NCBI GenBank assembly: GCA_030524175.1
Contig: JAUNHC010000003.1
Coordinates: 1-64,000, forward strand
Direction of reading: 5' to 3'
DNA length: 64,000 bases
Source: Eubacteriales bacterium
GTDB lineage: Bacteria > Bacillota > Clostridia > Lachnospirales > Lachnospiraceae
Within the stretch, counting starts at the first letter, position 1. The number at the start of each line of letters is the position of its first letter. The notes below the pieces were generated by a model. That model was given only the letters and a program-made list of their open reading frames with translations. It had not been told where the DNA came from and made no database searches. The position numbers and the translations under genes were made by a program. Positions 1-64,000 of the stretch are shown here, piece by piece.

Positions 1-453
1 GTACTTAGTTGAAGGGAAGCGAGTGTCTGCCTGAAGAGGACAGCGCCTGCCCCGGCTCCCTTTTGACCCCGACATCATCTTATATTAACACAAAGTAATA
101 GTTCAGACAGGTGTGCCTATTTATTGCACAGACATCCATCCCCTCGCCGCAGAGGGCTTTCAACGGGCTGGATGCATAACATAAAACCATTAACTTATAT
201 CTTAGCATAAAATCTCTGCTTTGCAAATATGAATTTTTATAATGAACTATTTTTATCTAGTATATGGTAACATATTTCTTTCCCAAATTTGCCGCAGCAT
301 GTTCCTTGGCAAAAAGCCGGATGCCTGCTGCCGTCATGTTTCCGTACAGTCACCCCAGAATATGCCCAGACCTGTCTGAACAGTTACAGGGACTTTCGAA
401 GTAAATTGTATATTTTATAAATAACCTGTACATCCTTATATTGAGGTGATGAT
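1..453. other. Intergenic region without a recognisable gene
   Basis: No convincing gene is seen here. The stretch contains a copy of a GTCAAAAGGGARCCGGGGC motif on the minus strand (about 41-67, second copy at 16139-16175), an imperfect hairpin at 133-174 (CATCCATCCC against GGGCTGGATG), and two half-copies of the dispersed ACAGTTCAG-type palindrome (about 102-120 and 366-386). It ends with a GAGGTG ribosome site for the small gene at 454. Confidence 0.6.
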
Positions 454-603
454 ATGGCATCCTATATCTCCCCGGAAATCCGGGAAAAATTTGAAACCTT
501 GTCCATTGATCTAAAAAATCGTATCCTTGAAAAAGATGAAAGACTGGAAAATCTCCACGATCTCATCCGCGTGCTTGAGGATATTGTCAGGGAAGATGAG
601 TAA
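454..603 (+). CDS. Small acidic protein, 49 residues, unknown function
   Basis: The frame begins MASYISPEIREKF, follows a GAGGTGATGAT ribosome site by a normal distance and ends at TAA 601-603, directly before a strong hairpin. The predicted product is 49 residues, with no signal peptide or membrane segment; its second half (LEKDERLENLHDLIRVLEDIV) is a likely amphipathic helix that could form a coiled coil. I recall very similar tiny proteins in Lachnospiraceae genomes, but none with an established role, so no function is assigned. Its own ribosome site, terminator and coherent helix argue that it is a real gene. Confidence 0.7.
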   Translation: MASYISPEIREKFETLSIDLKNRILEKDERLENLHDLIRVLEDIVREDE

Positions 604-607
604 AATC

Positions 608-665
608 CCTGCACAAAAGAACGCAGTCCCGCAAAAATTAGAGGGGCTGCGTCTTTTTGTGCAGG
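608..665 (+). terminator. Hairpin terminator after the 49-residue gene
   Basis: The arms CCTGCACAAAAG... and ...CTTTTTGTGCAGG pair over about 19 bases with one or two mismatches around a loop of about 19 bases, followed by TTTTA. Confidence 0.6.
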
Positions 666-680
666 TTTTAAGGACAGTAA

Positions 681-718
681 TGTCTAATTTAATCAGTTTT
701 TGTCTAATCCTGTCTATT
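681..718 (+). promoter_or_regulatory. Three phased TGTCTAAT-type boxes (Spo0A-box-like)
   Basis: TGTCTAAT occurs at 681 and 701 and TGTCTATT at 711, so starts are 20 and 10 bp apart on the same strand. Known Spo0A boxes (TGTCGAA) are commonly bound in head-to-tail pairs with a 10-bp repeat, and the boxes here lie just upstream of a gene for a Spo0A-type DNA-binding domain. The fourth position pattern differs from the classical box (T for G), so binding by Spo0A itself or by the downstream protein is inference. Confidence 0.45.
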
Positions 719-772
719 ACCACACAATTCGGTCACCTTTGCGTCATAATAAGCTCGGAAGGAGGCATTATC

Positions 773-1120
773 ATGACGCTGCAAGACGTTATAACCATCA
801 TACGCTCTATCTCAGGGCATCCCAGCAACAAATGCTACTATCATCTTGCGCTGGTAGTATACCATTGCTGTCAGATTCCTATTTATCAGGGATTCTGCCT
901 TGAAAAGCAAATATATCCGGTTATTTCCTCAGAAATCGGTCTGTCTACTGTATCTATCTCCCGTAGCGTCGCCCGTGCCGCCCACGACTGTTGGGACTAT
1001 GGGGACCGTAAAAAGTTGGAACACATTGCCGGAAGGCGGCTTGTCACAAAACCATCTCCAAAAGAATTAGTATGTTATCTTTGTGAATTTCTTAATGGCG
1101 GAATTATTATGGCACAGTAA
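773..1120 (+). CDS. Stand-alone Spo0A C-terminal-type DNA-binding protein
   Basis: The start MTLQDVITII at 773 is chosen because GGAAGGAGG lies seven bases upstream; the frame is open further up but without a ribosome site. The 115 residues match the layout of the Spo0A effector domain: a helical lead, then IYPVISSEIGLSTVSISRSV (the position of the VLYPDIAKKF..TASRVERAIR recognition region), then CWDYGDRKKLEHIAG and KPSPKELV, equal to the WSRGN...KPTNSEF end of Spo0A. There is no receiver domain, so no phosphorylation switch. It probably binds DNA constitutively or by partner contact. Three phased boxes resembling Spo0A sites lie 55-92 bp upstream, which suggests self-regulation. Cysteines are unusually frequent for a DNA-binding domain. 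It could be a regulator from a lost mobile element; no such element remains nearby. Confidence 0.7.
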   Translation: MTLQDVITIIRSISGHPSNKCYYHLALVVYHCCQIPIYQGFCLEKQIYPVISSEIGLSTVSISRSVARAAHDCWDYGDRKKLEHIAGRRLVTKPSPKELVCYLCEFLNGGIIMAQ

Positions 1121-1293
1121 GGCTCTCCCCGCCGAAAGATCGCAGGGCGGGGAGGAGAAGGAAACCTGGTGTGCTGACACATTCATGTTTAGCCTTACAG
1201 TGCTGCATATGAATGTGTCAGTGCACGATTGCAAGGTTCTTTCTCCTTACCTTCCTCTGGGCATTATGCACACCATGTCCGGGCTGCGTATCG

Positions 1294-1385
1294 GGGCTAC
1301 ATGTGTGGGCTGCGTGTCCGGGCTCTGTGTACGGGCTACATGTATGGGCTGCGTGTCCGGACTCTGTGTACGCTCTGTGTGTGGC
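1294..1385. repeat. 39-bp tandem repeat, two units plus a partial
   Basis: Units at 1294-1332 and 1333-1371 differ at only two positions (GGGCTACATGTGTG/GGGCTACATGTATG and one G/A change), followed by a degenerate partial unit. The array sits between the Spo0A-type gene and tRNA-Thr. It can be read in several open frames (GC-rich, Cys/Gly-rich), but none has a ribosome site and I do not call a gene. Confidence 0.75.
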
Positions 1386-1408
1386 CTGAAAAAAATATAA
1401 AAAATCAC

Positions 1409-1436
1409 TTGATTTTTCAGGAAAATACGGTATAAT
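1409..1436 (+). promoter_or_regulatory. Promoter of tRNA-Thr
   Basis: TTGATT at 1409-1414 and a perfect TATAAT at 1431-1436 are separated by 16 bp and end 20 bp before the mature tRNA start. Confidence 0.7.
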
Positions 1437-1456
1437 ATCACTTGTGTCCAACACAA

Positions 1457-1529
1457 GCTGGAATAGCTCAGTCGGTAGAGCACTTCACTCGTAATGAAGG
1501 GGTCGAGAGTTCGAGTCTCTTTTCCAGCT
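1457..1529 (+). tRNA. tRNA-Thr (anticodon CGT)
   Basis: The acceptor arms GCTGGAA and TTCCAGC pair perfectly; the D arm GCTCAGTCGGTAGAGC, the anticodon stem CTTCA/TGAAG with loop CTCGTAA, and the T arm GAGAGTTCGAGTCTC are all standard. The anticodon CGT reads the threonine codon ACG. The 3' CCA is not encoded. It has its own promoter and terminator, so it is a single-gene transcription unit. Confidence 0.95.
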
Positions 1530-1561
1530 TATATGAAGCCCTGATATAGAAGGGTTTAGAG

Positions 1562-1596
1562 AATCCGCTTCCGGTCTCCGGAATGCGGATTTTTTA
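1562..1596 (+). terminator. Terminator of tRNA-Thr
   Basis: A tight hairpin AATCCGCTTCCGG / CCGGAATGCGGATT with a three-base loop is followed by a run of T. Confidence 0.85.
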
Positions 1597-1764
1597 GATT
1601 AGAATGTGTTTAAAAATTGCTTTCGGCAAGATGTACGTCACAATTTGTGGGTTATTTGGCTCCGATAAGGAAGGCATAGCGGGCTGCGCTGATAGTACAG
1701 TTAACAGAAATATTGTTTTGTAAAGAGCTGGGAAGAAAGATTTACTTGGGTCACAGGATGAGAA

Positions 1765-2128
1765 TACCCATAAAATTAGTGATCCAACGAATTTTATAGG
1801 TATTTTCATTCCTCAATTGAAGGGGATCTTTGGAAAAATACCTATAAAATTTGTAGCGGCGGCAATCTTATAGGTAAATCTAACCGCCATCCGAAGGAAA
1901 TACCCTGAAATCACTCGGAAAATACCTATAAAATTTGTAATAGTGGCAATCTTATAGGTAAATCAATCCGCCATCCGAAGGAAATGGCTCAAAAATACTC
2001 GGAAATTACCTATAAAATTTGTAACAGCGGCAATCTTATAGGTAAATCAACCCGACATCTAAAGGAAATGCCCCGGAAATCCACGGGATTTACCTATAAA
2101 ACTTATAGTATGAGAAGTATTATAGGTA
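1765..2128. repeat. Array of palindromic 84-bp repeats
   Basis: TACCTATAA...TTATAGGTA inverted pairs recur with left arms starting at 1766 (diverged, ACCCATAA), 1840, 1924, 2008 and 2092. The last four are exactly 84 bp apart. Each unit holds a palindrome of about 37 bp (arms ACCTATAAAATTTGT and AATCTTATAGGT) followed by a conserved, not unique, interval (AAATCAACCCGCCATCCGAAGG type), so this is not a CRISPR array. It lies downstream of both tRNA-Thr and the leftward GlgB-like gene. About 165 bases before it (1600-1765) hold nothing recognisable. Confidence 0.85.
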
Positions 2129-2177
2129 AGTGAATCCAACAGGGCATTTCAAAATATATATCAATCTAAGGTGCTGT

Positions 2178-4697
2178 TTACTTTTTTTGTTCCGGCGCAT
2201 CTTTTGTCTGCTTCGCCGTTGTTTTCCTGGCAGAAGCCTTTTGCTCTGCTCCGGCTGTGGACTTGGATGCAGTCTTCGTTATCTCCGTCTTCGTAACCTC
2301 CGTTTTAGACAAGGTTTCACCCTTTGACTTGGCTGCTGCCTTAGTTACCGTTTTTCCTCCGCGTTTTTTAACTTCCGGCTTGGCTGTTGTGTCAACTGCC
2401 GGCTTGGCTACCGACTTTGCCGTTGCTTCAGCTGCTGGCTTGGCTGCCGACTTTGCCGTTGCTTCAGCTGCCGGCTTTGTCGTTGTATCAACTGCTGGCT
2501 TAATTACCGACTTTTCCGTTGTTTCAGCTGCCGGTTTTGACGCTGCCTTTTTGACTGCTGTTTTTTTTCCGGCAGTCTTTTTCACGGTCTTTTTTGCTGT
2601 CTTTTCCTCTGCCGGAGTACAGGTGAATACTGTCACCCCAAGGGCAGGGACCTTCAGGCTGATGGAATATTCTCTCTCATCCCATTCTTCTTTTTTTGCT
2701 GTTTTCATACGGGTGTTCAGTGTTCCCCAGCCGCCGTATTTCTTCTGGTCGCTGTTAAATACTTCTTTGTACTTGCCGTAGAATGGGACACCTACCTTAT
2801 AATCCTCGTGAGGTACGGCGGCAAAGTTACAGACTGCCAGAAGTGTCTCCTCCGGCTTATCTGTTTTTCTCAGGAAGGTGAGGACATTCTCTTCATATTT
2901 CATGAGCTGGATCCATTCAAAGCCGTCATAATCGTCATCCTTTGTATAGAGAGCCGGCTTAGAGCTATAGAGTTGGTTTAAATCCAGAATGCATGCCCCA
3001 AGCTCTTTGGGAAGCTGCGGGTCGGGAGCCATCATCTTACAGCCGGGATGAAGCATCATATAGGCGTAGGCCGCCCTCACCTGGGCAAGCTTCTGTTCAT
3101 CGGAGCCGGGAAGCTTATTCATGAAGTTTTCCAGATTTCCCACGTCTCTCCGGGCCAAGGTGAGTACATAGTGTTCACAGTATGCATATACCGTTGACAG
3201 GGTGAGCTGGTCATGACAGTCTCTGCGGCGGATAGGGTCTTCTGACAGATAAGAGAGGAAATCTGCCGTCCACCCGCCGCTCCATTTATAATCAAAACCA
3301 AGGTGGTCATTCTCCACCGTGTCTGTCAGTTCCGGCCACAGTCCGTCCTCCTGGGCAATGAGAAGGACGCCCGGATTTCTTTTTTTCACAATGGAATTTA
3401 AGTGTTTGATAAATTCCACAGCAAAAAGATTCTCGTTAGATCCATAGAGATTAGGCGTCCATTCCCCCGGATTCCTGCCATAGTCCAGGTACAGCATGGC
3501 ATCCACATCGTCCATCCTGAGACCGTCTGCATGATATACCTCCATCCAGTAGCAGGCATTGGCGATGAGGAAATCCCTCACCATAGGGCTTTCGTAATTG
3601 TAAAGCATTGTGCCCCACATAGGATGTACCGCCAATGCAGGATTCTGTACCTCATAAAGAGGCGTGCCGTCAAAGGATTCCATACCCCCGTCAAAGCGCG
3701 GAAACTGAGCAGGAGTCCAGTCAAGGATCACGCCCACGCCTGCCTGGTGCAGCTCATCCACCAGCTTCTGAAAATCCTCCGGAGAACCAAACCGGGTGGT
3801 AGGCGCATAATATGCAGAGGTACCGTATCCGTTTGTACTGTCATCAAGGTATTCCATTACAGGCAGCAGCTCTACATGAGTATATCCAAGGCCGGATACA
3901 AATTTTACCAAATCTGCCCCTGATTCCCAGTCTGTAAGGCTCGTCTCATAGATGGACACCGGCTGGCGGCGGTCCTGGTATTTCTTCCGTTCCTTCATCC
4001 ATTTCTCATCATTCCAGGCAAATCCTCTCAGATCTGCCACCACGGATGCACAGGAGCGAGGCTGTTCTGATGCATTTGCATAAGGGTCTGCTTTCAGCAG
4101 GAGCGCTCCTCCCTTAATCTTGATTTCGTATTTATAAGAGGCACCCGCCTTTACGCCGGGTACAAAAATCTCAAAAATCCCTGACATGGGCATCTTATGC
4201 ATAAGAAGACTGCGGCCGTCCCAGTTATTAAATTCCCCAACCACACTCACACGCATGGCATTGGGAGCCCAGACTGCAAAATGCGTTCCCTCCACACCGT
4301 TTACGGTCATGGGGTGCGCACCCAGCTTCTCGTAAGCCTTATAATAAACACCTGCGCAGAAAGCTTTTTCCTCATCTTCTGTAATCTGTCCCGGAAATGC
4401 GTATGGATCAGCAAATTCTTCTGTCCTCTCTCCCCATTTCACACGGAAACGGTAAGCCGGAACCTTCCTTCCAGGTATCAAAGCTGCAAAATAGCCTGCT
4501 TCATCCTGTCTCTCCATGGGATATGCCTTTCTTCCTGCCAGCACCTCTGCCGCTTCTGCATCGGGAAAAAATCCCTGTACAAGTATACCATCAGCTGTAA
4601 GTCTGGGGCCCATCACATCCTTAGGAGATGCTTCCTCCCCGTAAACCACCGCTTCAATCCTTGGCCAATCCATATAGCTGTAAATTTTTTCGTCCAT
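2178..4697 (-). CDS. GlgB-like protein with degenerate active site and Lys/Ala/Pro-rich tail
   Basis: The internal start MDEKIYSYMDW is chosen because GGAGG lies eight bases before it; this gives 839 residues. Residues 1-220 look like two CBM48-type modules, 245-600 an alpha-amylase-type barrel aligned with GlgB, 600-695 the C-terminal beta domain, and 696-839 a tail of KPAAEATAKS-type repeats. Compared with E. coli GlgB, the nucleophile Asp405 and Arg403 are kept (R394, D396 in LRMDD), but His340 is Gln331 (DWTPAQFP), the acid/base Glu458 is Gln449 (LLIAQEDG), and the His525-Asp526 pair is R516-R517 (LTLARRDV). The FMGNEF motif is also gone. Branching activity is therefore unlikely; glycogen binding or scaffolding is the inference. 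The tail resembles histone H1-like basic tails. No other glycogen gene is present nearby. Confidence 0.8.
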   Translation of the reverse strand: MDEKIYSYMDWPRIEAVVYGEEASPKDVMGPRLTADGILVQGFFPDAEAAEVLAGRKAYPMERQDEAGYFAALIPGRKVPAYRFRVKWGERTEEFADPYAFPGQITEDEEKAFCAGVYYKAYEKLGAHPMTVNGVEGTHFAVWAPNAMRVSVVGEFNNWDGRSLLMHKMPMSGIFEIFVPGVKAGASYKYEIKIKGGALLLKADPYANASEQPRSCASVVADLRGFAWNDEKWMKERKKYQDRRQPVSIYETSLTDWESGADLVKFVSGLGYTHVELLPVMEYLDDSTNGYGTSAYYAPTTRFGSPEDFQKLVDELHQAGVGVILDWTPAQFPRFDGGMESFDGTPLYEVQNPALAVHPMWGTMLYNYESPMVRDFLIANACYWMEVYHADGLRMDDVDAMLYLDYGRNPGEWTPNLYGSNENLFAVEFIKHLNSIVKKRNPGVLLIAQEDGLWPELTDTVENDHLGFDYKWSGGWTADFLSYLSEDPIRRRDCHDQLTLSTVYAYCEHYVLTLARRDVGNLENFMNKLPGSDEQKLAQVRAAYAYMMLHPGCKMMAPDPQLPKELGACILDLNQLYSSKPALYTKDDDYDGFEWIQLMKYEENVLTFLRKTDKPEETLLAVCNFAAVPHEDYKVGVPFYGKYKEVFNSDQKKYGGWGTLNTRMKTAKKEEWDEREYSISLKVPALGVTVFTCTPAEEKTAKKTVKKTAGKKTAVKKAASKPAAETTEKSVIKPAVDTTTKPAAEATAKSAAKPAAEATAKSVAKPAVDTTAKPEVKKRGGKTVTKAAAKSKGETLSKTEVTKTEITKTASKSTAGAEQKASARKTTAKQTKDAPEQKK

Positions 4698-4793
4698 AAT
4701 AACTACCTCCAAAGCTAAATTATCGGGAACAGACTGGCAGTACTTCTTTCACCAATCTGGGGCGGACAAGCCCGCCGCAGGTATTACCTGTAT

Positions 4794-4821
4794 GTAACTG
4801 TTCAGAACCATGAACAGTTAC
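4794..4821. repeat. Perfect copy of the dispersed ACAGTTCAG palindrome
   Basis: GTAACTGTTCA and TGAACAGTTAC form a perfect 11-bp inverted repeat around six bases. Related, less perfect copies occur in other intergenic regions of this window (366-386, 15536-15565, 24431-24460, 33880-33906, 35162-35182, 39402-39430, 47177-47204). Confidence 0.75.
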
Positions 4822-4870
4822 ATCTGTATTTCATTTTATCATTTTTTTGGATAAAAATAAAGGAAATTGT

Positions 4871-4899
4871 TTGACAAAACAATGTTACTGCGATAAATT
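4871..4899 (+). promoter_or_regulatory. Promoter of the PfkB kinase gene
   Basis: TTGACA at 4871 and TAAATT at 4894 are 17 bp apart, about 65 bp before the start codon. Confidence 0.5.
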
Positions 4900-4962
4900 G
4901 AAATTAGCACCATACTTTATCCATGTTTGTATGGTTTGAGGAACCAAAGGAGGACTTTGATC

Positions 4963-5937
4963 ATGAACAACAAATTATATGATGTGACAGCCATCGGTGA
5001 GCTGTTAATTGATTTCACGGAAAACGGGTCAAGCACCCAGGGCAATCCCCTTCTGGAGGCCAATCCCGGCGGCGCTCCCTGTAATGTGCTTGCAATGCTT
5101 GAACGTCTTGGAAAGAAAACAGCTTTTATCGGCAAAGTAGGAAAAGACATGTTCGGCGAACAGTTAAAAAAAGCTGTGGAAGAAGTAGGTATCGATACCC
5201 GCAATCTTATTATGGATGAAGAAGTACATACCACTCTGGCCTTTGTACATACTTATCCGGACGGCGACCGGGATTTTTCCTTCTACCGTAACCCAGGTGC
5301 AGACATGATGCTGACAAAAGAAGAAGTACAGGAAGACTTGATCTCCAATTCCAAGATTTTCCACTTCGGCACCTTATCCTCCACTCATGAGGGAATACGC
5401 GAAGCTACACGCCATGCCATCGAAACAGCAAAGCGTTCTGACTGTATCATTACTTTTGACCCCAATCTCCGTCCGCCCCTCTGGAAATCACTGGAGGATG
5501 CAAGGGTGGAAATAGAATACGGTATGACTAAGTGTGATGTACTGAAAATTTCTGACAACGAAGTTGAATTCCTGTTCGGCACCACAGATTATGACAAAGG
5601 GGCCGCTATGATCCGTGAAAAATATAATATCCCTCTGGTACTCATTACCATGGGCAAGGACGGCAGCCGTGCTTACTACAAGGATTTACGTGTAGAATCT
5701 GCTCCTTTCCTTCAGGAAAACACCATCGAGACTACAGGCGCAGGAGATACCTTCTGTGCAAGCGCACTGAACTACGTGCTGGAGCATGGCCTTGACAACC
5801 TGACTGAAGAGAATCTCATGGAGATGCTTACCTTCGCCAATGCGGCTGCATCACTCATCACCACACGCAAAGGCGCGCTGCGTGTTATGCCGTCCCGCCA
5901 GGATGTACTGGATTTCATCCTTTCCTGCGGACGCTGA
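4963..5937 (+). CDS. PfkB-family sugar kinase, probably fructokinase
   Basis: The start [18 protein letters not shown] at 4963 follows AAAGGAGG by eight bases and gives 324 residues, the normal fructokinase length. The N-terminal substrate motif ([17 protein letters not shown]), the central [12 protein letters not shown] segment typical of fructokinases, and the ATP/anion-hole motif [13 protein letters not shown] with its catalytic Asp are all present. The family phosphorylates furanose sugars in the cytoplasm using ATP; fructose to fructose 6-phosphate is the best guess from the motif set, but 2-keto-3-deoxygluconate or another ketose is possible. The UvrA2-type gene follows after 74 bp without a terminator, so the two may be co-transcribed. 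Confidence 0.85.
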
Positions 5938-6011
5938 CAACTTCATACAGGCAGAATCTGGTCAGAGGGCTTGCTGCCCTCTTTCCTTTTGCCAAAAACA
6001 AAGGAGGTACC

Positions 6012-8444
6012 ATGCACAATATCCAGATCACCAATGCATACGAAGGCAATCTGAAAAATGTTTCTCTGGAAATTCCCAAAAATAAACTTGTGGTATTCAC
6101 AGGGCTTTCCGGCTCCGGAAAATCCACACTGCTTGTGGATGTACTTTTCAATGAATGCCAGCGTCAATATTTAGAGGCTATGGCCTTAGAGGGAATACAT
6201 AAGCCAAAGGTGGACCGCATACAAGGGGCTTCTCCTGCCATTGTGATTTCCCAGACAGATGCAAATAAAAATCCTCGTTCAACAGTGGGAACGGCAACCG
6301 ATATCTACACAGATCTGCGCATGATTTATGAAAAGCTGGGAGTCACAATTTGTCCTTACTGCGGCAGCACGATCTCATCAGCAGACTGCAAAGAAGAAAC
6401 AGAAAAAATAGATTCTGATTTCCATGTATACATGTACTGCAGCCAATGCGGAAAACGGATGGATAAAATCACCCGGACCTTTTTTTCGTTTAACACTAAG
6501 GAAGGAGCCTGTCCGGTCTGTGAAGGATTGGGCAAGATCCATAGGGTAAATAAAGCCCATACTGTAGATGAAACGCTCTCTTTGGAAGACGGGGCTGTGC
6601 GCTATTGGGAAAAGCAGTATGGAAAGTACCAGATTTCTGTACTGTATGCGGCCTTCCGGCATTATGGGATCCCCGTCCCTGCCAATATCCCGGTGAACAA
6701 TTTCAATGAGCTGCAAAAAGAAATCCTCTATCATGGCATTGACTGCGATCTGGCGGCACACACATTTCCTCACATCCAGCCCCCAAAGACAACTGCTGCA
6801 GGCAGGTTTGAGGGAGTCATCCCCATACTTATGCGCCGGCTTTCCGACAAAAACGGAGATATAAAGCAATTAGGAGCCTACTTCCATACTGAAGACTGTC
6901 CTGAATGTAACGGCGAACGCCTGTGTACACTCAGCCGGAATGTAACTGTAAACGGTCTTCGTCTGCCTCAGCTCTCCTTTTATTCATTAGAACGGCTATT
7001 CCAATGGAGCAAAGACTTAGAAGCATCTCTTTCTGACAAGGATTCTGAATTTATACAGGCGTATATCCTGGATATACAGACAAAGCTCAACCGTTTCCTG
7101 AGGGTAGGACTTGGCTATCTTTCTCTTGACCGGCAGATTCTCACCCTTTCCGGAGGGGAGTTTCAGAGACTGAGACTGGCTGCCGCTCTTGACTGTGACC
7201 TTTCCGGTATTATTTATATTTTAGACGAACCCACAGCCGGGCTTCATCCAAGAGACACTCAAGGCCTTGTGGCAATACTGCGCAGGCTGCGTGACCTGGA
7301 CAACACAGTGCTGGTAATTGAGCATGATGAAGATGTGATGGCGGCTGCGGACTATATTGTGGATATGGGGCCTGGTTCAGGAAAATACGGCGGCAGCATC
7401 ATTGCCAAGGGCACCCTGGACCAAATCAAAGGAAACAAAGCTTCCGTGACAGGTTCCTGGCTTAAAGAGCGTCATCCCGGCAAGCATACTTTCAGGCAAA
7501 AGAAAGGTACCATATGTATTGAAAATGCAGATAAATTTAACCTGAAACACATTTCTGCCCACATTCCCGCCGGCTGTCTTACTGCTGTCACAGGACCGTC
7601 CGGCTCAGGTAAATCCACCTTAATCTTCCAGGTACTGGCCCGGGGAGCATGTGGATCCACAGCCGGCAAAGTGTGGGGGCTGGAGCAGTTTGACAGGATC
7701 GTGGAAGTGGGACAGACACCTGTCACCAGGATGAAACGGTCAAATATTGCCACCTACTCAGAAGTGTATTCAGAAATCAGGGCTGTTCTTGGAAAAACTG
7801 ACCAGGCCAGGTCTGCCGGCCTCACCTCAAGACACTTCTCCTTTAACTCCCCCGGGGGCAGATGTGAAAACTGTGAAGGACTGGGTTATGTGGAAAATAA
7901 TATGCTGTTCTTTACAAATACAAAAATACAATGTCCTGTATGCCATGGGAATCAATTCCACAAAGAAGTGCTGTCAGTTAAGTATAAAAGCTTTTCCATT
8001 AAAGATATTCTGGATCTTTCCATCAGGGAAGCTGCGGAATTGTTTAAAGAGCACAGAAAAATTATGAAAATCCTCAATCTTCTTATAGAAGTGGGACTTG
8101 GATATCTCCAGCTTGGACAGAGCCTCACAACGCTTTCCGGGGGTGAAGGCCAGCGCCTTAAGCTTGCAAAGGAATTGATCGGGAGCAATCTGGCAAAGCC
8201 TTCCCTGTATCTCATGGATGAGCCTACCATCGGCCTGCATCCCAGGGATATTGAACACTTCCTGATCCTTCTTAACCGTATGGCGGATGCGGGAAATACT
8301 GTGATAGTTGTAGAACATAATCAGCAGCTTATCAGCAACTGCGACTGGGTGATCCAGCTTGGCCCTGAAGGGGGAGAAAAGGGCGGTAATATCATATTTA
8401 CCGGAACACCTGCAGAAATGCTGAACCTTACTCCTCCCCTTTAA
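6012..8444 (+). CDS. UvrA2-type excinuclease ATPase lacking the UvrB-binding domain
   Basis: The 810-residue product has the two ABC ATPase heads of UvrA: Walker [10 protein letters not shown] (31-39), signature [12 protein letters not shown], Walker [15 protein letters not shown], then a second set [21 protein letters not shown] and [14 protein letters not shown]. Zinc ligands are CPYC (114-117), CSQC (143-146), CPVC (167-170) and CENC...CPVC in the second half. Normal UvrA is about 940 residues; here only about 50 residues separate CPYC from CPVC, so the UvrB-binding domain is missing. This matches class II UvrA (UvrA2), known from Deinococcus and drug-producing actinomycetes and linked to tolerance of DNA-binding compounds rather than core nucleotide excision repair. 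A GGAGG site precedes the start. The genuine uvrA is presumably elsewhere. Confidence 0.85.
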
Positions 8445-8463
8445 GTTCCGGTATAAAGCAAAA

Positions 8464-8490
8464 GAAAAAGGGCAAAATACGCCCTTTTTC
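8464..8490. terminator. Bidirectional terminator after the UvrA2-type gene
   Basis: GAAAAAGGGC and GCCCTTTTTC form a 10-bp stem around seven bases, with T runs on both strands; it can serve the rightward UvrA2-type gene and the leftward small gene at 8515. Confidence 0.8.
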
Positions 8491-8514
8491 TAATCCTGTC
8501 ACAGACATGTTATT

Positions 8515-8664
8515 TCAAAGTCTTTTTTCCACAACCCGCCCCACGCTTTTTATCATATGAGCCAGTCGTTTACGGTTTTTATAAAATGGTTTCAGCATTT
8601 TTATTCTGCGCAGGGCTCTTTTGGCTTTTTTAGCCGGAGAGCCCGGCATTTTTTTCCTGCCCAT
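8515..8664 (-). CDS. Very basic 49-residue protein, unknown function
   Basis: Reading leftward, GGGAGG lies seven bases before ATG at 8664 and the frame stops with TGA at 8515. The protein (MGRKKMPGSPAKKAKRALRR at the start, ending VGRVVEKRL) has close to twenty Lys/Arg residues in 49 and almost no acidic residues, so nucleic-acid or membrane-surface binding is plausible. It follows serA in the same direction after 46 bp and is followed by a strong terminator, which suggests it is the last gene of the leuB-serA operon. I do not recognise a family. Confidence 0.65.
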   Translation of the reverse strand: MGRKKMPGSPAKKAKRALRRIKMLKPFYKNRKRLAHMIKSVGRVVEKRL

Positions 8665-8710
8665 AAAAACCTCCCTATCTCAATCCGTGCCGGGGGATTG
8701 GCGGCAGCCT

Positions 8711-9874
8711 TTATTTTACCACGCGTACCTTGGCAACGCCTTCGATGGCGCCCAATTCATCCAGGGCTTCCCTGGAGGCTGTGCTTTCTAAATCAATAAG
8801 GGTATATGCGTATTCGCCTTTACTCTTATTTGTCATATCAGCAATATTGAGGCCCTCTCCGCCCAGGATCTGGGTGATCTGGCTGATGATATTAGGAATA
8901 TTCTTGTGAGTGATGGCAATTCTTCCCACTGCCACACAGGTACCCATGTCACAATTTGGAAAATTCACAGAATTCTTAATATTTCCATTTTCCAGGAAAT
9001 CACGGATTTCTTTCACAGCCATGACAGCACAGTTTTCTTCCGATTCCTCAGTGGATGCTCCCAAATGAGGAGTAACCAGGATTCCTTCTCTGCCTGCCAC
9101 AACAGGATTTGCAAAGTCAGTGACATATTTCTTAACCTTACCGGTTTCAAGGGCTTCAATAAGGGCTTCTTCGTCCACCAAAAGGTCACGGGCAAAGTTA
9201 AGAATGACAACGCCCTCTTTCATTCTGGCAAAGGCGTCCTTGTTGATCATTTTCTTTGTGCTGTCAAGAAGGGGCACATGGATCGTAATGTAATCACACT
9301 GGGTATAGATCTCGTCAAGAGATTTGCTGTGTTTGATGGTGCGTGACAGATTCCAGGCGGCATCAATGGAAATATATGGGTCATAACCGTAAACTTCCAT
9401 GCCAAGCTTGGAAGCAGCATTTGCCACCATGGCACCGATAGCCCCAAGCCCGATGATGCCAAGCCTTTTGCCGCTGATCTCACAGCCGGCAAACTGTTTC
9501 TTCTGCTTCTCTGCCAGCTTATCGATATCATCTCTGTCCTTCTGCTGTGCCACCCATTCAATACCCCCTACGATATCTCTGGAAGCCAGAAGCATACCTG
9601 CAAGGACAAGCTCTTTCACCCCGTTGGCGTTGGCTCCCGGTGTGTTAAATACTACAACTCCCTTTTCGGAGTATTCCTTCACAGGGATATTGTTTACCCC
9701 TGCTCCGGCACGTGCGATGGCAGCAACAGTCTCCGGAAGCTGGATGTCATGCATCTTGGCACTTCTCACAAGTATGGCATCAGAATTTTCTATGGCGTCA
9801 GATTTCTTATAAGCTTCATCAAACAACTGCAATCCTGTTTCAGAAATAGGATTCAGGCAATAATACTGATACAT
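8711..9874 (-). CDS. serA: D-3-phosphoglycerate dehydrogenase
   Basis: The 387-residue protein oxidises 3-phosphoglycerate to 3-phosphohydroxypyruvate, the first step of serine synthesis. The NAD-binding Rossmann motif GLGAIGAMVA, the catalytic Arg region (NFARDLLVDEEAL), and the catalytic His in TPHLGASTEES are visible; the C-terminal 75 residues form an ACT domain (NIISQITQILGGEGLNIADM) that probably senses serine. It is the short form with one ACT domain and no intervening domain. Its start overlaps the serC stop by one base (TAATG), so translation is coupled. Confidence 0.93.
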   Translation of the reverse strand: MYQYYCLNPISETGLQLFDEAYKKSDAIENSDAILVRSAKMHDIQLPETVAAIARAGAGVNNIPVKEYSEKGVVVFNTPGANANGVKELVLAGMLLASRDIVGGIEWVAQQKDRDDIDKLAEKQKKQFAGCEISGKRLGIIGLGAIGAMVANAASKLGMEVYGYDPYISIDAAWNLSRTIKHSKSLDEIYTQCDYITIHVPLLDSTKKMINKDAFARMKEGVVILNFARDLLVDEEALIEALETGKVKKYVTDFANPVVAGREGILVTPHLGASTEESEENCAVMAVKEIRDFLENGNIKNSVNFPNCDMGTCVAVGRIAITHKNIPNIISQITQILGGEGLNIADMTNKSKGEYAYTLIDLESTASREALDELGAIEGVAKVRVVK

Positions 9875-10956
9875 TACGCATTTTCCTCCTCAAACTTCTT
9901 CATAAAAGCAACCAGCGCTTCCACGCCTTCTTTTGGCATAGCATTATAGATACTTGCACGCATGCCGCCCACACTTCTGTGGCCTTTTAAATTCACAAGA
10001 CCTGCTGCTGTGGCTTCTTTGACAAATTTAGCATCTAAATCTTTGTCTCCTGTGACAAAAGGCACATTCATAAGAGAACGGTCCTTTGGCACTACAGTAC
10101 CTTTAAACATCTTGCTGCTGTCAAGAAAATCATAGAGGATTTTTGCTTTCTCTTCGTTGCGTTTCTTCATCTCTTCCAGACCGCCCATGGATTTCAGCCA
10201 TTTGAAAACCTTGCCGCATACATAGATACAATATGCATTGGGGGTATTGTAAAGGGAAGCAGCGTCTGAATGAGTCTTATAGGTCAGCATGGTAGGTGTT
10301 CCCGGAAGGACATCTTCTGTGATCAGGTCCTCGCGGATGATCACAATAACCATACCTGCAGGTCCGATATTCTTCTGCACGCCGCCGTAAATGATGCCGT
10401 ATTTCTCCACATCCACAGGCTCGGAAAGGAAACAGGAGGAAACATCTGCTACCAATGTCTTTCCCTTTGTATCCGGAAGTTCTTTGAATTTTGTTCCGTA
10501 GATCGTATTATTTTCACAGATATATACATAATCCGCATCCGGGCTTATGGGCAGATCACTGCAGTCTGGAATATAGGAAAAGGTTTCGTCCTCAGAAGTG
10601 GCAATCTTGTTGGCCTTGCCGTATTTCTGAGCTTCCTGGTAAGCCTTCTTTGCCCACTGGCCAGTAACTATGTAATCAGCCACCTTGTTCTTCATCAGGT
10701 TCATGGGAATCATGGCAAACTGCTGGGACGCGCCGCCCTGAAGGAACAATACCTTGTAGTTGTCAGGAATGTTCATCAGATCTCTTAAGTCCTGCTCCGC
10801 CTCGTCAATGATCTGCTGGAAAGCAGCACTTCTGTGGCTCATTTCCATGACAGACATCCCTGTTCCGCCATAATCCATCATTTCTTCTGCCACTTCTTTT
10901 AAAACCGGTTCCGGAAGAACCGCCGGTCCTGCGGAAAAATTATATACTCTGCTCAT
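9874..10956 (-). CDS. serC: Phosphoserine aminotransferase
   Basis: The 360-residue fold-type I PLP enzyme converts 3-phosphohydroxypyruvate and glutamate to phosphoserine. The N-terminus YNFSAGPAVLPEPVL, the GGASQQFAMIPMNL segment and the PLP lysine in IYGGVQKNIGPAGM are the family hallmarks. The C-terminal SVGGMRASIYNAMP is also typical. The start lies inside the end of ilvB (17-base overlap), and serA follows with a one-base overlap, so ilvB-serC-serA are translationally coupled. No phosphoserine phosphatase (serB) is nearby. Confidence 0.95.
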   Translation of the reverse strand: MSRVYNFSAGPAVLPEPVLKEVAEEMMDYGGTGMSVMEMSHRSAAFQQIIDEAEQDLRDLMNIPDNYKVLFLQGGASQQFAMIPMNLMKNKVADYIVTGQWAKKAYQEAQKYGKANKIATSEDETFSYIPDCSDLPISPDADYVYICENNTIYGTKFKELPDTKGKTLVADVSSCFLSEPVDVEKYGIIYGGVQKNIGPAGMVIVIIREDLITEDVLPGTPTMLTYKTHSDAASLYNTPNAYCIYVCGKVFKWLKSMGGLEEMKKRNEEKAKILYDFLDSSKMFKGTVVPKDRSLMNVPFVTGDKDLDAKFVKEATAAGLVNLKGHRSVGGMRASIYNAMPKEGVEALVAFMKKFEEENA

Positions 10957-12631
10957 CTTTTTTCATGTCCTCCTCGTCAAACACCTCATCAATATTTGCC
11001 CCTGCCGGCACCATAGGAAATACACTTAAATCCTGGTCGATCCAGCAATCCAGTACAATGGGGCCTTTTGCCGCCAGGGCTCTCTCCAATGCCGGCTCCA
11101 CCTCTTCTATTTTTGTCACACGGATTGCCTCTGCTCCCAATCCTTCCGCCACTTTCACGAAATCCACCGCGTCGTTTAAGATAGTATGAGAGTATCTGTG
11201 ATCATAGAACAATGTCTGCCACTGGCGTACCATTCCAAGAACGTGATTGTTCAGGATGATCTGGATCAATTGGTTGCCGCAGCGTACAGCTGTTGCAATT
11301 TCATTCATATTCATCCGGAAACATCCGTCCCCTGCTATATTTACCACTGTTTTCTCCGGCCTTCCCATCTTGGCGCCGATGGCAGCCCCAAGACCGTAAC
11401 CCATCGTTCCCAGGCCTCCGGAGGTAAGCAGGGTTCTTGGCTCTTTAAATTTATAATACTGGGCTGCCCACATCTGATGCTGCCCCACATCTGTGACAAC
11501 GATCGCATCTCCCTTTGTCATCTCATAGAGCTTTTCGATCACGTAGGGACCTGTGAGCTGTGTATGGTCATAATTCAGCGGATACCGCTCTTTTAATTCC
11601 TGGATATGGGCGATCCATTCCGGATGTTTTTTCTCCGGGATTTCTTCCAGAAGCCTTCTTAATGCCTCCTTGATATCACCTTCGATATAAGCATCCACCA
11701 CTACATTCTTGTTGATTTCCGCTGCGTCGATATCTATTTGAAGAATTTTTGCATTTTTTGCAAAAGTTTGAGCATTTCCTGTAACCCTGTCACTGAATCT
11801 TGCACCCAGCACGATCAGCAGGTCACATTGGCTTACGCCTAAATTAGAAGTCTTAGTCCCATGCATTCCCAGCATACCTGTATACAGAGGATCCTCCCCG
11901 GAAAAAGCACCTTTTCCCATGAGACTGTCACAGACCGGAGCCTGGATCCTGTGGGCTAATTCCGTAATCTCCTTATATGCCCCTGAGATAACAGCACCGC
12001 CGCCGTTAAAGATAAAAGGCTTCTCCGCTTCTTTGATCATACGGACTGCATTTTCCACATCAGCCTTCCTGATCTCGCTGGTCTCACGGTTTATGGTAGC
12101 CGGACGTCGGGGTGTATACTCATAGGCTGCCCCGGTAACGTCCTTGGTCACATCCACGAGCACAGGCCCGGGACGTCCGCTTTTTGCAATATAGAAAGCT
12201 TTGCGTATGGTATCCGCAAGCTTGGTGATATCTTTTACAATGTAGCTGTGCTTGGTAATAGGCATCACGATCCCCGCAATATCAACCTCCTGGAAAGAAT
12301 CCCTTCCTAAAAGAGCTTTTCCTACATTGGCCGTGATGGCAACCACCGGCACGGAATCCATAAACGCTGTGGCAATACCTGTCACAAGGTTCGTAGCTCC
12401 GGGACCTGAAGTAGCGAGGCATACGCCCACCTTTCCGGTGGCTCTGGCATAGCCGTCGGCTGCATGGGAAGCTCCCTGTTCATGGGAGGTCAATACATGG
12501 GTGATCTCATCCCTGTATTCATAAAGGGCATCGTAAACATTAAGGATAGCCCCTCCCGGATATCCGAATACAGTGTCAACGCCCTGCTCTTTCAGACATT
12601 CAACAATTATTTCTGCTCCTGTCAACTGCAT
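10940..12631 (-). CDS. ilvB: Acetolactate synthase, catalytic subunit
   Basis: The 563-residue thiamine-diphosphate enzyme condenses two pyruvates (or pyruvate and 2-ketobutyrate) in the first common step of branched-chain amino acid synthesis. The catalytic Glu region (HEQGASHAADGYARATG), the central FAD-type domain (GGGAVISGAY), and the ThDP motif (GDGCFRMNMNEIATAVRCGN) are intact. No small regulatory subunit gene (ilvN/ilvH) adjoins it, and ilvC is absent from this operon, so both must be elsewhere. It lies 12 bp after ilvD and overlaps serC. Confidence 0.93.
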   Translation of the reverse strand: MQLTGAEIIVECLKEQGVDTVFGYPGGAILNVYDALYEYRDEITHVLTSHEQGASHAADGYARATGKVGVCLATSGPGATNLVTGIATAFMDSVPVVAITANVGKALLGRDSFQEVDIAGIVMPITKHSYIVKDITKLADTIRKAFYIAKSGRPGPVLVDVTKDVTGAAYEYTPRRPATINRETSEIRKADVENAVRMIKEAEKPFIFNGGGAVISGAYKEITELAHRIQAPVCDSLMGKGAFSGEDPLYTGMLGMHGTKTSNLGVSQCDLLIVLGARFSDRVTGNAQTFAKNAKILQIDIDAAEINKNVVVDAYIEGDIKEALRRLLEEIPEKKHPEWIAHIQELKERYPLNYDHTQLTGPYVIEKLYEMTKGDAIVVTDVGQHQMWAAQYYKFKEPRTLLTSGGLGTMGYGLGAAIGAKMGRPEKTVVNIAGDGCFRMNMNEIATAVRCGNQLIQIILNNHVLGMVRQWQTLFYDHRYSHTILNDAVDFVKVAEGLGAEAIRVTKIEEVEPALERALAAKGPIVLDCWIDQDLSVFPMVPAGANIDEVFDEEDMKKDEQSI

Positions 12632-12643
12632 TTATACCCCTCC

Positions 12644-14317
12644 TTATTTCGCTTTTGGTATCTCTAAGATAGCGCCTCTGTTGCCTGAGGTGACCATAGC
12701 TGCATATCTTGCCAGATATCCTGTTGTCACTTTCGGCTCCCTGGGCTGCCATTTTTCTCTTCTCAAACGCATCTCCTCATCTGAAACCTTCACTTCCAGT
12801 TTCAGCTCCGGGATATTGATACTGATAATATCTCCTTCTTCAATAAGAGCAATAGGACCGCCTACAGCCGCTTCCGGGGAAACATGGCCGATGGAAGCCC
12901 CCCTGGATGCACCGCTGAAACGTCCGTCTGTGATAAGTGCCACTGAAGAGCCAAGACCCATTCCTGCAATAGCGGAGGTAGGATTAAGCATCTCTCTCAT
13001 GCCAGGTCCGCCCTTAGGCCCTTCGTAACGGATGACCACCACATCGCCTGCCGTGATCTTACCGCCTTTGATGGCTTCAATGGCATCCTCTTCACATTCA
13101 AAGACGCGGGCCGGGCCTTCATGTACCATCATCTCTTCCACAACTGCAGAACGTTTAACAACACCGCCGTCCGGAGCCAGATTTCCTTTCAGTACAGCCA
13201 GACCGCCGGTTTCACTGTATGGGTTATCAATGGGACGTATTACCTCAGGATTCAGGTTTGCACATCCTGCAATGTTTTCTCCTACTGTCTTTCCGGTCAC
13301 TGTTATGCAGTCTGTATGGAGAAGTCCCTTTTTATTTAATTCGTTCATCACAGCATAGACGCCGCCAGCTTCATTTAAATCCTCTATATATGTGGGACCT
13401 GCCGGTGCAAGGTGGCACAGGTTAGGAGTCTTCTCGCTGATTTCATTGGCAAAGCTGATATCGAAATCCATTCCGATCTCATGTGCGATGGCCGGAAGAT
13501 GGAGCATACTGTTGGTGGAACATCCAAGTGCCATATCCACTGTCAGCGCATTTAAAACAGCATCCTCTGTTATGATGTCTCTCGGACGGATATTCCTGCG
13601 GTACATTTCCATCACCTGCATGCCTGCATGTTTTGCAAGACGGATACGCTCAGAATAAACAGCCGGGATCGTTCCGTTTCCGGGAAGTCCCATACCCAGA
13701 ACCTCGGTGAGACAGTTCATGCTGTTGGCTGTGTACATACCGGAACAAGAACCGCAGGTAGGACAAGTTTTTTCTTCATACTCGGCAAGGCCTTCTTCAG
13801 AAAGATTACCTGCCGCATAAGCGCCTACTGCCTCAAACATACTTGACAAGCTGGTTTTGTGCCCGTTGATATGTCCTGCCATCATCGGTCCGCCGCTGAC
13901 AAATACAGTCGGTACGTTAATTCTGGCTGCTGCCATCAAAAGCCCCGGTACGTTCTTGTCACAGTTAGGCACCATGACAAGTGCATCAAACTGATGAGCC
14001 AAGGCCATGGCTTCTGTTGAATCTGCGATCAAATCCCTGGTAACCAGGGAATATTTCATCCCTACGTGTCCCATTGCAATTCCGTCACATACAGCGATCG
14101 CCGGGAAAACAACAGGAGTTCCCCCTGCCATTGCCACGCCCTGCTTCACTGCATCCACGATCTTATCAAGATTCATATGTCCCGGTACGATCTCATTATA
14201 GGAGCTGACAATACCCACCATGGGCCGTTCCATTTCTTCCTTTGTCATACCAAGGGCATTAAACAAGGAACGGTGGGGTGCCTGCTGTGCCCCTTTTCTT
14301 ACTGCATCACTTCTCAT
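12644..14317 (-). CDS. ilvD: Dihydroxy-acid dehydratase
   Basis: The 557-residue enzyme dehydrates 2,3-dihydroxy-isovalerate and -methylvalerate to the 2-keto acids of valine and isoleucine. The iron-sulfur cysteines are visible in PNCDKNVPG and [19 protein letters not shown], and the [19 protein letters not shown] segment of the C-terminal domain is standard. The length equals that of bacterial IlvD. It follows leuB by 28 bp and precedes ilvB by 12 bp in one leftward operon. Confidence 0.95.
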
Positions 14318-14345
14318 TATCGATTCCTCTCCTTTATCTCCGTCG

Positions 14346-15428
14346 TTAAATCGCCTCTGCGATCAAATCTCCCATTTCTTTCGTTCCCACGAGCCTGCAG
14401 CCCTCAGACATAATGTCCCCTGTGCGGTATCCGGCTGTCAGTACCTTCTGAACCGCAGCTTCCACAGCATCTGCCTCACTGTCAAGATCCAGGGAATAGC
14501 GCAGCATCATGGCAGCCGACAAGACAGTGGCTATAGGGTTTGCCTTGTTCTGGCCTGCAATATCCGGTGCTGAACCATGACTTGGCTCATACAGGCCAAG
14601 CTTCGTCTCGTTTAAGCTTGCGGAAGACAGCATTCCGATGGAACCTGTCACCATACTTGCTTCATCTGACAGAATATCTCCAAACATATTCTCTGTCAGA
14701 ATAACATCAAACTGCTTAGGATCACGGACAAGCTGCATCGCACAGTTATCCACCAGCATATGCTCCAGAACCACATCCGGATAATCCTTGGCAACTTCTT
14801 CCACCACGCTTCTCCACAGTCTGGAGGAATCAAGCACATTCGCTTTATCCACGCTTGTGACCCTGCTGCCCCGTTTGCGGGCAATGTCAAAAGCCTTCAC
14901 TGCTATGCGGCGGATTTCATTCTCATCATAGGCAAGAGTGTCAATGGCTTTCCTGACACCATTCTCCTCCACAGTCTTTCTCTCTCCGAAATAGAGTCCT
15001 CCTGTAAGCTCACGCACAATGATCATGTCGAAGCCGTCCCCGATGATCTCATCTCTTAAAGGGCAGGCATCTCTCAGCTCATTATATAAATATGCCGGGC
15101 GCAGGTTTGCAAAGAGATTAAGTGCCTTACGGATGGCAAGAAGTCCTGCCTCCGGGCGTTTGGACGGTTCCAGCTGATACCATGGCGATGTCTTGGCATC
15201 CCCGCCGATAGATCCCATCAAAATGGCATCGGAAGCCTTCGCCTCTTCCACAGCTTCCTCTGTAAGCGGTATCCCATGTACATCTATGGAAGCTCCCCCA
15301 AGCAGAACCTCTGAATATGTAAAAGTATGGCCGTATTTCTCACAGACCTTATCCAGCACTTTCTTTGCTTCTCTCACAATTTCAGGCCCGATCCCATCAC
15401 CGGGAATCAATGCAATCTTATAGTTCAT
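14346..15428 (-). CDS. leuB: 3-isopropylmalate dehydrogenase
   Basis: The internal start [18 protein letters not shown] at 15428 follows GAGGACT and gives 360 residues, the usual LeuB size; the longer frame lacks a ribosome site. The enzyme oxidatively decarboxylates 3-isopropylmalate with NAD in leucine synthesis. Motifs seen are the substrate-binding [17 protein letters not shown], the divalent-metal aspartates in DNCAMQLV and DILSDEASM, and the NAD-binding [14 protein letters not shown]. It is the first gene of the leuB-ilvD-ilvB-serC-serA operon; leuA and leuCD are not in the window. Confidence 0.94.
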
Positions 15429-15459
15429 AGTCCTCGTTCCTTTCATCTGACAGAGTATT

Positions 15460-15494
15460 GTTATTATAATAACGCACTTTTCGTCAGATTTCAA
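15460..15494 (-). promoter_or_regulatory. Operon promoter with a perfect palindrome over the -10 box
   Basis: On the minus strand TTGAAA (15494-15489) and TATTAT (15471-15466) are 17 bp apart. A perfect 14-bp palindrome, GTTATTATAATAAC at 15460-15473, covers the -10 box, and an outer ATCTGAC/GTCAGAT pair surrounds it. A repressor operator for the amino-acid operon is a reasonable inference; no T-box is present. Confidence 0.55.
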
Positions 15495-15535
15495 CCTATT
15501 AAAGTGAAAAATCATTAAAACTCAAAATGGCTTAT

Positions 15536-15565
15536 AGCAGTACAGGCCGGCCTGTCTCAACTGCT
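15536..15565. repeat. Diverged copy of the dispersed palindrome
   Basis: AGCAGTACAGGCC and GGCCTGTCTCAACTGCT form an imperfect inverted repeat with a CAGGCCGGCCTG core. Confidence 0.5.
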
Positions 15566-15589
15566 GAAGCGGGGTATATCAAATAAAAA

Positions 15590-15622
15590 AAGTAAGCACC
15601 GCAGTATTTGCAGCACTTACTT
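15590..15622 (-). terminator. Terminator of tgt-yajC
   Basis: AAGTAAGC and GC-ACTTACTT form a stem, and on the minus strand the hairpin runs into a T-rich tract (TTTTTTTATTT). Confidence 0.7.
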
Positions 15623-15640
15623 CTCTTTACAGTTTTTTAA

Positions 15641-15940
15641 TTAAGCAGATATCTGTTCTGCTTTCTCTACTTCCGCAATGGCCTGTTTTCTCATAGGGAT
15701 ACGGCAATTCTTATTATTGCCGAATTCTACGATGACATCTTCGTCAGTCATGTCGATGATCACGCCATAGAAACCTCCGGTAGTAACAACACTGTCACCA
15801 ACCTCCATGTTGCTGAGCATTGCCTGTAATCTCTTCTGCTCTTTTTTCTGCGGGCGAATCATTAAGAAATACATAATACCAAACAGGACAACCATCCATA
15901 CGACGGTAAATCCTATACCCATTCCGCCTTCTGCGCTCAT
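15641..15940 (-). CDS. yajC: Preprotein translocase accessory subunit YajC
   Basis: The 99-residue protein has a glycine-rich N-terminus, one membrane helix (about 8-25, VVWMVVLFGIMYFLMIRPQ) and a small basic/cytosolic domain with the family motif VGDSVVTTGGFYGVI. YajC associates with SecDF at the Sec translocon. It follows tgt in the same direction, the usual tgt-yajC order, with a gap of about 260 bp that carries a repeat element, and ends at a hairpin terminator. Confidence 0.92.
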   Translation of the reverse strand: MSAEGGMGIGFTVVWMVVLFGIMYFLMIRPQKKEQKRLQAMLSNMEVGDSVVTTGGFYGVIIDMTDEDVIVEFGNNKNCRIPMRKQAIAEVEKAEQISA

Positions 15941-16138
15941 GTTAACTCCTCCTATAATGTCTTCTCTGCTGCTCTCGATGATGCAGAACCGCCACGCTTA
16001 CACTGGCTCTGCACGCTAAGGCATTCCTGCCCTGAATTTTCCAGGGCACTATGGTATAGCATACACAATAAATGCAGGATTTTCAAGTGGTTTTCTTATT
16101 TTTGTGAAATTATATTATAGATATTAAAGATTAAAGAT

Positions 16139-16175
16139 GCCGGAGTCAAAAGGGAACCGGGGCAGACACTGCCTC
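16139..16175 (+). repeat. Copy of a GTCAAAAGGGARCCGGGGC repeat
   Basis: This intergenic stretch between tgt and yajC shares about 26 bases, with three differences, with the reverse complement of positions 41-67. Both copies are flanked by ATGATG/TCATC-like sequence. It has no coding role that I can see. Confidence 0.55.
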
Positions 16176-16199
16176 TCTCTTGCCCTCGTCATCATTTCA

Positions 16200-17351
16200 T
16201 CATCTTCCGCCGTTGATCTTCCCGTGTTCAAACCCTTCCAGCCGCATCTTCTTATATTGTGCAAATTCCCCGGCGTCAATAGCCGCTCTGATTTCTTCCA
16301 TCATATTATTATAGAAATAAAGATTATGGAGCACACAAAGTCTCATACCCAGCATTTCCTTGGCTTTCAGAAGATGCCTGATATATGCTCTGCTGTAATG
16401 CCTGCAGGCAGGACACTGGCAGCCCTCCTGGATGGGACGGGTATCCAGCTCATATTTTGCATTAAAAAGATTCATTTTTCCAAGATTTGTGTATACATGT
16501 CCATGACGACCGTTCCTGCTGGGATACACACAGTCAAAAAAGTCAACTCCGCGCTCAACGCCTTCCAGAATATTCGCCGGAGTACCCACGCCCATAAGAT
16601 AGGTTGGCTTATTCTGGGGAAGATGAGGTACCACCTCATCGAGGATACGGTACATTTCCGCATGGCTCTCTCCTACTGCAAGACCGCCTACAGCGTAGCC
16701 GTCCAGATCCAGTTCTGCAATCTGCTGAGCATGTTCGATACGGATATCTTCGTAAACCGCGCCCTGATTGATTCCGAAAAGAAGCTGATTCTTGTTGATA
16801 GTGTCAGAAAGACTGTTAAGCCTTGCCATCTCTTCTTTGCAGCGCTTAAGCCAGCGTGTGGTACGGTCTACGGATTTCTGTACATAATCCCGGTCTGCCA
16901 CACTGCTTGGACACTCGTCAAAAGCCATGGCAATGGTGGATGCAAGATTTGACTGGATCTGCATGCTTTCCTCCGGTCCCATGAAAATTTTATGCCCGTC
17001 TATGTGGGAATTAAAATACACCCCTTCTTCTTTTATTTTCCGCAATCCTGCCAGGGAAAAAACCTGGAAACCGCCGGAATCAGTGAGAATTGGTTTGTCC
17101 CATACCATAAATTTGTGAAGTCCTCCAAGCTCTTTCACAATTTTATCTCCCGGTCTTACATGGAGATGGTAAGTGTTGGAAAGCTGTACCTGTGTTTTGA
17201 TATCCTGCAGATCCATGGTGGACACTGCCCCTTTGATAGCGGCAATAGTTCCCACATTCATAAAAACAGGGGTCTGGATTGTTCCGTGGACTGTATGGAA
17301 TTCCGCGCGCTTGGCTCTCCCTTCTGTTTTCAGTATCTTATATTCTGCCAT
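16200..17351 (-). CDS. tgt: tRNA-guanine(34) transglycosylase
   Basis: The start MAEYKILKTEGRAKRAEF at 17351 is favoured because AGAGGAAAA precedes it; an ATG 24 bases upstream has a weaker site. The 383-residue enzyme exchanges guanine-34 of GUN-anticodon tRNAs for preQ1/queuine. The base-recognition motif ILTDSGGFQVFSL with the catalytic-region Asp, GGLAVGES, the nucleophile Asp in FDCVYPSRNGRHG, and the zinc ligands CQCPACRHYSRAYIRHLL...H are all intact. It forms a unit with yajC downstream; queA and ruvB are not adjacent. Confidence 0.93.
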   Translation of the reverse strand: MAEYKILKTEGRAKRAEFHTVHGTIQTPVFMNVGTIAAIKGAVSTMDLQDIKTQVQLSNTYHLHVRPGDKIVKELGGLHKFMVWDKPILTDSGGFQVFSLAGLRKIKEEGVYFNSHIDGHKIFMGPEESMQIQSNLASTIAMAFDECPSSVADRDYVQKSVDRTTRWLKRCKEEMARLNSLSDTINKNQLLFGINQGAVYEDIRIEHAQQIAELDLDGYAVGGLAVGESHAEMYRILDEVVPHLPQNKPTYLMGVGTPANILEGVERGVDFFDCVYPSRNGRHGHVYTNLGKMNLFNAKYELDTRPIQEGCQCPACRHYSRAYIRHLLKAKEMLGMRLCVLHNLYFYNNMMEEIRAAIDAGEFAQYKKMRLEGFEHGKINGGR

Positions 17352-17497
17352 TTTCTGTTTTCCTCTTTTCCTCATAATTCAGGGTTTATTTTCCAGTCCG
17401 TTGCTTATACGCCCCGGGTCTGTGAAGTGTTCCCATTATAGCCTGAAATAACCTAAATTTCAACTCCATTGGAGAGAATCCTTGTTAAACTTTGACA

Positions 17498-17526
17498 TTG
17501 TTATTTTCACAACATTGTCGTATAAT
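17498..17526 (+). promoter_or_regulatory. Promoter upstream of the activase gene
   Basis: TTGTTA and a perfect TATAAT lie 17 bp apart. A short hairpin with a T run follows at 17564-17586 (AAGAGG/CCTCTTTTTT), leaving a leader of about 170 bases that could be attenuated. Confidence 0.5.
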
Positions 17527-17563
17527 ATTACGGAAACTTTTATCGCACATTATAATAAGAAAG

Positions 17564-17586
17564 AAGAGGTTTTTATCCTCTTTTTT
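17564..17586 (+). terminator. Small leader hairpin with T run
   Basis: AAGAGG and CCTCTT pair across seven bases, followed by TTTT, between the promoter at 17498 and the gene at 17704. It is weak (six pairs), so attenuation is only a possibility. Confidence 0.35.
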
Positions 17587-17703
17587 GTGAACATCATACA
17601 AGGAATATTGTGATTATTCAGTATCTTCATACATGAATATTTCCTGCTGAAAAATGCAATACCTTGATCCAATACACAGAACGAGGAGGCATAAATAAGA
17701 TTT

Positions 17704-20700
17704 ATGAATAATTATACACTAGGTATTGACATTGGCTCTACCACTGTCAAAATAGCGATTTTAGACGAAAAGGAAACTCTGCTGTTCGCAGATTATGAGC
17801 GGCATTTCGCCAATATTCAGGAAACCTTGGCACAACTGCTCCAAAAAGCACAGGCGCAGCTGGGAGAACTAACACTCTGCCCCGTTATCACAGGTTCCGG
17901 AGGACTGACTCTGGCAAACCACCTTAAAATCCCCTTTGTCCAGGAGGTGATCGCTGTATCTTCCTCCCTGCAGAAGCTGGCGCCCAAGACAGACGTAGCC
18001 ATTGAGCTGGGGGGCGAGGATGCTAAGATAATCTACTTTGAAGGAGGCAATATCGAGCAGCGTATGAATGGTATCTGCGCAGGAGGAACAGGCTCCTTTA
18101 TCGACCAGATGGCTTCTCTCCTCCAAAGTGATGCTGCCGGGTTAAATGAATACGCTCGTAATTATAAAGCACTTTATCCCATAGCTGCCCGCTGCGGCGT
18201 GTTTGCCAAAACAGATATCCAGCCTTTGATCAATGAAGGAGCCACAAAAGAGGATTTGTCTGCATCTATCTTCCAGGCAGTGGTAAACCAGACAATTTCC
18301 GGTCTGGCCTGCGGTAAACCTATCCGGGGCCATGTGGCATTTCTGGGCGGTCCTCTTCATTTTCTCTCAGAATTGAAGCAGGCTTTTATCCGTACTCTGA
18401 AGCTTGATGACGAGCATACCATCGCACCGGATAATTCCCATCTTTTCGCGGCCATCGGTTCTGCTCTCAACGCCAAAGAAGAGGTCACTGTCTCCCTCAA
18501 TGAACTGAAGGAACGTCTCAGCAATTCCATCCATCTTGATTTTGAGGTGGAACGTATGGAGCCGCTGTTTCAATCCAAGGAGGATTACGAGGCATTTGAT
18601 AAACGCCAAAGCTCCTACAAGGTAGAGACAAAGGAACTTTCTACATACAAGGGCAACTGCTATCTTGGTATTGATGCCGGATCTACCACCACCAAAACTG
18701 CACTGGTAGGGGAAGACGGTTCCCTGCTTTATTCCTTCTACAGCAATAACAACGGAAGTCCTTTAAATACAGCCATCCGCTCTATACAGGAGATTTATGA
18801 AAAGCTTCCTAAAGAGGCATCCATTGCTTATTCCTGCTCCACCGGCTACGGCGAGGCTCTCATCAAGGCCGCCCTGCTGCTGGACGAGGGTGAGGTGGAA
18901 ACTGTCTCCCATTATTATGCTGCTGCCTTTTTCGACCCGGAGGTAGACTGTATCCTTGATATCGGCGGTCAGGATATGAAATGTATCAAAATCAAGAATC
19001 ATACAGTTGACAGTGTCCAGCTCAATGAAGCCTGCTCCTCCGGGTGCGGCTCCTTTATTGAAACCTTTGCCAAGTCCTTGAATTACAGTGTACAGGATTT
19101 TGCCAAAGCAGCCTTATATGCTGAGAATCCTATTGACCTGGGAACCCGCTGTACCGTGTTCATGAATTCAAAGGTGAAGCAGGCACAGAAAGAAGGGGCC
19201 GAAGTGGCCGATATTTCCGCCGGACTGGCCTACTCAGTGATCAAGAACGCACTGTACAAGGTTATCAAAGTATCCGATGCCTCTGAGCTTGGGAAGCACA
19301 TTGTAGTCCAGGGGGGAACCTTCTACAATGATGCAGTGCTGAGAAGCTTCGAAAAGATTGCGGACTGCGAGGCAATACGCCCTGATATTGCCGGAATCAT
19401 GGGTGCCTTCGGAGCTGCCCTTATTGCCAGAGAGCGCTATGAGCAAGGCAAAGAGACAACCATGCTCTCCATTGATAAGATCAACAGTCTGAAATACACC
19501 ACCTCAATGGCTAACTGCCGCGGCTGTACCAACAACTGCCGCCTCACCATCAATAAATTTTCAGGGGGACGTCAGTTTGTAAGCGGCAACCGGTGTGAAA
19601 GGGGAATCGGCAAGGAGAAAAACAAAGACCATATTCCTAACCTTTATGAATATAAATATAAACGCCTCTTTTCCTACGAGCCCCTTTCCGGAGACAAGGC
19701 AGACAGAGGCAAGGTGGGCATTCCCCGGGTTCTCAATATGTTTGAGAACTATCCGTTCTGGTTCACTTTTTTCACAGAGCTGAAATATGAGGTCGTGCTT
19801 TCTCCCACCTCAACCAGAAAGATTTATGAGCTTGGGATCGAGTCCATTCCCAGCGAATCCGAATGTTACCCTGCTAAGCTGGCCCACGGGCATGTAAGCT
19901 GGCTCATTAAAAAAGGTGTGAACTTTATCTTCTACCCTTGTATTCCATATGAGAGAAATGAGTTTCCTGACGCAGTCAACCATTATAACTGCCCTATTGT
20001 CACCTCATATGCAGAAAATATAAAAAATAACGTAGATGAGCTCAATGACCCCTCCATTGATTTCCGCAATCCATTTTTAGCCTTCACTTCGGAAGAAATC
20101 CTTTCAGACAGGCTGGTTGCTGAATTCAAGGATATCCCCGCTGAGGAGGTAAAAGCCGCCGCACATAAAGCATGGGAAGAGCTTTCCGCCGTCCGTGCAG
20201 ATATGCAGAAAAAAGGCGAAGAAACACTTAAATATCTGGAGGAAACAGGACGCCGGGGAATTGTCCTTGCAGGCCGTCCTTACCACATTGACCCGGAGAT
20301 CCACCATGGTATCCCGGACTTGATCAACAGCTATGGCATCGCCGTTTTCACAGAAGATTCCATCTCCCACCTTGGAGAGATCGAACGCCCCATCCGGGTC
20401 AATGACCAGTGGATGTACCATTCCCGCCTTTACGCAGCGGCAAGCTTTGTGAAAACACGGGAGGATCTGGAATTAATACAGCTTAATTCCTTTGGCTGCG
20501 GCCTGGATGCCGTCACCACTGACGAGGTATATGAAATTCTTGACGGCAGCGGTAAGATTTACACCTGTTTGAAGATTGATGAGGTAAACAACCTGGGGGC
20601 TGCAAGGATCCGTGTACGTTCCCTTCTGGCTGCCATCAGGGCCAAGGAAACCCAGAACAAGCCCCGCACAGTCAAAACAGCAGCTATTGATAAGGTGTCC

Positions 20701-21936
20701 TTTACCAAGGAAATGCGCAAAAATTATACGATCCTCTGCCCTCAGATGTCACCCTTCCATTTTGGTATCCTGCAGGCAGCCTTCAACACTTGCGGATATA
20801 ACCTGGAAGTGCTGCCCAATGACAACAAAGGGGCAGTGGATGTAGGCCTTAAATATGTAAATAACGATGCCTGCTACCCCTCCCTGATCGTAGTGGGACA
20901 GATCATGGACGCACTTCTGTCCGGCAAGTATGACCTGGATAAGACAGCTGTCATCATGTCCCAGACAGGAGGAGGATGCCGTGCCTCCAACTATATTGCC
21001 TTTATCCGCCGTGCCCTGAAAAAAGCCGGAATGGAACAGATACCTGTTATCTCCCTGAACTTAAGCAAACTGGAGAGCAATCCCGGATTTAAGCTGACCC
21101 TGCCACTTATTAAACGTGCTGTTTACGCCGCTGTATTCGGTGATCTTCTCATGAAATGTGTGTACCGGATGCGTCCCTACGAGCTAGAAAAGGGAATTGT
21201 GAACCGTAAACACAAGATATGGGAGCAGCGGGTGATTTCCTTCATCCAGGGGAGCAGCGTGAGCCACAGCCAGTTTAAACGTATGTGCAAAGAAATGGTT
21301 CATGAATTTGACACCATTCCTATCAGTGATGAGAAGAAGCCGCGTGTGGGTATTGTTGGAGAAATCCTTGTGAAATTCCTCCCTGCGGCCAACAATCATC
21401 TGGCAGACCTTCTTGAATCAGAGGGAGCCGAGGCTGTAGTTCCGGATTTAATTGATTTCCTGTGCTATTGTTTCTACAACCAGAATTTCAAGGTAGAATA
21501 TCTGGGCTTTAAGAAATCAAAGGCTACTGTTGCAAACTGGGGGATCAAGGGCATTGAATGGATCAGGAAAACTGCAAACGAAGCCCTCGCTGAGAGCCGC
21601 CATTTCGCCCCTTCCGCAGATATCCGCGACCTTGCAGAAATGGCCTCCCCAATCGTCTCTCCCGGCAACCAGACAGGTGAAGGCTGGTTCCTCACCGGGG
21701 AAATGATGGAGCTGATCCACGGCGGCGTGCCTAATATTGTGTGTATCCAGCCCTTCGGCTGCCTGCCCAATCATATCGTTGGAAAAGGTGCTATCAAAGA
21801 GATCAGGCGTACTCACCCTGAGTCAAATATTGTGGCAATCGACTATGACCCGGGCGCCAGCGAAGTTAACCAGCTGAACCGTATCAAGCTCATGCTTTCC
21901 ACCGCCCAGAAAAACCTGGAAAAATATCCACAGTAA
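17704..21936 (+). CDS. Large 2-hydroxyacyl-CoA dehydratase activase-type protein
   Basis: The 1410-residue protein joins four parts. Residues 1-275 are an ASKHA ATPase of the BcrAD/BadFG/HgdC type ([24 protein letters not shown] with a cluster cysteine). Residues 318-590 are a second such domain ([35 protein letters not shown]). A cysteine motif [12 protein letters not shown] (about 600) and a DUF2229-type region follow. The last 450 residues resemble the HgdB/BcrB dehydratase fold. The activases are [4Fe-4S] proteins that inject an electron into dehydratases at ATP cost. This full-length architecture is common in Firmicutes but its substrate is unknown. It stands alone between its own promoter and terminator, with no dehydratase or CoA-transferase beside it. 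Confidence 0.85.
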
Positions 21937-21994
21937 AGAACCGGGGGTTCCAGGATTCTGAACAAAGCAGAGTATTCCAGTATACAAATAAAAT

Positions 21995-22032
21995 ACCGCC
22001 GTACGGGATAGATCAATATCCTGTACGGCGGT
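21995..22032. terminator. Bidirectional terminator
   Basis: ACCGCCGTACGGGAT and ATCCTGTACGGCGGT form a stem of about 15 bp with T-rich flanks on both strands, between the rightward activase gene and the leftward flippase gene. Confidence 0.85.
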
Positions 22033-22088
22033 TTTCTACTGTCCGGCAGCTATTTCGCCGGACATCAAATTCATGATCAAATCTATTC

Positions 22089-23717
22089 TCAAGACAAATG
22101 CAGCACCCTGGCAATCTTTTTCATATAACGGCCTCCGGGAAGTGCATTCATCTCCTCGGCAGAAGGCCTGCTCAAAAGCAGATATACCACAAAGTATACA
22201 AAAGCTGCCAAAATCACTGAAACACCAAGACAGAGCACATTGGAATGTACCAGATAATACATGCCGTAGTAAACTCCCCCGGCTACTACAGCCATGGGCA
22301 CAGAAGCAAGAAGAGGATAAAGGTAAGCGCTCTTCCAGGGATTCTTATACCTCATATATTTCTTCATGGAACGTTCATTGAGAAGGCACATTACCACTGC
22401 ATAAACGATCATGGCAATGACCACATTATATATCCCAAGATCAGTGAAGAACAGTAAAAGTGCGATCACGATCACATCTGCGACCAACGCAACAGCTGCA
22501 TGGATCATGGGAATTTTAGGTTTTCCGATCCCCTGGAGCACACCGTTGGAAATATTGGAATTTCCATTGAGGATTATAGTGATGGCACCGATGATCAGAA
22601 GTTCTCCTCCCACTCCGTTTGTACTTGGGAATACCAGCCTGGTGATAGGGCCTGACAGCACTGCCAGTCCAACTGCTGCCGGAATGGAAATGAGCATACT
22701 CACCCAGGTAGCCCTGTGGATCTTAGCGTTTGCACCTGGAAGGTCACGCCTTGCATAGTGAGCGGAAACCTCCGGGATCATAGAGGTGGGCGCCGTGCTT
22801 GCAAGCGTCAGAGGAATATTGATCAAAGTCATAAAAAATCCCTGCTCTGCATACAGTCCCTGGATCACATCATCTGCCATGCCCTTGTATCCCATAATAC
22901 CGGTATACATATAACTGTTCACATAGCCGTTTACATTATAGATGAACGCACTGAAAATAATCGGCATGACAATGATGATAATAGTTCTCATCACGCTGGA
23001 ATAGCTCTCATTGACAGATTCCCTGTCCCGCCGTATTTTCCTGCTGATCAGCTTCTTGTTAAGCCCGTACACAATAAACATAAATATCAGGGCCGCAGCC
23101 ACACCCGCCCCGGTACCCATGGTAGCACCTGCGGCAGCCCAGCGCTGCACTGTCTGCTCGCCCTGGCCGCTGAAATGACTGATCATCACATGGGACATTA
23201 AAAGGGCAAAAACCGCCACAAAAATCTGTTCGATGATCTGGGAGAGGGATGTGGGCATCATATTTCTGTATGCCTGGAAATAACCCCTAAACACGCCCAG
23301 AATCCCCGAAAGGAAAATAGTGGGGGCCAGCATCTGAAGAGCCAGCCTTGCGTCTGCCATATTATCCGGCACAAGAAGATTGGCACCGAACACACAGAAC
23401 AGCGCCACGATCCCTCCTGCCACAGCAGCATAGATCAATGCACAGTGAAAAACTCTCTGTGCATCCCTGTACCGTTTAAAAGCAATTTTCTCCGCCATGA
23501 TCTTGGAAACTGCCTGGGGAATACTGAAGGAGGCGATCATCAGCAGAATAAAATAAGCACTCTGGGCAAACTGGAACAGACCAAAGCTCTCTTTTCCAAG
23601 TGTTGTGGAAAGGGGACTCTTATACAGCATTCCGATAAGCTTCGATATCAAAGCCGCCACCATCAGAAAGGAAGCGTTCTTTACAAGTGTATTATCATTT
23701 TTCTTACCCATACTCAT
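22089..23717 (-). CDS. SpoVB/MurJ-type lipid flippase
   Basis: The 542-residue membrane protein has about 14 hydrophobic segments and belongs to the MATE/PST/MurJ (MOP) superfamily. The N-terminus (LVKNASFLMVAALISKLIGM) and the LFQFAQSAYFILL and GVFRGYFQAYRNMMPTS motifs match stage V sporulation protein B and related oligosaccharide flippases. Members translocate lipid-linked cell-wall precursors; SpoVB acts in spore cortex synthesis, but Lachnospiraceae carry several paralogues, so cortex, cell-wall or exopolysaccharide roles cannot be separated from sequence. It sits 9 bp downstream of ung in the same direction. Confidence 0.85.
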   Translation of the reverse strand: MSMGKKNDNTLVKNASFLMVAALISKLIGMLYKSPLSTTLGKESFGLFQFAQSAYFILLMIASFSIPQAVSKIMAEKIAFKRYRDAQRVFHCALIYAAVAGGIVALFCVFGANLLVPDNMADARLALQMLAPTIFLSGILGVFRGYFQAYRNMMPTSLSQIIEQIFVAVFALLMSHVMISHFSGQGEQTVQRWAAAGATMGTGAGVAAALIFMFIVYGLNKKLISRKIRRDRESVNESYSSVMRTIIIIVMPIIFSAFIYNVNGYVNSYMYTGIMGYKGMADDVIQGLYAEQGFFMTLINIPLTLASTAPTSMIPEVSAHYARRDLPGANAKIHRATWVSMLISIPAAVGLAVLSGPITRLVFPSTNGVGGELLIIGAITIILNGNSNISNGVLQGIGKPKIPMIHAAVALVADVIVIALLLFFTDLGIYNVVIAMIVYAVVMCLLNERSMKKYMRYKNPWKSAYLYPLLASVPMAVVAGGVYYGMYYLVHSNVLCLGVSVILAAFVYFVVYLLLSRPSAEEMNALPGGRYMKKIARVLHLS

Positions 23718-23726
23718 AACATTCCT

Positions 23727-24401
23727 TTATATATTTTCAATCTGCCAGTCAATGGGAGAAAGGCCATTCTCTGTCAGAAATTCATTCGTCCTGCTGAAAT
23801 GTCTGCATCCGAAAAATCCGCGGAAGGCAGACAATGGGCTTGGATGGGGTGCTTCAAGAATCAAATGCCGGGGATTGTTCAGCATGGAGCGCTTCATCTG
23901 TGCCGGTCTTCCCCAGAGCAGAAATACTATAGGCCTGTCCTGTTCATTCAGAATACGGATCGCTGCATCTGTAAACTGTTCCCAGCCGATTCCCCGGTGG
24001 GAGTTTGCCTGGTGGGCACGTACTGTCAGCACAGTGTTCAAAAGCAGGACTCCCTGCTTCGCCCATTTCTCCAGATATCCATTGTTGGGGATATAACATC
24101 CGCAGTCATCGTGAAGCTCCTGATAAATATTCACAAGAGAAGGAGGGACCTCCACTCCTTTCTTCACGGAAAAACAAAGGCCGTGGGCCTGTCCGTCATT
24201 ATGGTATGGGTCCTGGCCAAGGATAACCACCTTTACCTCATTTAACGGAGTAAAATGGAACGCATTGAACATGTCCTCCGCAGGCGGAAAAATCTTTCTC
24301 GTCCTGTACTCTGACATGATCGTTTTATATAATTTGGCATAATACGGCTGCTTAAATTCACTGCTAAGTGCTTCCAGCCAATCCCCTGCAATAGGAGCCA
24401 T
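23727..24401 (-). CDS. ung: Uracil-DNA glycosylase, family 1
   Basis: The 224-residue enzyme removes uracil from DNA. The water-activating motif GQDPYHNDGQAHGLCFSV carries the catalytic Asp, the uracil-recognition Asn is in VLLLNTVLTVR, and the leucine-intercalation loop is HPSPLSAFRGFFG. The length is normal for Ung. It lies between the flippase gene and the hisHF pair; a dispersed palindrome separates it from hisF. Confidence 0.95.
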   Translation of the reverse strand: MAPIAGDWLEALSSEFKQPYYAKLYKTIMSEYRTRKIFPPAEDMFNAFHFTPLNEVKVVILGQDPYHNDGQAHGLCFSVKKGVEVPPSLVNIYQELHDDCGCYIPNNGYLEKWAKQGVLLLNTVLTVRAHQANSHRGIGWEQFTDAAIRILNEQDRPIVFLLWGRPAQMKRSMLNNPRHLILEAPHPSPLSAFRGFFGCRHFSRTNEFLTENGLSPIDWQIENI

Positions 24402-24430
24402 AATTATTCACCTCTTCTGTATATTGATTT

Positions 24431-24460
24431 GTAACAGTTCAGACCTGCCCTAACTGTCAC
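24431..24460. repeat. Copy of the dispersed ACAGTTCAG palindrome
   Basis: GTAACAGTTCAGACC and CCTAACTGTCAC form an imperfect inverted repeat in the gap between hisF and ung. Confidence 0.65.
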
Positions 24461-24475
24461 ATTAATTTTATCCCC

Positions 24476-25234
24476 TTATCTGCGCACAGAAACTCCCTGC
24501 TCTGCCAGATAGTCCTTCACCTGAGAAATCTCCAGCTCTTTATAGTGGAAAAGAGATGCCGCCAAAGCTGCATCTGCCCCGCCTTCTGTCAGCGCCTCAT
24601 AAAAATGCTCCAGCGTACCAGCTCCGCCGGAGGCAATGACAGGAATGGATACTGCTTCAGAAACAGCTTTTGTAAGCAGGATGTCATAACCCGCTTTCGT
24701 ACCGTCACAATCCATGCTGGTGAGAAGGATTTCTCCTGCTCCCAGGGCCTCTGCCTGTTTGGCCCATTTTACCGCGTCAATGCCGGTATCCAGCCTTCCG
24801 CCCTGCTTATAAATATTCCACCCGCCGTCCTCACGGCGCTTTGCGTCAATAGCTACCACCACACACTGGCTTCCGAATTTGTTAGATGCCTCCCGGATAA
24901 GCTCCGGCCTGTCAATCGCTGCGGAATTCACAGAAATCTTGTCTGCCCCTTCTCTCAGCAGCCTTTTAAAATCATCAACTGTGCGGATTCCTCCGCCTAC
25001 AGTAAACGGAATAAATACATTTGCCGCAACTGCCCTTACCATTTCTACTACTGTATCACGAGCCTCATAGGAAGCTGTAATATCAAGAAATACCACTTCG
25101 TCAGCACCTGCCGCATCATATGCCTTGGCGATCTCCACCGGGTCACCGGCATCCTTTAAATCCACAAAATTCACGCCCTTGACCACACGGCCCTTATTCA
25201 CATCAAGACAAGGAATAATCCTTTTTGTAAACAT
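24476..25234 (-). CDS. hisF: Imidazole glycerol phosphate synthase, cyclase subunit
   Basis: The start [20 protein letters not shown] at 25234 follows GGAGGAGGGG and overlaps the hisH stop by one base (TGATG); a GTG six bases upstream is less likely. The 252-residue TIM barrel uses ammonia from HisH to form the imidazole ring. The catalytic Asp pair is in IPCLDV and [13 protein letters not shown], and the phosphate-binding GGGIRTVDD and [10 protein letters not shown] loops are present. Only hisH and hisF are here; other his genes are not in the window. Since the sequence is fully canonical, histidine synthesis is the default role. Confidence 0.93.
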
Positions 25235-25851
25235 CAGCACCCCTCCTCCAGCTTGGCAAAATTCTCCAGTATCTTCAGCCCATAACGGCTGCTTTTCTCA
25301 GGGTGGAACTGGCAGGCAAAAACATTTCCCTTCTCCACTGATGCATGGATACAGGTACTGTAATCAGCCACTGCCTTGACGATCTCCGGTTCTTCTGCCC
25401 GGAGATAATAGGAATGCACGAAATAAACATATGTTTCTTCCGGGATCCCTTGGAAAAGTCTTCCGTTATTCTGCAAATGCAGGGAGTTCCAGCCCATATG
25501 GGGTATTTTAAGCCCTGGGGACGGGGGTATCTTTACAATTTTACCTTTAAGGATCCCAAGTCCTTCCACGCCCGGAGCCTCCTCACTGCTCTCAAATAAA
25601 AGCTGGAGACCCAGACAAATTCCTAAAAATGGTGTATCTCTGTTTATCATTTCCTGAATAACAGAAACTAATCCATAGGAATGAAGATGTTCCATGGCTT
25701 CTCCAAAGCTTCCAACGCCCGGGAGGATAACTTTATCTGCTTTCAGCAGCACTTCAGGGTCACGGGAAACCACAGTTTCCTCACCTAAAAAGTACAATGC
25801 TTTCTCTACACTTTTGATATTGCCTGCATCGTAGTCAATGATTCCGATCAT
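25234..25851 (-). CDS. hisH: Imidazole glycerol phosphate synthase, glutaminase subunit
   Basis: The 205-residue class I glutaminase has the nucleophile Cys in [13 protein letters not shown], the oxyanion [10 protein letters not shown] loop and the His-Glu pair in [12 protein letters not shown]. It delivers ammonia to HisF. It is the first gene of a two-gene unit with hisF. A promoter TTGCAA-16-TATACT lies at 25931-25904 on the minus strand and is followed by two 10-bp-spaced TGTCT boxes in the untranslated leader. Confidence 0.94.
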
Positions 25852-25873
25852 AATCTCACATCCTTATGCTGTT

Positions 25874-25931
25874 TGTCTGATTTTGTCTAATTGCCATTTT
25901 AACAGTATAACGCAAAACCAGGCAGTTGCAA
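25874..25931 (-). promoter_or_regulatory. hisHF promoter with two phased TGTCTRA boxes
   Basis: The minus-strand promoter is TTGCAA (25931-25926), 16 bp, TATACT (25909-25904). On the plus strand TGTCTGA (25874) and TGTCTAA (25884) are exactly 10 bp apart, between the promoter and the start codon. The arrangement repeats that found upstream of the stand-alone Spo0A-type gene at 773, so a shared regulator is possible. Confidence 0.45.
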
Positions 25932-25975
25932 AGAGGTTTCTTCGCTTCTGCCTGTTGTTTCTTCCTGTTTTTTCC

Positions 25976-27535
25976 TTATTTTCTGTCCAAGGTAAACCAG
26001 AACTCCACTCCATTGTCATAATTCTGGACTCCATACTGCTGATTCATTCCGTCCATAACAGCTTTCACAATAGAAAGTCCAATACCGCTTCCGCCGTATT
26101 CTCTAGTCCTTGCCTTGTCAACCTTATAAAACTTACTCCACAGATTAGGCAGGTCCTCCTCCGGAATGGTTTTCCCTGTATTAAACACAGTCACCTTTAC
26201 TTTATCTCCGTCAGGAATGATTTTTATTTCAATCTGCCGTTGGCCGTCCAAATGGTTCAGAGCATTGCTGGTGTAGTTGGTCACAACCTCCTCAGTCTTG
26301 AACTCATCTGCCCATACATAAACAGGCCCCTGGGCTTCAAATAAAACCTTGGCTTCTTTCTGCTGGATCATAATATCCATAGACTGCAGGACTCCCCGGA
26401 TCAGTGACACAATGTCAAACCGCTCCATAACCACTGCATCTTTTCCTGATTCCAGCTGGTTCAGCGTAAGCAGATTCTTTACCAGCTTGTTCATCTTCGC
26501 TGCCTCATCCATAATAACATCACAGTAAAACTCCCTGCTCTCCGGATCCTCTGAAATATTCTCCTTCAAGCCTTCGGCATAGCCCTGCACCAGTGCGATA
26601 GGTGTTTTCAGCTCATGAGATACATTGTCCAGGAATTCTTTTCTCATCTCATCAATTTTTATCTTGGCGGCAATATCCTTCTGCAGCTCATTGTTTGCAG
26701 ATTTTAACTCGGAAATAGTGATTTCCAGCTGACTTGACATTCTGTTGAAATTATCACCCAGCACATCGATCTCATTGCCTGAGCGGCTCTGGTATCTGGC
26801 ATCAAACTCCAGGTCTGACATTCTCTTTGACAGTGCCGTCAGTTCGCTGATGGGTTTGGTGATCCGTTTAGTAAAAATCCAGATCAGCAGACCGCTGACA
26901 CAAATAATGAACAGACCAACATAAAAATAAAAGCCATTGGAAATGGAAGCGCTCTCTTTGATACTCTCGAAAGGTGTCCTGATTATAAAATAATAACCTT
27001 CGTCCTCAAGGGAACCCCAGCATTCCACATAATCCATCCCTGTGAAACGGTCGTGAACCTGCTGGATCACACATCCGTCTGTCTGCTTCAGAACCCTGCT
27101 TCTATTTTTATCTGTATCCAGATCATATATATATCCAAAGAGTTTGGTGGCAAGCATTTCCTTGCCTTCCCCCCAGCCCTGATAATAATTATTACTGTCC
27201 ATGATCACCCAGCTCAGATTATTCTGAGAACTGGCAATGGATAACACATCCGGTATATCGTCCTGAAACTTGTGCGTACTTGTATTATTCGTATCCTCCA
27301 TCAGACTTTCTATATCCAGTTCCTCAAGCTTTTCCTTGGCATCCAGCAGCACGTCTGTCTTCTTTGAGACATAATAGCTTTCAAGGAACAGTCCGTTGAC
27401 AGCAGTGATAGAAAGTATGGAAAGCAAAAGCAGGCCGATAAATACCGTTGCGATCTGACTTCTCAGGGTATGAAACTTCTTTGGCTTCTTCACCCTTTTA
27501 TGTCCGGTCCACGGCTGCTTCTCAGTATTTTTCAT
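25976..27535 (-). CDS. Membrane sensor histidine kinase
   Basis: The 519-residue kinase has a basic N-terminus, a first membrane helix at about 28-50, an extracellular sensor of about 150 residues, a second helix near 205-225, a HAMP linker (KRITKPISELTALSKRM), a HisKA domain with the phosphorylated His in FLDNVSHELKTPIALVQGYA, and a HATPase_c domain (N box VTNYTSNALNH, G boxes FNTGKTIPEED and GGSGIGLSIVK). The N box is slightly unusual (second Asn in SNAL-NH). It overlaps the response regulator stop region by four bases and so forms a pair with it. The signal is unknown; the architecture is like the ResE/VanS/WalK group. Confidence 0.9.
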   Translation of the reverse strand: MKNTEKQPWTGHKRVKKPKKFHTLRSQIATVFIGLLLLSILSITAVNGLFLESYYVSKKTDVLLDAKEKLEELDIESLMEDTNNTSTHKFQDDIPDVLSIASSQNNLSWVIMDSNNYYQGWGEGKEMLATKLFGYIYDLDTDKNRSRVLKQTDGCVIQQVHDRFTGMDYVECWGSLEDEGYYFIIRTPFESIKESASISNGFYFYVGLFIICVSGLLIWIFTKRITKPISELTALSKRMSDLEFDARYQSRSGNEIDVLGDNFNRMSSQLEITISELKSANNELQKDIAAKIKIDEMRKEFLDNVSHELKTPIALVQGYAEGLKENISEDPESREFYCDVIMDEAAKMNKLVKNLLTLNQLESGKDAVVMERFDIVSLIRGVLQSMDIMIQQKEAKVLFEAQGPVYVWADEFKTEEVVTNYTSNALNHLDGQRQIEIKIIPDGDKVKVTVFNTGKTIPEEDLPNLWSKFYKVDKARTREYGGSGIGLSIVKAVMDGMNQQYGVQNYDNGVEFWFTLDRK

Positions 27536-28212
27536 TCTTCTACCTCAAATTTATATCCCATACCCCATACCGTCTTAATATATTCCCCTTTTTCTCCCAT
27601 TTTGCTTCTCAGTTTCTTCACATGGGTGTCAATGGTACGGGCATCTCCAAAATAGTCATAATTCCACACAGAATTGAGGATCTTCTCCCTGGAAAGAGCT
27701 ATTCCCTCATTCTCCAGAAAATATGTGAGCAGCTCAAATTCCTTAAAACTCAGCTCCATAGGCACATCATCCACAGTGGCAAGATGGGCAGCCTTGTCAA
27801 TGACAATCCCTCCTGCACTTAATGTCTCCTCAGGATTACTCTGCCCTGTACGGCGAAGGATGGCCTCCACTCTCGCCACAAGGATCTTGGGGCTGAAAGG
27901 CTTGGAAATATACTCATCCACACCCAGATCAAATCCCAGAAGCTCATCCCTCTCATCTCCCCGGGCAGTAAGCATGATAATAGGAACCTTGGAATTCTTC
28001 CGCACCTCCCGGCACACTTCCCAACCGTCCATCTTAGGCATCATAACATCCAGAATAATCAAAGCAATATCCTTCTCCTGATAAAAAACATCCATTGCCT
28101 CCTCACCGTCTCCGGCCTCAAGCACCTGAAAATTCTTCTTGGCAAGAAAGTCCTTCACCAATTTTCTCATACGGCTCTCATCATCCACCACCAGGATTTT
28201 CAATGCTTCCAT
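27532..28212 (-). CDS. OmpR-family response regulator
   Basis: The 226-residue regulator has a receiver domain with the acidic pair (VVDDESRM), the phospho-acceptor Asp in IILDVMMPKMDG, the conserved Thr in IIMLTARGD and Lys in YISKPFSP. The C-terminal winged helix ends FGDARTIDTHVKKLRSKMG...VWGMGYKFE, typical of OmpR/PhoB DNA-binding domains. It precedes and overlaps the kinase gene. Its targets cannot be read from the sequence. Confidence 0.92.
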   Translation of the reverse strand: MEALKILVVDDESRMRKLVKDFLAKKNFQVLEAGDGEEAMDVFYQEKDIALIILDVMMPKMDGWEVCREVRKNSKVPIIMLTARGDERDELLGFDLGVDEYISKPFSPKILVARVEAILRRTGQSNPEETLSAGGIVIDKAAHLATVDDVPMELSFKEFELLTYFLENEGIALSREKILNSVWNYDYFGDARTIDTHVKKLRSKMGEKGEYIKTVWGMGYKFEVEE

Positions 28213-28513
28213 ATCTATCTTCCTCCATTCAGTAAAGTTTCACTTTTCATTTCATAATGCTACTATATCAAAGAAATATGTCTCTTTTGTGAACGGAGGC
28301 GGGAAAATCTGTGTATACATGGAATTATCACATATATTGATTTATATGACCTGCTATTGTGGACAGCAGTACACAGATAATATGGGCTTTACACTTTCTT
28401 ATACAAAACCAATGTTTATTATTTACAAAATTTGAAAGAACTTTATGTACAAAATCACAAAACTTACGACAAAATTAAAGGACTTCAAAGGACTTAAAAT
28501 ATTGAAAAAGGCC
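28213..28513. other. Intergenic region between response regulator and tmRNA
   Basis: No gene is seen. The stretch contains a distant inverted pair ATCTGTGTA/TACACAGAT (about 28307 to 28378) and AT-rich sequence that must carry the leftward promoter of the two-component pair. Confidence 0.5.
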
Positions 28514-28543
28514 TTGACAGAGATAAGTTGGTAAGCATATAAT
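28514..28543 (+). promoter_or_regulatory. tmRNA promoter
   Basis: Perfect TTGACA and TATAAT boxes are separated by 18 bp and lie about 85 bp before the mature tmRNA 5' end. Confidence 0.75.
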
Positions 28544-28626
28544 GAAACTCAGCAGAGTTTCTGCTTCAATATCGTCTGTCCAGAGCCGGTTGGTTTTAGT
28601 TTAGCAGCCGGATTAAGAGCTTATCG

Positions 28627-28975
28627 GGGCTTGTACTGGTTTCGACGGGGGTTTTGAAGTTGAGGAAGCCATCCGCAGACTCCTGGACTGCGTACCAACC
28701 GGGAACCTAAATGTAAACGCAGACGAAAAGTTAGCGTTAGCAGCCTAGTTGCTGCTCGTCAGCCCTGATGCACTCGCACGTTAGGAATCTGGCGCCGACT
28801 ATGTGAGAAACCTTACCGGGTAAGCTTTGCCCCGGTAGATGTATTATGAAGCTACTGAAGCGGTAAGCCTGTCGGTGGGCGTGCTGTAGAGGGAATGTCA
28901 AATCAGCGACTGTGATGGGAGATGCCTCAAGGGATAGGCTTTCGGACGCGGGTTCAATTCCCGCCAGGTCCACTA
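28627..28975 (+). ncRNA. ssrA: Transfer-messenger RNA
   Basis: The 5' end GGGCTTGTACTGGTTTCGAC and the 3' end GGTTCAATTCCCGCCAGGTCC form the tRNA-like domain; the acceptor arms GGGCTTG and CAGGTCC pair over seven bases. The tag frame runs from a probable GCA resume codon at 28719 to TAG at 28746-28748 and encodes ADEKLALAA, ending in the usual ALAA degradation signal. Pseudoknot-like segments follow (TTACCGGGTAAGCTTTGCCCCGG). The RNA, with SmpB, rescues stalled ribosomes. After the discriminator A the genome reads CTA, not CCA, so the 3' end must be trimmed and completed by CCA addition if charged. Confidence 0.95.
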
Positions 28976-28994
28976 AAAAAATTCTTTAAAGCAA

Positions 28995-29041
28995 AAATAT
29001 GTCATACTTCGTGTTAAACATGAGGTATGACATATTTTTTT
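28995..29041 (+). terminator. tmRNA terminator
   Basis: AAATATGTCATAC and GTATGACATATTT pair over 13 bases, followed by a T run. Confidence 0.85.
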
Positions 29042-29157
29042 GATAATAAACTATTTCTGGCTCTCAAAAAAGGAGAGCTGCTAACCGTACAGGTTTGTAA
29101 GCCATATATTCTGTTATAAACAGTAATTAAATAACAATAAATAAACCATGATCATCA

Positions 29158-29186
29158 TTGTCTCCAAACCTCTTCCATGATAAAAT
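29158..29186 (+). promoter_or_regulatory. Promoter of the small toxin-like gene
   Basis: TTGTCT and TAAAAT are 17 bp apart, which would start the mRNA near 29193 with a leader of about 70 bases. Confidence 0.55.
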
Positions 29187-29230
29187 ATTTATGTGTAGTT
29201 GAACAGAAGTCAGAGGATAGTCTGGTGGTT

Positions 29231-29252
29231 TCCTTCGGAAAAAACCGAAGGA
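29231..29252 (+). promoter_or_regulatory. Hairpin sequestering the ribosome site
   Basis: TCCTTCGG and CCGAAGGA form an 8-bp stem around AAAAAA; the second arm contains most of the AAGGAGG Shine-Dalgarno sequence of the 27-residue gene. Such masking is common in type I toxin mRNAs. Confidence 0.6.
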
Positions 29253-29262
29253 GGAATGCAGC

Positions 29263-29346
29263 ATGGATACACTTGAAGTGTTGACATTAGTGCTGGTAAT
29301 TTTCGCAGCACTTGCTTACATAGACAACCATCAAAATAAAAAATAG
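29263..29346 (+). CDS. 27-residue membrane peptide, probable type I toxin
   Basis: The peptide starts MDTLEVLTLVLVIFAALA, has one hydrophobic helix (about residues 4-20) and a short polar, basic tail ending DNHQNKK. Its build matches the small holin-like toxins of Firmicutes. The start codon follows AAGGAGG, which is locked in a hairpin. The stop codon overlaps an 11-bp hairpin (29346-29373). The AGAGGATAG in the 5' leader (29212-29220) is complementary to CTATCCTCT in that hairpin, which allows long-range folding of the mRNA. A convergent antisense RNA is predicted downstream. Family membership is judged from layout and hydrophobicity only; toxicity is inference. Confidence 0.65.
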   Translation: MDTLEVLTLVLVIFAALAYIDNHQNKK

Positions 29347-29442
29347 CTATCCTCTATGCCACTAGAGGATAGCCGGTAACTAAAAATTGCCATGACATCC
29401 GAAACGCAATCATCAGACGAGCAAAGTCTTTTGATCACTTCT
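29336..29442 (-). ncRNA. Predicted antisense RNA (antitoxin) to the toxin mRNA 3' end
   Basis: On the minus strand TTGAAA (29477-29472) and TATAAT (29454-29449) are exactly 17 bp apart. Transcription would begin near 29442 and meet a Rho-independent terminator: the 11-bp hairpin at 29373-29346 followed by TATTTTTTATTTT. The RNA of about 107 bases contains no open frame of note and is entirely complementary to the toxin mRNA 3' region, including its stop codon. This is the geometry of the B. subtilis txpA/RatA pair. Confidence 0.6.
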
Positions 29443-29458
29443 AAGTAAATTATACATG

Positions 29459-29487
29459 GAGGGCTTGAATTTTTCAAGCCCTCTTTC
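29459..29487 (+). terminator. Terminator of the toxin mRNA
   Basis: GAGGGCTTGAA and TTCAAGCCCTC form a perfect 11-bp stem with a three-base loop, followed by TTT. On the other strand the same bases hold the -35 box of the antisense promoter. Confidence 0.7.
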
Positions 29488-29613
29488 AGAATAATTTTGT
29501 CAACACCAAGCGCCGAATCCCCCAAGTCGACCCCTCCCGCCCTATACCACGCAGCACTTTTCACCAAGCGCGAAGGGAGTGCAGAGGGTCCGGCGCCCGG
29601 ACCCTTTGCGGTT

Positions 29614-31137
29614 TTAAAACTGAACCGTCTTATGATATTTCGCATTCTTCTCCAGCAATGTTCCCCATTTCTCCTCTTCCGGTTTGTTTTCGTTATTGCT
29701 GTACCGTTCCTCGCCTTTTAACTCATCCATGTACTGCATATAGTCCAGAATATAGATATCTACAGTTGAGATGTCTCTGTCCTGTATCGCAAAATTATTT
29801 ATACCGTTGTTGGAATCATTGTATGGAAGTTTGTTTCCGTCAGCGTCCAGAGCTACAACGATATTATCACTGTCTGCACCTTCTTCATATAATTCCTCGA
29901 TCGTCAGCTCATAAGGTGTCTTAATAACTGTTTCCAGTCCTATTCCTGCTTCGTTCGTCTCGTGAAGTTCAAGAGTCTCTGTCCTGCTTGTGTCTATTGT
30001 GACGGGGATGTCAAAGGACCATGGACCTTCATACCAGTAATTATTGTATTTATTAGGAAACTCACTGTATTCTGCAGGCTCCTGCAGCATTACATCCCGC
30101 CATTCTTCGTCCGACATTGCCTCAAGTTCTTCTCCAGTGTAGCCTGAATCCCAGATTTCCTGTTCTTTTTTGTCTCCGATAAATTGGCTGATTTCCAGAT
30201 GGAGAGTAAAGTCATCAGGTACCGGAATCTGCTTGATATAGGATTTCAGATTTCCGCTCTGGCTGGATATATCATTATTAAATTTTTCCAAAACTGCATA
30301 GTCATCCTCATTGAAGTCATCTAAATTTTCAAATTCCTCTCTTGTCAGGCCTAATGAAGTGATGATCTGTTCTGTCAGTTCCTCATATTTTTTTGAATAT
30401 TCACTCGTATCTTTTGTGTCCTGTGCAAGATCAATACGGAGAATACAGGAGAAGGTGTGGTCGTCCAGGAAGACTCCTTCCGGCTGGCTGGCACCGTAAC
30501 GATAGGAATCATCTTCTGCATCTTCCATAAAGCTGTAATCTTTTGTATACTCAAGAGAAATTACAGGTCTGTTTACACCAAGCTCATTTTCATACATCAT
30601 TGTTTCGGGAAATGGTTCATCGCTTTCTGCCTTCATAGTGAGGTAAATTGCCTGGTCATTGGCATAAACCTCTGAAAATGTGACAGTTAAGCCGTCTGAA
30701 GATTTTGTATATACACCCTCACCGGCGGGTGTTTTCGATGTGTTGCCGTCACCGGAAGCATCATCTCCCGTGGTTTCTGTACCTGAACTATCTTCTGAAA
30801 GAGGTGTTGCTTTATCAGCGAAATCCCCGAAAAAGCTCACCTTATCCTGAAGCTGTTCAAACAATCCGCCTATTAGCGGCAGTTCCTTTGCCATGACGGG
30901 ATTTGTGACACAAATGATAAATCCCAAGCCTAAGGCTGCTGCAGCGCACCCGGCTGCTTTCATGGTAACGTTTATCCAACGCAATGGATTCTTTGGCCGT
31001 GCTTCCTGGGTTACTTTATGGTTTTCTATCATACGGTAGGCCTCCTGAACCTTATCTGTGACAATTGACGGGATTTCCACGTTTTCTTGTAACTGTCTGC
31101 AAATGAGTTTTTCTTTATCATTTAATGTTCTGTTCAT
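29614..31137 (-). CDS. DUF4179-type membrane protein, probable anti-sigma factor
   Basis: The 507-residue protein has a cytoplasmic N-terminus of about 60 residues (NDKEKLICRQLQENVEIPSI), one membrane helix at about 62-82 (AAGCAAAALGLGFIICVTNP), a Ser/Thr/Gly/Asp-rich linker, and an acidic extracellular region of about 370 residues. The arrangement matches DUF4179 proteins encoded next to ECF sigma factors. Its start overlaps the stop of the sigma gene by four bases, so the N-terminal tail is the likely sigma-binding part and the outer region the sensor. The extracellular signal is unknown. The upstream part (29500-29613) holds a GGGTCCGG/CCGGACCC hairpin that may end the transcript. Confidence 0.8.
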   Translation of the reverse strand: MNRTLNDKEKLICRQLQENVEIPSIVTDKVQEAYRMIENHKVTQEARPKNPLRWINVTMKAAGCAAAALGLGFIICVTNPVMAKELPLIGGLFEQLQDKVSFFGDFADKATPLSEDSSGTETTGDDASGDGNTSKTPAGEGVYTKSSDGLTVTFSEVYANDQAIYLTMKAESDEPFPETMMYENELGVNRPVISLEYTKDYSFMEDAEDDSYRYGASQPEGVFLDDHTFSCILRIDLAQDTKDTSEYSKKYEELTEQIITSLGLTREEFENLDDFNEDDYAVLEKFNNDISSQSGNLKSYIKQIPVPDDFTLHLEISQFIGDKKEQEIWDSGYTGEELEAMSDEEWRDVMLQEPAEYSEFPNKYNNYWYEGPWSFDIPVTIDTSRTETLELHETNEAGIGLETVIKTPYELTIEELYEEGADSDNIVVALDADGNKLPYNDSNNGINNFAIQDRDISTVDIYILDYMQYMDELKGEERYSNNENKPEEEKWGTLLEKNAKYHKTVQF

Positions 31138-31652
31138 GCTTGTCCCTCCTTGACTTTATATCGGTATTCCTGGGATACTTTCTGTCTTCCTCTCTGAAGC
31201 CTTGATTTAACAGTGCTCTCCTTAAGATTTAAAATCTCGCTGATTTCTCTGGTATTAAAACCTTCCATATAATATAGAAGCAGTATGGTACGGTATTTTT
31301 CATCCAGGGGAGCCAGCACATTGTTCCACTCAGCCGCCTCAAAGTCCTCATCATAAATCGGTGTCTCAGGCAGTGAATCCGTGTACATGACCCGGCTCTT
31401 TGACTGCAGGATATCCTTGCATTTATTGATAAGAATTCTGGTAAGCCAAGTTTTGAAATAGCGGTTTTGTTCCAATGTTGTAAGCTTTTCAAAACAACAT
31501 AGGATGGTATCCTGGATTGCATCTGCCACATCCTCGTCATTTTTCAGGTAAGCTCTTGCAACCTTGTACATACTTTGCATCTGAATATCCATGAGACGGC
31601 AGAAAGCATCAGAATCTCCCTTTTTCGCTTTGCGTATTAACAGCTCTGTCAT
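31134..31652 (-). CDS. ECF RNA polymerase sigma factor
   Basis: The 172-residue protein has region 2 (FCRLMDIQMQSMYKVARAYL, then DVADAIQDTILCCFEKL with the -10 reading helix) and region 4 (PLDEKYRTILLLYYMEGF, then STREISEILNLKESTVKSRL-type helix-turn-helix). The start has a GGGGAA-like site before it. Overlap with the following DUF4179 gene makes a sigma/anti-sigma pair. ECF operons usually carry a self-recognised promoter; candidate sequence lies in 31653-31760 but I cannot define it. Confidence 0.9.
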   Translation of the reverse strand: MTELLIRKAKKGDSDAFCRLMDIQMQSMYKVARAYLKNDEDVADAIQDTILCCFEKLTTLEQNRYFKTWLTRILINKCKDILQSKSRVMYTDSLPETPIYDEDFEAAEWNNVLAPLDEKYRTILLLYYMEGFNTREISEILNLKESTVKSRLQRGRQKVSQEYRYKVKEGQA

Positions 31653-31854
31653 AAGTTCCCCCTATCTGTTTGTTGACCGGTCAAATGTCAATGGTTTTCT
31701 GTGCTTCTATACATTAGACGGCCGGATTCCAAAAAAGGACGCATGAAATTAAATAAAATTAATACTGGCCGCTGCTGTGAGTCTTGTCTTTAAAATTCAC
31801 AATCAAAACACTCCTACATATAATATAATAAAAATTCCTGGTGGTAACTTTTTT

Positions 31855-32487
31855 ATGAGCGATGATCAACGTGGAACTATCATTCGCCAGGGAAACGTTA
31901 TGCGTATAAATAACGCTTTCGTGGAAAACGTTTCTTGCAACAATGGTTCCGGCGGAAATATATTGATTTCATATTCTGAGAGAGATGGAAATAATTCTGT
32001 TTCCATACAAAAACTGCAGTTAAACATTAACAGAAATACAACAGTGCTAAGTCCCTTGGGGCAAAGCCTGTGCTTATGCTGTATCCGGAAAGGGATGTGG
32101 GTGAATGTTATATTTTCCTCACGTATGACAATGAGCATTCCGCCTCAGGCGAATGCGTTTCTGGTTGCCATTCAAAGAAATCCCCAGCCGCCCCGTCCAC
32201 CGTTCCCCCCTCAGCCGCCCCGTCCGCCTCAAGCTTCATCAACGACTACAGGAAGAATAGTCTTAATTGACTTTGACAACAATTTCTTTATAACAGAAGC
32301 TCCAAAGCATCCTCACAATCAAATCAGGTTCAACGTGACCAACACCACTGTTTTCAGAAACCGGTTTGGTATCCCTATGAGCTTCAGCAGCCTTCAGCCA
32401 GGGCAGATGGTCAAAGTCACCCACGCCGATTTCATGACAGCCAGTATTCCTCCGCAGACTACGGCATTCAATGTACAGCTATTATAA
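31855..32487 (+). CDS. Two-domain protein with a proline-rich hinge, unknown function
   Basis: The start MSDDQRGTIIRQGNVMRI at 31855 is chosen because GGTGGT lies eight bases upstream. The 210 residues form two related halves: 5-120 and 138-210. Both end in a near-identical motif (VIFSSRMTMSIPPQANAF and VTHADFMTASIPPQTTAF) and both contain an NNT/NTT strand segment, so the gene arose by internal duplication. The hinge is NPQPPRPPFPPQPPRPP. There is no signal peptide or membrane helix. I do not recognise a named family. It is divergent from the ECF operon and could be one of its targets, but no shared promoter is seen. Confidence 0.75.
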   Translation: MSDDQRGTIIRQGNVMRINNAFVENVSCNNGSGGNILISYSERDGNNSVSIQKLQLNINRNTTVLSPLGQSLCLCCIRKGMWVNVIFSSRMTMSIPPQANAFLVAIQRNPQPPRPPFPPQPPRPPQASSTTTGRIVLIDFDNNFFITEAPKHPHNQIRFNVTNTTVFRNRFGIPMSFSSLQPGQMVKVTHADFMTASIPPQTTAFNVQLL

Positions 32488-32545
32488 TATCAGGTCTGGG
32501 GCTTTTGCCCCAGCAGACCGCCAAGGATATCTCTGGTATTTCCCA

Positions 32546-32574
32546 TTGACAGTCTGAAATAAATCGTATATAAT
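32546..32574 (+). promoter_or_regulatory. mnmA promoter
   Basis: Perfect TTGACA and TATAAT boxes lie 17 bp apart, about 47 bp before the mnmA start. Confidence 0.75.
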
Positions 32575-32620
32575 CCTACTAAATCAATAGGAAATATAGT
32601 CTAAAAAGGTGGATATGTAC

Positions 32621-33700
32621 ATGAACAAAAGAGCACTTATAGCCATGAGCGGCGGAGTAGACAGCTCAGTGGCTGCAGCATTGATGTGTGAAAATGGATA
32701 TGAATGTATTGGCATCACAATGAAATTATACAATAATGAAGACGTAGGTGTATCAAGCGAAAAGGCCTGCTGCACTCTTTCCGATACAGAGGATGCCCGA
32801 AGCGTGGCTTACAGGCTTGGAATGCGCTATTATGTTCTTAACTTCACAGATGATTTTGAAGGACAAGTGATCCGCCGTTTCATCACCGCATATGAAAAAG
32901 GCGAGACTCCAAATCCTTGTATTGACTGCAACCGTTATATGAAGTTTGATAAGCTGTACCAGAAAGCCTCCATGCTGGGCTGTGACACAATTGTAACAGG
33001 TCATTATGCACGTGTGGTATATGATAAAAACCTGAATCGCTGGCTTCTGAAAAAGTCTTTAAACCCAGCTAAAGACCAAAGCTATGTATTATATTTCATG
33101 ACTCAGGAACAGCTTGCCCATACACAGTTTCCTCTTGGCAGCTTCTCTGACAAAGAAGAGGTACGTTCAGCTGCACGGAAATATAATTTTGTCAATGCCG
33201 GCAAACATGACAGCCAGGATATCTGTTTTGTTCCAAATGGAAACTACAGTGATTTCATAGAACAATATACAGAGAAAAAATATGCTGAAGGAAATTTTGT
33301 AGATACAGAAGGAAAGATATTAGGAACTCATAAAGGCATGATCCGATACACCATCGGGCAGAGAAAAGGACTTGCCCTGTCTCTCCCCTCTCCCATGTAT
33401 GTTTGCCGTAAATGTCCTGAAGATAATACTGTTGTTCTTTCAGATGAAACTAACCTTTATTCCAATGAGCTGACTGCCGGTGATTTCAACTGGATAGCCT
33501 TTGAAAAACCGGAAACTCCAATCCATGTCACAGCCAAAACAAGGTATCATGCAAAAGAAGCAGCGGCTGTGGCCACAGTACAAAAAGACGGAACAGTAAA
33601 AATAAGCTTTGAACAGCCGCAAAGAGCCATAACTAAAGGACAGGCAGTGGTTTTATATGACGGCGACACAGTTGTGGGCGGCGGCACGATCATAGCGTAG
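32621..33700 (+). CDS. mnmA: tRNA-specific 2-thiouridylase
   Basis: The start MNKRALIAMSGGVDSSVAAA at 32621 is eight bases after AAGGTGG; nearer in-frame starts are too close to it. The 359-residue enzyme thiolates uridine-34 of Lys, Glu and Gln tRNAs. The PP-loop SGGVDSSV, the first catalytic Cys in NPCIDCNRYMKF, the second in SQDICFVPNG and the C-terminal beta-barrel are all seen. A cysteine desulfurase normally supplies sulfur; none adjoins the gene. It is a single-gene unit with its own promoter. Confidence 0.93.
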   Translation: MNKRALIAMSGGVDSSVAAALMCENGYECIGITMKLYNNEDVGVSSEKACCTLSDTEDARSVAYRLGMRYYVLNFTDDFEGQVIRRFITAYEKGETPNPCIDCNRYMKFDKLYQKASMLGCDTIVTGHYARVVYDKNLNRWLLKKSLNPAKDQSYVLYFMTQEQLAHTQFPLGSFSDKEEVRSAARKYNFVNAGKHDSQDICFVPNGNYSDFIEQYTEKKYAEGNFVDTEGKILGTHKGMIRYTIGQRKGLALSLPSPMYVCRKCPEDNTVVLSDETNLYSNELTAGDFNWIAFEKPETPIHVTAKTRYHAKEAAAVATVQKDGTVKISFEQPQRAITKGQAVVLYDGDTVVGGGTIIA

Positions 33701-33748
33701 TTACAGCAGATATTCACTGCAGCCACGGTATATACAGGCACAAAAAAA

Positions 33749-33822
33749 TGGAAGCAAGGGGGCTCGAACCCCTGACCTTTCGCGTGTGAGGCGAACGCTC
33801 ATCCCGGCTGAGCTATGCTTCC
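33749..33822 (-). tRNA. tRNA-Val (anticodon CAC)
   Basis: On the minus strand the acceptor arms GGAAGCA and TGCTTCC pair perfectly, the anticodon stem TTCGC/GCGAA encloses CTCACAC, and the T arm is AGGGGTTCGAGCCCCCT. The anticodon CAC reads GTG. The terminal CCA is not encoded in full (discriminator A only). Confidence 0.95.
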
Positions 33823-33879
33823 ATAAAAATAATTATAGCACTTTTGCTCTAAAACGCAAGTAAATATTTAAAGGAATTG

Positions 33880-33906
33880 TTACTGTTACCGACCAGTGAA
33901 CAGTAA
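33880..33906. repeat. Inverted repeat TTACTGTT/AACAGTAA, possible diverged family member
   Basis: An 8-bp perfect inverted pair surrounds 11 bases and is followed by a second GACCAGTGAACA. The flanking gap (33823-34038) contains no gene. Confidence 0.4.
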
Positions 33907-33928
33907 TGACCAGTGAACAACAACAAAC

Positions 33929-34021
33929 AAGAGCTGTGTCACAGTTCCCCGGACATGTGTGTCTGCGCCATATCTTCAACACGGCTGCACTGCTGTCTCT
34001 AAGGCCTGTGCCACAGCTCTT
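33929..34021 (-). terminator. Long hairpin after the aldo/keto reductase gene
   Basis: AAGAGCTGTG and CACAGCTCTT pair perfectly across about 73 bases that contain further short complementary runs; on the minus strand it runs into TTGTTTGTTG. It probably ends the aldo/keto reductase transcript. Confidence 0.5.
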
Positions 34022-34038
34022 ATTTTAACATTGGATTT

Positions 34039-35046
34039 TTATTCTCCAAATTCTCTTGCGCATTTCTTCAGCATTTCACGGATAGGAAGATGATAAGGGC
34101 ATCTCTCCTCACAATCACCGCACTCCACACAGGCAGAGGCCTTCACAGGCATGGAGCTGTATCTGTCTCTTGCCCATGCTTCCAGGTTATATCTCTCCAG
34201 ATAACCTGCAAACAAAAATGCATTGGCAATGTTGATGCCGGCAGTACATGGAGCACAATAATTACAGCGGCGGCAGAAGTTTGTACCCAGCTTCCTCCTC
34301 ACCTCTTCCATAGCATCTGTTTCCTTCTGTGTAAGAGGGGACAGGTCTGAGCAGGCTTTTATATTCTGTTGGATTTCTGCTTCCTCTGCCATGCCCGGAA
34401 TTACCACAGTTACATTGGGATTGGAGCAGATATAACGCAATGCCAGCTCTGCATCTTCGATCGCTCCCCCTGCCAAGGGCTTCATATCTATAAAGCCGAT
34501 GTTCTTTTCCGTACATTTCTCAATAAGCTTCTCACCCTGGTTCTCCACAATATTATAAGGAAACATGATCGTCTCCACCCATTCAAGTTCCAGGGCACGT
34601 TCAAACACTTCAACGGAGTGTGCAGTAATGCCTATATGTCCTATTTTTCCTGCTTCTTTTGCCTCCAGAAGGGCGGAAAGTGCTCCCTCCGGGGCGATAA
34701 CCTGGTCAAGCTGCTCCATATTAGGATTATGTATCTGGTACAGATCAATATAATCTGTGCGCAGGCTCTTGAGACTTGTCTCCACGTCGACAGCCATAGC
34801 CTCCTTGGTCCTAGCCATACTCTTGGTAGCCAGCACAAATTTATCTCTCATTCCTTCCAGGGCAGATCCCAAATACTCTTCACTTACCGTATAGCCTCTG
34901 GCTGTATCAATATAGTTGACTCCTGCCTCCGCAAGCCTCTCCATAAGCTTCTTTGTTCCCTGGGCATCTATTCTCTGGATGGGAATTCCCCCAAAGCCAA
35001 GCCTTGATATACGAAGCCCTGTTTTGCCTAATGTTCTGTACTCCAT
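34039..35046 (-). CDS. Aldo/keto reductase with ferredoxin-like C-terminus
   Basis: The start MEYRTLGKTGLRISRLGFGG at 35046 follows GGAGGAG by eight bases and gives 335 residues. Residues 1-255 are an AKR barrel with the catalytic Asp-Tyr-Lys-His set (NYIDTARGY, LATKS, YQIHNPN). The C-terminal 80 residues carry two clusters, CRRCNYCAPC and CVECGDCEERCPYHLPI, of the 4Fe-4S type. Such proteins are frequent in anaerobes; the clusters may pass electrons between ferredoxin and the substrate. The substrate is not known. A hairpin at 35072-35097 separates it from efp. Confidence 0.87.
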   Translation of the reverse strand: MEYRTLGKTGLRISRLGFGGIPIQRIDAQGTKKLMERLAEAGVNYIDTARGYTVSEEYLGSALEGMRDKFVLATKSMARTKEAMAVDVETSLKSLRTDYIDLYQIHNPNMEQLDQVIAPEGALSALLEAKEAGKIGHIGITAHSVEVFERALELEWVETIMFPYNIVENQGEKLIEKCTEKNIGFIDMKPLAGGAIEDAELALRYICSNPNVTVVIPGMAEEAEIQQNIKACSDLSPLTQKETDAMEEVRRKLGTNFCRRCNYCAPCTAGINIANAFLFAGYLERYNLEAWARDRYSSMPVKASACVECGDCEERCPYHLPIREMLKKCAREFGE

Positions 35047-35071
35047 CTCTATTCTCCTCCACTTATACAAA

Positions 35072-35097
35072 TACTGCCATCGGCATAAGCCGATGGC
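35072..35097 (-). terminator. Hairpin between efp and the aldo/keto reductase gene
   Basis: CTGCCATCGGC and GCCGATGGCAG form a perfect 11-bp stem with a four-base loop; the following T tract is weak, so termination is partial at best. Confidence 0.5.
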
Positions 35098-35161
35098 AGC
35101 ACTGGATTGTTCACTACACTAATGATCACCTGTGATTTATTTATGCACTTCCAGAATCCAA

Positions 35162-35182
35162 CAATTCAGGCAGACCTGAGCT
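35162..35182. repeat. Diverged copy of the dispersed palindrome
   Basis: CAATTCAGGCAGACCTGAGCTG is an imperfect inverted repeat with the TTCAGG/CCTGA core of the family, in the gap after efp. Confidence 0.45.
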
Positions 35183-35223
35183 GCACGGACCGCAGGAACC
35201 TTAGCCAGTCACCTGGCTGCATA

Positions 35224-35781
35224 TTATACTCTGGACAGATAATCTCCGGTTCTGGTATCAATTTTCAGCTTATCACCCTGATTAACGAACAGAGGAACCT
35301 GTACCTGGGCACCTGTCTCAACCGTTGCCGGCTTAGTTGCACCCTGAGCAGTATTTCCTGCAAAGCCAGGCTCTGTCTCGATAACTTCCAGCTCTACGAA
35401 TAACGGAGGCTCGATCGCGAACACATTGCCGTTGTGAGAGCAGATTTTTACCATTTCATTTTCTTTTACGAATTTCAGGGAATCTCCTACGTTCTCGGCG
35501 CTTAAGCCAACCTGGTCGAAGGTTTCTGTATTCATAAAGTAATATAATTCACCGTCATTATAAAGATACTGCATATCAACACGCTCAATACGTGCCTGCG
35601 GGAATTTCTCTGTGGGGCGGAAAGATTTCTCTAATACAGCGCCTGTGATGATGTTTTTGTATTTAGTTCTGACAAACGCAGCGCCTTTTCCAGGTTTTAC
35701 ATGCTGGAACTCAACGATCTGACATACATTGCCGTCAATTTCAAGTGTGATACCGTTTTTGAAATCACCTGCTGAAACCAT
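35224..35781 (-). CDS. efp: Translation elongation factor P
   Basis: The 185-residue, three-domain factor relieves ribosome stalling at polyproline. The KOW-like N-terminal domain has the loop [15 protein letters not shown], whose tip Lys is the position modified in other bacteria; domains II and III ([39 protein letters not shown]) are standard. A TTCCTCC complement upstream supplies a strong ribosome site. It may matter for the PPRPP-rich protein at 31855. It lies downstream of aroK in the same direction. Confidence 0.96.
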
Positions 35782-35849
35782 AATTATATTTCCTCCTTGT
35801 TGTACACTTCACTACGAATCATTCTATAATACCTGCACACTTTTTTCAA

Positions 35850-36371
35850 CTATTTTTTTCTATATGCTTCCAAATTTTGTTCAATCTCTTCAATAAGGCC
35901 TTCAAAAGGCTTTACTCCTGTCACCACTTCAATGTCCGCAAACTTGGCATATATAGGGTCGCGCTGCTTCAGAAGCTTCTTGATCTTCTCCTCACGGTTC
36001 TCACCCTCAAGAAGAGGATCTGTGCTGCTTCCCTCCAGCCTTTTTCTTAAAGTGTCCAGAGAACCTTTCAAATATACAACGGTTCCCAGCTGATTGATGT
36101 ATTTTTGGTTCTGTTCCTGGACAGGCAGTCCGGCTCCCAGTGAAATCACTTTAGGCTCCTTGTCTTCTATCAATGCCTTGATCGTCATCGTCTCCAGTGC
36201 ACGGTAAAAGGGTTCCCCAAATCTCTGGAAAATCTCCTTCACCGACAGATCCATTTTCTTGACTACCACTCTGTCCACATCTATAAACGGCATTCCTAAA
36301 TCCTGGGACAGACGCTTTCCCACTCGTGTTTTACCTGAACCCATAAATCCTATTATAACGATATGGTTCAT
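35850..36371 (-). CDS. aroK: Shikimate kinase
   Basis: The 173-residue P-loop kinase phosphorylates shikimate in chorismate synthesis. It has Walker A GFMGSGKTRVGKRL, the shikimate-binding DVDRVV and RFGEPFYRALE segments, the GAGLP loop and the lid Arg in EGSSTDPLL. The C-terminus is normal. It overlaps yqeG by four bases, so the two are translationally coupled; other aro genes are not nearby. Confidence 0.92.
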   Translation of the reverse strand: MNHIVIIGFMGSGKTRVGKRLSQDLGMPFIDVDRVVVKKMDLSVKEIFQRFGEPFYRALETMTIKALIEDKEPKVISLGAGLPVQEQNQKYINQLGTVVYLKGSLDTLRKRLEGSSTDPLLEGENREEKIKKLLKQRDPIYAKFADIEVVTGVKPFEGLIEEIEQNLEAYRKK

Positions 36372-36871
36372 GAATTCCCCTCCTCTTTTTGGTAAAAGTA
36401 TAATACAATTTTCTCAAGATAACGCTTCAGGACAATCTGTATTTCTTCCTTGGGATGTATGGGCTTAACCAGTATGTTGCGGATACCCGCTCTCTTTGCC
36501 CCATAAATATCCGTAAAAAGCTGATCCCCTATAAAAATAGTGTTGCCTGTATCTGTTCCCAAAAGCTCCATAGCCCTGCGGTAATTTGTCACAGAGGGCT
36601 TATGGGCATTCTCTATAAACTGCTCACCCAAAGAATCATTAAAAGAGGACACCCTCTCAATCTGATTATTTGACAGGAAGCAGCTCTTAAAACCTAATTC
36701 CTTCAGATGGGCAAACAGTGCTTTTGCCCGGTCATCTGCCGGGGCACCGTGGGGCACAAGGGTATTGTCAATATCAAAAAGCAAACCTCTGTAACCTTTG
36801 GCGTACAAACTGTCATAATCAATATCATAGGCAGAATCCAGATATTCATCCGGAAAAAAACATTTAAACAT
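36368..36871 (-). CDS. YqeG-family HAD IIIA phosphatase
   Basis: The start MFKCFFPDEYLDSAYDIDYD at 36871 is preferred because AAAGGATGG precedes it; an ATG 36 bases upstream lies inside the patatin gene. The 167-residue protein has HAD motif I LLFDIDNTLVPHG, motif II FLSNNQ, and motif III/IV IFIGDQLFTDIYGAKRAG. YqeG-type proteins are mitochondrial PTPMT/GEP4-like phosphatidylglycerophosphate phosphatases, and a PGP phosphatase role is the usual proposal for Firmicutes members. It sits between patatin and aroK in one leftward run. Confidence 0.85.
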   Translation of the reverse strand: MFKCFFPDEYLDSAYDIDYDSLYAKGYRGLLFDIDNTLVPHGAPADDRAKALFAHLKELGFKSCFLSNNQIERVSSFNDSLGEQFIENAHKPSVTNYRRAMELLGTDTGNTIFIGDQLFTDIYGAKRAGIRNILVKPIHPKEEIQIVLKRYLEKIVLYFYQKEEGNS

Positions 36872-36890
36872 CTGCGTTCCATCCTTTATC

Positions 36891-37757
36891 TTAGCATTCG
36901 CATTCAAGATATTCCTTAAATGCCTGGAATTGTTGTTCCATCACATCATACCCATGCTGATAAAACTCCGTCAGGACTTTTGTATTCTGTTCTGTCCTGG
37001 ATACTGTTTCCATCTGCGGCCGTATTACAAAAATATGGCCCTCTTTTTCCCATTTTTCTATTATTTCCAATGTCCTGTTGTAGACACGGTAACGGTTCAG
37101 CAGCGTGTTTAAGAGATTGGGATATTCTTTAAAAGCTGCCATGTAGAATGCCCTGCTTTTTCCGGGCCTCTTCTTGCGGTATCCGTAATTTCTGGTAAGG
37201 ACCACCACATTCTTCCGATATCCCTTTTTGACAGCATGGATCACAGGAATGGAATCAGAAATGCCGCCGTCAAGACAGGGATGTCCGTCCACCATGACCA
37301 TTGGGCAGGCCGCCGGTACACTGCTGGAAGCCCGGCAGATATCCATCAGCCGTTTCCTGTCACTTTTTTCTGTGAGATATTCTGCTTTGCCGCTCAGGCA
37401 GTTGGTAACCACAAGCTCACAGCAGGTATCTGAATTAAAATACGTATCAAAATCAAAAGGAAAAATCTCATTGGGATACCTGTCAAAGATCATATCCATG
37501 TCAAACAGACTTCTGTTCCTTATTGTCTTTCGTACACTGATGTAACGGTATTGCTTATCCTCAAGTATCATGCACTGCTTTGTCCTGCCAGGCTGCCGGG
37601 ATACATAATCCACAGCGTTGCAGGCTCCTGCCGAAACACCTGTCACATAAGGAAACTCCGTTTTCATCTCCATCAGATAATCCAGTACACCTGCAGTAAA
37701 AACGCCTCTTGTGGCGCCGCCCTCCAGGATTAATGCTGCCTGATTCTTTTCTGTCAT
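36891..37757 (-). CDS. Patatin-like phospholipase
   Basis: The 288-residue protein has the oxyanion motif EGGATRGVFTAG, the nucleophile Ser in GVSAGACNAVDY and the catalytic Asp in DGGISDSIPV, so both halves of the Ser-Asp dyad are intact. There is no signal peptide, so it acts in the cytoplasm or at the inner face of the membrane. It precedes yqeG, another probable phospholipid enzyme, which supports a lipid-remodelling role. The natural substrate is unknown. Confidence 0.87.
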   Translation of the reverse strand: MTEKNQAALILEGGATRGVFTAGVLDYLMEMKTEFPYVTGVSAGACNAVDYVSRQPGRTKQCMILEDKQYRYISVRKTIRNRSLFDMDMIFDRYPNEIFPFDFDTYFNSDTCCELVVTNCLSGKAEYLTEKSDRKRLMDICRASSSVPAACPMVMVDGHPCLDGGISDSIPVIHAVKKGYRKNVVVLTRNYGYRKKRPGKSRAFYMAAFKEYPNLLNTLLNRYRVYNRTLEIIEKWEKEGHIFVIRPQMETVSRTEQNTKVLTEFYQHGYDVMEQQFQAFKEYLECEC

Positions 37758-37786
37758 TTTCTCACCCGTCTTGTTTCAATTTATTA

Positions 37787-37819
37787 CCGCACTCCGGACA
37801 CTGGGCCTTCGAAGTGCGG
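37787..37819 (-). terminator. Hairpin after citrate synthase
   Basis: CCGCACT and AGTGCGG pair across about 19 bases with inner CCGGA/TTCGAA pairing; the T tract on the minus strand is weak. Confidence 0.45.
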
Positions 37820-37837
37820 CTGCTTCTTTCTGCTTGT

Positions 37838-39199
37838 TTAACGCTGATCTAAAGGTACATAATCAGCAGGCTCCAGCACATTCTTATATGCCGGACGTAT
37901 GATCTTGTCGGTGTTGATCAATTCTTCCATACGGTGTGCGCTCCAGCCCACAATACGTGCAACTGCAAACATTGGTGTGAACAGTTCCAGCGGCAGGTCA
38001 AGCATACTGTATACAAAACCGCTGTAAAAGTCCACATTCGCGCTGACACCTTTGTAAATACGGCGTTCCTCAGCGATCACCTCCGGTGCCATACGTTCGA
38101 TCATGGAATACAGACGGTAATCCTTCATTCTGCCCTTTTCTTTGGCCAGCTTCTCAACAAAGCCTTTAAATACTTCTGCACGAGGGTCAGATACGGAATA
38201 AATAGCATGTCCCATACCATAGATCAAACCTCTTCTGTCAAAAGCTTCCTTATGAAGAAGTCTCTTCAGATAGTCTCTTACTGCATCCTCGTCTTCCACA
38301 TCTTTGACTTCCCTCTTCATATCCTGGAACATACTTACCACCTTAATGTTGGCACCGCCGTGTTTCGGTCCTTTCAAGGAACCAAGTGCAGCCGCGATGG
38401 CAGAATATGTATCTGTTCCGGAAGAAGAAACAACATGGGTGGTAAAGGTAGAGTTGTTACCGCCGCCGTGTTCCATATGAAGCACAAGAGCGATGTCAAG
38501 GATCTTGGCCTCAAGTGCTGTATATTTCTTGTCCGGGCGGAGCATACGCAGAATATTCTCTGCTGTGGATAATTCCTTCTTGGGGTTGTGAATATATAAA
38601 CTCTTTCCGCGGATATAATGGTTATATGCCTGATATCCATATACGGACAGAAGCGGGAAAATACTGATCAAGTTAAGACATTGCCTTAATACGTTGGGCA
38701 ATGAAATGTCATCCGGATTATTGTCGTAGCAATAAAGAGTGAGCACACTTCTTGACAAAGCGTTCATGATATCCTTACTTGGCGCTTTCATTATTACATC
38801 GCGCACAAAATTTCTTGGAAGGGAGCGCTGGTTACCAAGAAGTCTTGAGAATTCTGTAAGCTGGTCTTGGTTTGGCAGCTGTCCGAATAGGAGAAGATAT
38901 GTGACTTCCTCAAAGCCAAAACGGTCCTCTTTAATAAAACCGTCTGTGAGGGTTTTAATATCATATCCTCTGTAAGAAAGGCTTCCTTCACAGGGAACTT
39001 CTTTGCCGTCCACCATCTGTGTTGCCTTGACATTTGAAACCTGGGTCAGACCTGCCAGTACACCTTTTCCGTTAATGTCACGAAGGCCTCTCTTCACATC
39101 ATACTTGCCATAAAGAGAAACATCAAGACTACTGTACTCTTTGCAGATCTCTGTCAATTTTTCAATTTCCGGTGTTACTTTCGTGTTAAATCCTGTCAT
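37838..39199 (-). CDS. gltA: Citrate synthase
   Basis: The 453-residue protein condenses oxaloacetate and acetyl-CoA. Family motifs are LSYRGYDIKTLTDGF, HMEHGGGNNSTFTTHVVSSSGTDTYSAI, GPKHGGAN and GMGHAIYSVSDPRAEVFKG, which hold the catalytic His residues and Asp region. It belongs to the long, divergent Clostridia type rather than the short Si-type, and methylcitrate synthase activity cannot be excluded. It is a single gene with about 240 bp of upstream sequence; aconitase and isocitrate dehydrogenase are not adjacent. It probably feeds 2-oxoglutarate synthesis in an incomplete cycle. Confidence 0.88.
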   Translation of the reverse strand: MTGFNTKVTPEIEKLTEICKEYSSLDVSLYGKYDVKRGLRDINGKGVLAGLTQVSNVKATQMVDGKEVPCEGSLSYRGYDIKTLTDGFIKEDRFGFEEVTYLLLFGQLPNQDQLTEFSRLLGNQRSLPRNFVRDVIMKAPSKDIMNALSRSVLTLYCYDNNPDDISLPNVLRQCLNLISIFPLLSVYGYQAYNHYIRGKSLYIHNPKKELSTAENILRMLRPDKKYTALEAKILDIALVLHMEHGGGNNSTFTTHVVSSSGTDTYSAIAAALGSLKGPKHGGANIKVVSMFQDMKREVKDVEDEDAVRDYLKRLLHKEAFDRRGLIYGMGHAIYSVSDPRAEVFKGFVEKLAKEKGRMKDYRLYSMIERMAPEVIAEERRIYKGVSANVDFYSGFVYSMLDLPLELFTPMFAVARIVGWSAHRMEELINTDKIIRPAYKNVLEPADYVPLDQR

Positions 39200-39401
39200 A
39201 AATTCAATCCCCTTTCATTTCATCATCTAAGCCGATAAAGGTCCCTCCTCATGCCTCTATGCTTTATTTTTTTACTTCTAATGGAATTATTATACCATTA
39301 AAATCCTTTTAGGTCTATATCTGAATATTCAATCTATTACTGCCGGCTTCCAAAGAATGACTGTTCACTCCCCAGCCGGCAGCCAAAAATCAATAAATGC
39401 G

Positions 39402-39430
39402 GCAGTTCAGGCCTTTCTGAACTGTTGCCA
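39402..39430. repeat. Copy of the dispersed palindrome
   Basis: GGCAGTTCAGGCC and CTGAACTGTTGCC form an imperfect inverted repeat in the gap (39200-39444) between gltA and the aminotransferase gene, which otherwise holds no gene. Confidence 0.65.
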
Positions 39431-39444
39431 ATAAATTGCACACC

Positions 39445-40662
39445 CTACTTCTGCCTGTATGTACTCAGGAAGTCTTTCAGCTTCTCAGCCGCTTTTTCCA
39501 ATTGACGGGTATTCGGAAGATAAACCACCCTGAAATGGTCCGGTTCTCCCCAGTTAAATCCCTTGCCGGGCACCAAGAGCACCTGCTTCTCATGGAGGAA
39601 ATCCAGGGCAAACTGCTCGTCATCCACAATATTAAATTTCTGTGTATCAATCTTAGGGAAAATATAGAAGGCAGCCTTTGGCTTCACAGCTGTGATCCCC
39701 GGAATGTCCGTCAGTGCCTTATATATAAAATCTCTCTGCTCATAAACACGGCCGCCGGGCTGTACATATTCATTTACACTCTGATATCCTCCCAAAGCAG
39801 TCTGCACAATAGCCTGAGCCGGAACATTAGAACAAAGGCGCATAGATGACAGCATGTTAATGCCTTCGATATAACCTTTTGCCCGTTCCTTCGCCCCGCT
39901 TAATACCATCCATCCGATACGGAAGCCTGCTATCATGTGAGATTTTGAAAGTCCTGAAAATGTGACACAGAATACATCCGGCGCCAGGGATGCAATGGAT
40001 GTGTGCTGATAACCATCCATGATCAGCCTGTCATAAATCTCATCTGAAAAAATGATCAGATCATGTTCTCTTGCTATCTGCACGATCTGCTCCAGGACTT
40101 CCCTGGGATATACAGCCCCTGTGGGATTATTGGGGTTGATGATAACGATCGCTTTTGTCTTATCTGTAATCTTCTTCCTGATATCATCCAGATCAGGATA
40201 CCAGTCAGACTGTTCATCACAAATATAATGGACCGGATTACCGCCGGATAATGTGGCTGTGGCTGTCCACAACGGATAATCAGGCGCAGGGATCAGAATT
40301 TCATCCCCGTTATTTAAAAGGGCCTGCATACATAAATTGATAAGCTCACTGACCCCGTTTCCCGTATAAATATCATTCATGGTCACATCCGTCATATTCC
40401 TGAGCTGATAATACTGCATGATCGCTTTTCTGGCAGAAAAAATGCCCTTAGAATCAGAATATCCCTGAGATGTCCTTACATTGCTCAGCATGTCCAGAAT
40501 AACCTCCTGGGGTGCTGAAAATCCGAAGGGATACGGATTGCCGATATTAAGCTTCAGTATATCCATACCATCCTCTTCCATGCGGTTAGCCTCATCCACC
40601 ACAGGTCCCCGCACATCATACAGTACATTGTCCAGCTTGCTTGATTTGTCAAATTTCTTCAT
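39445..40662 (-). CDS. Class I/II aminotransferase, AlaT/AlaA-like
   Basis: The 405-residue fold-type I PLP enzyme begins DVRGPVVDEANRMEEDG, typical of the alanine-synthesising AlaA/AlaT branch. Further motifs are NIGNPYPFGF, the cofactor Asn/Asp/Tyr in NNPTGAVYPRE and FSDEIYDRLI, and the PLP Lys in SGLSKSHMIAGFRIGW. Glutamate-pyruvate transamination is the likely reaction. It lies 28 bp after the NhaC-type gene and is probably transcribed with it. Confidence 0.87.
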   Translation of the reverse strand: MKKFDKSSKLDNVLYDVRGPVVDEANRMEEDGMDILKLNIGNPYPFGFSAPQEVILDMLSNVRTSQGYSDSKGIFSARKAIMQYYQLRNMTDVTMNDIYTGNGVSELINLCMQALLNNGDEILIPAPDYPLWTATATLSGGNPVHYICDEQSDWYPDLDDIRKKITDKTKAIVIINPNNPTGAVYPREVLEQIVQIAREHDLIIFSDEIYDRLIMDGYQHTSIASLAPDVFCVTFSGLSKSHMIAGFRIGWMVLSGAKERAKGYIEGINMLSSMRLCSNVPAQAIVQTALGGYQSVNEYVQPGGRVYEQRDFIYKALTDIPGITAVKPKAAFYIFPKIDTQKFNIVDDEQFALDFLHEKQVLLVPGKGFNWGEPDHFRVVYLPNTRQLEKAAEKLKDFLSTYRQK

Positions 40663-40690
40663 AATCTACTCACTCCTCGTTTTACATGAT

Positions 40691-41998
40691 CTATGCTGCT
40701 TTACGGTTTTTAATAAAAAGAATAAACAACAGACCGCTGACCGCCATCAGAATAGGATAAAAGCAATAAGGAATAATCTGGTAAGGCGTCAGGCCGGTCA
40801 GACTGGCCGCTGACAGCAGCTGCGCGCCATAAGGTATCAACCCCTGGCCCACAGAAGTAAACATATCCAAAAGTGACGCTGACCGCTTAGGACTGATATC
40901 AAACTCATCGCTGATCTCCTTGGCAATAGGCCCGGCCATTACAATGGCAACCGTATTATTAGCCGTACACATATCCACCAGAAGAGCCAGCGCCGCAATA
41001 CCTAGTTCTCCGCCCTTCTTGCCGCTGATCCGTTTCTTTATGAACTCAAGAAGGAACTGGATACCTCCCATCTCCCTTACAAGGGATACGATACAGGCTA
41101 CAACCATGGAGATCACAGTGATATCGTACATTCCCGTAATACCGCCTTTGCCGTCAGCTCCGGAGGCAACCACCTTGAAAATATCTCCCAGAGGTATGGT
41201 GCCTGATGCCACTCCCACAGCAAGAGACAGCACGATTCCGGCGATCAGCACCAAAAACACGTTAAATCCAATAAGCGCGCCAATAAGCACCACCAGATAT
41301 GGAAGGACTTTCCAGATACTGTAGCTCAAAGGCTCATCCATTACAAAATTTCCGTTTCTGGTGATAACAAGGAAGATAACAATAGTAATAACCGCCGCCG
41401 GAAGGACAATGAAAAAGTTCTCCTTAAATTTATCCTTCATCTTACAGCCCTGTGTCTTCACCGCCGCGATCGTGGTATCTGAGATCATGGAAAGATTGTC
41501 GCCGAACATTGCCCCGCACACTACGGCACCGATACACACTGCCATTTCATATCCTGTTTTCTTACTGATCTCCACTGCAATAGGAGCCAGGGCCGCAATG
41601 GTTCCCATGGAAGTCCCCATTGACACAGAGATAAAGCATCCGATAATAAACAGTCCCACCACAGCTACACCTGAAGGCAGAATGGAAAGTCCCAGGTTCA
41701 CAGTACTCTCCGCGCCCCCGGCAGCTGTCACAGCTCCCGAGAAACCTCCGGCCACTAGAAAAATCAGGCACATAGTTATGATGTTGTCATCGCCTACACC
41801 CTTGGCGATAATGTGTATTTTATCATTAAAGTTATGATGTCTGTCCTGAAGAAAAGCCACAAACAATGCGATCAGAAATCCCACGATCGCAGGCATACTG
41901 TAGAAATCTCCTGTTACAAAGCCTGATCCCAGGAAAATAACAAGAAACACCAGTATTGGCAGCAACGCCGATGCTTTCCCCTTTTTTTCTTGATTCAT
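40691..41998 (-). CDS. NhaC-family Na+/H+ antiporter
   Basis: The start MNQEKKGKASALLPIL at 41998 follows GGAGAGGAG; the longer frame begins with a TTG that overlaps this site. The 435-residue protein has about 11 membrane helices and the family segments MGTSMGTIAALAPIAVEIS, GAMFGDNLSMISDTTIAA and DMCTANNTVAIVMAGPIAKEIS. NhaC relatives exchange Na+ for protons or, in some cases, malate for lactate; the substrate here is not certain. It is the first gene of a unit with the aminotransferase. Confidence 0.83.
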   Translation of the reverse strand: MNQEKKGKASALLPILVFLVIFLGSGFVTGDFYSMPAIVGFLIALFVAFLQDRHHNFNDKIHIIAKGVGDDNIITMCLIFLVAGGFSGAVTAAGGAESTVNLGLSILPSGVAVVGLFIIGCFISVSMGTSMGTIAALAPIAVEISKKTGYEMAVCIGAVVCGAMFGDNLSMISDTTIAAVKTQGCKMKDKFKENFFIVLPAAVITIVIFLVITRNGNFVMDEPLSYSIWKVLPYLVVLIGALIGFNVFLVLIAGIVLSLAVGVASGTIPLGDIFKVVASGADGKGGITGMYDITVISMVVACIVSLVREMGGIQFLLEFIKKRISGKKGGELGIAALALLVDMCTANNTVAIVMAGPIAKEISDEFDISPKRSASLLDMFTSVGQGLIPYGAQLLSAASLTGLTPYQIIPYCFYPILMAVSGLLFILFIKNRKAA

Positions 41999-42220
41999 AT
42001 CTCTTCTCCTCTCCTTCAAAATTCATTTGTATTCTTAATATAATCTCATATTTACTTCTGTTTCGCAAGACTTTGTGTATAATTTGTCTTGTTTATCCCG
42101 GTATTTGCCCCATGTTACCGTGCAAATAGCATAACATTAAAAAAAATATATTCACACTCTTTTCTTTTTTAACACTTTAGTGTATAATAACGGACATGAA
42201 AAAATTACATAAATAGATGA

Positions 42221-43567
<1,347 letters not shown>

Positions 43568-43622
43568 TCAGCAAAAAAACAGAGCGTTAGCCCTGTACTT
43601 AACTAAGATCCAGCAAAAACCG

Positions 43623-43650
43623 AATCCGGGCCATACGGCCCGGATTTTTA
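43623..43650 (+). terminator. gdhA terminator
   Basis: AATCCGGGCC and GGCCCGGATT form a 10-bp stem with a four-base loop, followed by TTT. Confidence 0.85.
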
Positions 43651-43698
43651 ATTATTGAATATTGGGGGAATTCCCCTTTTGATACCCGCATTATTTAC

Positions 43699-44148
43699 TT
43701 AATTCATAAATTTTTTCAGTTCATCCATAAAGGTACTCACATCTTTAAATTCCCGGTACACGGAAGCAAAGCGTACATACGCCACAGCATCTAAATCTTT
43801 CAGATGTTCCATAACGATCTCCCCGATCTTGGTGCTGGCAATTTCTTTCTCTTCGGTATTAAAAATCTCACCTTCTATGGAATCCATCATTTCCTCCACC
43901 TTCTCAATGGGAATAGGGCGCTTGTAGCATGCCCGAAGGACTCCATCCTGGATTTTTGACCGGTCATACTGCTCCCGGTTCTGATCCTTCTTGATAACGG
44001 TCAGAGGTATTGTCTCCACTTTCTCATAAGTCGTAAACCTTCGCCCGCAACTATCGCAAAGCCGGCGGCGGCGTATGGAATTCGTATCCTCTACTGGCCT
44101 TGAGTCCACAACCCTTGTATTTTCCTGATTACAAAACGGACATTTCAC
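43699..44148 (-). CDS. nrdR: Ribonucleotide reductase repressor NrdR
   Basis: The 149-residue repressor has the N-terminal zinc ribbon CPFCNQENTRVVDSR...LCDSCGRRFTTYE and an ATP-cone domain (VIKKDQNREQYDRSKIQDGV; ACYKRPIPIEKVEEMMDSIE). It senses ATP/dATP and represses nrd genes at NrdR boxes. In relatives it lies beside ymxH and sigG; here a large secreted-protein gene separates them. Confidence 0.95.
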   Translation of the reverse strand: MKCPFCNQENTRVVDSRPVEDTNSIRRRRLCDSCGRRFTTYEKVETIPLTVIKKDQNREQYDRSKIQDGVLRACYKRPIPIEKVEEMMDSIEGEIFNTEEKEIASTKIGEIVMEHLKDLDAVAYVRFASVYREFKDVSTFMDELKKFMN

Positions 44149-44195
44149 AGCACTCTCCCCTTTCTATTTCCCTTACTATTGACATTATACTTTAT

Positions 44196-44297
44196 TCTCA
44201 TCTTATGTGTCAACAAAGGGACTTGCATATTCATGAATGAATCTGCATAAATCTTCAAAAAGAGCAGGCTTCTCTACTGCTGCAGGAATATGATCTG
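44196..44297. repeat. Left copy of flanking direct repeats around the secreted-protein gene
   Basis: Bases 44196-44268 match 47380-47452 with about six differences (ATGTGTCAACAAA, GCATATTCA, CTGCATAAAT and AAAAAGAGCAGG blocks in the same order). Bases 44277-44297 (CTGCTGCAGGAATATGATCT) match 47297-47317 exactly. This copy lies downstream of nrdR's start and has lost the right half of the hairpin present at 47293. Confidence 0.8.
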
Positions 44298-44341
44298 GAT
44301 TATTTTATCCTGAACTTTTTCAGGTTTTTCCCGGTATTTTT

Positions 44342-47116
44342 CTATTTGACAGTGATCTTTCGTACCCCTGACCAATTAGTAAAGCTTTTGGTATATCCCT
44401 TCATGTACGCATGGCCGGCCAGATAATAGGTTCCGGGTTTTACATTTTTGAAGGTGATCTTTGTTCCCGTCTTATTTTTCTGTACATAAGCATAATCATA
44501 AACCTTGTCATAGATCCCGTTATTTGATATGGTTTTTCCAAGCACCCAGTCGGAACCTGTGGTTCCCTTGGGGCGGCTGATCACTGCGGTGACCGTATTT
44601 CCTGACACACTCACCTTTTGGATCACAGGGGAAGTGGTGATCCTTCCGTTTTTGACTGTCACCTTCATCAAATTAGACCAGGGGCTTAAAACCTTGCGGC
44701 CGTCCTGGTAGGTATAGGTGTGCACTGCTGCATAATAGGTTCCCTTAGCGGCTCCACTAAGCACAATTGTCTTTTTATCGGAGCTCTGGTTGATCTTTGT
44801 GATCACATAATCCTTGGGTGTCCCGCCGCTTTTTCCCTTTGCCAGCACAGCGTCAAAGCCTGCTGCCTTATCCGGAATGGAAACTGTGATACGCACATCA
44901 CATCCGCTTACCGTAGCTTTGGTAATCTTAGGTGCCTTGCCTGTCACCACTTCGATGGTTACTGGCTTACCCTCTGACCATACACCATATGTAGTGCTGT
45001 CTCCGTCCTTTTTGTACGCACGGCAATGGAGATAATAATCTCCCTTTTGAATGGTTTTGATCGTCACAAAGGTGGCAGAACTATTCTGGGTTTTGACGAA
45101 ATTGCCCTTTTCCAGATCTGCTTCCTTTTTCACAAGGACAAACTGATACCCGGAGGCTTCATTGCTTGTATCATATAAGGCAGCAGTTAAATAGTTGTCC
45201 CTCACAAGCAAACTGTCTATGACTGGCTGGCCTAACGGCTCATAGGCCTTCACCTGTACCTGAATCTCCACGGAAGTATCCAGATGCTTATTATTCTGTT
45301 CAGGCGCAACCCGCAGGCTGCCTTTTACTGTAAAAATCTGTTCCTCCTTTACTTCCGGGTCATAAGAACAGTCCTCAACCTTCCATTCAACTTCCACACT
45401 GAAGTTTTCACCTTCGTATCCCTTAACCTGTGCATAGTAAGGGAGCCGCAGCCCTTCTGCTGTTTTTTCCGCACCATTGGTAAGCCCTGTCACAGCGGGA
45501 ATTTCTTCGCTGCCTTCATAATTATAGGGAGAAACATAAAAAGATACCATTGTGGTTAAATGTGCGGTTTTCCCATCATCCGACCGGGCCTCCACCCCGG
45601 CCGCCCAGGTATATTCGCCGGCTTCAAGCCCCAGAGCTGGCTGTACGCTAAACTTCGCGCTCTCTCCCGGCTCCAGTCTTGTTTTATCAAGCTTTCCTAT
45701 CCTTAGTCCCACATCGCCCTGCTGAAATAAAGATACCGCCAGGTCGCTGTTGTTCTCTATGGTAATCTCACTGGGTTTTGGAGCTTCCTCGTAAAATACA
45801 AAGCTCTCCTCGTATTTCACACGCTTAGGCGTGATCTTCATCCGGTTGTATAAGTAATTCGGATCCTCAATCTCCTGGGTGATGGACACCGGGAATTTAC
45901 TTCCGTCATCCGTAAATACGTAAAATTCCTCATGATAGCTCCCGTAATGATTAAGGGGCACAATGCATAACGTGATACTTTCCCCTGGTTTCAGCGTCCT
46001 GTGTACATCTTCGGCCTCGTCGTCGTCAATATTGATACTGTGATCATCCACACGAAAGTTTTCAAGCATGGAGGTATCCCTGGTTATTTTTGTCTCTTTT
46101 TGTCCGATGTTTTCAATCGATACAAAGGTTTCCACCCGCAGCTCAGGATCATCAAAATCCTGTTCATCAACCACTGCCGAATAAATCTTCAGGTCATAAT
46201 CCTTACTGGATGCAGGTCCTATGTTGATCTTCAGGGTGATCGAGGCTGTAAGCCCTTCTTCTGTTTCTATACTTATCTGCTCTTCATAATACCCATCGGC
46301 AAGCCCTTCCCGGGAATATACACTGATATATGCATAGTCTCCCGGCTCCATGGTGCCATTGTTATCCTCGGCACCGTCATACCAAGACAGCTCAAAGTTC
46401 TCGCACTGCGGCAGAGTTTTCACATGGAGAGGATTCTGTCCTTTGTTGATCAGTTCGATCATGGACCCTCCACGTTTCCCGGAAGGAAGATTTCCCAAGT
46501 CGATAGTATCTCCTTTAACTTTCATCTCATAGGCCGGTATCACAGGGGCAACCGCAAGCACCAGACTCCGGGCTGCTACAGCCTCTCCGTTATCCGCAAG
46601 GACCTGTATGAGGAAGGAACCGCTTTCTTCCGGCGTTCCGGTGAGTTTTCCGTCTGTGGTAAGATAGATGCCCTTGGGAAGCGCATTCGCATCCCCCACG
46701 CTCCAGCGCAGGCCCTGGACAGAATTACTGATGCCCTCCAATTGAGCTGTATAGCTTTCTCCCTTTGTTGCCTCTGGCAGGTACCTTGTGCTGATATAAG
46801 GCACACATCCACCCGGCTCCGAAACCGTGTCAGAGGGTTCTGTATCGGCTTGCAGAATTTTGGAATCCGGAGCATCTGTATCTAAGTTTTCCTCATTGTC
46901 AGACTGGGCAACACCTGTTTCTGAGGAAAAAAGCTCCTCCCCCTCATTGGGTTCCATGTTCTCCTGCCCGGAAGAGAATATTTCTCCGGTCCTTGCCCCC
47001 TCTGCCGAGTCAAATTCCGCGGCGTATGTATATCCCGGCATACAAAGCAGCATAGCCGCAGAGATAGCCGCTGCGGTTAATTTCTTCCATAGTTTCCTTT
47101 TCCTTTTCATCTTCAT
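44342..47116 (-). CDS. Large secreted protein with Ig-like and fibronectin-like repeats
   Basis: The 924-residue protein starts with a basic stretch and a signal peptide (MKMKRKRKLWKKLTAAAISA, cleavage after ...GYTYAA). An acidic, low-complexity segment (about 35-105) follows, then a putative Ig (He_PIG-type) domain containing GLRWSVGDANALPKGIYLTT and GTPEESGSF, several domains with repeated GxSxxxxVxPxxGLEAGEY patterns, and three C-terminal repeats of about 100 residues, each with an IxxxxVSGxxVTVxI start and a KxGTYYxxxxxY middle. No LPXTG, SLH or other anchor is seen. An adhesin or matrix-binding role is plausible but unproved. It interrupts the nrdR-ymxH neighbourhood and is flanked by direct repeats. 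Confidence 0.8.
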   Translation of the reverse strand: MKMKRKRKLWKKLTAAAISAAMLLCMPGYTYAAEFDSAEGARTGEIFSSGQENMEPNEGEELFSSETGVAQSDNEENLDTDAPDSKILQADTEPSDTVSEPGGCVPYISTRYLPEATKGESYTAQLEGISNSVQGLRWSVGDANALPKGIYLTTDGKLTGTPEESGSFLIQVLADNGEAVAARSLVLAVAPVIPAYEMKVKGDTIDLGNLPSGKRGGSMIELINKGQNPLHVKTLPQCENFELSWYDGAEDNNGTMEPGDYAYISVYSREGLADGYYEEQISIETEEGLTASITLKINIGPASSKDYDLKIYSAVVDEQDFDDPELRVETFVSIENIGQKETKITRDTSMLENFRVDDHSINIDDDEAEDVHRTLKPGESITLCIVPLNHYGSYHEEFYVFTDDGSKFPVSITQEIEDPNYLYNRMKITPKRVKYEESFVFYEEAPKPSEITIENNSDLAVSLFQQGDVGLRIGKLDKTRLEPGESAKFSVQPALGLEAGEYTWAAGVEARSDDGKTAHLTTMVSFYVSPYNYEGSEEIPAVTGLTNGAEKTAEGLRLPYYAQVKGYEGENFSVEVEWKVEDCSYDPEVKEEQIFTVKGSLRVAPEQNNKHLDTSVEIQVQVKAYEPLGQPVIDSLLVRDNYLTAALYDTSNEASGYQFVLVKKEADLEKGNFVKTQNSSATFVTIKTIQKGDYYLHCRAYKKDGDSTTYGVWSEGKPVTIEVVTGKAPKITKATVSGCDVRITVSIPDKAAGFDAVLAKGKSGGTPKDYVITKINQSSDKKTIVLSGAAKGTYYAAVHTYTYQDGRKVLSPWSNLMKVTVKNGRITTSPVIQKVSVSGNTVTAVISRPKGTTGSDWVLGKTISNNGIYDKVYDYAYVQKNKTGTKITFKNVKPGTYYLAGHAYMKGYTKSFTNWSGVRKITVK

Positions 47117-47176
47117 CCTTCCTTTCCGGCGCCCCTATATGAAAAGCGGGCTGTTCCTCTAATTCTCTCCTTTTGT

Positions 47177-47204
47177 CAACAGTTCAGGCCGCCCTGGGCT
47201 ATTG
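47177..47204. repeat. Diverged copy of the dispersed palindrome
   Basis: CAACAGTTCAGG and CCTGGGCTATTG form an imperfect inverted repeat upstream of the secreted-protein gene. Confidence 0.5.
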
Positions 47205-47292
47205 CAGATGTCTGCCCATAGACGTTCTATATTACTATAATGCGCCAGGTGCCTGTTTTATTGCAATCCTTTTTAAAGAAAGTTATGCAAAG

Positions 47293-47327
47293 AAAGCTGC
47301 TGCAGGAATATGATCTGCAGCAGCTTT
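47293..47327. terminator. Symmetric hairpin AAAGCTGCTGCAG/CTGCAGCAGCTTT
   Basis: A perfect 13-bp stem with a nine-base loop, able to terminate in both directions. Its left half is duplicated at 44277-44297. It sits between the leftward secreted-protein gene and the rightward ymxH-type gene, so it is upstream of both. Confidence 0.6.
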
Positions 47328-47379
47328 CTGTATCGTTGTAAACTAACACCATTTTTTAGCATCTGATACTTAAATCAGG

Positions 47380-47452
47380 TCTCATCTAATGTGTCAACAA
47401 ATGGACTTGCATATTCACGGATGAATCTGCATAAATTTACAAAAAGAGCAGG
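47380..47452 (+). promoter_or_regulatory. Right copy of the direct repeat; probable forespore promoter of ymxH
   Basis: GCATA (47409-47413) and CATAAAT (47430-47436) are 16 bp apart and resemble SigF/SigG recognition (GYATA and CATNNTA). Position 24 bp before the ymxH-type start fits transcription of a sporulation gene. The same sequence, including both boxes, is present at 44196-44268 without a gene following it. Confidence 0.45.
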
Positions 47453-47459
47453 TGTGGCT

Positions 47460-47720
47460 ATGCGAGTCTGTGAACTAAAACAAAAAGAAATTATCAATGC
47501 CTGTACCTGCCGGAGCCTTGGCTGTCCCATCGACGTGGAATTTGACTGCGTCACCAGCCGCCTTACTGCTCTGGTGGTTCCCGGTCCGGGAAGGTTCTGT
47601 AATTTTTTCGGACGGGAAAGTGAATACGTCATCCCCTGGGAATGCATCCGCCAAATCGGCGATGACATTATCCTTGTAGAAATACAGGAAGAAAACTGCC
47701 TTCACAAGGAACATACGTAA
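47460..47720 (+). CDS. YlmC/YmxH-family sporulation protein
   Basis: The start MRVCELKQKEIINACTCRSLG at 47460 is preceded by CAGGTGTGG; the longer frame upstream runs through the repeat. The 86-residue protein is a PRC-barrel-like domain with the family pattern CRSLGCPIDVEFD...IVPGPGRFCNFFG and IPWECIRQIGDDIILVE. YlmC/YmxH proteins are linked to sporulation by gene order, next to sigG; molecular function is unknown. The probable forespore promoter upstream supports that link. Confidence 0.85.
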   Translation: MRVCELKQKEIINACTCRSLGCPIDVEFDCVTSRLTALVVPGPGRFCNFFGRESEYVIPWECIRQIGDDIILVEIQEENCLHKEHT

Positions 47721-47730
47721 AACTCAGCTT

Positions 47731-48402
47731 TTAAAGTTCCCTAAGCCAGTGTGCCACCTCACTTAAGGACTCTGCCCTTCGGTCCAGAAAAGGTAGGATA
47801 CTGTCAAAATCCTCAGCCAGATCCGGCACCAGCACTGTATACATACCGGCTCTGTGAGCGGAAAGAATACCATTAGGCGCATCCTCCAGGGCCATTGCCC
47901 TGGCAGGTTCTGTCTCTATAAGCTTACAGGCCCTCAGATAAATCTCCGGGGAAGGTTTGCCTTCTGTTACCATATCCCCCGTGAGAACCGCCTCAAACCG
48001 TCCGCGGATGCCGGCCCTCTCCAAATTAGAAAAAGCGTGATCCCTGCTTGACGAGGTGGCAACTGCTTTTTTGATTCCTCTGGCTTCCAGGACATCTAAA
48101 ATTTCATATAATCCTTGTTTCATGGGAATCCCATGCTCTGCGGCATAATCATGGTAAACCAGGCCGTATTGCTCCTGGAAGCTGTCATAAGGAAAATCCT
48201 TTCCGTATTTATCCAGAAAATACTGTCTGCGGCGCATTCTGTTAAACCCCAGGGTATGACGGATATTGTCATCCCCAAGCCTGCCATACCCCATACGCTC
48301 TCCCACAATGTTCCAGGAATGCTGCACGACTCTCTCGCTGTCAAACATCAGACCATCCATATCAAACACTGCCGCCTCAGGATAAAAAATATTATCTTTC
48401 AT
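47731..48402 (-). CDS. HAD-superfamily phosphatase, beta-phosphoglucomutase-like
   Basis: The 223-residue enzyme has motif I FDMDGLMFDSERV, a helical cap, motif II VATSSSRDHA, the Lys in VTEGKPSPEIYLRA, and motif IV LEDAPNGILSAHRAG. These match the subfamily of sugar-phosphate phosphatases and phosphoglucomutases. The substrate cannot be deduced. It faces ymxH tail to tail with 10 bp between and has a likely leftward promoter (TTTACT-17-TATAAT near 48500). It separates ymxH from sigG. Confidence 0.85.
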   Translation of the reverse strand: MKDNIFYPEAAVFDMDGLMFDSERVVQHSWNIVGERMGYGRLGDDNIRHTLGFNRMRRRQYFLDKYGKDFPYDSFQEQYGLVYHDYAAEHGIPMKQGLYEILDVLEARGIKKAVATSSSRDHAFSNLERAGIRGRFEAVLTGDMVTEGKPSPEIYLRACKLIETEPARAMALEDAPNGILSAHRAGMYTVLVPDLAEDFDSILPFLDRRAESLSEVAHWLREL

Positions 48403-48628
48403 ATGTATCTCTACCTCTTCTGCATCATTTCAGTTATCCGTGTCACTCTTACCCCGCCTTTGTTTTTGACGGATGAAAGTGCTCTCATTATAGCATTGCT
48501 GACAATACAAGTAAAGCTGTCATACCCATCTCATTTCTCTATTATCGCACAACTTTGTCAAGGGCTTTTATTTTTTATATTTTTCCGAAAAAAGTATATT
48601 TATCCTCCGGGCTGAGAATCATTTTACT

Positions 48629-48825
48629 ATGAAAGTCCCGGACGGCAGCCATGAGACAGTGCATGCCTGCATGCAGAGTCTCATGGATATCGGCCGGGCT
48701 GACCCGTATGAACAAGCAGGCCGACAGGCCGGATTGTGAATATGGGCGGCGATTGTGGGAGCGCGTAAGCGCGGAACAATCGACTTTCATAATTTGTGAT
48801 GTCTGTGTCAGCAGACATGTCCGTT
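48629..48825 (+). repeat. Structured repeat element, long copy
   Basis: ATGAAAGTC (48629-48637) and GACTTTCAT (48782-48790) are perfect 9-bp ends. Inside are a CCATGAGAC/GTCTCATGG hairpin with a TGCATGC/GCATGCA core and a GATTGT...ACAATC hairpin capped by GCGC-GTAA-GCGC. A second stem (TGTCTGTGT/AGACATGTCC type) follows at 48799-48822. A shorter copy with the same ends lies at 59912-60000. It occupies the leader of sigG; 48403-48628 before it holds no gene. Confidence 0.65.
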
Positions 48826-48858
48826 TTATTAGCAATAAAGATAAGGAGGATTCAAAAG

Positions 48859-49638
48859 ATGGCGCTAAACAAAGTAGAAATCTGCGGAGTCAATACATCG
48901 AAGCTTCCAATTCTGAAAGCCGAAGAAAAGGACGAGCTTTTTCGTAGGATCAAGGAAGGGGACGAGGAAGCCCGTGAGCTTTACATTAAAGGTAATCTGA
49001 GACTGGTCCTGAGTGTCATCAAACGTTTTCAGAGCAGCAATGAAAACGCTGATGATTTATTCCAGATAGGCTGTATCGGCCTTATAAAGGCCATCGACAA
49101 TTTCGACACCACACTAAACGTAAAATTTTCCACCTACGCGGTTCCCATGATCATTGGTGAAATCCGCAGATATCTCAGGGACAACAATTCTATCCGCGTC
49201 AGCCGTTCCTTAAGAGACATTGCCTACAAGGCCATCTATGCCAAGGAAAATTATGTAAAACAGCATCTGAAAGAACCTACCATCAATGAAATTGCAGAAG
49301 AAATAGGCATAGAAAAAGAAATGATCGTCTATGCCATGGATGCCATTCAAAACCCTGTTAGCCTTTTCGAGCCAGTGTACACTGAGGGCGGCGATACTCT
49401 GTATGTCATGGACCAGATCAGCGACAAGAAAAATAAAGAAGAACGCTGGATAGAAAATCTCTCCCTGCGTGAAGCCATGCAGCGTCTTGGTGAACGGGAA
49501 CGCCATATCATTGAGCTCAGATTCTATGAAGGCAAGACACAGATGGAAGTTGCCGATGAAATAGGAATCTCTCAGGCTCAGGTCAGCCGTCTTGAAAAAA
49601 ATGCATTGAAGGCCATGAAGAATTATCTGCGGCCGTAA
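48859..49638 (+). CDS. sigG: Forespore RNA polymerase sigma factor SigG
   Basis: The start MALNKVEICGVNTSKLP at 48859 follows AAGGAGG and is the nearly invariant SigG N-terminus (gin-binding region); an upstream ATG in the same frame is not used. The 259 residues contain region 2 (NADDLFQIGCIGLIKAIDNFD), region 3 (STYAVPMIIGEIRRYLRDN; EPTINEIAEEIG) and region 4 (MEVADEIGISQAQVSRLEKNALK). SigG drives late forespore genes in endospore formers. The spoIIGA-sigE pair that often precedes it is not here. Confidence 0.95.
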   Translation: MALNKVEICGVNTSKLPILKAEEKDELFRRIKEGDEEARELYIKGNLRLVLSVIKRFQSSNENADDLFQIGCIGLIKAIDNFDTTLNVKFSTYAVPMIIGEIRRYLRDNNSIRVSRSLRDIAYKAIYAKENYVKQHLKEPTINEIAEEIGIEKEMIVYAMDAIQNPVSLFEPVYTEGGDTLYVMDQISDKKNKEERWIENLSLREAMQRLGERERHIIELRFYEGKTQMEVADEIGISQAQVSRLEKNALKAMKNYLRP

Positions 49639-49707
49639 TACCGGTAAGGCTGTATCACCTGCAAAACTATATCATCTGCAAGACTATATCAACTGGAAGA
49701 TAAAGAA

Positions 49708-49738
49708 GGCTGCCGGACAATGATATGCTCCGGCGGCC
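49708..49738 (-). terminator. Terminator of the sugar ABC operon
   Basis: GGCTGCCGGA and TCCGGCGGCC form a 10-bp stem; on the minus strand it runs into TTCTTTATCTT. Just before it a 17-bp sequence (CTGCAARACTATATCAN) is repeated in tandem at about 49662-49695. Confidence 0.6.
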
Positions 49739-49755
49739 TCACATAAAATAGTTTA

Positions 49756-51258
49756 TCAGGCCAGATATTTACCGATTTCTGTGCTGATTTCACTGTAGCT
49801 TTTTTGCTGTTCATTCAGATTATCTATTTCTCCTACAATACACTGGTCACGAAAAACTAAAATCCTTCTCGAAAGCTTCACCAGTTCAGGCATATCCGAG
49901 GATATCAGAATGATTGATTTCCCCTCATCCTTTGCCAGCTTCCAGATAAGATCATGGATATGTGCTTTCGCACCTACATCCACACCTACCGTAGGTTCAT
50001 CAATGATCAGAATATCGCAGTTGGCAGCAAGCCATTTTCCGATACTTACTTTTTGTTGGTTGCCTCCCGAAAGATTACCGACGCGGCTTTTTGCTGAAGG
50101 AGTTTTTACTTCCATTTTATCTATCATCTTGTCTACAATGTTCTTCTCTTTGAAAAGAGAAATTTTATTGAACCGGTTACGTATTTTAGACCATACTGTA
50201 ATACTGACATTGCTTCCCACATCCCAGTCCAGGATCAAGCCCTCTTCCTTTCTGTTCTCTGTCACATACCCGATACGATAATGATCAATACAGTCACGGA
50301 TAGATTTAATCTTTGCCTCCCGGCCGTTTACCAACACTTTTCCCCCATCCATTTTATCTATTCCAATGAGGATTTTAGCAAGTTCAGTGCGGCCGGAACC
50401 TACTAATCCGTAGAATCCCAGTATTTCACCCTTTTTCAGATAAAAGCTGATCTTGTCAAACTGTCCGTAAGTAGTAATATCCACTGCCTCTAAAGCCTTT
50501 TCTTCTCGTATGTCCAGTGTACCAAGCGACTCTTCTGATTCTTTTCTGCCAATCATCATTTTTACAATATCCTGTCGGCTTAAATTTCTGCAGTCTCCGC
50601 TGCCTACATATTTGCCATCCCGCAGGACAGAGACCTTATCACACAGCTCCAGCACCTCTTCAATTTTGTGTGAGACGAAAATCACTGCAACTCCATCCTT
50701 TTTTAACTGTCTTACAATTTTCATGAGATTATTGCTCTCATAGGCAGTAAGTGATGACGTAGGTTCATCAAGAAGAATATATTTCGCCTCTGAGGATAAT
50801 GCTTTTGCAATTTGAATCAACTGCTTCTGTGCTGCAGTCAACTGTTCTATCTTTTCTTCAGGAGAAATATCAAGCCCCACTTTCTTCAGATAGACTGCAG
50901 CTGTTGCGTTGATCCTTTTCCAGTCAAGGACTATGCCCTTACGGAAATGCTGGATACGGTCCAGAACTATATTCTCCGCCACTGTAGCATCAGGAATGAT
51001 TTGTATTTCCTGACTTACCATATTAATATCATGAGAAACAGCATCCCGGAAATTTTTCATGACCACCTTTTGGCCGTCAAGGTAAATATCTCCCAGATCC
51101 GGCTGATAAATCCCGGTGATGATTTTTATCAGCGTAGATTTGCCGGCACCATTCTCTCCCATCAGTGCATGTATCTCTCCTGGTTCAAAAGATAAAGATA
51201 CATTATCCAAGGCTTTGACCCCTGGAAAAATTTTACTGATATTTTCTAATTTCAGCAT
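49756..51258 (-). CDS. Sugar ABC importer, double ATPase subunit (RbsA/MglA type)
   Basis: The 500-residue protein carries two ABC domains. The first has Walker A GENGAGKSTLIKI, signature LTAAQKQLIQIAKAL and Walker B YILLDEPTSSL. The second has the degenerate Walker A GLVGSGRTELAK usual for RbsA/XylG, signature LSGGNQQKVSIGKWLA and Walker B ILIIDEPTVGVDVG. It powers the permease at 52336. It is the last gene of the leftward rhaM-UroD-permease-receptor-ATPase operon. Confidence 0.92.
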   Translation of the reverse strand: MLKLENISKIFPGVKALDNVSLSFEPGEIHALMGENGAGKSTLIKIITGIYQPDLGDIYLDGQKVVMKNFRDAVSHDINMVSQEIQIIPDATVAENIVLDRIQHFRKGIVLDWKRINATAAVYLKKVGLDISPEEKIEQLTAAQKQLIQIAKALSSEAKYILLDEPTSSLTAYESNNLMKIVRQLKKDGVAVIFVSHKIEEVLELCDKVSVLRDGKYVGSGDCRNLSRQDIVKMMIGRKESEESLGTLDIREEKALEAVDITTYGQFDKISFYLKKGEILGFYGLVGSGRTELAKILIGIDKMDGGKVLVNGREAKIKSIRDCIDHYRIGYVTENRKEEGLILDWDVGSNVSITVWSKIRNRFNKISLFKEKNIVDKMIDKMEVKTPSAKSRVGNLSGGNQQKVSIGKWLAANCDILIIDEPTVGVDVGAKAHIHDLIWKLAKDEGKSIILISSDMPELVKLSRRILVFRDQCIVGEIDNLNEQQKSYSEISTEIGKYLA

Positions 51259-51286
51259 ACGGCCTCAGCCCCCTGTAATTATTGTC

Positions 51287-52309
51287 CTATTTTGTCAGAT
51301 AATCTGTGGTCAAACTTTCCAGAATTTCTTCAGTCACCTTTTCCAGATCTGCCTCATAATTTTCCATATTGTCCTTTGTCACAACAACATTACCTGCGTT
51401 AATAAAATACTGATCCTCTTTCACTTTATATCCCTCGGAAAGATACTGAAGGATTTTACAGGAAATATAACCGTGCCCTATAGGGTTCTGTGCGATTGTA
51501 GCATCAATAATTCCTTGTTCTATTCCATTCATAACGCCTTCGTCTGTGTCAATACCGATTGCGTAGATATGCTTGTCTGTGCCCTGTTTTTCATAGTAAT
51601 CATCTAAGGTCTGTGTCATTCCAACACTTGTAACCATGCCAGTACAAATGATACCGTCTATTTTTCCGGCATTGGCAGAAAGTGCACTCTCGATTTTACT
51701 CACAGCCTCCTCCTGTGTCTTAATTCCTGCAATTTCCTGGATAATTTCAACATCCGGATAATTTGCGACTGCTTCTTCAACGCCTTCCCTACGGAGTGCT
51801 GTGTTGGGATCCTCTAAAACTTCCAGAACATTTAAAATTTTACCTTTTTCTCCCATCATTTTTATGACAGCCTCGGCAGCATCATAAGCAGCCTGTTTAA
51901 CATCTGTCGCTACCGCAAAGGATGCCGGTGTGGGATGTGTGGTGTCTGTTCCGAAATTAATTACGTTTACACCTGCCTTTTCGCTGATTTCTTCATACAG
52001 TCCGTTGGCCCCTGATGCGTCGCAGGGATAAATAGAAAGTGCATTTACACCCTGGGCAACCAATGCTTCCACCTTTTCATTTTCACTTGCCTGTGTCCAG
52101 TCCGGTCCAATCTGAATAATCACCTCCACCCCTTCATCTTCCACATATTTCTCCACACCCTTCTGCACCTCTTCAAAATAAGGGTGGGGTGCAGGTGCAT
52201 ACCAAGCCATCTTTAAATCTCCGGCCTCTTCTGCATAAACAGTAGCTCCCCCTAAACCTGTAACCATGACTGCACACATCATCACTGCCAATACTTTTTT
52301 CTTCATCAT
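51287..52309 (-). CDS. Sugar-binding receptor, periplasmic-binding family 4
   Basis: The start MMKKKVLAVMMCAVMVTG at 52309 follows GGAGG by eight bases; 340 residues. It has a signal peptide ending about VYAEEAG and a type I periplasmic binding fold (MAWYAPAPHPYFEEVQKGVE; ALSIYPCDASGANGLYEEIS; IDGIICTGMVTSVGM). The only cysteine in the leader does not form a lipobox with the usual Leu-x-x-Cys spacing and small residues, so lipid anchoring is doubtful, which is odd for a Gram-positive receptor. The ligand is a sugar, probably rhamnose-like given the adjoining mutarotase. Confidence 0.88.
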   Translation of the reverse strand: MMKKKVLAVMMCAVMVTGLGGATVYAEEAGDLKMAWYAPAPHPYFEEVQKGVEKYVEDEGVEVIIQIGPDWTQASENEKVEALVAQGVNALSIYPCDASGANGLYEEISEKAGVNVINFGTDTTHPTPASFAVATDVKQAAYDAAEAVIKMMGEKGKILNVLEVLEDPNTALRREGVEEAVANYPDVEIIQEIAGIKTQEEAVSKIESALSANAGKIDGIICTGMVTSVGMTQTLDDYYEKQGTDKHIYAIGIDTDEGVMNGIEQGIIDATIAQNPIGHGYISCKILQYLSEGYKVKEDQYFINAGNVVVTKDNMENYEADLEKVTEEILESLTTDYLTK

Positions 52310-52335
52310 TTTATTTTCCTCCATTTTAAATTTTC

Positions 52336-53343
52336 TTATAAATTTGCTTCCTTCTTCAGTTGATTCTTTTGTTTCTTCCTATTCCACATGTTTTTAATAC
52401 TTTCCAGGGAAACTGCAAGGAGCAGGATTAATCCAAGATACGTCTGTTCAAAATACACGTTTGCATTTAACATAACCAGCCCGTTTTTAACCATTACGAT
52501 CAGAATACTGGCAAAGAAGACGCCTATGGGATTAAACACACCGCCCTTCAATGCTGTCCCGCCGATAACTGCCACCGCAAAAGAGATAACCATCCAGTCC
52601 ACACCTGTTGACGGCTGCGCTGAGCCTGTTTTGGAGATCCATAGAATTCCTGCTATGGCGGCAAACAGGCCAGAACACATATTCGCCAGTATGATCATTT
52701 TATCCGTATCCACCCCGGACATCCGAGAGGCTTCAGTATTTCCTCCTGTAGCCAGAACTCTCCGCCCTGTCACAGTAAATTTAAAGAAATACCCAAGAAT
52801 AGCCAATACTATAACTGCCAGCCATACAAGAAGAGGAATACCCAGGAATCCTTCTCTTCCAATAAAAGTAAATCCATCTGGTATATCATTGTAGGGTGAA
52901 CCTTTGGAAACCCCGTTGATCAACCCTGTATAGATAAAGGAAGTTGCCAGAGTCACCACAAAAGAATTAAGTTTCAGCCCAGTGATAATAACTCCATTTA
53001 TAAATCCGGCAAGCAAGCCTGTAAGAAGGCCTACAATAATAGCCGCTGCCATTGGAAAATGCAATTCCTGTATACTGTATCCGATCGCCACCACTGTCAT
53101 GCCGCCGATATATCCAAGAGAGAGATTCATTCCTCCGACCATAACGGCAAATGCCTGCCCTATGGCAATAAAAATATATATGGCCGCTGTTCTTCCTAAA
53201 TTAAATACATTATATGCTGTCAAAAAGCTTGAAGAAAAGGTGGAGAAAATCACGGTTAAAATCAATACGGCAAAAATTACTGTTACTTCACTCCTTGCTA
53301 AAATTCCTTTTATGCCATTACTTTTTTTTATTATTTTGTTCAC
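52336..53343 (-). CDS. Sugar ABC importer permease (RbsC type)
   Basis: The 335-residue membrane protein has eight to ten helices and the BPD_transp_2 pattern (AIYIFIAIGQAFAVMVGGMNLSLGYIGG; GFINGVIITGLKLNSFVVTLATSF; SWMVISFAVAVIGGTALKGG-like VDWMVISFAVAVIGGTA). The GGMNLSLG and ATGGNTEASRMSG segments are typical of ribose/autoinducer permeases. It lies 28 bp after the UroD-type gene and 12 bp before the receptor gene. Confidence 0.9.
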   Translation of the reverse strand: MNKIIKKSNGIKGILARSEVTVIFAVLILTVIFSTFSSSFLTAYNVFNLGRTAAIYIFIAIGQAFAVMVGGMNLSLGYIGGMTVVAIGYSIQELHFPMAAAIIVGLLTGLLAGFINGVIITGLKLNSFVVTLATSFIYTGLINGVSKGSPYNDIPDGFTFIGREGFLGIPLLVWLAVIVLAILGYFFKFTVTGRRVLATGGNTEASRMSGVDTDKMIILANMCSGLFAAIAGILWISKTGSAQPSTGVDWMVISFAVAVIGGTALKGGVFNPIGVFFASILIVMVKNGLVMLNANVYFEQTYLGLILLLAVSLESIKNMWNRKKQKNQLKKEANL

Positions 53344-53371
53344 GCTGTCCTATCCCCTTTTGTTTCTTGTA

Positions 53372-54625
53372 TCATTTCCTCGCATCTTCCACTGCCTTGT
53401 ACATTGACATGATATTTTCCGGCGGTACATCCGGCAGAATATTGTGCTCTGTATTAAACACAAAACCGCCGTCCCTATAAAAAATATCAATCATACGCCG
53501 TGTATAATCATACACTTCCTTTGTTGTGCCCATATTAAGGATTCTTCGTGTATTACATCCTCCGCCCCAGAACGTGATATCTTTTCCGTATTCCTGTTTT
53601 AACTTAACAGGATCCATATCTCTGGCTGATGTCTGGACAGGATTGAGAATATCATATCCTGCTTCGATCAAATCCGGAACCACCGGATAGATGGAGCCGC
53701 AGGAATGGAGGAAGGTTTTCATAGAACTGTGTTTATGTACATATTCATTGAGTTTTGTATGATACGGCTTGAATAAGGATCTGTATTTCTCAAGACTCAT
53801 AAACATTCCTGTGTCCATTCCAAGATCATCTCCGAACCGCAGGATATCTACCACATCTCCCACCGCAGCGCATACCTTCTCCAACATATGCAGGTGGCGT
53901 TCCATAAGCTGCTCATTAAGTTCAATGACACTTTCCGGCTCCGCATAAGTATCCATAAGAAAATTTTCCATTCTCCTCAGAAAAGTTCCCCACTCAAACA
54001 AATTACAGCCGCAGGTGATCATCAATGCACGGTCTGTACTGCCGCGCAGTTCAATGCACTTTTTTCTTAAGTCATCATAAAATGCATCCTCTGTTGCAAA
54101 ATCTCCTTTATGGTCCCATGGACTATGAACCATAGCACTCCAGAGTATTTTACCCATCTGCCGGTCAAGGTCATCATAATTATCCGGATAATCCTCTTTA
54201 TAAGGAAAATATGTCTGGTCAAAGCACATTCCTTTTTTCGGCATCTTTGCTATCAATGTACCTTCCTTATCATAAACATGATAGGAACCGTCTTCCATTT
54301 TCTGAGGCTTAAACCAGCTTGGCCACTGTCCCGTATTTCCGTCAGCCAGTACCACATCATACCAGTCTGTGTCCCTGGTATTATAAGCCTGTGCTATATC
54401 CAGCACATCAGCCCCTACAATGTCCAGGATTTTTTTCTCCGGCAGCGCTACCTGCTGCACTACATCATAGATGCGGGTATGCCCCTCTGTGATCCCCAGA
54501 TATTTTTTCAAATTTGCGTAAGCCATTCCGGAAATCCCTGTGCTGACATTACTGCCTAAATCCATTGGCAGATAGTCCGGTTCCTTATGCGCTATAGATG
54601 CCATTACTCTTTCTCTTGAGGTCAT
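53372..54625 (-). CDS. UroD/MtaA-superfamily protein in a sugar operon
   Basis: The start MTSRERVMASIAHKEPDYLP at 54625 is preferred by its distance from AAAAGGAG. The 417-residue protein has the uroporphyrinogen decarboxylase fold seen in MtaA, MtbA and CmuA methyltransferases: SRERVMASIAHKEPDYLPMD, a long central barrel, then FLHSCGSIYPVVPDLIEAG with the His-x-Cys zinc ligands and WGGGCNTRRIL with the third Cys. It lacks haem-synthesis neighbours and sits between a rhamnose-type mutarotase and a sugar importer. Methyl transfer to or from a sugar through a corrinoid protein is a hypothesis; no corrinoid protein gene is in the window. A TCTAAACGTTTAGA operator lies 19 bp before the start. Confidence 0.8.
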   Translation of the reverse strand: MTSRERVMASIAHKEPDYLPMDLGSNVSTGISGMAYANLKKYLGITEGHTRIYDVVQQVALPEKKILDIVGADVLDIAQAYNTRDTDWYDVVLADGNTGQWPSWFKPQKMEDGSYHVYDKEGTLIAKMPKKGMCFDQTYFPYKEDYPDNYDDLDRQMGKILWSAMVHSPWDHKGDFATEDAFYDDLRKKCIELRGSTDRALMITCGCNLFEWGTFLRRMENFLMDTYAEPESVIELNEQLMERHLHMLEKVCAAVGDVVDILRFGDDLGMDTGMFMSLEKYRSLFKPYHTKLNEYVHKHSSMKTFLHSCGSIYPVVPDLIEAGYDILNPVQTSARDMDPVKLKQEYGKDITFWGGGCNTRRILNMGTTKEVYDYTRRMIDIFYRDGGFVFNTEHNILPDVPPENIMSMYKAVEDARK

Positions 54626-54643
54626 GTTTGTCATCTCCTTTTC

Positions 54644-54657
54644 TCTAAACGTTTAGA
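54644..54657. promoter_or_regulatory. LacI-type operator, internal
   Basis: TCTAAACGTTTAGA is a perfect 14-bp palindrome with the central CG typical of LacI-family sites. It lies between rhaM and the UroD-type gene and is identical to the site at 55073-55086. Confidence 0.75.
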
Positions 54658-54661
54658 TATT

Positions 54662-54985
54662 TTAGTCCAGATGGTATACTTCCTGCATATCTGCCCACCA
54701 TTCACCATCTGCCGCATCTTCCACGGCTTCCTGACAAGGATCTGTCTCCCTCCACCATCTCTGCGTTGCAGGATCCTGCGACATTCTCTCCATATCCTTC
54801 TCAAAATCTTCCCCCACATATTCAAAGTAGGCAAACAAATAGCCTCCTTTAAGAAAAATAGAGTAATTACGGATATTGCACTTATGAATCATGGAATTAA
54901 CCTCAGGCCACGGATTGGCATGCAGGTATTTATAACGTTCTTCCATACCGGCCTTCAATTTGATAACCTGACCAAATCTTTTCAT
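54662..54985 (-). CDS. L-rhamnose mutarotase-type protein
   Basis: The 107-residue protein begins MKRFGQVIKLKAGMEERYKYLHANPWPEV and contains IRNYSIFLKGGYLFAYFEYVG and the Trp pair in TQRWWRETDP, which match the RhaM family. These enzymes interconvert alpha and beta anomers of 6-deoxy sugars. Catalytic His in the HANPWPEV segment and the paired Trp are kept. It is the first gene of the leftward operon. Its substrate is probably L-rhamnose or a related deoxy sugar; no rhaABD genes are present, so the sugar's fate is open. Confidence 0.88.
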   Translation of the reverse strand: MKRFGQVIKLKAGMEERYKYLHANPWPEVNSMIHKCNIRNYSIFLKGGYLFAYFEYVGEDFEKDMERMSQDPATQRWWRETDPCQEAVEDAADGEWWADMQEVYHLD

Positions 54986-55024
54986 TTTTTCTCTCCCTTC
55001 ACTGTGAGTTTTTCTGATAGTTCC

Positions 55025-55052
55025 ATTATATTAAAATCCAATCATAATTCAA
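55025..55052 (-). promoter_or_regulatory. Promoter of the rhaM operon
   Basis: On the minus strand TTGAAT (55052-55047) and TATAAT (55030-55025) are 16 bp apart, 40 bp before rhaM. The operator at 55073 lies about 20 bp upstream of this -35 box. Confidence 0.55.
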
Positions 55053-55072
55053 TATGCATCTAAAAATATAAT

Positions 55073-55086
55073 TCTAAACGTTTAGA
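55073..55086. promoter_or_regulatory. LacI-type operator between divergent promoters
   Basis: TCTAAACGTTTAGA, a perfect palindrome, sits 4 bp before the rightward TTGACT box of the regulator gene and 20 bp upstream of the leftward promoter. It can serve autoregulation and control of the transport operon. Confidence 0.8.
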
Positions 55087-55090
55087 TTCA

Positions 55091-55119
55091 TTGACTTGTA
55101 CAACTCTATGTGATACATT
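55091..55119 (+). promoter_or_regulatory. Promoter of the LacI/solute-binding fusion gene
   Basis: TTGACT and TACATT are 17 bp apart, 33 bp before the start codon. Confidence 0.5.
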
Positions 55120-55152
55120 CAATACAAAGATAACCGAAAGGGAGTGCTCTCA

Positions 55153-57438
55153 ATGGCTACATTAAAAGACATTGCCAAAGACGCCGGTGTCTCCATTGCC
55201 ACTGTTTCCTGCTGCCTGAGCGGAAGTAAGCCGGTAAAAGCCGAGACCCGTATGCGCATTATGGATTCCATAGAAAAACTGAAATACATTCCAAACTGGT
55301 CTGCCAGAAATTTGAAATCCTATCACTCTAATTTAATTGGGGTTGTACTGACCGATATTGACAATCTTTATCATTCAGAAATATTTAAGGGAATTTCGGC
55401 GTACCTGCAGAATCAAGATTTTACAGTCAGTGTTGCGTTTTCCAATAATTCTCCGGATATAGAATGTCAGAAAATTGAAGATTTTATCAGTCAGAACGCC
55501 GCCGGTCTTATTATCATAACCTGTCAGCCACAAAACACTGACTTTTTCCGCAGCAGGATTTTGAATTATCAGATTCCTACTGTTTTCATCGAGCGGGCCC
55601 CGGAAAACCTATTTGCTAATTTTACCGGTTTTGATAATTATCAGACAGCCTTTTATCTGACTGCAAAGCTGCTCAAAAAAGGCTATAAAAAACCAGCCTT
55701 AATTTGCGGGCCGGTTCATTTTTCTTCCGAGAATGACAGTATAAGAGGGTACAAGGATGCATTGTTTGACAGCGGGATCAAAGCTGATGACAGTCTGATC
55801 TGCTCCACCAATATGTCTAAAGAGGATGCTTTTAAGTCAGTTCTCACAGAAATCTGTACTCAGACTCCTGACTCTGTCATAACTACCTCTGAGAATATGG
55901 CGCTTGGTGCTATAGAGGCTTTTAATACTTATGGCCTGACGATTCCCGATTCTGTACGGATTATTACTTACAGCGAAGAATCCTGGAATAAAGCCTCTCG
56001 CATCCCAGGTGTTATCCATACAGAGCGTACTGCCTTCCGCCTTGGCCAGTCCGCTTCGGAATTATTACTGCAGAATATAAAATCTCCTGCTTTGTTTGAG
56101 CCGAAGATCATCAGTATGGAAGATCCCGTGATATATGGAGAGCTTCCCCTGCCGGGACGTGACAGTCTGATTGTTCCCGGCCCTACTGTTCACACAAATA
56201 AGCTGAAGGTTTTAATGGTGGACCTAGCCACTTCACGCTCTATATTTCTGCTGTCTGATTACTTCACACGTAAAACCGGAATAGCTTTGGAATTTGATTT
56301 CTATCCTCAAAACCAAATGCTGGACCGTATTTCCCATACCATTGACACAGATGCGGCTTATGATATACATATGTACGATGTTCCCTGGCTGAATTTTATG
56401 GTCCAGAACACCTTTGTATCAGATATCTCGGACTTCATAAACAGTCCTTCTTTTCATAAAAAAACAATATTTAAGGAAAATATGGATAATTGTAAATGTG
56501 AAGGCCAATATTATGGTATCCCTATTATCGGCGGTTCACAGATCATGTTCTACAGAAAAGATTTATTTGAAAACCGCCAGATAGTCAAGGCCTTTCAAAA
56601 CCGTTATCAGATTTCCCTCCGCCCGCCTAAAACGTGGACCGAATTTAACGGAACTGCCCGTTTCTTTACCCGCAGTTTTAACCCTGATTCACCGACGGAA
56701 TATGGAACCTCCTTTGCAGGAATCACCGATGAAGAGCTGGCACCGGAAATCCTGATCCGACTGTGGGCTTATGGCGGTATGCTCTGGGATGCTTATAACC
56801 GCCCCCAGCTTTATTCTCCTGAAAATGTACGGGCCATGGAAAGTATTCTGCAAACCTTACAGTATACAGAAAGAAATCCCTTTTGCACCTCTATTGCCGA
56901 CACAGTAGCCGATTTTTCCTCTGGAAAAACTGCCATGCTTATTACCTATACAGAATATGCCGCCCAGATTACAAACGGCATCCACAACAATACTATCGGA
57001 CGTATCGGGTATGAAATACTTCCTGGCAAATGTCCTGCCAGCATCGGCTGGAATATGGGCCTGAATCCTTTTTCGAAGAATACTGCCGCTGCATTTGCTT
57101 ACTTTGACTGGCTGACCCAGCATGACACAAGTTATTACATGACGATACTGGACGGCCAGTCTCCTGTAATAGCTCCTTATCACAGTCAGGAATTATTAAA
57201 GCTTTATCCCTGGCTTGGCATTACAGAACGCAGCTTTTCCTATACGCACAAAAGGACCGGACCATACAAAAATAATACTCTGATCATTCCCCAAAATAAA
57301 ATCGAAGCCATTCTTTGTAATGTGCTGCACCAGATTTTGGAAGATGGTATCTCCATTGAGGAGGCATTGAAGAAAAACGAAGAAAGTATGAAGCACCTGT
57401 TCCACTCCTACGGCTATCCAAAACCTCTGTGCCGTTGA
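55153..57438 (+). CDS. LacI regulator fused to a solute-binding domain
   Basis: The start MATLKDIAKDAGVSIATVS at 55153 follows GGGAG. The 761 residues comprise a LacI helix-turn-helix and hinge (1-58, with the SARNLKS hinge), a LacI sugar-sensing domain (about 60-330, LIGVVLTDIDNLYHSEIFKG; GFDNYQTAFYLTAKLL) and, from about 350, a family 1 extracellular-solute-binding domain (ALEFDFYPQNQMLD; IHMYDVPWLNFMV; YYGIPIIGGSQIMFYRKDLF; RPPKTWTEFNGTARFFT; GWNMGLNPFSKN). There is no signal peptide or membrane helix, so the second binding domain works in the cytoplasm, probably as a second ligand sensor. It diverges from the transport operon it presumably controls through the TCTAAACGTTTAGA sites. One terminator follows. 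Confidence 0.88.
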   Translation: MATLKDIAKDAGVSIATVSCCLSGSKPVKAETRMRIMDSIEKLKYIPNWSARNLKSYHSNLIGVVLTDIDNLYHSEIFKGISAYLQNQDFTVSVAFSNNSPDIECQKIEDFISQNAAGLIIITCQPQNTDFFRSRILNYQIPTVFIERAPENLFANFTGFDNYQTAFYLTAKLLKKGYKKPALICGPVHFSSENDSIRGYKDALFDSGIKADDSLICSTNMSKEDAFKSVLTEICTQTPDSVITTSENMALGAIEAFNTYGLTIPDSVRIITYSEESWNKASRIPGVIHTERTAFRLGQSASELLLQNIKSPALFEPKIISMEDPVIYGELPLPGRDSLIVPGPTVHTNKLKVLMVDLATSRSIFLLSDYFTRKTGIALEFDFYPQNQMLDRISHTIDTDAAYDIHMYDVPWLNFMVQNTFVSDISDFINSPSFHKKTIFKENMDNCKCEGQYYGIPIIGGSQIMFYRKDLFENRQIVKAFQNRYQISLRPPKTWTEFNGTARFFTRSFNPDSPTEYGTSFAGITDEELAPEILIRLWAYGGMLWDAYNRPQLYSPENVRAMESILQTLQYTERNPFCTSIADTVADFSSGKTAMLITYTEYAAQITNGIHNNTIGRIGYEILPGKCPASIGWNMGLNPFSKNTAAAFAYFDWLTQHDTSYYMTILDGQSPVIAPYHSQELLKLYPWLGITERSFSYTHKRTGPYKNNTLIIPQNKIEAILCNVLHQILEDGISIEEALKKNEESMKHLFHSYGYPKPLCR

Positions 57439-57459
57439 CATAGAGCTTTCAATGCCCAA

Positions 57460-57516
57460 AAAAGAGGAGTCTGCTGCACGTAAATAATCTCAGTGGTACA
57501 GCAGACTCCTCTTTTT
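57460..57516. terminator. Bidirectional terminator
   Basis: AAAAGAGGAGTCTGCTG and CAGCAGACTCCTCTTTT pair perfectly over 17 bases with a loop of about 23, between the convergent regulator and PPK2 genes. Confidence 0.85.
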
Positions 57517-57542
57517 ACTATAGGCGGCATTTCATATTATCT

Positions 57543-59015
57543 CTAATCCAATACCTTCTCCAGCTCATCGATCACAGTCTTCAGAGCTTTTATGCGTGCG
57601 TACTTCTTATCTACAGATTCCAGAATATGCCACGGGGCATAGGCAGTGCTTGTCTTTTGAAGCATTTCATTGACAGCAACCTCATAATCATCCCATTTCT
57701 CCCGGTTCCGCCAGTCCTCATCTGTGATTTTCCACTGCTTCTCAGGATTCTTCTGGCGCTCAGTAAACCGTGCAAGCTGTGTGTCCTTATCAATCTGGAC
57801 CCAGAATTTGATTATGACAGCACCCCAGTCAGAAAGCTCCTTCTCAAATTCATTCATCTCATTGTATGCCCGTTTCCAGTCATTTTCGCTGCAGAAGACC
57901 TCAAGACGTTCCACCATAACACGCCCGTACCAGGTTCTGTCAAAAATAGCAATGTGTCCGTCCTTGGGAAGTCTTGTCCAGAAGCGCCACAGATAATGGC
58001 GTGCTTTTTCATGGGGTTCAGGGCTGGCAATGGGATGCACCTCAAAACCTCTGGGGTCAAGTGCCTCTGTAATACGCTTTATGTTGCCGCCCTTGCCTGC
58101 AGCATCCCAGCCTTCGTAAGTAATGATCACAGGTACGCGCTTACGGTACACCCTGTTATGAAGTTCACCTAATTTTTTCTGAAGGTGCTTCAGCTCTGCC
58201 TTATACTCGTCCTCCTCAATCTCCTTGCCTTCAAGCTCTATGTCAGCAAGCTTGGGCATTTTCACGAGAGGAAATACATTCTGGAGTATGGGAACAGAAT
58301 GGGCGCTGTTCTGCATAGCCACTTCAATATTGCTCACCATTGTCTCCAGAACCTGCAGCTCTGCCCATTTTTTATCAACGGCATCTACCAAGTACCAGGG
58401 GGCAGTGGATGTATTGGTATCTGCAAGATATTTGTCAAAAACCTTCCTGCATTTTTTATAATGCTCATTCTGCCATTTATCAAATCCGGCTACGCGCCAC
58501 CGGGTATCCTTATCCGACAGCAGCCGCTCCATGCGCCGTGTCTGCTCCTCCCTGTCCAGCTGCATGAAAAACTTAAGCACCAGATACCCATTATCAGTGA
58601 GCTGACGCTCAAATCTTTTGATACTGTCAATTCTCTTAGTGTAATCCTCTCCCCTTAATTCTCCAGCCAGACAGTCCTTGCACGTCTGCTCCATCCAGCC
58701 GGAATCCAGGAAGGTAAATTTCCCTGATTCCGGTATTTCTTTAAAATACCGGTACAAAAACGGCCTGCGAAGTTCATCCGCCGTGGGCGCAGACATAGTT
58801 GCAACCTTAAAAAACCTGGGATCGATATTTTTGATTATTTTCCCTATGGTACTTCCCTTACCGGAAGCTCCCCACCCTTCAAAAAGCACCAGCACCGGAA
58901 GCTTATGCTCTTTTATTCTCATCTGCAGCTCATACAGTTTACTGCGGGCCGTATCCAGCCGCTCCTTTAACTCATCTTTGTCCGGAATGTCTGCCGGATT
59001 CCAATTCTTCAACAT
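57543..59015 (-). CDS. Double-domain PPK2-type polyphosphate kinase
   Basis: The 490-residue protein contains two PPK2 domains. The C-terminal one (about 275-490) has an intact Walker A (YEGWDAAGKGGNIKR) and the catalytic FDRTWYGRV. The N-terminal one (about 10-240) keeps GWGASGKGSTIGKI but has LDSGWMEQTC in place of DRSWY, so it is probably structural. This is the class II layout known as polyphosphate:AMP phosphotransferase, which makes ADP from AMP and polyphosphate in the cytoplasm. It is a single gene with a GAGGTG ribosome site and about 190 bp of AT-rich sequence upstream. Confidence 0.88.
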   Translation of the reverse strand: MLKNWNPADIPDKDELKERLDTARSKLYELQMRIKEHKLPVLVLFEGWGASGKGSTIGKIIKNIDPRFFKVATMSAPTADELRRPFLYRYFKEIPESGKFTFLDSGWMEQTCKDCLAGELRGEDYTKRIDSIKRFERQLTDNGYLVLKFFMQLDREEQTRRMERLLSDKDTRWRVAGFDKWQNEHYKKCRKVFDKYLADTNTSTAPWYLVDAVDKKWAELQVLETMVSNIEVAMQNSAHSVPILQNVFPLVKMPKLADIELEGKEIEEDEYKAELKHLQKKLGELHNRVYRKRVPVIITYEGWDAAGKGGNIKRITEALDPRGFEVHPIASPEPHEKARHYLWRFWTRLPKDGHIAIFDRTWYGRVMVERLEVFCSENDWKRAYNEMNEFEKELSDWGAVIIKFWVQIDKDTQLARFTERQKNPEKQWKITDEDWRNREKWDDYEVAVNEMLQKTSTAYAPWHILESVDKKYARIKALKTVIDELEKVLD

Positions 59016-59203
59016 ATGACTTCACCTCATTTTCTGTCTTCTCGTGATATATTATTATATAATGAAAATATTATAGCATAAAACTCCAGTTATTTCGACC
59101 ATTTTTCTTCAATTCCTGATTTTTTCCATGGTTTTTTTATGATATAATTATGGATATTCAGTCACGTAAGCTGAAATTTATACATAGAAAGGAAGTTTCT
59201 TCC

Positions 59204-59797
59204 ATGCCTTTATCTGTTTTTATTGACATGACTATTTCAGCCTGTATCACGGTCTGGTCGCCGGGGCCCAACAACATTCTTCTGCTGTCAACAGCCAGCA
59301 AATACGGCGTAAAGAAAAACCTCCGCCTGATGCTTGGTATCTGGACCGGCTCCTTGAGCCTCATGTTCCTGAGCGGCATTTTCTGCAGCGCTTTAGGTAC
59401 AGTGATTCCGGGAATCCAGCCTATTATGAAGTATATCGGTGCAGCCTATATTTTATACCTGGCCTGGCAGACTTACCACCGCAGCCCTCCGTCAGAGAAC
59501 AGTGCGGACAAAGAGCCTTCCTACCTGATGGGACTTATCCTCCAGCTCCTGAATGTAAAAATAATCATCTATGGGCTGACTATGTTCTCTTCCTTCATCT
59601 TGCCTCACGAACAAAGGATACCCGTATTGATTCTTCTGGCCTTTTATCTGATGATAATTGGTGCAATAGGAAATCTTATCTGGGCCTTTGCGGGAAATGT
59701 GCTGAAACATTTTTACAATGACCACTATAAGCTGATGAATATTATAATGGCCCTGCTTCTTGTGTGGTGTGCTCTGCGTATAACCGGATTTTTATAA
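59204..59797 (+). CDS. LysE-family exporter
   Basis: The start MPLSVFIDMTISACITVWSP at 59204 follows AAAGGAAG by eight bases; 197 residues. Six membrane helices and the motif WSPGPNNILLLSTASKYGVKKN near the N-terminus define the LysE/RhtB superfamily of amino acid and metabolite exporters. The C-terminus ends in a hydrophobic helix (IIMALLLVWCALRITGFL). The exported compound is unknown. A TATAAT box lies at 59143-59148. Confidence 0.88.
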   Translation: MPLSVFIDMTISACITVWSPGPNNILLLSTASKYGVKKNLRLMLGIWTGSLSLMFLSGIFCSALGTVIPGIQPIMKYIGAAYILYLAWQTYHRSPPSENSADKEPSYLMGLILQLLNVKIIIYGLTMFSSFILPHEQRIPVLILLAFYLMIIGAIGNLIWAFAGNVLKHFYNDHYKLMNIIMALLLVWCALRITGFL

Positions 59798-59848
59798 GTT
59801 TCCGAAGAGTCATAACCTTCTGGTAAGAACAAAATGGAGTACTTTCCT

Positions 59849-59911
59849 AGTATATAAATAAGGAGTCATGGCAACTGCAGTTCTGCAGTTTGCCATGGCT
59901 CCTTATATACT
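59849..59911. repeat. Long near-perfect hairpin after the LysE gene
   Basis: AGTATATAA...GGAGTCATGGCAACTGCAG and CTGCAGTTTGCCATGGCTCCTTATATACT pair over about 28 bases with a four-base bulge. It has no T tract and abuts the repeat element at 59912, so it may be part of a mobile hairpin element rather than a terminator. Confidence 0.6.
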
Positions 59912-60000
59912 GTGAAAGTCCCGGACGGCAGCTGTGAGAGCCGTAAACGCCGGGCAATCAACTTTTATGATCACTAATGTGTGTTTCCCACACATATCCC
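59912..60000 (+). repeat. Structured repeat element, short copy
   Basis: GTGAAAGTCCCGGACGGCAG at the left, a GCCGTAAACGCCGG segment and CAATCAACTTTTAT at the right match the two ends of the element at 48629 but lack about 100 interior bases; the following ATGTGTG/CACACAT stem and CC match the second stem of that copy. Confidence 0.6.
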
Positions 60001-60008
60001 TTTATAGA

Positions 60009-63000
60009 TTAACGGAACGCTTCCACTAATTCAGCACCGTCTGTGTAATCCTGCTTTTCCAGCTCCTCTGTAAACCAGCTGTCAATGCCCTCTACAGCTT
60101 CCCTGAAGGAATCGATATCCATCTCGTCATTCTCTGTAAAGGCAACTCCGTTTTTATCCTGCCACCGGCTCATGATCTCTTCATCACCGGAGCGGTTGAT
60201 ATAACGCTCATATTCCACTGCCTTTTGGCCCGCTTCATCCACAACAGCCTGCTGTTCAGGTGTGAGACTGTCATAAATCTCCTGGTTAATACAGAAGAAC
60301 AGACAGTCATAAATCGTATTCCACAGAGAGCAGTACGGCTGTACCTCCTGTACGCTTGCAGCGTCAATGGCCGGAAGGGGATTCTCCTGGCCTTCCACTG
60401 TATTCTGCTGTAATGCAGTATAAGTCTCTGACCAGTTCATGCTGGTGGCGTCCGCGCCCCACCGTTTGTAGCATTCCATGAGCAGGTTCGAACCTGCCAC
60501 ACGGATTTTCAGGTTTTTCATATCATCCACTGTTTTTACTTCATGGACACTGTTGGTAAGCTGACGGAAACCGTTCTCTGCTATTCCCATACAGTGCAGG
60601 CCGTATTCCTCCAGCACCTCTTTCAGCTTCTCTCCTCCCTCGCCGTCAAGCTTGGCGTCTGCGTCTTCTACAGAATCAAACAAAAACGGAAGAGATACCA
60701 CATTAAATCTGGGATCAAAAGCCGAATAAATCAGATTGGAATGCATGGAAATCTGTACCGGATCACCATTCATGAGAGCCTGGATTCCCTCTGACTGGTT
60801 TCCGTTGGTAAGCTGGTCGGCTGCATAAACATTAACCTTCACCTTACCTCCTGAGGCCTTTTCCATCAATTCTCCGAACTTACGCCCGCCCTCGGCCCAG
60901 GTACTCGTCTCTGTTGTGGAACAGGTAAAATTCCAGGTCATTTCCGGCCAGTCCAGATCACTGTGATCTGCCACATCATAGTTACCGGCAGCATCGGAAA
61001 CAAAAGTCTCAACAAGTTCTTCTGCATCCTGGTAACCCTGGCTTTCCAGTTCTTGGATAAACCAGTCTTCAACACCGTCCACATCAGCGCGGAAAGATTC
61101 CATATCCATATCTTCTTTTTTTGTAAAGAGAACACCGTTCTTTTCTTCCCAGCGGCTCATTATTTCTGAATCACCGGAGCGGTTGATGTATCGCTCATAT
61201 TCCACTGCCTTTTGTCCCGCTTCATCTACAACAGCCTGCTGTTCTTCCGTGAGTCCCTCATAAATCTCCTGGTTTACACAGAAGAACAGACAGTCATAAA
61301 TGGCATCCCAGAGTGAGCAGTAGGGCTGTACCTCCTGTACACTGGCAGCATCGATAGCGGGAAGGGGGTTCTCCTGGCCTTCCACTGTATTCTGCTGTAA
61401 TGCAGTATAAGTCTCTGACCAGTTCATGCTGGTGGCATCCGCGCCCCATCTCTTATAACATTCCATGAGAAGGTTCGAACCTGCCACACGGATTTTCAGG
61501 TTTTTCATATCATCCGAAGATTTCACTTCGTGGACACTGTTGGTAAGCTGGCGGAAGCCATTCTCTGCAATACCCATACAGTGAAGTCCGTATTCCTCCA
61601 AAATTTCCTTCATCTTATCCCCGGCAGCACCGTCGAACTTGGCATCAGCATCTTCCACCGAATCAAAAAGGAAGGGAAGGGATACCACATTAAATCTGGG
61701 ATCAAAAGCTGAATAAATCAGGTTCGAATGCATGGAAATCTGTACGGGATCCCCATTCATCAAAGCCTGGATACCTTCTGACTGGTTTCCGTTGGTAAGC
61801 TGGTCGGCTGCATAAACATTAACCTTTACCTTACCTCCCGTGGCCTGCTCCATAAGCTGGCCGAATTTTTCCCCTGCCTTAGCCCAGGTACTTGTCTCTG
61901 TAGTGGAGCATGCAAAATTCCAGGTCATTTCCGGCCAGTCCAGATCACTGTAATCTGCGATCTGGTCAAAAGAATTTTGTTCCCCGCCTTCCGGTGAATC
62001 GCTCTGCACTGTTGTCTGCTGATCCCCCGTATAAGCGCCGTCTTTTGCCAGAACTTTCGGAAGTCCCACGGAAACAGCAGGCACATATGTGACAATAAGA
62101 AGAACTGCCACACTGACAGCGATCATAGGCACCACTGCTTTGGAAATCTGCTGAAGGGTAACTTCAAGTCCCTTTTTAATCTTGATTCCGATCGCCACGA
62201 AGAGATTCACCCCAACTGGCGGTGTCACCTGGCCGATGGCAAGGTTCACGGTAGCCATAACACCGAAAGCTACCACATCATATCCCAATGCTTTGCACAC
62301 CGGAAGCATGATAGGAATAAATATGTACATTGCAGAGTTTGCATCAATAAAGCAGCCTGCGATAAGAAAGATAACATTCACGATCAACAGGAAAATGATC
62401 TGATTGCTGGCGATCCCTCCCAGAAGCCCAGATGCCGCCCCCGCAATTCCAAACTTGGTACATACAAAAGAAAACAGGGAGGCGCTGGCAACGATGAGCA
62501 TAATGCCGCCTGTTGTTTTCGCGGAGTCTACCAGGATATCCATTAAATCTCTAAAGGAAACCTCCCGGTAAATGACCATTCCCACAAACAGTCCATACAC
62601 AACAGACACTGCTGCAGCCTCTGTAGGCGTGAAAATACCTCCGTAAATCCCCCCAAGAATGATAACCGGCATTAAAAATCCCCAGAAAGCATCCTTAAAA
62701 GCAACCCAGCGTTCTTTTCCAGTAGCCTTCTGCTGGGTAGGCTGGATATTCTTCTTTCTTGCTTCCACCATAACTACTATAACAAGAGCCACTCCCATAA
62801 GTATACCGGGAACGATACCTGCCATAAACATATCTGCAATAGAAACACCTGTGATGGAGGCGTAAACTACAAAAGCGATACTTGGGGGTATGACAATGGC
62901 TATAGAGCTTGCCGTAGCCATCAGCGCTGTTGAGAAGGACGGGGAAAATCCCCCTCTCTCCACCATAGCGGGAACCAGAACTGCCCCAAGGGCCGCAACC

Positions 63001-63338
63001 GTAGCCGGGCCGGAGCCGGAAATGGCCCCGAAGAAGCAGGCTACGATAACACAGACTATGGCGATCCCCCCTCTTCTGTGCCCCACACAGGTATCAACGA
63101 ATTTGATCAGCCGTTTGGAAATTCCGGCCCTGGCCATAATATTTCCCGACAAAACGAAAAACGGAATGGCCAGCAGAAGGAATTTACTGATGCCCGAGTA
63201 CATGTTCGTTGCCACAATTGTAAGGGAAGTACCTGAATAGATAATAGCGCAGACTGATGAAAGTCCGAGACAAATACCAATAGGAACACCCAGAACCAGG
63301 AAAATAAAAAATGAAATAAAAAGAATTGCACTTATCAT
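60009..63338 (-). CDS. TRAP large permease fused to two tandem solute receptors
   Basis: The 1109-residue protein is a single uninterrupted frame. Residues 1-430 are DctM, with about 12 helices and the family motifs FVLSGNIMARAGISKRLIKF, FGAISGSGPATVAALG and TPPVGVNLFVA. After a linker of about 30 polar residues, two DctP receptors follow: about 463-790 and 792-1109, at a period of exactly 329 residues (987 bp). Both contain ADQLTNGNQSEGIQALMNGD, LPFLFDSVEDADAK and the carboxylate-binding Arg in LKIRVAGSNLL. Receptors are normally free or lipid-anchored; here they are tethered to the permease, which needs the DctM C-terminus to face outward. The middle of the two receptors is almost identical, a sign of recent duplication or gene conversion. 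It abuts dctQ. Confidence 0.9.
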   Translation of the reverse strand: MISAILFISFFIFLVLGVPIGICLGLSSVCAIIYSGTSLTIVATNMYSGISKFLLLAIPFFVLSGNIMARAGISKRLIKFVDTCVGHRRGGIAIVCVIVACFFGAISGSGPATVAALGAVLVPAMVERGGFSPSFSTALMATASSIAIVIPPSIAFVVYASITGVSIADMFMAGIVPGILMGVALVIVVMVEARKKNIQPTQQKATGKERWVAFKDAFWGFLMPVIILGGIYGGIFTPTEAAAVSVVYGLFVGMVIYREVSFRDLMDILVDSAKTTGGIMLIVASASLFSFVCTKFGIAGAASGLLGGIASNQIIFLLIVNVIFLIAGCFIDANSAMYIFIPIMLPVCKALGYDVVAFGVMATVNLAIGQVTPPVGVNLFVAIGIKIKKGLEVTLQQISKAVVPMIAVSVAVLLIVTYVPAVSVGLPKVLAKDGAYTGDQQTTVQSDSPEGGEQNSFDQIADYSDLDWPEMTWNFACSTTETSTWAKAGEKFGQLMEQATGGKVKVNVYAADQLTNGNQSEGIQALMNGDPVQISMHSNLIYSAFDPRFNVVSLPFLFDSVEDADAKFDGAAGDKMKEILEEYGLHCMGIAENGFRQLTNSVHEVKSSDDMKNLKIRVAGSNLLMECYKRWGADATSMNWSETYTALQQNTVEGQENPLPAIDAASVQEVQPYCSLWDAIYDCLFFCVNQEIYEGLTEEQQAVVDEAGQKAVEYERYINRSGDSEIMSRWEEKNGVLFTKKEDMDMESFRADVDGVEDWFIQELESQGYQDAEELVETFVSDAAGNYDVADHSDLDWPEMTWNFTCSTTETSTWAEGGRKFGELMEKASGGKVKVNVYAADQLTNGNQSEGIQALMNGDPVQISMHSNLIYSAFDPRFNVVSLPFLFDSVEDADAKLDGEGGEKLKEVLEEYGLHCMGIAENGFRQLTNSVHEVKTVDDMKNLKIRVAGSNLLMECYKRWGADATSMNWSETYTALQQNTVEGQENPLPAIDAASVQEVQPYCSLWNTIYDCLFFCINQEIYDSLTPEQQAVVDEAGQKAVEYERYINRSGDEEIMSRWQDKNGVAFTENDEMDIDSFREAVEGIDSWFTEELEKQDYTDGAELVEAFR

Positions 63339-63836
63339 TTATTTATCCTCCTTTTTCTTATCTTTTGTACAGAAATCAATGCAGTATTCTATAAAATGAA
63401 GAATCATGCAACCTGCACCGATGGGAACAAAGGACCAGAAAATCCATTCCGGCCAATTCAGCACAAAGGTACGCTTACCATTGGCAAGCTGGGTGATAAC
63501 CTTATCCATACCATACTTAAACAAAATTACTGTAAAAATAATACTGAGCACAGTAATGAGAATGACGGACGGCTTGCGCAGCTTATCCGGAAGCCGGTCT
63601 GTGAACAGTGTCAGACTGACCAGTTCTCCCTCCCTGCAGGAAAGAGCTGCTGCCAGCAAAGTGATCAAAACAAAGACCGCCACCACAAGCTCCTCTGTAA
63701 AGGACCAGGAACGGTGGATGACCTTACGGGAAAACACGTTTCCCACAGTGAGTACCAGAATCAGAAGCAAAGACACGATCAGAAGAACTTTCTCCACTGA
63801 TGCCACTGCGTTCATGATTTTTTTGTAAGTTTTCAT
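63339..63836 (-). CDS. TRAP transporter small permease DctQ
   Basis: The 165-residue protein has four membrane helices (starting about 15, 50, 90 and 132) and the DctQ pattern VGNVFSRKVIHRSWSFTEELVVAVFVLITLLAAALSCREGEL (seen as NVFSRKVIHRSWSFTEEL and AALSCREGEL). With DctM it forms the membrane part of a Na+-driven TRAP importer. A strong GGAGGAG site precedes the start and the downstream fusion gene begins at the next base. It follows a T-box leader. Confidence 0.9.
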   Translation of the reverse strand: MKTYKKIMNAVASVEKVLLIVSLLLILVLTVGNVFSRKVIHRSWSFTEELVVAVFVLITLLAAALSCREGELVSLTLFTDRLPDKLRKPSVILITVLSIIFTVILFKYGMDKVITQLANGKRTFVLNWPEWIFWSFVPIGAGCMILHFIEYCIDFCTKDKKKEDK

Positions 63837-63894
63837 TCTATCTCCTCCTCTTGGTTACTTCCGGCTTCAGGATCGGATCAAGGATTACATGCAC

Positions 63895-64000
63895 AAAAAA
63901 ATCCGCCCCAAACTAGGGACGGACAATAATCCGCAACCACCCTGTTTCCCTTTTGAAACAAGTACGATCCTGCAACGTACCGGCATACGCGGTTCCGGTA
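63895..64000 (-). promoter_or_regulatory. T-box leader (3' part) of the TRAP operon
   Basis: On the minus strand the T-box core AGGGTGGTTGCGG (63943-63931) is followed by CCGTCCCT, giving the antiterminator pairing AGGG...CGG/CCG-TCCCT with the TGG bulge that binds tRNA ACCA. The same CCGTCCC can pair with GGGGCGGA to form a terminator followed by seven T (63923-63895). Upstream, TACCGG/CCGGTA forms a further stem. The specifier loop lies beyond the end of the window, so the tRNA is not known. Confidence 0.8.

Follow-up and report, generated by a model that had tools for sequence, protein, structure and literature searches.

Upstream of a minus-strand TRAP transporter operon at the end of the 64,000-nucleotide stretch of Lachnospiraceae DNA analysed here (the window), we found a complete T-box leader whose predicted specifier reads isoleucine. 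We consider it probable that this isoleucine T-box, acting by transcription termination, drives sodium-coupled TRAP import of isoleucine or of a carboxylate feeding it. What a TRAP transporter carries can seldom be told from sequence; here the amino acid named by the leader yields a prediction open to a simple binding assay.

The T-box is genuine and complete, and the motif call is far beyond chance. A search of the whole contig with RF00230 gave a match that starts at 64151, ends at 63912 and takes in the full model (positions 1-219), with 107.0 bits and E = 6e-24, above the gathering cut-off of 93 bits. The whole element lies at 63912-64151 on the minus strand of the same contig, running past the window edge at 64000 (Table 1). 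An Rfam scan confined to the 64,000-base window gave no T-box at the gathering cut-off or at E ≤ 1, because stem I sits beyond 64000. An earlier note on this DNA had proposed to extend the contig past that edge and apply RF00230 there; with the extension, both stem I and the specifier loop are present within the full-length match. It had also held that an aminoacyl-tRNA synthetase gene between the leader and dctQ would speak against its proposal, and none lies there; the gene upstream of the leader is an amidohydrolase, and the leader of a synthetase gene was thus ruled out.

Table 1 Features of the TRAP operon, its leader and the convergent neighbour
Feature	Position	Strand	Basis
T-box leader, 3′ part	63912..64000	-	RF00230, 107 bits; contig sequence
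Antiterminator: AGGG, bulge UGGUU (63939-63935), GCGGA ... UCCGU, CCCU	63915..63943	-	Sequence; consensus pairing, 23 leaders
Competing intrinsic terminator hairpin and seven T	63895..63924	-	Folding, sequence
dctQ, TRAP small permease subunit, 165 aa	63339..63836	-	PF04290, E = 6e-32
dctM-dctP-dctP fusion, 1109 aa	60009..63338	-	PF06808 and two PF03480 stretches; same architecture in relatives
LysE/RhtB-family transporter gene, 215 aa, convergent	59150..59797	+	PF01810

A T-box core, its partner and a competing terminator with T7 had been claimed in the earlier note 5′ of the minus-strand dctQ, and all of them were located; AGGGTGGTTGCGG stands at 63943-63931 and CCGTCCCT at 63922-63915, both on the minus strand and 5′ of dctQ. 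The antiterminator overlaps the terminator and its UGGU fits the acceptor end of a tRNA, as expected of a T-box. The terminator hairpin proper spans 63924-63901, followed by the T run at 63901-63895. The predicted folding energy of this piece is -16.8 kcal/mol (z = -3.9), a value that none of 200 shuffled sequences equalled. The stability of stem I folded alone was no better than that of its shuffles (z = -1.0). Across 23 leaders, both partners are changed in one leader or more at 26 of the 55 predicted consensus pairs, and the consensus predicts a covarying stem, a possible stem II, between alignment columns 110-116 and 162-168. All but one of the 23 leaders in the alignment (A2) have UGGUU as antiterminator bulge, two bases shorter than the UGGUACC of the Rfam T-box consensus.

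Reading the specifier, as the earlier note had also suggested, gave AUC, an isoleucine codon, at 64062-64060, on the part of the contig beyond the window. The rule used (the codon is followed by 1 nt and then by 8 nt, of which the last three are GAG) was applied by eye, and it yields the expected amino acid for 10 out of 10 T-boxes of the same genome that precede a nameable gene (leuS, leuA, pheT, tyrS, trpE, trpB, thrS, valS, proS and ileS, named from the protein start). The GAAA-AUC-A of the TRAP leader is the same as in the ileS leader. AUC stands at the specifier place in 28/28 related leaders, for which the search pattern itself demanded ATC; the base 5′ of it is G in 9, A in 4, T in 12 and C in 3, and the base 3′ of it is A in 23 and C in 5. 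In the alignment made without the ATC demand, the three AUC columns are invariant (23/23) and both neighbouring columns vary. Alignment A2 omits L063, L065, L067, L071, L084 and L101, and these six were read separately, as was the L103 leader, which is cut by a contig end. Other specifier frames were ruled out, as only AUC is constant while the flanking bases vary, and the isoleucine reading, made from the leader sequences, appears well supported. A tRNA-Ile(GAU) with discriminator A is present in two near-complete relatives; the pattern for it matched a tRNA in only 2 of 6 genomes, with no match in the draft genome or in G001 and G038, both single-contig genomes.

The proteins encoded behind the leader form a TRAP transporter (DctPQM), with the DctQ, DctM and DctP domains encoded together and PF04290, PF06808, two stretches of PF03480, TIGR00786 and TIGR00787 all over their cut-offs. 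In the fusion protein the permease takes up about residues 1-427 and is followed by two DctP binding domains, which are identical at 272 of 319 aligned residues (85%). This double fusion of dctP to dctM had been missed by the earlier note. In relatives the number of DctP domains on DctM ranges from one to four, or the genes are separate; the copy number in metagenome-assembled genomes may err through repeat collapse. Residues R596, R617 and N657 of the first domain and R925, R946 and N986 of the second are invariant in 20 sequences, and we take such DctP residues to hold a carboxylate. According to the available part of a review, DctM has its N terminus outside and 12 helices; its C terminus and the fused DctP domains should therefore lie outside as well.

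On these grounds we propose that uncharged tRNA-Ile(GAU) would pair with the AUC specifier and, through its ACCA end, with the UGGU of the antiterminator; the terminator would thereby not be formed, and dctQ and dctM-dctP-dctP would be made. The product would be a sodium-coupled TRAP importer, with two near-identical binding domains tethered at the outer face of the permease. The regulation makes it reasonable to expect an amino acid or one of its precursors as cargo. The likeliest candidates would be isoleucine itself and carboxylates that feed it, such as 3-methyl-2-oxopentanoate, its 2-oxo acid. A missing isoleucine synthesis was considered as the reason for the importer and ruled out; ilvA, ilvB, ilvC and ilvD are all present in the genome, and therefore a pathway shortage is not why the importer exists. 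Among the congeneric carriers of the transporter, ilvC was found in 18 of 18 (17 above cut-off); for citramalate synthase the score did not reach the cut-off. Within the genus, BrnQ occurs in 1/18 genomes with the transporter versus 11/42 without it, a weak anti-correlation (p = 0.09), and in 1/15 versus 5/21 when genomes at least 90% complete are taken (p = 0.37); the idea that the TRAP transporter replaces BrnQ is therefore a weak one.

The T-box precedes the TRAP transporter in 17 of the 18 congeneric genomes that have it; G045, of the same genus, has the transporter without a T-box. The operon is also present in Blautia schinkii DSM 10518, with a protein that is 92% identical. A wider comparison covered 76 loci from the best 80 of 152 matches, in which near-duplicates are included, so that the loci are not independent, and L090 and L115 are two halves of one genome. 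No T-box was found in 47 of these 76 loci of named genomes (of the 47, 6 lack upstream sequence and in 3 it is short), and some of these T-box-free loci fall inside the T-box-bearing clade. The T-box leaders of this set had in part gone into the stem I model R1, so that a miss by the model elsewhere need not mean that a T-box is absent. Eleven other TRAP loci were without a T-box, but this control is weak because it covered 1.5 kb on each side of dctM, leaving a leader possibly outside, and at least two of the operons start with dctP. Together with stem I, the specifier loop and the lack of an intervening synthetase, the conservation argues for the claim of the earlier note that the T-box is likely to control the TRAP operon.

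The many transporter relatives with no visible T-box also bear on an alternative that we regard as unlikely but worth weighing: the T-box would be functional and read isoleucine, but the cargo would lie off the isoleucine pathway. The element would then be a copy of another isoleucine T-box, retained because it reports starvation in general to an importer of organic acids. According to the available part of PMC2494555, T-boxes are considered to spread when they are duplicated and inserted upstream of genes, and in L065 and L084 an ileS-like gene that itself has an isoleucine T-box is found close to the TRAP operon. It would also fit that the solved binding proteins closest in sequence (7bbr, 4p8b and 4p47), whose matches gave no ligand names, are named as ordinary DctP proteins. 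Against this alternative, AUC is kept in every one of the related leaders, including that of L101, whose protein is only 59% identical; moreover, on the permease tree the T-box changes 7 times against a shuffled mean of 23.7, so the T-box appears stable where it is present. This permease tree was built with care, and the DctP tree, of 77 selected domains, was a quick one.

We give still less credence to an exchange pair, in which the TRAP transporter would import a branched-chain amino acid or branched 2-oxo acid while the LysE/RhtB neighbour exports an amino acid, balancing the branched-chain pool. Within flanks of up to 4 kb, 28 of the same 76 loci have a LysE homologue, whose order and orientation vary, against 7 and 5 loci for the next commonest non-TRAP neighbour clusters; the Pfam check covered L064 among the 28, plus the window's own gene. 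In L064 and L089 the lysE homologue follows the isoleucine T-box and the fusion gene on one strand, with a gap of about 10 bp to the latter. On the other hand, the LysE gene of the window is convergent and outside the operon, 48 of the 76 loci have no LysE in the available flanks, and some of the 28 homologues are several kb off. The only NCBIfam match of the window protein is a cysteine/O-acetylserine exporter model, below cut-off. That the motif is a chance match and not a T-box, as the silence of the window alone might suggest, is ruled out almost with certainty by the full-length match after extension and the compensatory changes in relatives.

Isoleucine import through a T-box-controlled TRAP transporter would extend known systems in several ways. 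A survey of 2008 (PMC2494555), in its available part, names seven T-box-controlled transporter families (MFS, APC, NSS, DAACS, LIVCS, NhaC and ABC), in which TRAP is not listed, and places isoleucine T-boxes before ABC and LIVCS genes. No paper with both 'T-box' and 'tripartite ATP-independent' was found within the literature searched. The leader resembles the isoleucine T-boxes of ileS, LIVCS (BrnQ-type) and ABC genes in having a stem I with AUC, the UGGU, and competition between antiterminator and terminator, but differs in that its target is a TRAP transporter. The transporter shares DctQ, the DctM permease and the DctP domain with DctP-type TRAP systems and with the natural M-P fusion of Acidaminococcus intestini (G4Q5D7), described as a rare case in the available part of PMC9352664, but here and in relatives one DctM bears one to four tandem DctP domains. 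Tandem DctP copies are not mentioned in the available parts of PMC5812351, PMC8276074, PMC12344293 and PMC9352664. GlnPQ-type importers of Gram-positive bacteria likewise carry two tandem binding domains on a permease (PMC8025302, available part), but they are ABC and not TRAP systems, and their domains differ in ligand specificity while the copies here are near-identical. In the TAXI-GltS fusions of Lachnospiraceae, a binding protein is also fused to a secondary transporter in the same bacterial family (PMC12344293, available part), but the binding-protein and permease families are other ones and the binding domain is N-terminal. Whether all of this holds together, as a TRAP system that imports isoleucine or the corresponding 2-oxo acid and makes a further T-box transporter family, with a branched-chain cargo, one to four tandem tethered domains and a bulge that lacks two bases but keeps the UGGU contact, we judge to be an even matter. 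If true, TRAP would be added to the families of transporters that T-boxes control. The series from one to four tethered domains offers a natural experiment on the effects of tethering and copy number in bacteria that have no periplasm.

The draft genome holds at least 13 T-box matches at E ≤ 0.001, 8 of them above cut-off, with 150 of 202 first-look candidates scored; near-threshold microRNA and snoRNA matches were treated as noise. In L067 the TRAP operon is divergent from ilvB, whose own T-box reads GUA (Val); like the ileS-like neighbours in L065 and L084, this counts in favour of the proposed explanation. A promoter-like TTGACG-17-TAAAAT was found at 64215-64187, likewise past the window edge, in a promoter scan that gave 2 sites versus 0.7 in shuffles.

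The earlier note had proposed that a T-box riboswitch precedes the TRAP operon, and the motif core, its partner and the terminator were found at the positions it gave when the sequence was re-read. The Rfam search reported no T-box match inside the 64,000-base window, since base 64000, where the window stops, falls midway through the leader; the contig continues past this point and holds a complete T-box, detected at 107 bits in the whole-genome search and aligned by cmscan over all 219 positions of RF00230. No aminoacyl-tRNA synthetase gene lies between the leader and dctQ.

Features of the TRAP locus and of other loci discussed (positions on the window or on the contig named)
Feature	Position	Strand	Remark
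T-box leader	C26:63912-64151	-	whole-genome search
Promoter-like TTGACG-17-TAAAAT	contig 64215-64187		promoter scan
Amidohydrolase gene	contig 64244-65854	same as leader	upstream of leader
dctQ	window 63339-63836	-
dctM-dctP-dctP fusion	window 60009-63338	-
LysE/RhtB-family gene	window 59150-59797	+
Double PPK2 gene	window 57543-59015	-	490 aa
LacI-family regulator gene	window 55144-57438	+	764 aa
leuB-ilvD-ilvB	window 10940-15515
leuB-ilvD-ilvB with serC-like and serA-like genes	window 8711-15515	-	serC-like and serA-like by protein starts
ileS T-box (L013)	C92:99208-99464	+
Other dctM	C23:100464

Specifiers were read by eye in a frame that places the codon and a single base ahead of an eight-base stretch closing with GAG; the TBDB paper (PMC7778990) also prioritises this frame. 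The draft genome gave 13 T-box matches with 150 of 202 candidates scored, and the frame yields the expected codon for all ten T-boxes whose downstream protein could be named from its start: CUC for leuS and leuA, UUC for pheT, UAC for tyrS, UGG for trpE and trpB, ACU for thrS, GUA for valS, CCG for proS and AUC for ileS. Of two further T-boxes, one lies ahead of an operon for an ABC transporter and reads UGG; the other reads AUG, and no gene was identified for it. The window's leader reads GAAA-AUC-A-UCCCCGAG at this place, giving AUC, isoleucine, as its codon. AUC occupies the specifier place in 28/28 related leaders, the search pattern itself having demanded it; in an alignment of 23 leaders made without that demand, the three specifier columns are invariant and both neighbours variable, and AUC was also read in six leaders outside this alignment. 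A pattern search of six genomes found tRNA-Ile(GAU) with discriminator A, which the UGGU of the leader fits, in two near-complete relatives; the same pattern hit no tRNA-Ile in the other four, including two single-contig genomes and the source draft genome, so the source organism's cognate tRNA was not seen. For the T-box switch and its amino acid, isoleucine, the case is as firm as sequence evidence allows.

The predicted leader structure is supported by covariation, with two-sided change in 26 of 55 predicted pairs across the 23 leaders. For the terminator piece the computed folding energy is -16.8 kcal/mol (z = -3.9 against shuffles); energy gives no support for stem I (z = -1.0) or the antiterminator piece (z = -0.7), since neither is more stable than its shuffles. 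In T-boxes the antiterminator bulge usually has seven bases. Here the antiterminator is GGGTGGTTGCGG or GGGTGGTTACGG in 22 of the 23 aligned leaders, and the bulge is the five-base UGGUU, where Rfam's consensus has UGGUACC, if the G-U pair after it forms; this pair is A-U instead in L057, L115, L060 and L070. The antiterminator of L072 has two extra bases (UGGUUGA), seven-base forms also occur in L039, L063, L067, L071, L101, L065 and L084, and the organism's own ileS T-box has UGGUUUA in place of the consensus.

Of 60 genus genomes, the organism's own included, 18 carry a close relative of the transporter, and 17 of these have the T-box before it, the sole exception being G045. No T-box was found within 1.5 kb beside dctM at 11 other TRAP loci of the same genus search, a weak control because some of those operons start with dctP, and the whole-genome search listed none close to the source genome's other dctM. 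Among 76 related loci in named genomes, from the best 80 of 152 matches, 29 have a T-box; upstream sequence is missing at six of the 76 (L090, L104, L107, L121, L124, L126) and scant at L087, L108 and L110. On the permease tree the T-box requires 7 changes versus a shuffled mean of 23.7, falling in a single large Blautia-centred clade, though not in all its members, and in the distant pair L101/L103. The nearest named relative among these best 80 matches is Blautia schinkii DSM 10518 (92%).

Domain profiles identify dctQ and, after it, a DctM that carries two fused DctP domains. Among the same 76 loci, 28 have one DctP domain (L115 being cut by a contig end), 22 have two (in L069 the second is interrupted), six have three and one has four (L059, a Robinsoniella MAG, 1799 aa); 18 have separate dctP and dctM genes, and for L090 the available sequence covers just two DctP domains. 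M-P fusion as such was already published for Acidaminococcus intestini (PMC9352664), and rare Q-P fusions are mentioned in another review (PMC8276074). A review places the DctM N terminus outside and counts 12 helices, so the DctP domains at the C terminus would lie outside as well. The window's two copies have 272 of 319 aligned residues in common and are nearly unchanged mid-domain, so both probably bind the same thing. In a quick DctP tree, copies from the same genome often cluster (e.g. L060, L064, L072, L075, L079, L089), suggesting that the domain was duplicated repeatedly or that copies exchanged sequence. In L069 (Blautia massiliensis) and the congeneric G004:C4, the last domain is interrupted, lying in two frames (967 aa + 152 aa); this may be real or a sequencing error. 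The fused transporter also occurs, with no T-box found, on spirochaete-named contigs (L075, L087, L112; Treponema/Treponemataceae MAGs), which may reflect phylum-to-phylum transfer or misbinning.

We predict that the cargo is isoleucine or a carboxylate on the isoleucine pathway. In its main text, a 2008 survey (PMC2494555) names seven families of transporters under T-box control and does not include TRAP. Our literature search, outside which two older T-box surveys fell, found no paper joining a T-box riboswitch with a TRAP (tripartite ATP-independent) transporter; an uncommented TBDB entry for such a leader is likely. The source genome has ilvA, ilvC, ilvD and ilvB. No T-box was found before the window's leuB-ilvD-ilvB, so it is the importer and not that cluster that has the isoleucine T-box; the cluster is followed by the serC-like and serA-like genes.

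At L067 the gene divergent from the TRAP operon is ilvB, which has a Val T-box and is followed by a gene resembling ilvN by its start. The operon lies near ileS-like genes at L065 (identity from protein start only) and L084 (567 bits with the ileS model, below cut-off, the gene being cut by the locus end). LysE-family homologues flank 28 of the 76 loci from the best 80 of 152 matches, and at L064 and L089 the gene starts roughly 10 bp downstream of the fusion gene, in the same orientation. Elsewhere in the window, the LacI-family regulator has an extra C-terminal SBP_bac_1-like extracellular solute-binding domain, and the protein with two PPK2 domains scores above threshold against the polyphosphate:AMP phosphotransferase model.
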